From a virus, in the IMG/VR virus record IMGVR_UViG_3300023180_000512, positions 1-20,460 of that record: DNA of 20,460 nt. The stretch is one strand, 5' to 3'. The notes beneath the pieces are model-generated. The model saw only the letters and a list, made by a program, of their open reading frames with translations, was not told the DNA's origin and did not search any database. Shown here piece by piece: positions 1 to 20,460 of this stretch. The translations under genes and the position numbers were made by a program. The first letter of the stretch is position 1. Each line of letters starts with the position of its first letter.

Positions 1-87
1 AGATTTCTTACGGCCGTAGCCCGGTTCACCCTTGCGGATACGGCGAGGCGAGTTCAACTCAACCTGCTTGCCACGGTACACAGCCAT
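1..87 (-). CDS. Small hypothetical phage protein, C-terminus cut by window edge
   Basis: The first 29 codons of a minus-strand gene that runs off the left edge. It starts MAVYRGKQVELNSPRR and continues with a basic stretch (RIRKGEPGYGRKKS). The opening Y-R-G-K-x-V-x-L-N-x-P resembles small basic proteins of unknown function common in environmental phages, possibly the DUF6321 type; that comparison is from memory. No Shine-Dalgarno sequence precedes the ATG. Instead a TACAAT hexamer ends six bases upstream, which would put the transcription start on the A of the ATG, so the message may be leaderless. The gene lies 12 bases after the stop of the 88-residue gene. Function unknown. Confidence 0.6.
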   Translation of the reverse strand, partial: MAVYRGKQVELNSPRRIRKGEPGYGRKKS

Positions 88-93
88 GCGCCT

Positions 94-109
94 ATTGTAC
101 TACAAGATG
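94..109 (-). promoter_or_regulatory. Putative promoter -10 element for a leaderless gene
   Basis: On the minus strand this reads CATCTTGTAGTACAAT. It matches the element at 5901-5916 (CATCTTGTGCTACAAT) at 14 of 16 bases. TACAAT (94-99) is a good -10 hexamer and ends six bases before the ATG at 87. No convincing -35 was seen. It overlaps the 3' end of the 88-residue gene, including its stop codon. Confidence 0.4.
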
Positions 110-366
110 CCTGTAACGACCTGTGACGGATGATCGGCCTTCTTCTCGATCTCGGCAGCACCGTCAATCTTTGCGGGCTGTAAACCGTCCTGTTTCAACC
201 GTTTGTATGCGTCCATGTCTTTCGACCAGCGACGCTCCGTCGCATCAATGTCGTTACTGGCGATCTTACGGGACGGCATCGAGGACGCGGAGAACGCGAC
301 CCCTGCGATCCTGCAACCGAAACAGCCGTCAACGTCAAGACCAGGGTGGGTTTCACGATGTTTCAT
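100..366 (-). CDS. Small CxxC protein of unknown function
   Basis: An 88-residue hydrophilic protein opening MKHRETHPGLDVDGCFGCRIAG. The early H3, H7, C15 and C18 could bind one zinc ion, as in similar small proteins found beside structural genes in many environmental and actinobacterial phages (family likeness from memory). The rest (W-S-K-D-M-D-A-Y-K-R-L then L-Q-P-A-K-I-D-G) looks helical and basic. The pattern of an N-terminal H..C-x2-C followed by A-Y-x-R-L-x-x-D-G-L-x-P is what I would expect of that family. It follows the fibre gene stop by ten bases, with no clear ribosome binding site. No enzymatic function can be assigned. Confidence 0.75.
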   Translation of the reverse strand: MKHRETHPGLDVDGCFGCRIAGVAFSASSMPSRKIASNDIDATERRWSKDMDAYKRLKQDGLQPAKIDGAAEIEKKADHPSQVVTGIL

Positions 367-376
367 GTGGAACAGT

Positions 377-1240
377 TTAGTTGACGTAGTCGCCGTAGCC
401 TGCTGCGATCAACGCTGCGCGTTCTGTCTCGTCAACATGATGGTCGTGACCGCCGAGGTAGATGATATCGATATCGGTATCGTCTGGTGGCTGGTTCTCG
501 GTGTAGGTGCCGTCAGTAAGTTTCCACACGTTACGTCCGCGTGGGCCGGGGGTGTAATGCCGGTACAGCTGCCAGATCAGCCGGTTGGCGGGGATCATGT
601 TGCCGTGGTAGTAGTCGCTGCCGGTGAAATCCACCTGGTTGTCGGTGGGTGTGCGGAACAGGTAGAGACGGACGTATTCGACGTTGCTGGTTCCTGTGCC
701 GGTGCCGGTGGCGAGGCGTCGGTAGAGGCGGCGTGATGTGGTCGCCGCTGTGCCGGTGCCAGATCCTGTGCCGGTGCGTGGATGAATGTGGAGGCCGGTT
801 GCTTGGTCGCCGGTAGTTGCTGATCCTGCACCTGTGCCGGTGCGTAAATGTTCGTGCAGGATCGCGTTGAGGCTGGTGCCTGTTCCTGTGCCTGTGGCGG
901 TGCGGAACCTGACGATGACTCGTACGTTTGTTGAGGTGCCTGTTCCGGTTCCTGTGGCGGTGCGGAGTTTGACAACTACTTCGGTGCCGGTTCCTGCACC
1001 TGTGCCTGTGCCTGTTGCTGTCGAGGTGACAGTTTTGGAACCGTTGTATCCGTTGACTGCGCTGGCGTAGGTGATTGCGGTGGACGAGTAGCCGCCTTGG
1101 ATGTCGGTGGTGCCGCCGTCGTATGCGAGTTGTTCCCGGTCGTATAGGTAGTCGGGGTTGTCGTAGTCGTCGGCGATGGTCGCACCGGCGTAGGTGATGT
1201 GTTCTTCGTAGTCGGTGGAGGATTCGTAGAGGCGTGCCAT
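377..1240 (-). CDS. Thr/Gly repeat tail fibre or minor tail protein
   Basis: A 287-residue protein, probably exposed on the virion. Residues 1-70 are a Tyr/Asp-rich head starting MARLYESSTDYEEHITYAG. Residues 75-196 are six modules of 19-22 residues. Each is a (T/A)TGTGTGTS-like strand followed by a short beta-like segment (EVVVKLR, NVRVIVRFR, AILHEHLR, GLHIHPR, RLYRRL, EYVRLYLFR). Residues 197-287 form a compact C-terminal domain ending G-G-H-D-H-H-V-D...A-A-L-I-A-A-G-Y-G, an ending I know from minor tail and receptor-binding proteins of actinobacteriophages. The start ATG overlaps the previous stop as TAATG, so translation is probably coupled. The repeats suggest a stacked, perhaps trimeric fibre shaft. 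Receptor unknown. Confidence 0.75.
   Translation of the reverse strand: MARLYESSTDYEEHITYAGATIADDYDNPDYLYDREQLAYDGGTTDIQGGYSSTAITYASAVNGYNGSKTVTSTATGTGTGAGTGTEVVVKLRTATGTGTGTSTNVRVIVRFRTATGTGTGTSLNAILHEHLRTGTGAGSATTGDQATGLHIHPRTGTGSGTGTAATTSRRLYRRLATGTGTGTSNVEYVRLYLFRTPTDNQVDFTGSDYYHGNMIPANRLIWQLYRHYTPGPRGRNVWKLTDGTYTENQPPDDTDIDIIYLGGHDHHVDETERAALIAAGYGDYVN
653..1018 (-). repeat. Six imperfect ~60-bp tandem modules encoding Thr/Gly strands
   Basis: Within the fibre gene, units correspond to protein residues 75-93, 94-113, 114-133, 134-155, 156-176 and 177-196. The plus strand shows recurring CCTGTGCCGGTG or GTTCCTGTGGCGGTGCGG blocks. The (TG)n part is conserved between units while the 7-10 residue insert differs in each, as expected of a repeat array that grows or shrinks by recombination and then diversifies. 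Confidence 0.75.
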
Positions 1241-1407
1241 TAGATGGCTCCCTCACCGTCCACGGTTTTCTCCATGCCGACTTGGCCGTCGATCCATGCT
1301 GACCATTCGTCGGTCGTCATCGGACGTACGTCGTCATCGACCTGCACCGACACGGTGCCGTCAGGGTACAGGGCTACTAGTTCGTCGCGTGTCCAATACT
1401 CAGCCAT
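1240..1407 (-). CDS. Small acidic protein in tail module
   Basis: A 55-residue acidic protein starting MAEYWTRDELVALYPDG. I chose the ATG at 1407 because it overlaps the preceding fibre stop as ATGGCTGA, the coupling style used throughout this block. Two in-frame upstream starts (1419 and 1437) would extend it by 4 or 10 residues into the fibre gene. It contains a conserved-looking T-T-D-E-W-S-A-W-I-D-G stretch. No domain is recognised. Its place between two fibre genes suggests a small tail or assembly component, but this is inference only. Confidence 0.7.
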   Translation of the reverse strand: MAEYWTRDELVALYPDGTVSVQVDDDVRPMTTDEWSAWIDGQVGMEKTVDGEGAI

Positions 1408-2059
1408 CGTTGTACCCATAAACTCTGATCTTCCCACCCGTCATAGTTCCCACGTTGGGCTGGATGGTGAACGATGTGTACGCCGTCGTATCGGCCTTGT
1501 AGCCACGGCTGTCACGAAATGGGTCACCAGATTTGTCTGTGCCAATACACGCAAAACTTGTCCGAAGTGCCTTGTTGGGCTGTAAAACTTCCATAACGCC
1601 GCCGCCGCCATAAGATCGCACCGTGCCTATCTTCGCAGACGAGTCATTACTCCCACCAGTACCGCCAATAGTTCCACCCGTCGTTATTTGCAGTTCGAAC
1701 CAATAGTAACCGGTTGTTGCAGACCCTAAAAGAAACTGCAACCCGGACGATGTGCTACCGCTGTCAATGTCGAACACGATGCGGTAGTTATCAAACGTCG
1801 ATGAGAACGCATCCGTGACGGTCACCGATGACACACCGCTACCAATCGTCTGCGCCTTCACCAACGTCAAACCCTGGTTGGCAACCTTGTAATCTAACGA
1901 CGACGTGACAGCGGAACCATCCACACCTACCTTCGCCTGAAGGGCTTCCACAGCATCATTCACATTCGCGTGCTGCGCGCTATGCGACGGCGACGACAAA
2001 CTGTCACCAGCAGCCGGATTCGTCAAACTATCCAGACTGGTAGGAAAATTCGTAGCCAT
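1400..2059 (-). CDS. Tail fibre paralogue with MATNFP anchor
   Basis: A 219-residue protein. Residues 1-46 are the shared anchor (MATNFPTSLDSLTNP...QHANVNDAVEALQAKVGV) found also in the proteins at 2298-3176 and 3339-3905. The remainder is Ser/Thr/Gly-rich and beta-type, as in receptor-binding tips, with aromatic patches (GYYWFELQ) and a C-terminus ending KIRVYGYNDG. Its ATG overlaps the previous stop as TGATG; a GTG one codon upstream is also possible. A G-rich Shine-Dalgarno (GGGGGGT) lies just before. The anchor family is known to me from tail fibre-like genes of actinobacterial and marine phages. The C-terminal domain is not recognised, and host-surface binding is inferred. Confidence 0.8.
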   Translation of the reverse strand: MATNFPTSLDSLTNPAAGDSLSSPSHSAQHANVNDAVEALQAKVGVDGSAVTSSLDYKVANQGLTLVKAQTIGSGVSSVTVTDAFSSTFDNYRIVFDIDSGSTSSGLQFLLGSATTGYYWFELQITTGGTIGGTGGSNDSSAKIGTVRSYGGGGVMEVLQPNKALRTSFACIGTDKSGDPFRDSRGYKADTTAYTSFTIQPNVGTMTGGKIRVYGYNDG

Positions 2060-2301
2060 CACACACCCCCCGGAGGCTCAGGAAAGTTTGCTTCAGGGCC
2101 GGGAGTCCATGTCGCAGGGAAATCACGGAGAGCCTGCCGATAGGTTGCCCACTCGTCACGCCTACCCGTCGGGTCGTCATGAGCCTGTGTCCAATCCGAC
2201 TGCGCCAACAAACGATCACGGTGCAGACGCATCTGTGAAATCCAATGCTCTACGGGCGCGCCATCAGCGGTGAGATACGGGGTGATGTTTAGTCTCATCA
2301 T
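2059..2301 (-). CDS. Phage tail assembly chaperone-like protein
   Basis: An 80-residue protein starting MMRLNITPYL. Its middle and end carry the pattern R-D-R-L-L-A-x-S-D-W-T-Q...E-W-A-T-Y-R-Q-A-L-R-D-F-P, followed by a Pro-rich tail (NFPEPPGGV). That pattern is typical of the phage tail assembly chaperone family (Pfam Phage_tail_APC), which accompanies tail fibre genes. I chose the start at 2301 because the ATG overlaps the upstream fibre stop as ATGA. The longer reading from 2349 would use codons inside the fibre gene. Lying between two fibre genes, it probably assists folding or attachment of one or both. Confidence 0.75.
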   Translation of the reverse strand: MMRLNITPYLTADGAPVEHWISQMRLHRDRLLAQSDWTQAHDDPTGRRDEWATYRQALRDFPATWTPGPEANFPEPPGGV

Positions 2302-3176
2302 GCTGCCTCGTAGTAATGGTTCCAGTAGAAAGCGTCGCCGGTCGCCCATGTGAAGGGAACATTGGAGGCAACATCAGCGTTGAACGCATATGTGCCACCC
2401 GCTGCATGAGTAACGAGCCTCATCGTGCTCCCACCCAGATTGATCGCGGTTCCCCAAGTGATGGTTGAGCCGTCGTAAAACGAACACGGAGAGTTGGTTG
2501 TGAGAATTCCTCCAGTTGCGGCGATTGGCAGCGACACATCTAGCGGCCCTGTCATAGAGAAACCACTATGTGTAATGACATAACCCCAATAATGCACGAA
2601 CTTTCCGACTCGGGCATATTTTGCGACGACAGTTGACGTTCCTTTGGTGAAACCTCCAAACGTGACCGACGAGGAATAGTCGGTGTATGTCCCGATTGCA
2701 GCACCGCCGATGCGTAGGTCGCCGGTGGCGTTGATGTCACCGTTGACATCCAACGTGTACGACGGCGTAGTGTCATTGATACCGACATTGCCAGACGAGT
2801 CAACCGTCACTCTAGTACTGCCACCAGCAATGATTCGCGCCTCGTTGCCAACAGCACCGATAGCCACATAACCCTCGCCTGTGGTTGCTGAGTCCTGAAT
2901 GTCAATGTATGAACCAGACACCGATGATTCAGCACGGATTGGTCGGTTATCCGAACCAGTTACATGCAGAGGGTGGGCAGGTGTCGCTGTGCCGATGCCG
3001 ACCCGCTCGTTCGCGTCGTCAATATGCAGAGGCGCACCATCTAACAGGGCCGTCTCAATCGCCTCCACAGCATCATTGATATCGGCGTGCTGCTGGTCAT
3101 GCGGAGGATTATCCAACGTGTCCCCCGACGTAGGATTCGTGAACGCATCCAACGAACCAGGAAAATTAGTAGCCAT
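2298..3176 (-). CDS. Tail fibre paralogue with GIGTxxP beta-repeats
   Basis: A 292-residue fibre. Residues 1-45 are the shared anchor (MATNFPGSLDAFTNP...QQHADINDAVEAIETALL). Next come repeats of the V-G-I-G-T-A-T-P-A-H-P-L-H-V and N-V-G-I-N-D-T-T-P-S-Y-T-L-D-V-N-G-D-I type, known from trimeric phage fibre shafts. Beyond residue ~165 lies a beta-rich tip domain ending FYWNHYYEAA. The same Y-E-A-A ending closes the protein at 3339-3905, so the two tips are probably related. The start overlaps the zinc-ribbon gene stop (TGATG). Likely a receptor-binding fibre; ligand unknown. Confidence 0.82.
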   Translation of the reverse strand: MATNFPGSLDAFTNPTSGDTLDNPPHDQQHADINDAVEAIETALLDGAPLHIDDANERVGIGTATPAHPLHVTGSDNRPIRAESSVSGSYIDIQDSATTGEGYVAIGAVGNEARIIAGGSTRVTVDSSGNVGINDTTPSYTLDVNGDINATGDLRIGGAAIGTYTDYSSSVTFGGFTKGTSTVVAKYARVGKFVHYWGYVITHSGFSMTGPLDVSLPIAATGGILTTNSPCSFYDGSTITWGTAINLGGSTMRLVTHAAGGTYAFNADVASNVPFTWATGDAFYWNHYYEAA

Positions 3177-3337
3177 CAGCTCACCCCCATGTCAGGCATC
3201 GGCGGGTCATCACGCAGATCGTACGGTTCCAGATGGACACCACAACCACCACACTCCACGAAATCGTGCGTGCCAAGCACGTTGTAGTCAATGCCACCGT
3301 TCGGGCAGTCGTCGTCTGTACAGGTCACGGTAACCAT
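3176..3337 (-). CDS. 53-residue zinc-ribbon protein
   Basis: A short gene of 54 codons starting MVTVTCTDDDCPNGGIDYNV and ending PPMPDMGVS. C6, C11, C29 and C32 make a Cx4C...CxxC zinc ribbon, with the second pair in V-E-C-G-G-C-G. Similar micro-proteins with a C-terminal E-P-Y-D-L-R-D-D-P-P stretch occur in other phages, as far as I recall. The ATG lies one base after the preceding fibre stop (TGACATG), and the stop overlaps the next fibre start (TGATG). So it is tightly packed and co-translated. Function unknown; it could be structural in the tail tip or a small nucleic-acid binder. Confidence 0.8.
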   Translation of the reverse strand: MVTVTCTDDDCPNGGIDYNVLGTHDFVECGGCGVHLEPYDLRDDPPMPDMGVS

Positions 3338-3338
3338 G

Positions 3339-3905
3339 TCATGCCGCCTCGTAGGTGAAGGTCATAACGACTTCATCATTAGTAGCGAATGTAAATGGGC
3401 TTGTCGCACCGACGGCATTGCTTGATGTGTAAGCCATAATTTTATCGGTCGCGCCGCCATAAAACGAGGCTTGGCCTATGTATACGGTGGCAGGACTTGC
3501 GTCGTACAAACGAGCGACTCCTTGGGACATGAAACCGTAAAGACCTGCCCGTGCTGTAATACCTGATGGCAGCGACCAATAATAGATGCCTGTTCCGTTG
3601 GTGGCGGTCGACCCGCGTATGAACAAAATTTGCACCCATACAAGTTTGTTCATTTTGATGTAGCGGCCACTAAGCGTTGAGTTTCCTAACGTCGGAGCGG
3701 TTCCACTACTTGTCCAAGTCGGCGTGTATGTCGTCGAGGTGTCACCGATAGTGCCCGCACCCACACCCAACTTCGCCTGCACCGCTTCCATCGCATCATT
3801 CAAATTCGCGTGCTGATCCGCATGAGGCACCGACACAGAATCCAACGCATCAGAAGCAGACGGATTCGTAAACGAATCCAACGAAGAAGGGAAATTAGTC
3901 GCCAT
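3339..3905 (-). CDS. Tail fibre paralogue with MATNFP anchor
   Basis: A 188-residue protein. Residues 1-48 are the shared anchor (MATNFPSSLDSFTNP...DQHANLNDAMEAVQAKLGV). A beta-rich region follows, containing T-Y-T-P-T-W-T and S-G-R-Y-I-K-M-N-K-L-V-W-V-Q, typical of phage fibre heads. The protein ends MTFTYEAA, like its neighbour at 2298-3176. The reading frame stays open upstream to 3989, but the anchor Met at 3905 is the right start: it overlaps the previous stop (TGATG) and matches its two paralogues. It probably binds the baseplate or tail hub through the anchor and a host surface through the tip. Confidence 0.82.
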   Translation of the reverse strand: MATNFPSSLDSFTNPSASDALDSVSVPHADQHANLNDAMEAVQAKLGVGAGTIGDTSTTYTPTWTSSGTAPTLGNSTLSGRYIKMNKLVWVQILFIRGSTATNGTGIYYWSLPSGITARAGLYGFMSQGVARLYDASPATVYIGQASFYGGATDKIMAYTSSNAVGATSPFTFATNDEVVMTFTYEAA

Positions 3906-4267
3906 CAGTCCAGAGTCAAAGTCAACGAAGTGATCTGGAACGTGTCCCCCGCAACCACCGCAGCCGACGACGCCAACGCCCCCGACCACAACGCATTACC
4001 AGAAGACAACGCATCCCACAACGACCAATGCGTATACGTCTCAGTCGCAGCAACACTCGTCCACTCAACAGTCCCAGACGACGCCATCGACCCGCCAGAC
4101 GCAGCAGAAAACGACACAGCCTTCCGCGCCGTCTCCGTCGCAGCGTTAGCCGTACCATCCTCACCAGGATCACCAGTATGCAACTGCAAATAAGTGCCAG
4201 CAGACGCATACGACGTGCCAGATGTGGCATCCAGCAACTTGTTTTCCAAATAGTTTGAAATGCTCAT
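3905..4267 (-). CDS. Small tail fibre family protein (Gp80-like)
   Basis: A 120-residue protein starting MSISNYLENKLLDATSGTS. It has the line Y-L-Q-L-H-T-G-D-P-G-E-D-G, then A-R-K-A-V-S-F-S-A-A-S-G-G, T-H-W-S-L-W-D-A and a C-terminal F-Q-I-T-S-L-T-L-T-L-D. This pattern is a widespread small phage protein annotated as tail fibre protein (Gp80-like). A GGAG lies eight to nine bases before the ATG at 4267; a TTG one codon upstream is possible. It is the first gene after the terminator and promoter at 4302-4359 and leads the tail operon. Its codons favour T and G endings (TTG, GGT, GCG, ACG) much more than the portal or capsid genes, hinting at a separate origin. Confidence 0.85.
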   Translation of the reverse strand: MSISNYLENKLLDATSGTSYASAGTYLQLHTGDPGEDGTANAATETARKAVSFSAASGGSMASSGTVEWTSVAATETYTHWSLWDALSSGNALWSGALASSAAVVAGDTFQITSLTLTLD

Positions 4268-4301
4268 CAAATCACTCCAGGTGGTCTAGACCGCACCCGT
4301 C

Positions 4302-4310
4302 ATTGTAGCA
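4302..4310 (-). promoter_or_regulatory. Extended -10 promoter for the tail operon
   Basis: Reads TGCTACAAT on the minus strand: an extended -10 (TGn) plus TACAAT. The ten bases GTGCTACAAT are identical to those at the 5901 element. No good -35 is at 17-19 bases; TTGTGG is at 15 and TTGCCG at 21. It lies just downstream of the capsid terminator and about 35 bases before the first tail gene, the right place to restart transcription. Confidence 0.5.
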
Positions 4311-4331
4311 CCAAACCGACCCCCACAACGG

Positions 4332-4359
4332 CAAAAGCCCCCCGCCGAAGCAGGGGGCT
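4332..4359 (-). terminator. Rho-independent terminator after major capsid gene
   Basis: On the minus strand, AGCCCCCTGC, a TTCG loop and GCGGGGGGCT form a ten-pair stem (one G-U pair) closed by a UUCG tetraloop. It is followed by TTTTGCC. It begins 20 bases after the capsid stop and separates the capsid unit from the tail genes. The U-tract is short, so some readthrough is likely. Confidence 0.85.
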
Positions 4360-4379
4360 GATGCCTGAGGGAACTCGGA

Positions 4380-5330
4380 TCAGGCGTTCGCACCGATCGA
4401 GGACGACGACTCAATCCGGCGAAGCGAAGCCTCGCGGAACCGGCCGTAGCCACCGAGCCAGTACCAACCGATCGGCTGGAAACGCTCCAACGTGTCAACG
4501 ACGGGGCCGCGCACGATCGAAGGGTTCGGGCCGTTGCCATCGGTGATCGAGTGGGCCTTGGCGAGAGCCTGACGGCCCATGACCAGGGTGCCGTATGCGT
4601 CCACGTTGGATGCACCGCCATCAACGAACAGCGGGGCGCGAGGCGTCTCAATGAAACGGATACCCTCAAACGCGCCGATCTCACCGTTGTAAATCATGTC
4701 GGTGTCAACGTACACATGCGGGTCGCGCCATGCGGCAGCACCAGTCTCCGAACGCAGGTCATAGGACACATCCGGGTGGATGTAACCCATGTACAAACCG
4801 TTGAACGTCGGGACGTTGTCGCCACGAAGTTGTGCGGTCACCTTACGGAGGTCGTCAGCTGCAATGATGTCTTCAGCGGCGATGGTCGCACGCGAAGTCG
4901 GGTCGGTTGCGCCGCCCGTCGCGTAGTTGACGTTGCTGCCTGCTTCAAGAACACTACGAACCACGCTGTCAATCGAGATACCAGCGTTGTAACCAACGAC
5001 GTTGGCGGCAACGGTATCGACATCGAGGAACGAGGTGCCACGCAGCTTGGCGGTGGTCAGCACCGCGTTGCCGTACTCAGCGAGGGTCACGCTGACCTGG
5101 CTGTCGCTCATGGCGACGGCGGTCACATCGCTCGTCTCGGTCAGAGCCGTAGTTGCGGCTGCGAGGTCGTTGAAAATGGTGAAAGTCACCGTGGAACCGG
5201 GCATCGACTGGTTGGTCGGCTGCACGTCGGCGACAGCGTCGAACAACAGCTCTGAACGCAGCGCGAAGAACGCGATACGATCAAATGCCGCCTGGTCGAC
5301 GGAGAGGGATGAAGCCTGAGTATAGGCCAT
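4380..5330 (-). CDS. Major capsid protein, N4-gp56 family
   Basis: A 316-residue shell protein of the HK97-like fold. The N-terminal M-A-Y-T-Q-A-S-S-L-S...F-D-R-I-A-F-F-A-L-R-S-E-L-L-F-D, the S-V-T-L-A-E-Y-G-N-A-V-L-T-T stretch, the Y-M-G-Y-I-H-P-D-V-S-Y-D-L-R motif and the C-terminal R-F-Q-P-I-G-W-Y-W-L-G-G-Y-G match the N4-gp56 capsid family as I know it. A strong Shine-Dalgarno (GGAAGGA) lies seven bases before the ATG. It follows the scaffold-like gene by 38 bases, with a hairpin between them, and is closed by a terminator, as expected for the most abundant virion protein. The family occurs in podoviruses and some siphoviruses. Confidence 0.92.
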   Translation of the reverse strand: MAYTQASSLSVDQAAFDRIAFFALRSELLFDAVADVQPTNQSMPGSTVTFTIFNDLAAATTALTETSDVTAVAMSDSQVSVTLAEYGNAVLTTAKLRGTSFLDVDTVAANVVGYNAGISIDSVVRSVLEAGSNVNYATGGATDPTSRATIAAEDIIAADDLRKVTAQLRGDNVPTFNGLYMGYIHPDVSYDLRSETGAAAWRDPHVYVDTDMIYNGEIGAFEGIRFIETPRAPLFVDGGASNVDAYGTLVMGRQALAKAHSITDGNGPNPSIVRGPVVDTLERFQPIGWYWLGGYGRFREASLRRIESSSSIGANA

Positions 5331-5351
5331 GATGGAGTCCTTCCGGGATGG

Positions 5352-5371
5352 TAGCCCCGGTTAGGGGGCTA
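5352..5371 (-). other. Hairpin between scaffold and capsid genes
   Basis: TAGCCCC (5365-5371, minus strand) pairs with GGGGCTA (5352-5358) around a six-base loop. The first TAG is the scaffold stop codon. No T-run follows, so it is unlikely to terminate. It sits 21 bases before the capsid start and could protect or mark the capsid message. Confidence 0.55.
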
Positions 5372-5800
5372 GAGTGCTTGGGCTTTTGCTTCGGCCAGCA
5401 ACTGGTCAACCTCTGCCGGTGTTTTGGCTTGGCTGATGCGCGTCACGAAATCGACTGGGGCTTCGCTTGACGAGTCTGCTGCCATCTGCGTGGAACGATC
5501 CCACGTTTGGGCTTCAGACTTGACCTGCTCGGCCTGTGCGTCTTTCACGATTTGCGCTTCGATCGCTGCTTCTCTGATCGCGTCTGCGGTGAGGTCGCCG
5601 TCGTAGCCCTTCATAAAGTACTTGGAGATCGGAAGGTTCGGATCTACTCCGGCCTTCACGAACGCCAGTTCGCGGGCTGCTGCGGATGCCTCGTCGGCTC
5701 GCGCTTTCAGTTCAGCGTTTTCGGCTTCTAGCTGCTTCATCCGGTCGCGTAGCGGATTGCGGCCTTCTTGCTCGTCATCGCGGTCGATGTCGCTGTCCAT
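5369..5800 (-). CDS. Capsid scaffolding-like protein
   Basis: A 143-residue, highly charged protein. I chose the ATG at 5800 (MDSDIDRDDEQEG) because AAGGAG sits eight bases before it; an upstream start at 5827 would add nine residues. Residues about 18-48 (RMKQLEAENAELKARADEA) form a clear coiled coil. A short G-V-D-P-N-L-P-I-S-K-Y-F segment follows, then a Gln/Glu/Ala-rich helical C-terminus (VDQLLAEAKAQAL). The coiled coil, acidic N-terminus, small size and place directly upstream of the capsid gene fit a scaffold that guides procapsid assembly. No protease domain is visible, so the scaffold would leave intact or be cut by something outside this gene. Confidence 0.8.
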   Translation of the reverse strand: MDSDIDRDDEQEGRNPLRDRMKQLEAENAELKARADEASAAARELAFVKAGVDPNLPISKYFMKGYDGDLTADAIREAAIEAQIVKDAQAEQVKSEAQTWDRSTQMAADSSSEAPVDFVTRISQAKTPAEVDQLLAEAKAQAL

Positions 5801-5900
5801 ATGTACACTCCTTCGCCCAACCGTCACCCGGAGGCAGATGACGGTGCTGCATATTTCTCCCGCTGTGCGGGGTTCCTGCCATATCTTGGCATCGTCAGAA

Positions 5901-5932
5901 ATTGTAGCACAAGATGTTGTGTGTTATTGCAA
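5901..5932 (-). promoter_or_regulatory. Promoter for scaffold and capsid genes
   Basis: Minus strand TTGCAA (5927-5932), a 20-base spacer, then TACAAT (5901-5906) preceded by TGC, an extended -10. It lies in the gap between the 277-residue virion gene and the scaffold gene and overlaps that gene's stop codon. It would give scaffold and capsid their own transcript of about 1.6 kb ending at the terminator at 4332. The element CATCTTGTGCTACAAT recurs at 94-109. Confidence 0.5.
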
Positions 5933-6757
5933 CCCTGTGACTTGTCCACCGGCACCTTGGGCGAACCCGCCGCCACCTTCGAACTCTGCTTGCCGGCGTC
6001 GTTGGCGTTGACGGAGACGTTGTGCTGCTGCCGGATCTGTTCCGAACACGGCACCTAATTGTTCTTCGCGGGTGAACGCGCCGTCTTGTTCGCCTGTGGT
6101 GGGTTGGAACAGTTCTTCGGCTTGGGTGATTGCTGCTGCTCCTGCGCGTGCCTGCTGCTCTGTGATGCCTTCTTGGGCGAGGCGTTCGGCTTCTTCGGTT
6201 GTGAGTTGCATACCGGCCTGTGCGGCTCCTGCGGCTGTCTGAGCGGCTTGTGCGCGTTGCAGCAGAACAGGGGTGGCCTTCTCTGGGTCGAGGAAGTATG
6301 CGGCGAGGTCGCCTTCGCTGACCCCGTACAGTTCTTGCATTTGGGCGATGACGGTCGGATCGGCGAAACGTACAGCTTCGTAGCCTTGGTTGACTCGTTC
6401 AGCGAGTTCTGCGCGTGATACGTCGCCAGCGATCAGATTTTGGAAATCTTCGTAACTGTCGTAGAAACCTGCCGGAAGACCGGACGCACGCATGTACTGC
6501 CGGTAGTCGTTTTCTAGTTGAAGGTATTGAGGTTCCGACAACACGTTGAGTCCTGCGTCACGTCGGAGTTTGTTCGCATAGAACCGTTGCTCGTATTCGG
6601 GCTGTTGACGGATCTCGCCAAGCAACACGTTCGTGTCAACCACATCCCTTTGAGTGATGATGTTCCCAACAAACGTCGTGAGTTCTTCCAGCCCGTACAT
6701 GCGGAGCAGATCGTTGATTACGTCGTACGCGGACTGTTGAGTTTCTGTCATGCTCAT
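5924..6757 (-). CDS. Virion-associated protein of unknown function
   Basis: A 277-residue, mostly helical protein rich in Gln, Glu and Ala. It starts MSMTETQQSAYDVINDLLRMYGL, two bases after the previous stop, with GGAAGG upstream. Segments such as Y-E-Q-R-F-Y-A-N-K-L-R-R-D-A-G-L, then L-E-N-D-Y-R-Q-Y-M-R-A-S-G-L-P, and a C-terminal basic run (RLRQRQRRRQAEFEGGGGFA) look like proteins found next to internal virion proteins in other environmental phages, but I cannot name a family. It is the last of a run of virion genes starting at the portal and is separated from the scaffold by a promoter. An internal head or ejected protein is possible; this is inference. Confidence 0.65.
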   Translation of the reverse strand: MSMTETQQSAYDVINDLLRMYGLEELTTFVGNIITQRDVVDTNVLLGEIRQQPEYEQRFYANKLRRDAGLNVLSEPQYLQLENDYRQYMRASGLPAGFYDSYEDFQNLIAGDVSRAELAERVNQGYEAVRFADPTVIAQMQELYGVSEGDLAAYFLDPEKATPVLLQRAQAAQTAAGAAQAGMQLTTEEAERLAQEGITEQQARAGAAAITQAEELFQPTTGEQDGAFTREEQLGAVFGTDPAAAQRLRQRQRRRQAEFEGGGGFAQGAGGQVTGLQ

Positions 6758-6759
6758 TG

Positions 6760-9027
6760 TTACGCCTTCCCGAACAAGTTCGCCAGATCGTTAGCAACCT
6801 GGTACGCCTTGTTTCGTGCTTGATCGGTGTACTCGTAACCAAACGAACGTGTTTGCCGAATGTAATCACCGAACTCTGTGAACGACATCGGGCGTTGCTC
6901 GCCGCGTTCATCCTGGTAGGTCAACGCTTTGACGTACTCGGACTGGGTGAAATCGATTTCGTCAGGGTCGATTTCCAGCAGTCGTGCCGCCTGTTCACGG
7001 TACGGGTCAACGATCTGTTGGAAGGTTTCGCCGGCGTCGAGACGATCAGACACAGACGGGAACAGGTTTTTCGCTTGGGTGAGTGCGTACTGTTGGAACG
7101 TATCTTGTGTTTCTTGGCCGACAGCGATCTGGTTGACGAATTTGTTGAACGTGTTGTCAGATATGGCGATGCCGTAGTCGTTCGCGGTTTGACGTAGTTG
7201 TTGCCCGATGTAACCGGCGCGGAGCTGGGATACGCCTGCGGTGGATTGCGTTGCTACGTCGCCGATGGCGTTGAGTAGGAACTGTTGTGTCCATCCGAGT
7301 CGGAGGCTGTCGTTGGCGAGTTCGTTGAGGGAGTCTGCGCCGAGCCGTACCCCGAACGAGTCGAGGGCGACTTGTCGGATGAGGGCGACACGGTTGTCAA
7401 TCTGGGTTTGTTGTGACGCGGGGTCACGTTCACCGTTGATGTCCCATTCGCGGGCTGATGCGGTGGTTTGTTTCCACCAGTTTGTTTGTTCTAGCCGTGC
7501 TTGGAATTCTTGTTCGGTGAATCCTTCAGCGATCGCGTCTTCTAGTAGTTCGGCGATTTCGGGGATGTTGCGGACAATGGCGTAGTAGCCGGGGTATGCC
7601 TCGCGTGCTGCGTCTCGCCAATCTTCGGGGATTGCCTGGTCGAGCGCGGTTGGTGCCTGCACCCCGCTGCCCAAACCACCCGACACGGAACCTCCGGTGA
7701 CACCGCCACCTGTCACAGACCCGTCTGTCTGCACCGTTGGGTCGTCTGGAGGATTGTCGCCGTAGTATTCCATTACGGCTTCTTCGTCAACGATGCCGGT
7801 TATGCCTTCGCGCAACAAGGCGAACACGGCGTTGAGGCCGACAGGAATGGCTGTGGGTTCTGCTTGTGTAGCCTGCTGGGGTTGCTGCGGTGCGGTGTAC
7901 CGAAGGTTCGTGTTACCAGGGATTCCAGCGACACCAGCGGCCATGAAGAACGGAGAAGTCGCTCCAGCAGGGGCTGCTGCTGCACCGGCTACTCCTGCTG
8001 CACCTGCGTATGCGCTGTAATCGGGATCGGTACTGGGTCGCGTGCCCGTCGCACCTGGAACACCTGTTACGCCGGCAGCACCCGCATATTGGCCGGGTTT
8101 CGGTGCGGGCGTGATCTGCTGTGGAACCACACTCCAGTTTTTGACGTACTGGTCAACTTTGTCTTCGTCAAGTTCCACATCTGCGAGGCCGCGACGTTCC
8201 GCTTCAGCCTTTGAGATGTAAATGATCGTTGATTGGACAGGGTCGTAGTAAGGACGCAACCGCCGGTTGTAGTTGTAATCCTCGAAAACAGAAATGTCTT
8301 CTGCGAACTCGGTATATTCGCGGACTTCGTCAAGACCGAAATCTTCTGCTGGTAGCAAACCTTGTTGCTGGATGATTTGTTCTGCGCGAGCTGCGAACCT
8401 GCTCGGGTCTGTGGTGGTTGCGGAAAACTTTGCTAACGCTGTGAAATCTGGCGAGTTCGGGTCACGGAGCGCGTCCATGATGATTTTGCGGTCGGCTTCA
8501 TTGAGGCCACCGCCGCCAGTCCGGTAAAACCGTTGGAATTGCTGGTTGAACAGGCTGAGTGTTGCGCCGATCGCGGGGCTGACGACTGGCATAGCGGAGC
8601 CGTCAGCCGGTGGAAGAATGTCTGGGTAGTTATTGCCGGGGCGCGGCGGGATGTCATTGGTGGAACTTGGGCCGCCACCAACTGCTCCGGTGCCGACTGC
8701 ATTGTTCGGAGAATACTGCGCGTAGGTTGGCAACCCAGCAACTTCGGGTTGCGACGGCTCAGGATTCTGTTTGGCGTCGCCTTGGATGCCATAGATAGCC
8801 CGGAGATCGTCGCCGTAATCGTTGGGGTTTTTGACGACATAACGAAGTTGCCCTAGCCGTTGACGGTCTGCGCCACCAAGATTGTTGCGGACAGCGTCGA
8901 GAGCGTCGCGGACAGCGTTTGTAAACGGCAGATCGTTTCTGTCGAAATTTTGCGGGTTCAGCAGGTATGCGGCAGCGTCTTCGTTTAGAAGATTGGCTAT
9001 CTGGCGAAGGTATTCAATGTCGGTCAT
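6760..9027 (-). CDS. Large virion protein with collagen-like linkers
   Basis: A 755-residue protein. Residues 1-90 are helical. Residues ~90-160 are a Pro/Gly/Asn linker, followed by a helical region with F-N-Q-Q-F-Q-R-F-Y-R-T and L-N-E-A-D-R-K-I-I-M. Residues ~301-396 are a long Gly/Ala/Pro/Gln stretch with repeated Y-A-G-A-A-G-V-x-G units, and residues ~434-460 a Gly/Ser/Thr linker. Residues ~470-755 are a helical, Gln-rich C-terminal part with S-F-T-E-F-G-D-Y-I-R-Q-T-R-S-F-G-Y-E-Y-T near the end. The start overlaps the previous stop (TGATG). It lacks the transmembrane pattern and length of a tape-measure protein. An internal or ejected virion protein is likely, but the family is not identified. 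Confidence 0.7.
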   Translation of the reverse strand: MTDIEYLRQIANLLNEDAAAYLLNPQNFDRNDLPFTNAVRDALDAVRNNLGGADRQRLGQLRYVVKNPNDYGDDLRAIYGIQGDAKQNPEPSQPEVAGLPTYAQYSPNNAVGTGAVGGGPSSTNDIPPRPGNNYPDILPPADGSAMPVVSPAIGATLSLFNQQFQRFYRTGGGGLNEADRKIIMDALRDPNSPDFTALAKFSATTTDPSRFAARAEQIIQQQGLLPAEDFGLDEVREYTEFAEDISVFEDYNYNRRLRPYYDPVQSTIIYISKAEAERRGLADVELDEDKVDQYVKNWSVVPQQITPAPKPGQYAGAAGVTGVPGATGTRPSTDPDYSAYAGAAGVAGAAAAPAGATSPFFMAAGVAGIPGNTNLRYTAPQQPQQATQAEPTAIPVGLNAVFALLREGITGIVDEEAVMEYYGDNPPDDPTVQTDGSVTGGGVTGGSVSGGLGSGVQAPTALDQAIPEDWRDAAREAYPGYYAIVRNIPEIAELLEDAIAEGFTEQEFQARLEQTNWWKQTTASAREWDINGERDPASQQTQIDNRVALIRQVALDSFGVRLGADSLNELANDSLRLGWTQQFLLNAIGDVATQSTAGVSQLRAGYIGQQLRQTANDYGIAISDNTFNKFVNQIAVGQETQDTFQQYALTQAKNLFPSVSDRLDAGETFQQIVDPYREQAARLLEIDPDEIDFTQSEYVKALTYQDERGEQRPMSFTEFGDYIRQTRSFGYEYTDQARNKAYQVANDLANLFGKA

Positions 9028-9785
9028 CAGATTCTGCTCCTAAGACTGCCGGCCAACTGGTCAAAGAAACCAAGGAAACGGTAAGCGTTCGCCTGTGACG
9101 GATCGACACGTTCCGCGAACGTCTGCGCTGCCGTGCCAACACTCGGTGCGGAAGTGACCACACCAGAACCTTCCATCGCCTGCTGGTATGCGACTTCTTG
9201 CTGCTGATACGACTGGACAAACTGGTTGAGTTCGTCGGCGGTGAATTTGCGTCCCAGCACACGCCGAGCTGATTCGTCCGCGACCGCACGGATATCGTCC
9301 GGTGACGTAACCCGATAACGGGGCGCGTACACCTTTTCTTCCTGCAACGGCGTCATCGATTCCAGTTTCGTCAACGCGGTTTCCCAGTCACGACCGATGT
9401 TGTTGCCGAGTTCCATGAGGAACCCGAGAGCGTTGATGTATTGGGTGGGGGTGTTGACCGAAATGCCGCGTGCATCCATACGGTCTTGGATGGTGGCGCG
9501 TTGCTGCTCACTCATTCCGAAAAACGTCTTCGTCGGGTCGTTGTTCAAGTTGTAGTAGTACGGCTGGTTGCCGGGGCCGATCACAAGTTGGCCGTTGCGG
9601 TCAACAATGCCTGGGCCGGAGTACGACGCGTTGTACACACCGTTGACGTATGCGGGACGCGGATCGGGGTTGTACGGATCTTCTTGGATGTACGCGGACG
9701 GGACTGACGGCGGCGCAAGAATGTCTTCTTCTGGCTGCTCGCCGTCGGTTTGGATTACTGGGATGTTGGTGTCGTCGTTACTCAT
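9027..9785 (-). CDS. Virion-associated protein of unknown function
   Basis: A 252-residue protein. The first ~100 residues are Pro/Tyr/Asn-rich and probably extended (AYIQEDPYNPDPRPAYVNGVY, YYYNLNNDPTKTFFGMS). The rest is helical, with R-Y-R-V-T-S-P-D-D-I-R-A-V-A-D-E-S-A-R-R-V-L-G-R-K-F-T-A-D-E-L, a pattern I have seen in unnamed phage structural genes next to large internal proteins. Its ATG overlaps the stop of the 1682-residue gene as ATGA, and its stop overlaps the next start as TGATG, so the three are probably translated together. No catalytic motif is visible. It may be a partner in an internal or ejection complex. Confidence 0.65.
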   Translation of the reverse strand: MSNDDTNIPVIQTDGEQPEEDILAPPSVPSAYIQEDPYNPDPRPAYVNGVYNASYSGPGIVDRNGQLVIGPGNQPYYYNLNNDPTKTFFGMSEQQRATIQDRMDARGISVNTPTQYINALGFLMELGNNIGRDWETALTKLESMTPLQEEKVYAPRYRVTSPDDIRAVADESARRVLGRKFTADELNQFVQSYQQQEVAYQQAMEGSGVVTSAPSVGTAAQTFAERVDPSQANAYRFLGFFDQLAGSLRSRI

Positions 9786-12700
9786 TGCAGTACATCCACT
9801 TCGTCGTAGAACACTCGCGTATAGACGCGCTGGAACTCTGGGTATTTCCCGGCGAGTTGATCGCCGTATTGTCTAAGAACTTGTCGGAGGTCTGCATTTG
9901 CTTTACGTCCGAGCAAGCCTTGTGTCTCTACACCATTATTACGCAGAATTGCTTCCGCGAGGACTTGTTCACGGTAGTTGATGTATAGGCGGGCGGGTTC
10001 TGCGACTTCGTTGCCGTCAAGCAGAGGGCTTCGGGCTGCGTTGATGACTTGGTCAAGGATTTGTGCGCGTTCCCGAATGTTGATCGGGGCGAACTCGAAA
10101 CCAGGAAGGTTGCGTTCCAGCATGTCGCGGTACAAGCCGAGTTCGATTTCTGCTGCATCGGACAGGTTTTGGGGCAGGTTGCGGACGGCGTCCATGTAAA
10201 GGGCTTTGCCGACGACTGCTTCTGCATCTTGCCGGATTTCTGCTGGGTCGGTGATCTTCTCGCGTGTCCCGCTCTCGATTTGGCGCAGATACGTTTGCAG
10301 GTCGAACTCGGTGCCGATTGGAGCGAAGTACCCGTACACGTCTTTGTGCGCCCGCATGATGTCACCGTTGCGTCGTTCCCAGTCGCCGAACTGTGCAGAA
10401 GCATCAAGACCTTGGGTTTTAGTGCGGGTTTTACCGACGGTGTACATCATCATGTCAGGGCCGAACGTCCGCAGGAAGTCAACTACCGCGTTTTCGTAGT
10501 CGGATTCCTGCATGGCGCGGAACGTCGCAGAAAGCAGCGCGTTCGGGATGTAATCACCCTCGATGTCGTACTGCTTATCTTCAACGGTGATCGTTCCATC
10601 GAATTCGGTGGGGATGTTGAACTGGATGCTGCCTCGCACAGGGCCAAGGTATTGGGCGAAACCACGGTATGCGAGCAGGTACGCAGCGACTGAGTCGGCG
10701 TCAGCGTCGAGGCGTGCCATGTCTTCTTCGTTGGTGTTGTCGTAATCACCGGACGTGAACAAGGCGCGGTATGCGTCCATTTTCAGGTCGAGGTACAAAC
10801 GGTCGTTGTCAGGGTCAGCTGAGAACGCTTCGTACACTTTCTCCAACCAGGCAGGGGCGATGGTGCCGATGCCGAGGTCTTCCGTACCGAACGGCGAAAC
10901 AAGTTCCATCAACTGGTCGTATTGAGGTTTGTTGCCCAACCATTCTTTGGCGGGGATCTGCACAGCAGGCCCGAACCCTGGCAGCACGTTGAACGACATT
11001 GACAGCGACCGGACAGGAGCAACAAGTTCCGGTTTGATATCACCAAGGTTCTCGGAGATGCGTTCGCGTGCCAGCAAACCGGCACCGCCGACTATCGCTG
11101 CGCCAGCCAACGCGCCTCGTACCGGGCTGGCACGACCCAAGAATGTTTCGCCGAGAACCGCGCCGGCACCTGCGCCGACAAACGGGATCATCCAATCGGA
11201 GAACGGATAGTTGAACACAAGTTCGCCGGTCACAGGATCTGGGTACACGAAACCTTTGCCGTCACCGTCGGGATCCATGTCGCGGAACCCTTGAGCTGAC
11301 ACACCCATGTTCTTGATGCGGTTCGGTTTCAACAGAACCTGCTTGTAGTACAACTTTGTCATTTCAGCCCATGCGGGGCCGAACGGTACGGCGATGCGGA
11401 GGATGTCCGCGAAGTTGTTTTTGTCGGCAGCATTGAAGAACACACTCTTGGTTTCTTCTAGGGCGAACGCTTTTGCTGCGATGTCAAGTTGGTCGTTGTC
11501 GAGGGCGTCGTCAAAAATGGTGTTGTCTTCGGCACGGGCTTTGATTTTTTCCCACAGTTCACGCGACCCGACGTACCTTGCGGCATATTCATCGTCAAAG
11601 ATTTTTTCCGCTTTGGCAAGCTCATCGTTGGCTTCGTCAACTAGGCGTTTGTACTCGGCATCGTCAATTTCGACACCGTTCCAGAAACGCTTACCTTCCT
11701 TGTTTTTCTTCGCTGCTTTCAACGCGTAGACACGGCGTTCTGCAAGATCAACAGTTCCTTGACGGACATTGGCGATGATGTCGCGTGCGGTGCCCTGTTT
11801 GATGCCCCACGCGCCCTTATCGCCGATCAGATCGTTGATACGCAGGTAGTAATACTTGCGGAACACAGGGGAACGGTTGAGGAACGCTTCTTTCTTGCCG
11901 AACACGTTTCCAAAAAAATGGTCAATCGTTTTGCGCCATGCATCTCCAACAACTGTTCCGGTTTTCCCGAATCGCACTTGGTCAACAGGGACAGGTGCTT
12001 TGACCAGATTTGGTAGGACAGCGTCGGGGTCGTTGACGAGCCGGCCGATCTCGGCAAGCATTTCGTCGGAATAGTCGAACGAGTCCACATCTAGCGCGCC
12101 GATGCCGGTGCTGTCCAAGAACCCTGGCTTGACTTCGCCGGCCTCATCCAAGAATGTTCCATTACGAACCGAATTAGCGATCATCGACATGAGCGCGTTG
12201 TTGCCGCCAGTCACCTGCTCCAGACGGGTGACGATCACGTCGTTGAGGTACACCGACAGGTTTTCCAGATCGACGTTGCCTGCTTCATCTACAAAGTTGA
12301 TGCTGCCTCGTACCACTTCGTCTGTGTCTTGGCGACGTATGCGTTTGTTTTGCCACAGCGAGTTGATGCGTTTCAGTTCTTCTTTGCCTTGACCGGGGCG
12401 GGTGCCGTAACGAAACACGAAATCGGAGTCGGTGGCGGCGTCTCCGGTCAGCCAGCGGCGCATCGCGTCAACGGCTTCTTCGCGGCTGCCACCCATTTCC
12501 ATGATGTCTGCTGCGATGCGTCCAAGCGGGGTGTTCGCCATCAACCGAAGTTCGTTAGCGACACCACGCACATAATCCATGTTTTGTGCTGCTTCGCGTG
12601 GGCGGGCGATCAGACGGTAATGGCCGCTGCGGAACCCTGCTTTTTCAACGTCGGCAATGTCAACGGCTTCACGGGGTTTCGCGTTTGTCGCTTCGATGAA

Positions 12701-14830
12701 GTCGAGGTTGGTTCGGCGTCCTGCGAAAGCAGCGTTTTCTGCGAATCCTGCACCGTTGACATCACCAGCGAATGTGCGACCGGACACGGCACGCATCCAT
12801 TGCAGCGGGTGCAACGGGCCGGACTTGATACCAGGTGTTGCCATTGACCGGATGACGGACTCGATCATGTTGCGGAACATGTACCCGCCGGTCATCAGCG
12901 TTGCGGGACGCCAAATGTCTTGCTGGATTTTGTCCATCAACGCTGTCAACAAGTACGGGTCGCCCCACTTCTCAGGGTCTTTCATGCGTCGTTGCCAAAG
13001 AAATTCGTAGCGTGCGCTGGCGCGACGGACAGCACGGGCGTCAGGCATGTAACCAGCGAATTTACGCATCTCTGACGGGAGGTGTGCTGTTGCAGATATC
13101 AGATCGCCTTTAGCGTCGATAATGACTGCGCCGTCTTCGGTGAAGTTCAAACCTTTGATGACAGCGGTGTTGCCGGATTCGTCAATGGTGCCGAACAGGT
13201 CGTATTCGCCGACATCGCTACGAAACTTGCCGAACACGTCACGATGGAACTTTTGTTGCGCTGCCAGAGCAGCCGTGTCCTCTGCTGTCGCTGTGCCGTC
13301 TTGAATACGTTTGCGTGCCCGACGACCAACTCGTTTCAAACTGAGTTCGCGGATCACAGCGTCGTCTAACGCTTTCATTGCGTCTTGGATGTTGCCGTCA
13401 ACGCCGCGTGACAGCAAAGCGCGGGTCATTGTGCGAAGGATCTGGTCGCGTTCTGCGGTGCCGACACGCAACGTGCGGAGATAGTTGCTGGCGTTCTCGA
13501 TGGTTTGTGTTAGGTCACGGATGTCGTCCGAAACGACAACCATTTCGCGGCCTGCGACAGGTGCAAAGTTTCGTGCCCACCACGACTGGTAGCCCTGTTT
13601 GATTCGGGAAGGCAAGATTTTGCCGGCGATGCTGCGAGAGTCTTGGATGCCGAGGCGTGCGCGGCTGCGGTCGGCCATACGTCCAATACGGATGTCGTCG
13701 GTGCGTGCTAGACCTTCTAGGCCGAGGCGGTCTTTCAGCAAGTCGTCAACTTTGTCAACGGTGTCGGCTTCGACAACACGCAGCCAGAAGTCGGCGTCTG
13801 CGTTGCGGAACATGTCTTTGGCTTCTTCGATGCTGTTGACGTTGACGAGGCGTTCTTTGACAGCCTCGCCTTGGCGTGAAGTCAACCAACGGCCAACAGA
13901 AGAACGATCAATGTGCGGACGGCTGGAATAAGTGACGCCAGCTAGACGGGCACGTCGAGAACCCGGAATTGCGACTATGCCACGACCGGCACGCAACACA
14001 CGTTCCGTCGCGGCAGCAGCCTCATCAGCTTTGCCGACCGTACGGCCAACACCGCGAGCAGTTTTCGTTACCGCTTTAGAACCGGGGATTGACGGGACAG
14101 CGATAGCAGCGGCAGCATCAAGTAGCCCAGATGTGATGTTGTACGCCTGCGAATCTGGGTTGAAGAAGTTGTTTGCGAACCCGCGCCCTAACGTCCATGC
14201 TTCACCGTTGATCGTGCCACGGTATGCGCGGGCGTTTTCCTCTTGGAACTCTTTCGCTGCTTCACCGATGAAATATCCGTTGCCGGACTCTGCGCCAGAC
14301 AACAACGCACCCAGATCGGTTGAAGCGAACAAACCATCGAACACACCTTTAGTTGGTGCTTCGTAGTCGCCATACCCGAAACCATCTTGGCCGGGGATCT
14401 GGCTCACACCCGCTTGCAACCCTTGATATTGGCGAGACGCCAAGTTCGTCAACGTCTGAGGCACAAACTCTAAACCGGCAAGACCCCACTTGGTGCCGGT
14501 CTTCAACGCTTCAAAACCTGTTTCGGTGATCTTGTCCCACCAGTTCTTAGGTTCTGGTTGACGTTCGATCGCGGTTTGCCCCATGAACTGGACGCTGTCC
14601 ACAGCCATCTGGCTTGCGTCCTCCAACGACATGGTGCCCTGCTGCACCTCCATCGCCAACGGATAAATCAGTTCTCCTGGTGCATTCGGGGCGAACGCGA
14701 CAATGTCATCAATGATCTGAGCTTGCTGTTCGTTCGCTTCGCGGACATACCGCAAAACGTCGTATTCTTCTTCAACGAGTTCGCGACGTAACTGCTGCTC
14801 GTCGTCGTACAGCGAGTCCTCAACACCCAT
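9782..14830 (-). CDS. Very large virion protein, probable internal or ejection protein
   Basis: A 1682-residue protein, about a quarter of the window. The N-terminus is acidic and helical (residues 1-100). Residues 230-250 are Ala-rich and hydrophobic. Residues 635-680 carry I-W-R-P-A-T-L-M-T-G-G-Y-M-F-R-N-M-I-E-S, seen in equivalents from related phages. Residues 1184-1194 (DMDPDGDGKGF) look like a calcium-binding loop. Residues 1212-1257 hold two Gly/Ala-rich hydrophobic stretches (WMIPFVGAGAGAVLGETF and ALAGAAIVGGAGLLA) that could enter a membrane. No lysozyme, protease or polymerase motif was found. Its size, place after portal and paired hydrophobic segments recall the huge internal proteins of podoviruses (T7 gp16-like in role, not in sequence). 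Role inferred. Confidence 0.75.
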   Translation of the reverse strand: MGVEDSLYDDEQQLRRELVEEEYDVLRYVREANEQQAQIIDDIVAFAPNAPGELIYPLAMEVQQGTMSLEDASQMAVDSVQFMGQTAIERQPEPKNWWDKITETGFEALKTGTKWGLAGLEFVPQTLTNLASRQYQGLQAGVSQIPGQDGFGYGDYEAPTKGVFDGLFASTDLGALLSGAESGNGYFIGEAAKEFQEENARAYRGTINGEAWTLGRGFANNFFNPDSQAYNITSGLLDAAAAIAVPSIPGSKAVTKTARGVGRTVGKADEAAAATERVLRAGRGIVAIPGSRRARLAGVTYSSRPHIDRSSVGRWLTSRQGEAVKERLVNVNSIEEAKDMFRNADADFWLRVVEADTVDKVDDLLKDRLGLEGLARTDDIRIGRMADRSRARLGIQDSRSIAGKILPSRIKQGYQSWWARNFAPVAGREMVVVSDDIRDLTQTIENASNYLRTLRVGTAERDQILRTMTRALLSRGVDGNIQDAMKALDDAVIRELSLKRVGRRARKRIQDGTATAEDTAALAAQQKFHRDVFGKFRSDVGEYDLFGTIDESGNTAVIKGLNFTEDGAVIIDAKGDLISATAHLPSEMRKFAGYMPDARAVRRASARYEFLWQRRMKDPEKWGDPYLLTALMDKIQQDIWRPATLMTGGYMFRNMIESVIRSMATPGIKSGPLHPLQWMRAVSGRTFAGDVNGAGFAENAAFAGRRTNLDFIEATNAKPREAVDIADVEKAGFRSGHYRLIARPREAAQNMDYVRGVANELRLMANTPLGRIAADIMEMGGSREEAVDAMRRWLTGDAATDSDFVFRYGTRPGQGKEELKRINSLWQNKRIRRQDTDEVVRGSINFVDEAGNVDLENLSVYLNDVIVTRLEQVTGGNNALMSMIANSVRNGTFLDEAGEVKPGFLDSTGIGALDVDSFDYSDEMLAEIGRLVNDPDAVLPNLVKAPVPVDQVRFGKTGTVVGDAWRKTIDHFFGNVFGKKEAFLNRSPVFRKYYYLRINDLIGDKGAWGIKQGTARDIIANVRQGTVDLAERRVYALKAAKKNKEGKRFWNGVEIDDAEYKRLVDEANDELAKAEKIFDDEYAARYVGSRELWEKIKARAEDNTIFDDALDNDQLDIAAKAFALEETKSVFFNAADKNNFADILRIAVPFGPAWAEMTKLYYKQVLLKPNRIKNMGVSAQGFRDMDPDGDGKGFVYPDPVTGELVFNYPFSDWMIPFVGAGAGAVLGETFLGRASPVRGALAGAAIVGGAGLLARERISENLGDIKPELVAPVRSLSMSFNVLPGFGPAVQIPAKEWLGNKPQYDQLMELVSPFGTEDLGIGTIAPAWLEKVYEAFSADPDNDRLYLDLKMDAYRALFTSGDYDNTNEEDMARLDADADSVAAYLLAYRGFAQYLGPVRGSIQFNIPTEFDGTITVEDKQYDIEGDYIPNALLSATFRAMQESDYENAVVDFLRTFGPDMMMYTVGKTRTKTQGLDASAQFGDWERRNGDIMRAHKDVYGYFAPIGTEFDLQTYLRQIESGTREKITDPAEIRQDAEAVVGKALYMDAVRNLPQNLSDAAEIELGLYRDMLERNLPGFEFAPINIRERAQILDQVINAARSPLLDGNEVAEPARLYINYREQVLAEAILRNNGVETQGLLGRKANADLRQVLRQYGDQLAGKYPEFQRVYTRVFYDEVDVLQ

Positions 14831-15237
14831 CAGAACTGCATATCCGTGTATCGGCGCAACAGAAGACGCAGCCCTTCATTTGGGTGTTTGCGATACAACT
14901 GGATCAACCGTTGCTGAACCTCATCTTCACGGATGAAACGCGGTCGGATACCAGCCTGCATCGAGTTAGGGCCGGGCCCGAAATCTGCGCCAGCGGTGAT
15001 CGGTTCGTCTGGGCGTTCCGTTGGGCGTCCCAACGCGCCGTTACCGCCAGGGCGAGGACGAGCCTGTGCACCCATCTGCTGACCCTGCACGACAGCAGGA
15101 GGTGCCCCCGGTGGGACAGCCTGCTGTGAGCGTGCCTGCGACGCACCCTCGCCGTAGGTTTGGCCGGTGAACCGCACCTGACGGGTAGCGGCATCACGAA
15201 GATCGCTGCGATTCGGGTATGAGCCTGTGTCAGACAT
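14830..15237 (-). CDS. Small Pro/Gln-rich head-region protein
   Basis: A 135-residue protein. The first ~90 residues are disordered and rich in Gln, Pro, Gly and Arg, with V-R-F-T-G-Q-T-Y-G-E near residue 22 and G-R-P-T-E-R-P-D-E-P-I-T-A-G-A-D-F-G-P-G-P near residue 75. The last ~35 residues are a basic helix (EVQQRLIQLYRKHPNEGLRLLLRRY). Genes with the same R-P-x-E-P-x-T-A-G-A-D-F-G-x-G stretch follow portal genes in several environmental phages, from memory, with no known function. The ATG abuts the portal stop (TAAATG), and the stop overlaps the next start (TGATG). A portal-associated or head-completion role is a guess. Confidence 0.7.
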   Translation of the reverse strand: MSDTGSYPNRSDLRDAATRQVRFTGQTYGEGASQARSQQAVPPGAPPAVVQGQQMGAQARPRPGGNGALGRPTERPDEPITAGADFGPGPNSMQAGIRPRFIREDEVQQRLIQLYRKHPNEGLRLLLRRYTDMQF

Positions 15238-16998
15238 TTACGCTCCCAACTGTGCAAGCAAACCTTCGATGCCACCAGCACCGGGGGGAGGTGCAGCCAT
15301 CGGTTGTTCCGCGCCCATACCGGGCATTGCCAAACCAGGCATCGTTTCCGGTGCCATCGCTTCGGCTTCGGTGGCTTGACGTTCGCGTGCCTCCTGGTCA
15401 ACCTCTGCGACAGCGTCAAACAATGATTTGTTTTCAACCATTACCTTGCGGACAAGAGATGCAAGATCGGCAGGCTGGTATGGGCCGTCTGGCTGTGACG
15501 CCTGCTGCTGGATTGATGCGAGCAGCGCGGCCTCGACACCTTCGGAGGTGATCCGGTCGTGTTCCATCTCTGGATCGTCAATCAACGGGTCGGCTTCGCG
15601 TGCCGACTCTTTCGACATCATGCCGGTGCCCATCCGCTGACCCAAACCGATAATGAGGTTGTTCACGTCGGAACCGGCAGCGGAGTACGACACATGGTGG
15701 AAATCGGTTTCCCACAGTTTGTTCGGCGTATAATCCGCTTTGTCAACATTGGCGCGACCAGGAATGAAGAACGACTTCTGCTGGTTACCGAAATACGCTT
15801 TATCGACAGCGATAGCAACTTTGTCTTCCTCGAGCAGCGACGACGCCAAAATCTCCTGTGCTTCCTGCACACGGAAATCAACCGTTGCGGACAGCACGTT
15901 CTCACCTCGCCGGCCAGTACGAATGTTCGTGCCTGACTCGCCGCCGAACTCGGCAGGGATCGCACCTTCCAAACGCTCCTGGCGTTCAATCCTGTCCAAC
16001 GCCTGCTCAGTCTTGTAACCGGGGTTGACCTGCTGAATCTGAAGGTCGCCGCCCTTGACGATACCGAGCTGACCTGTCTTGCCGTCCGCGATCTGGATTA
16101 GTTCGGGGTTCTCGCCAGGACGTGCAACAAGATACTCGTCAGGGAAGATTCCTCGTTCGATAGCGATTTCGGTGAGTGCCTGCAAACGTGCCCGCGTGTA
16201 GAACATGCCGAGCATGTCATCGAACTGTCCGCGTGGCTGATCGATCGTGATGCGTTGCGGAACGACCGCCATCGGCATCCCAGTCCGGTTGTTGACACGT
16301 TCCAACTCCATTACTTCCATGCCGGCGCGTTGCGCGGGTGGAAGCATCGGGTCGTCGGGTGCGCCCAGCACACCGATCACCATGTGTTCCGCGTCAACGT
16401 ATTCGATAAGGGTGAACATGGTATCGGGATCGGGGTCGCCGACACGCAGTTTGCCGTCAATCATCGGGCCGTACATGGCGACCAACCATTGGTACGGTTT
16501 GCGGTAGGTGAAGATCACATCGTCCGGCACCGGATTGTCAAGATCGTCGGACGGTGCAGGGTAGGTGTCGAGCGGGTTGCGGAGATGCCATTTCGGCATG
16601 TTTGTACGGAAACACGGTTTCACGATGACAGGTGACGTGCTGTAGCCGAGCAGATGTCGGCTGCGGCGACGCAACTTCATGTTCATCCGGTTGTGATCCC
16701 AGAATGAGATCATTGTCTTTTTGCGAAGCGACGCGAGGTCTTTGGATCGTTGCGATGCTTCTTTCATCGGCGGGAAGTACGGGGTCGGCATGGTGGATGC
16801 GACCCGCATCGACATCTGGTCGAGGCCGATCGAGAGAAGGTTAGCAACGGACGCGCGAGCGTTCGCGTCCAGTTCGTTGAGCGGGACGATTACGTCGCCG
16901 CGTGCAAGCTCACGAACCGCTTGCATCTGGTCATGGACTGGGCCAAGGATACGACGCCGATGGTTATATAAGGCGACGATTTCTTCAATAGTCCGCAT
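15238..16998 (-). CDS. Portal protein
   Basis: A 586-residue portal, which forms the ring at the head vertex through which DNA enters and leaves. It starts MRTIEEIVALYNHRRRILG with GGAG seven bases before the ATG. Portal features include an N-terminal helical clip region, D-T-Y-P-A-P-S-D and Y-V-D-A-E-H in the wing, and the G-T-N-I-R-T-G-R-R-G-E-N-V-L-S-A-T-V-D-F-R-V-Q-E-A-Q stretch around residue 360-390, which is typical of phage portals. The C-terminal ~45 residues are Met/Pro/Gly-rich (MPGLAMPGMGAEQPMAAPPPG) and probably flexible. It lies directly after the terminase and the mini zinc ribbon, the usual order. Confidence 0.9.
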   Translation of the reverse strand: MRTIEEIVALYNHRRRILGPVHDQMQAVRELARGDVIVPLNELDANARASVANLLSIGLDQMSMRVASTMPTPYFPPMKEASQRSKDLASLRKKTMISFWDHNRMNMKLRRRSRHLLGYSTSPVIVKPCFRTNMPKWHLRNPLDTYPAPSDDLDNPVPDDVIFTYRKPYQWLVAMYGPMIDGKLRVGDPDPDTMFTLIEYVDAEHMVIGVLGAPDDPMLPPAQRAGMEVMELERVNNRTGMPMAVVPQRITIDQPRGQFDDMLGMFYTRARLQALTEIAIERGIFPDEYLVARPGENPELIQIADGKTGQLGIVKGGDLQIQQVNPGYKTEQALDRIERQERLEGAIPAEFGGESGTNIRTGRRGENVLSATVDFRVQEAQEILASSLLEEDKVAIAVDKAYFGNQQKSFFIPGRANVDKADYTPNKLWETDFHHVSYSAAGSDVNNLIIGLGQRMGTGMMSKESAREADPLIDDPEMEHDRITSEGVEAALLASIQQQASQPDGPYQPADLASLVRKVMVENKSLFDAVAEVDQEARERQATEAEAMAPETMPGLAMPGMGAEQPMAAPPPGAGGIEGLLAQLGA

Positions 16999-17030
16999 AC
17001 AGGCTCCGAACGTCCGACATTCTCGCCTCT

Positions 17031-17039
17031 AGGATAGCA
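17031..17039 (-). promoter_or_regulatory. Possible extended -10 element before portal
   Basis: Reads TGCTATCCT on the minus strand and sits just after the stop of the 30-residue gene, 33 bases before the portal ATG. It shares TGCTA with the other candidates but has no -35, and it is also the 3' half of a small palindrome (GGATA-ATGC-TATCC). Weak evidence. Confidence 0.25.
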
Positions 17040-17132
17040 TTATCCGCAGCAATGATGTTTGAGACCGCACGACGGGCATCTCCATCGTGTCGCCACCGGA
17101 TCAAACACGGTTTCACAGTTTTCGCAAATCAT
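17040..17132 (-). CDS. 30-residue zinc-ribbon micro-protein
   Basis: A 31-codon gene fitted exactly between terminase and portal. The product starts MICENCETVFDPVATRWRC and ends PSCGLKHHCCG. C3/C6 and C19/C22 form a classical CxxC...CxxC zinc ribbon, and the H-H-C-C end adds possible ligands. Its ATG overlaps the terminase stop (TAATG), the same coupling seen at 1240. Cysteine content (six in 30) and the in-frame fit make chance unlikely. It could act in packaging or as a small nucleic-acid or protein binder, but no function is known. Confidence 0.75.
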   Translation of the reverse strand: MICENCETVFDPVATRWRCPSCGLKHHCCG

Positions 17133-19120
17133 TATCCATCCAAAAGGAATGATGGTCGCCACAACCGGGGCGGCGGTTTCGCCTGCGTGAACTTGGGTGC
17201 GTTCAACAGCATGAACCACAACGCCATCGCAAGGTCAGTACCTTTCTTTTTGTCGCGTGTCCAGGTGACAAGTTCGTCCACCAACGCCAACGTCTTCCAG
17301 TTCCCTGACAGGGTGGGTAGACGTAGGGAACCGGAACGGACAACAGGTGGGATCAACGCTTCCAAACCAAGGTTCTGGTCGATCTTGTTGCGGGCTGTGG
17401 TGTGCGGAACGATTTGGACGCCGCGTAACGCCTGCCAGCGACGCACAAAGTCGTGTGCGAGCAGGAACCGCTGTGCCGCGTTCACCTCGACAACGATGTG
17501 GGAGATCGGGTAGCCGAGGTCTTCGCCGCGTTCGATCAGGTCTTCTAGGACACCGGAGTAGGTGCCTGTTGCCATCGTGTAGCCCAACAGTTCTTCGGCG
17601 GTCAGTTTGACCCTGAGAATGTCGATCACATGGTAAAGGCCGAGATCGGGTTGGATGACAGTCCAGATGACACCCCAAAAGTTCGCGGGTGACGGGTCGA
17701 CTGACACGATGCTGACCCACGGTGCTGACAGTCCGCGTGGCAGGAACCCTGGTTGGCGTTCCCTGTCAATGCAGCCGGTGTACTGGATGCCGTCCGACGC
17801 GATCCCGCCTGTCAACATAGGTCGTTCTACGAGCTGGTAATCAAGATCAATGTCTTCTTGTTGGTAGACGACACGGAATTTCTGGGGCTGGTTGTGTTTT
17901 ATGAACGACAGGTCTTTGTACGGGAGGCGCACGGGGTCGAGCATTGGGCCGTCAGGCCACGGTGGAGCGGTTTTCTTACGCGAATTTTTGCCGGTGTCAA
18001 GTTCCTCGTAGTACGCCTTGTAGATCAGATGATGATATTTGGGCACCATGACCGGATCGGCGAGTGCTTCTTCGACAGTCATGTCTTCACCGTCATCGTC
18101 GTCGTCTACGTCTTCGTAGGTGACTTTGTTGAGGCAATGTTTGTACAGGTCGCCGGGGCCGAGCCGCTGCCCGACTACTGCGACGACACCGCCAGGGTCG
18201 CAACGTGCCTCGGCCATCGAATCCCAGCGTTCCAACAGACGGTCACGGGCAACAGATTCCTTCGCGTTCTCCGGTGACGCCACGTCATCGAACAGGCAGA
18301 GGTCGGCACGGTGACCGATGAACTCTGAATCGATGCCGTACGCCGACACGGTCGGTTCTTTGTTGTCCAACCCGCCAGGAATGTACTGTTCAACCACGAA
18401 TTCTTCGGCGCGCCACAACGAACCGGACGCTAACGGTTTGAACCGCCCGTAATCCTGCGCCAAACAGCCCTCTGGTTCCATGACAAGTCCTTTGCGTACT
18501 TGTTCTGGGTCGGGGGAGAACCTGACGGGTCGTTCTAAGGTTTCGCGGATGCGTCGGGAGTATTGTTTCGCCAATGTTTGGCTGATTGAGCCGATGAGTA
18601 CTCGGATGGCACGGTTTCTTACGATTGACCAGACTGCCACGTCGTGAAAAAGCGTAGATTTGCCTGCACCTGGCGGGCAGTTCAGCACCAGAAACTCTTT
18701 TTCTTCCGATTCCAGGTACTCAACGATCTTGTAGGCGGCGTCAACCTGCCACGGTGACGGGACTCGACCGAGGTACACCCGCCGGAAGTAGTCGAAATCG
18801 TCCCATCCTTGCTTGGCTCGTTCCGATAACCGCTCATAAGGGATGACTGGTGGGAGGTCGCCGGCCTCATCGATCATTGTGCGGAGTTCGCGGCGTTCCC
18901 GACCCGAGTTCGCACCTGCTTTCTTCACCGCGAAATCGGCGGCACGGGTCTCAGCTTCGATCTTGCGGCGGTTCGCATCCCATTTCTGGCCGGTGTTGTA
19001 ATGAATGCCGGCGATCTTGCAGGCTTCTTTGATCGAGATGCCGGCTGCGCGGGCTTCCCAGAAGCGTGCTTTGTCTTCGGGTGGGACGTTACGGCGTCCT
19101 GACCTGTCTGTACCTGCCAT
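17132..19120 (-). CDS. Terminase large subunit with N-terminal helix-turn-helix
   Basis: A 662-residue DNA packaging motor. Residues ~13-58 form a helix-turn-helix (ARFWEARAAGISIKEACKIAG then Y-N-T-G-Q-K-W). Walker A is PPGAGKST at 149-156 and Walker B is ADLCLFDD at 272-279. The nuclease domain has D475 (IVSVDPSPAN), E545 (IVVEVNAAQRFL) and D629 (KGTDLAMALW) as the likely metal ligands. The HTH resembles the DNA-recognition part of small terminase subunits, and no separate small subunit is visible nearby, so recognition and motor may be fused. The ribosome site before the ATG at 19120 is weak (GAG). It is the first clear gene of the late operon. Confidence 0.93.
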   Translation of the reverse strand: MAGTDRSGRRNVPPEDKARFWEARAAGISIKEACKIAGIHYNTGQKWDANRRKIEAETRAADFAVKKAGANSGRERRELRTMIDEAGDLPPVIPYERLSERAKQGWDDFDYFRRVYLGRVPSPWQVDAAYKIVEYLESEEKEFLVLNCPPGAGKSTLFHDVAVWSIVRNRAIRVLIGSISQTLAKQYSRRIRETLERPVRFSPDPEQVRKGLVMEPEGCLAQDYGRFKPLASGSLWRAEEFVVEQYIPGGLDNKEPTVSAYGIDSEFIGHRADLCLFDDVASPENAKESVARDRLLERWDSMAEARCDPGGVVAVVGQRLGPGDLYKHCLNKVTYEDVDDDDDGEDMTVEEALADPVMVPKYHHLIYKAYYEELDTGKNSRKKTAPPWPDGPMLDPVRLPYKDLSFIKHNQPQKFRVVYQQEDIDLDYQLVERPMLTGGIASDGIQYTGCIDRERQPGFLPRGLSAPWVSIVSVDPSPANFWGVIWTVIQPDLGLYHVIDILRVKLTAEELLGYTMATGTYSGVLEDLIERGEDLGYPISHIVVEVNAAQRFLLAHDFVRRWQALRGVQIVPHTTARNKIDQNLGLEALIPPVVRSGSLRLPTLSGNWKTLALVDELVTWTRDKKKGTDLAMALWFMLLNAPKFTQAKPPPRLWRPSFLLDG

Positions 19121-19340
19121 CGTGACTCAATGATACACAGGGGAGCTGCGCCGGGGGCCAGGAGGTGGGTAACCCCCAGCGCGCTCAACCCTTGTGGGGT
19201 ATCGGCGGGAAAGGAATAACCGCCTGACCCGAAGGCGAAGGACAAACAAAACACCTCCGGGCTGGCACCATCATAGCACGTTGTGGTACGGTCTAGTCAA
19301 GCCGCTGTGGGGTGGCGATTCATAACGGAAGGCAAACAAT
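19121..19340. other. Divergent control region
   Basis: A 220-base gap between the leftward terminase and the rightward initiator gene. It contains a leftward promoter and a terminase leader of about 140 bases that is rich in G and C. That leader carries GGAGG (19254-19258) before two possible TTG starts. One opens a 40-codon, Arg-rich ORF (19127-19249) ending seven bases before the terminase start; the other opens a frame running into the terminase. Neither is convincing as a gene. A packaging (cos/pac) site could also lie here. Confidence 0.5.
19270..19300 (-). promoter_or_regulatory. Leftward late promoter before terminase
   Basis: Minus strand TTGACT (19295-19300), a 19-base spacer, then TATGAT (19270-19275) preceded by TGC. 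This is the best -35/-10 pair among the candidates, with an extended -10 that offsets the long spacer. It would start the terminase transcript near 19262. Confidence 0.55.
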
Positions 19341-20111
19341 ATGTCACAGGCATCAGCGACCGAGTATTTCGCGATCATCCCCGAGTCCGTCCTGTACGCG
19401 GACATCAGCTCTAACGCAGTTCGCGTCTACGGGGTGCTGCGACGGCACGCCGACAAAGACGACAACACCTGTCACCCTGGCCGGTCACGGATCGCCGCGC
19501 TAGCAAAGATCAGCACAAGCGCAGTTGATCGAGCAGTCCAACAACTCGTTGAAGCAGGGTTCGTCACAGTCCATCATCGGCGCGACCCAGAGAACCCGAA
19601 ACGGCACCTATCAAGCAGGTACGTTATCCACAGCACCCCTCCCGCTGGTGACTATACCCCTCCCGCTGGTGACGATACCCCCCTCCCGCTGGTGAGTACA
19701 CCCCCTCCCGCTGGTGACGAAGTAACCATAGTCAAAGAACCAGAGCCAATAAACCAGACACCGTTCGACACCATCTGGCAAATCTACCCACGGAAAATCG
19801 CCCGCAAAAAATGCGAACAATGGTGGCACAAACATGCCACAAACATGGCATCCCAAATCCTCGACGCAGCCACCACCGCCACCAAACAATGGCGACAAGA
19901 CAACACCGAACCCAGATACATCCCGCACCCATACACCTGGCTAAACCAAGAACGCTGGAAAGATCACACCCCCCTCCCTGCACCAGAAAAAGAAGTGCGA
20001 CCCTACGACACCCAACCCACCCAATGCGACACCTGTGACGGAACCCGCTACATCAGCACCGAAGACGAACACGGACGCAGCTGGGCCGCACCATGCCCCC
20101 AATGCAACTGA
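19341..20111 (+). CDS. Replication initiator-like protein (lambda O type layout)
   Basis: A 256-residue protein and the only clear rightward gene. Residues 1-95 form a winged helix (SNAVRVYGVLRRHAD, then RSRIAALAKISTSAVDRAVQQLVEAGFV) of the HTH_36 kind found in phage replication initiators. Residues 98-130 are low-complexity TPPAGD repeats created by the DNA repeats described separately. Residues ~141-208 carry F-D-T-I-W-Q-I-Y-P-R-K...Y-I-P-H-P-Y-T-W-L-N-Q-E-R-W, the C-terminal domain common in phage replication proteins. C229, C232, C252 and C255 form a final zinc-knuckle. GGAAGG lies eight bases before the ATG. It probably binds the origin and recruits the helicase loader. Codons end mostly in C or A. 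Confidence 0.85.
   Translation: MSQASATEYFAIIPESVLYADISSNAVRVYGVLRRHADKDDNTCHPGRSRIAALAKISTSAVDRAVQQLVEAGFVTVHHRRDPENPKRHLSSRYVIHSTPPAGDYTPPAGDDTPLPLVSTPPPAGDEVTIVKEPEPINQTPFDTIWQIYPRKIARKKCEQWWHKHATNMASQILDAATTATKQWRQDNTEPRYIPHPYTWLNQERWKDHTPLPAPEKEVRPYDTQPTQCDTCDGTRYISTEDEHGRSWAAPCPQCN
19636..19718 (+). repeat. Four iteron-like direct repeats inside the initiator gene; candidate replication origin
   Basis: Four copies of CCCCTCCCGCTGGTGA start at 19636, 19657, 19680 and 19702, a spacing of 21, 23 and 22 bases, close to two helical turns. Copies 1, 2 and 4 continue with C and copy 3 with G. Copies 1, 2 and 4 are read in one frame (P-P-A-G-D); copy 3 is shifted and encodes P-L-P-L-V-S, with the frame restored in copy 4. 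So the DNA, not the peptide, is what is conserved. The sequence that follows is richer in A and T. Confidence 0.8.
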
Positions 20112-20117
20112 TATACT
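20109..20117 (+). promoter_or_regulatory. Possible rightward extended -10 promoter
   Basis: TGATATACT overlaps the stop codon of the initiator gene: TG, one base, then TATACT. No clear -35 is seen. It would transcribe the region after the gene. Confidence 0.3.
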
Positions 20118-20460
20118 GAACCTCACGCGGCACGCACCGCTCGGTCGTACCCCAGTTGCACGGGGCGGGACGGAACCCACGGGAACGTGGTCGATCCCCC
20201 ATGCGCCCACAACGACACCATAGGAACTCTTGCCGGCCACGAAAACGGGGGAGGCACGAACCGGCAACGACGACAACACACACAACGTGAAGCTCCACGA
20301 CAACGAGCGGGACTCAGGAACAGAGGCACCCTGAGGGGGGGCATACACCTCTCTGCGCGAACACCTCGACACCAGCGCAATCACAACAGCCGGACAACAA
20401 AACCACACATCTAGAACACACCTAATAACCATCCATACCCCCAGGCGCCTCGGCACACCT
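20112..20460 (+). other. Region after initiator gene without a clear gene
   Basis: These 349 bases hold no convincing long gene. A short hairpin, CCACG-GGAA-CGTGG, lies at 20177-20190, and CCCC...GGGG pairing is possible around 20150. A tract of seven Gs is at 20335-20341. One reading frame is protein-like on both sides of a single TGA. The plus strand is strongly C- and A-rich and G-poor after 20340, as in the initiator gene, so a rightward gene may begin near the window end. Confidence 0.4.
20230..20334 (+). CDS. Doubtful 34-residue ORF
   Basis: Begins with TTG after AGGA and encodes a hydrophilic peptide (LPATKTGEARTGNDDNTHNV then KLHDNERDSGTEAP). After the TGA the same frame stays open to the window end (YTSLREHLDTSAITTAG). 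The composition looks more like protein than the two other frames, but there is no ATG and no known family. The G-tract right after the stop could hide a sequencing or assembly error. Confidence 0.25.
   Translation: MPATKTGEARTGNDDNTHNVKLHDNERDSGTEAP

Follow-up and report, generated by a model that had tools for sequence, protein, structure and literature searches.

In phage lambda, the iterons are situated in the middle of the initiator gene O together with an A+T-rich tract (PMC7466680); the annotated copies (at 39034, 39054, 39078, and 39101) fall into all three reading frames of the gene. Lambda, P22, and L carry different iterons within their initiator genes (PMC8022706); oriL of SPP1 comprises direct repeats within gene 38, bound by gp38, along with an A+T-rich unwinding element (PMC6316719). 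For the mycobacteriophage RepA, the origin was suggested to lie upstream of or within repA, the repeats themselves not being found (PMC7157519). Since different iterons in distantly related initiator genes have already been published for lambda, P22, L, and SPP1, one more case of this kind is of limited surprise; the new elements are a clean pair of putative cassettes and the wide occurrence of frame-blind arrays in PHROG 270-like initiators.

The array described below, harbored by the initiator gene of a phage from an uncultured group, belongs with the lambda O, P22 gp18, and SPP1 gp38 kind of intragenic origin. The likeness to lambda O and ori-lambda embraces the N-terminal DNA-binding half, the mid-gene location of the iterons, their number (four), and the A+T-rich tract beside them, as well as the steps of about two helical turns, which are not tied to the reading frame (21/23/22 bp here and 20/24/23 bp in lambda). 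At the same time, the iteron sequence is unrelated to that of lambda, a DnaA box adjoins the array, no lambda P-like loader was recognised next door, and the dyad symmetry, clear in lambda, is weak here (at best 4/7 pairs; lambda iteron 1, counted in the same way, has 6/8). Because hyphenated dyad symmetry was not found, the array is classed as an intragenic iteron origin and is kept apart from the lambda O family in the strict sense.

The gp18 proteins of P22 and Salmonella phage L are distantly related initiators whose coding regions contain different iterons of their own (PMC8022706), but they belong to another host group, and L features six 11-bp repeats. With SPP1 gp38 and oriL, the locus shares the direct repeats in the initiator gene plus the A+T-rich element; however, SPP1 possesses a second origin, oriR, whereas no second array was found in a related 30-kb contig. 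The closest annotated relatives of the initiator are the PHROG 270 proteins of Arthrobacter phages Bumble and Jamun, Leuconostoc phage LLC-1, and Lactobacillus phage PL-1. These are homologous initiators with intragenic arrays in the same, linker-coding position of the gene and with steps of 22–24 bp (22/24, 22/22/22, 23/22/24, and 23/23, respectively), but their iteron sequences are unrelated and the protein identity is as low as ~22–28%.

The initiator gene and its genomic setting

The window, i.e., the whole stretch of DNA under analysis, is a complete linear IMG/VR record of 20,460 bp, the record itself being a fragment. The features of the locus are collected in Table 1.

Table 1. Features of the initiator gene and of the array inside it (positions in the window)
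Feature	Position	Strand	Remarks
Replication initiator gene	19341-20111	+	256 aa; predicted to comprise a winged helix, a disordered linker, a helical domain, and a C-terminal CxxC...CxxC element
Winged-helix DNA-binding domain (residues about 11-96)	19371-19628	+	AlphaFold2, pLDDT mostly 80-93
Candidate exchangeable specificity cassette	19483-19720	+	Second half of HTH, wing, whole iteron array; divergent segment of L006 and L008 as delimited by maximum likelihood
Putative recognition helix (residues 59-72)	19515-19556	+	Model secondary structure and alignment
Perfect DnaA box TTATCCACA	19624-19632	+	3 nt before iteron 1; no other exact match in the window (0.06 matches expected)
Iteron 1 CCCCTCCCGCTGGTGA	19636-19651	+	Exact 16-bp copy
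Iteron 2 CCCCTCCCGCTGGTGA	19657-19672	+	Step 21; frame as iteron 1
Iteron 3 CCCCTCCCGCTGGTGA	19680-19695	+	Step 23; out of frame with the other three
Iteron 4 CCCCTCCCGCTGGTGA	19702-19717	+	Step 22; frame of iterons 1 and 2 regained
A+T-rich stretch, candidate unwinding element	19719-19770	+	A+T 55.8% vs. 43.2% in the window and 31.3% in the array
Three AACC motifs (19724, 19738, 19752)	19724-19755	+	14-nt steps, each in a different frame; from sequence
C-terminal helical domain (residues about 141-209, FDTIWQIYPRK...PHPYTWLNQERW)	19761-19967	+	Common to other phage initiators and primosomal proteins

In a profile search, residues 7–235 of the initiator matched PHROG 270 (“replication initiation protein”; E=4.8e-32), the match spanning both the DNA-binding and the C-terminal domains; a match to Pfam HTH_36 (E=5.6e-9) was above the cut-off as well. 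In the structure predicted by AlphaFold2 with 40 homologues, the winged helix is made up of helices 24–36, 48–55, and 59–72 and strands 75–81 and 89–96; by sequence and fold matches, it resembles the N-terminal domain of DnaD and MarR-like winged helices. Residues 104–138 are predicted to be disordered (pLDDT <50). The domain order assumed in the first-pass annotation, i.e., an array lying between a DNA-binding N-terminus and a C-terminal part, is thus reproduced by the model, with a winged helix before the array and a second folded domain after it. In structure comparison, the best viral matches of the whole model were phage HTH initiators, with that of Bumble at the top. The C-terminus (20025-20105, plus strand) bears two CxxC pairs (CDTC...CPQC), possibly a zinc ribbon, as a weaker predicted element; its extreme end differs in one of the close relatives (L006).

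Five relatives with 80–100% protein identity to the initiator were found in IMG/VR, and none in bacterial genomes. The related 30-kb contig (L271) carries two adjacent WhiB-family genes (10291-10647 and 10647-10928), which we take to point to actinobacterial hosts; an SSB, an annealing protein, a RecE-like exonuclease, a RusA-like resolvase, and a C5 methylase are encoded near them. In the window, the neighboring minus-strand ORFs 1400-2062, 2298-3176, and 3339-3989 have a common N-terminal motif (MATNFP.SLD..TNP...) and apparently encode paralogous structural proteins; a 1682-aa ORF (9782-14830, minus strand) with no PHROG match separates the portal gene from the head genes.

The iteron array, its spacing, and its flanks

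The four direct repeats reported for the initiator gene in the first-pass annotation, with their steps of 21, 23, and 22 bp, proved to be exact copies. The length of the unit had been given there as 16–17 bp; the former value stands and the latter does not, since the base preceding the unit varies. No further match to the unit was found in the window with up to three mismatches allowed, and 0/100 dinucleotide shuffles of the window yielded four matches. Single 16-mer matches in 13 unrelated viral contigs were disregarded, their number being roughly that expected by chance for a collection of this size. The earlier statement that copy 3 lies in another frame and yields a different peptide, the frame being regained at copy 4, is likewise correct: copies 1, 2, and 4 encode TPPAGD, TPPAGD, and PPPAGD, respectively, and copy 3 encodes TPLPLVS. 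According to the model, the array encodes residues 99–126, i.e., the low-confidence linker between the winged helix (11–96) and the helical domain (141–209). Such a location over a presumably floppy part of the protein would leave the DNA free to follow the binding site and not the protein. The search for a hairpin in the array as single-stranded DNA gave no signal (z = 0.55), none of the known RNA families matched, and the promoter scan revealed no signal above chance.

Intragenic arrays of other initiators were surveyed by scanning twice for the C-terminal motif that they share (at least 247 ORFs); this is a sample and not a census because only the matches listed were taken in and the families were clustered crudely. 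Among these matches, arrays of at least three copies were recognised by a fixed rule in 35 families, 18 of which have all their steps within 19–25 bp. Frame-shifted spacing is not special to the array of the window: lambda and, among the matches listed, 16 of these 18 families also have copies in more than one frame. The steps of 20–25 bp in the same matches (n=54) are most commonly 22 or 23 bp (37 steps), and 42 of them are not multiples of three, compared with 36 expected under frame-blind selection and 0 for a coding repeat. In-frame 15-bp arrays (L108, L178, BrutonGaster) were left out of the supporting evidence. Arrays of this sort, representing either iterons or protein-level repeats, were seen in the linker of L108, L064, L079, and L144, of L178, L206, L207, and L240, and of L151 (BrutonGaster). 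Other arrangements were encountered, too: an eight-copy array with steps switching from 17 to 22 bp in the initiator gene of L174, and two palindromic units (e.g., GTGCCAAATTGGCAC) flanking an A+T-rich stretch inside the initiator gene, with no tandem array, in L045, L047, and L112.

The DnaA box, which the first-pass annotation does not mention, adjoins the iterons as it does in origins of the iteron plasmid type, and its position is kept in all close relatives (5–6 sequences), although it may have arisen by chance or from the coding, the same bases encoding a strand of the wing. As a feature of the whole class the box was rejected, since the arrays of the other 34 families among the matches listed have no such box nearby. 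The participation of DnaA is a suggestion only, because the box was spotted post hoc, codes for the wing, and has no counterpart in the other surveyed families.

The A+T-richness beside the iterons is moderate (56%), and the least stable 50-mer near the array ranks within the top 1% of the window. Among the matches listed, 21 of 23 families have a higher A+T content past the array than over the gene as a whole. AACC repeats at steps of 7, 11, 12, or 14 nt, in several frames, occur just after the array in otherwise unrelated initiators; regular steps are found in the window, L174, L198, L200, L266, L265, L192, L051, and Jamun (L147). As a universal second repeat, AACC was rejected: its enrichment among the matches listed is modest (80 vs. 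54.6 in dinucleotide shuffles), and it is not the top tetramer; the motif is retained as a lead.

Joint variation of the recognition half and the iterons

Selection or copying at the level of the DNA and not of the protein had been proposed in the first-pass annotation, along with the alignment of homologous initiators as a check for a DNA repeat kept while its frame varies; this alignment gave a positive result. Two of the close relatives (L005 and L006) have the unit of the window, CCCCTCCCGCTGGTGA, and three others (L007, L008, and L009; 80–86% amino-acid identity) have another unit, CCCCCCGCGCTGGTGA, which differs by T to C at position 5 (T5C) and C to G at position 7 (C7G). Each of the four copies has both changes; in copy 3, which is out of frame, they give amino-acid changes unlike those of the other copies. 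Copies 2 and 4 of the CCCCCCGCGCTGGTGA type are slightly drifted (positions 13-14 and 16), and copy 3 of L007 differs at position 3. Since the same two positions are changed in every copy, copy 3 included, conservation acts on the DNA; thus, the peptide changes, and the DNA keeps its four repeats and their spacing. Different iterons also occupy this place in many of the more distant initiators, with steps of ~22–23 bp and copies in different frames.

The edges of the block in which the two types diverge were located by a two-breakpoint likelihood scan of L006 vs. L008: 64/238 nt differ inside it and 10/535 outside (the log-likelihood exceeding that of a uniform rate by 55.7). Over the leader and codons 1–45, the pair differs at 3/237 positions, and the C-terminal half is also near-identical. 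The 5' edge lies just ahead of the second helix of the winged helix, and the 3' edge is 3 nt past the last iteron. In the alignment, cassettes A and B are distinguished by T59E, S60R, and A61S at the N-terminus of the putative recognition helix and by an altered wing. L007 and L008 have the block of the second type in common (1/245 positions differ) despite their differing leaders (20/101). These comparisons therefore suggest that the recognition half and the iterons travel together. A second, older case is represented by L029/L086 vs. L036/L039, where the C-terminal parts are 77–79% identical, the N-terminal parts ~50% identical, and the iterons altered.

Judging by these sequences, recombination would be the source of the mosaic pattern. 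The chances appear evenly balanced that the recognition half and the whole array form one transferable cassette of origin specificity, replaced jointly by recombination at edges just outside it, with the consequence that close relatives differ in the origin they use despite their near-identical flanks.

The array as a probable replication origin

We consider it highly probable that the array is the iteron part of a phage replication origin, located inside the initiator gene in a lambda O-like manner and bound by the initiator. The same proposal, made in the first-pass annotation, gains support from the conservation at the DNA level, the profile of the initiator, and its domain order. In the mechanism envisaged, the N-terminal winged helix would bind the four 16-bp direct repeats, which, being approximately two helical turns apart, would place the bound proteins on one face of the DNA. 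The resulting complex may open the A+T-richer stretch to the right of the array, and the C-terminal helical domain, a putative helicase recruiter, would bring in the host replicative helicase, perhaps with the host DnaA at the adjacent box. Binding of the initiator to the iterons is indirectly supported by the joint change of the recognition helix and the iterons across the sequences compared. No P-like helicase loader or DnaB-type helicase was recognised among 18 further gene products of the 30-kb contig, which is possibly incomplete. Cumulative GC skew was calculated for the window and the 30-kb contig; on the contig, the initiator gene appears as a local dip coinciding with its opposite (plus-strand) orientation. 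The skew was not used as an origin marker because the dip follows the orientation of the gene and is not a global minimum, and because the record is a fragment.

The repeats could also be initiator-binding sites that only regulate the initiator gene or the transcription of the phage, with no origin function, since a winged-helix protein that has binding sites close by might just as well be an autoregulator and the present data on the array are those of sequence. Still, neither the promoter, nor the rest of the window, nor the related 30-kb contig was found to contain another copy of the unit, and a purely regulatory site is therefore disfavored. The position, the spacing, and the flanking A+T-richness are those of known origins, and the protein matches replication families over two domains, which makes this explanation unlikely. 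Recent local duplication or slippage, with copies that are not maintained, is suggested by the perfect identity of the copies in the window, and identity alone is no proof of selection. However, the spacers (CTATA, CGATACC, and GTACAC) are unequal in both length and sequence while the units are identical, the diverged cassette retains four copies with concerted changes, and unrelated families keep arrays in the same place and with the same spacing; hence, such an origin of the copies is very improbable. Selection of a TPPAGD linker as a peptide, to which the P-A-G-D-like products of three of the four copies might point, is the least credible explanation, given that copy 3 encodes TPLPLVS, that the peptide varies among the relatives (TPRAGD, TPPALV) while the DNA repeat stays, that the segment is predicted to be disordered, and that 0/20,000 synonymous recodings of the gene reproduced identical copies (the best match of copy 3 to copy 1 being 14/16).

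Overall, the reading of the array as an intragenic origin provides an uncultured phage group with a likely origin of replication, and it represents a case in which selection on a DNA site overriding the reading frame can be recognised from the sequence alone. The two cassette types lend themselves to studying, as a natural experiment, how the specificities of initiators and origins are kept matched. If the joint replacement of the recognition half and the array is true, pairs such as L006/L008 and L029/L036 would let the residue-to-base recognition rules of intragenic origins be read from sequence.
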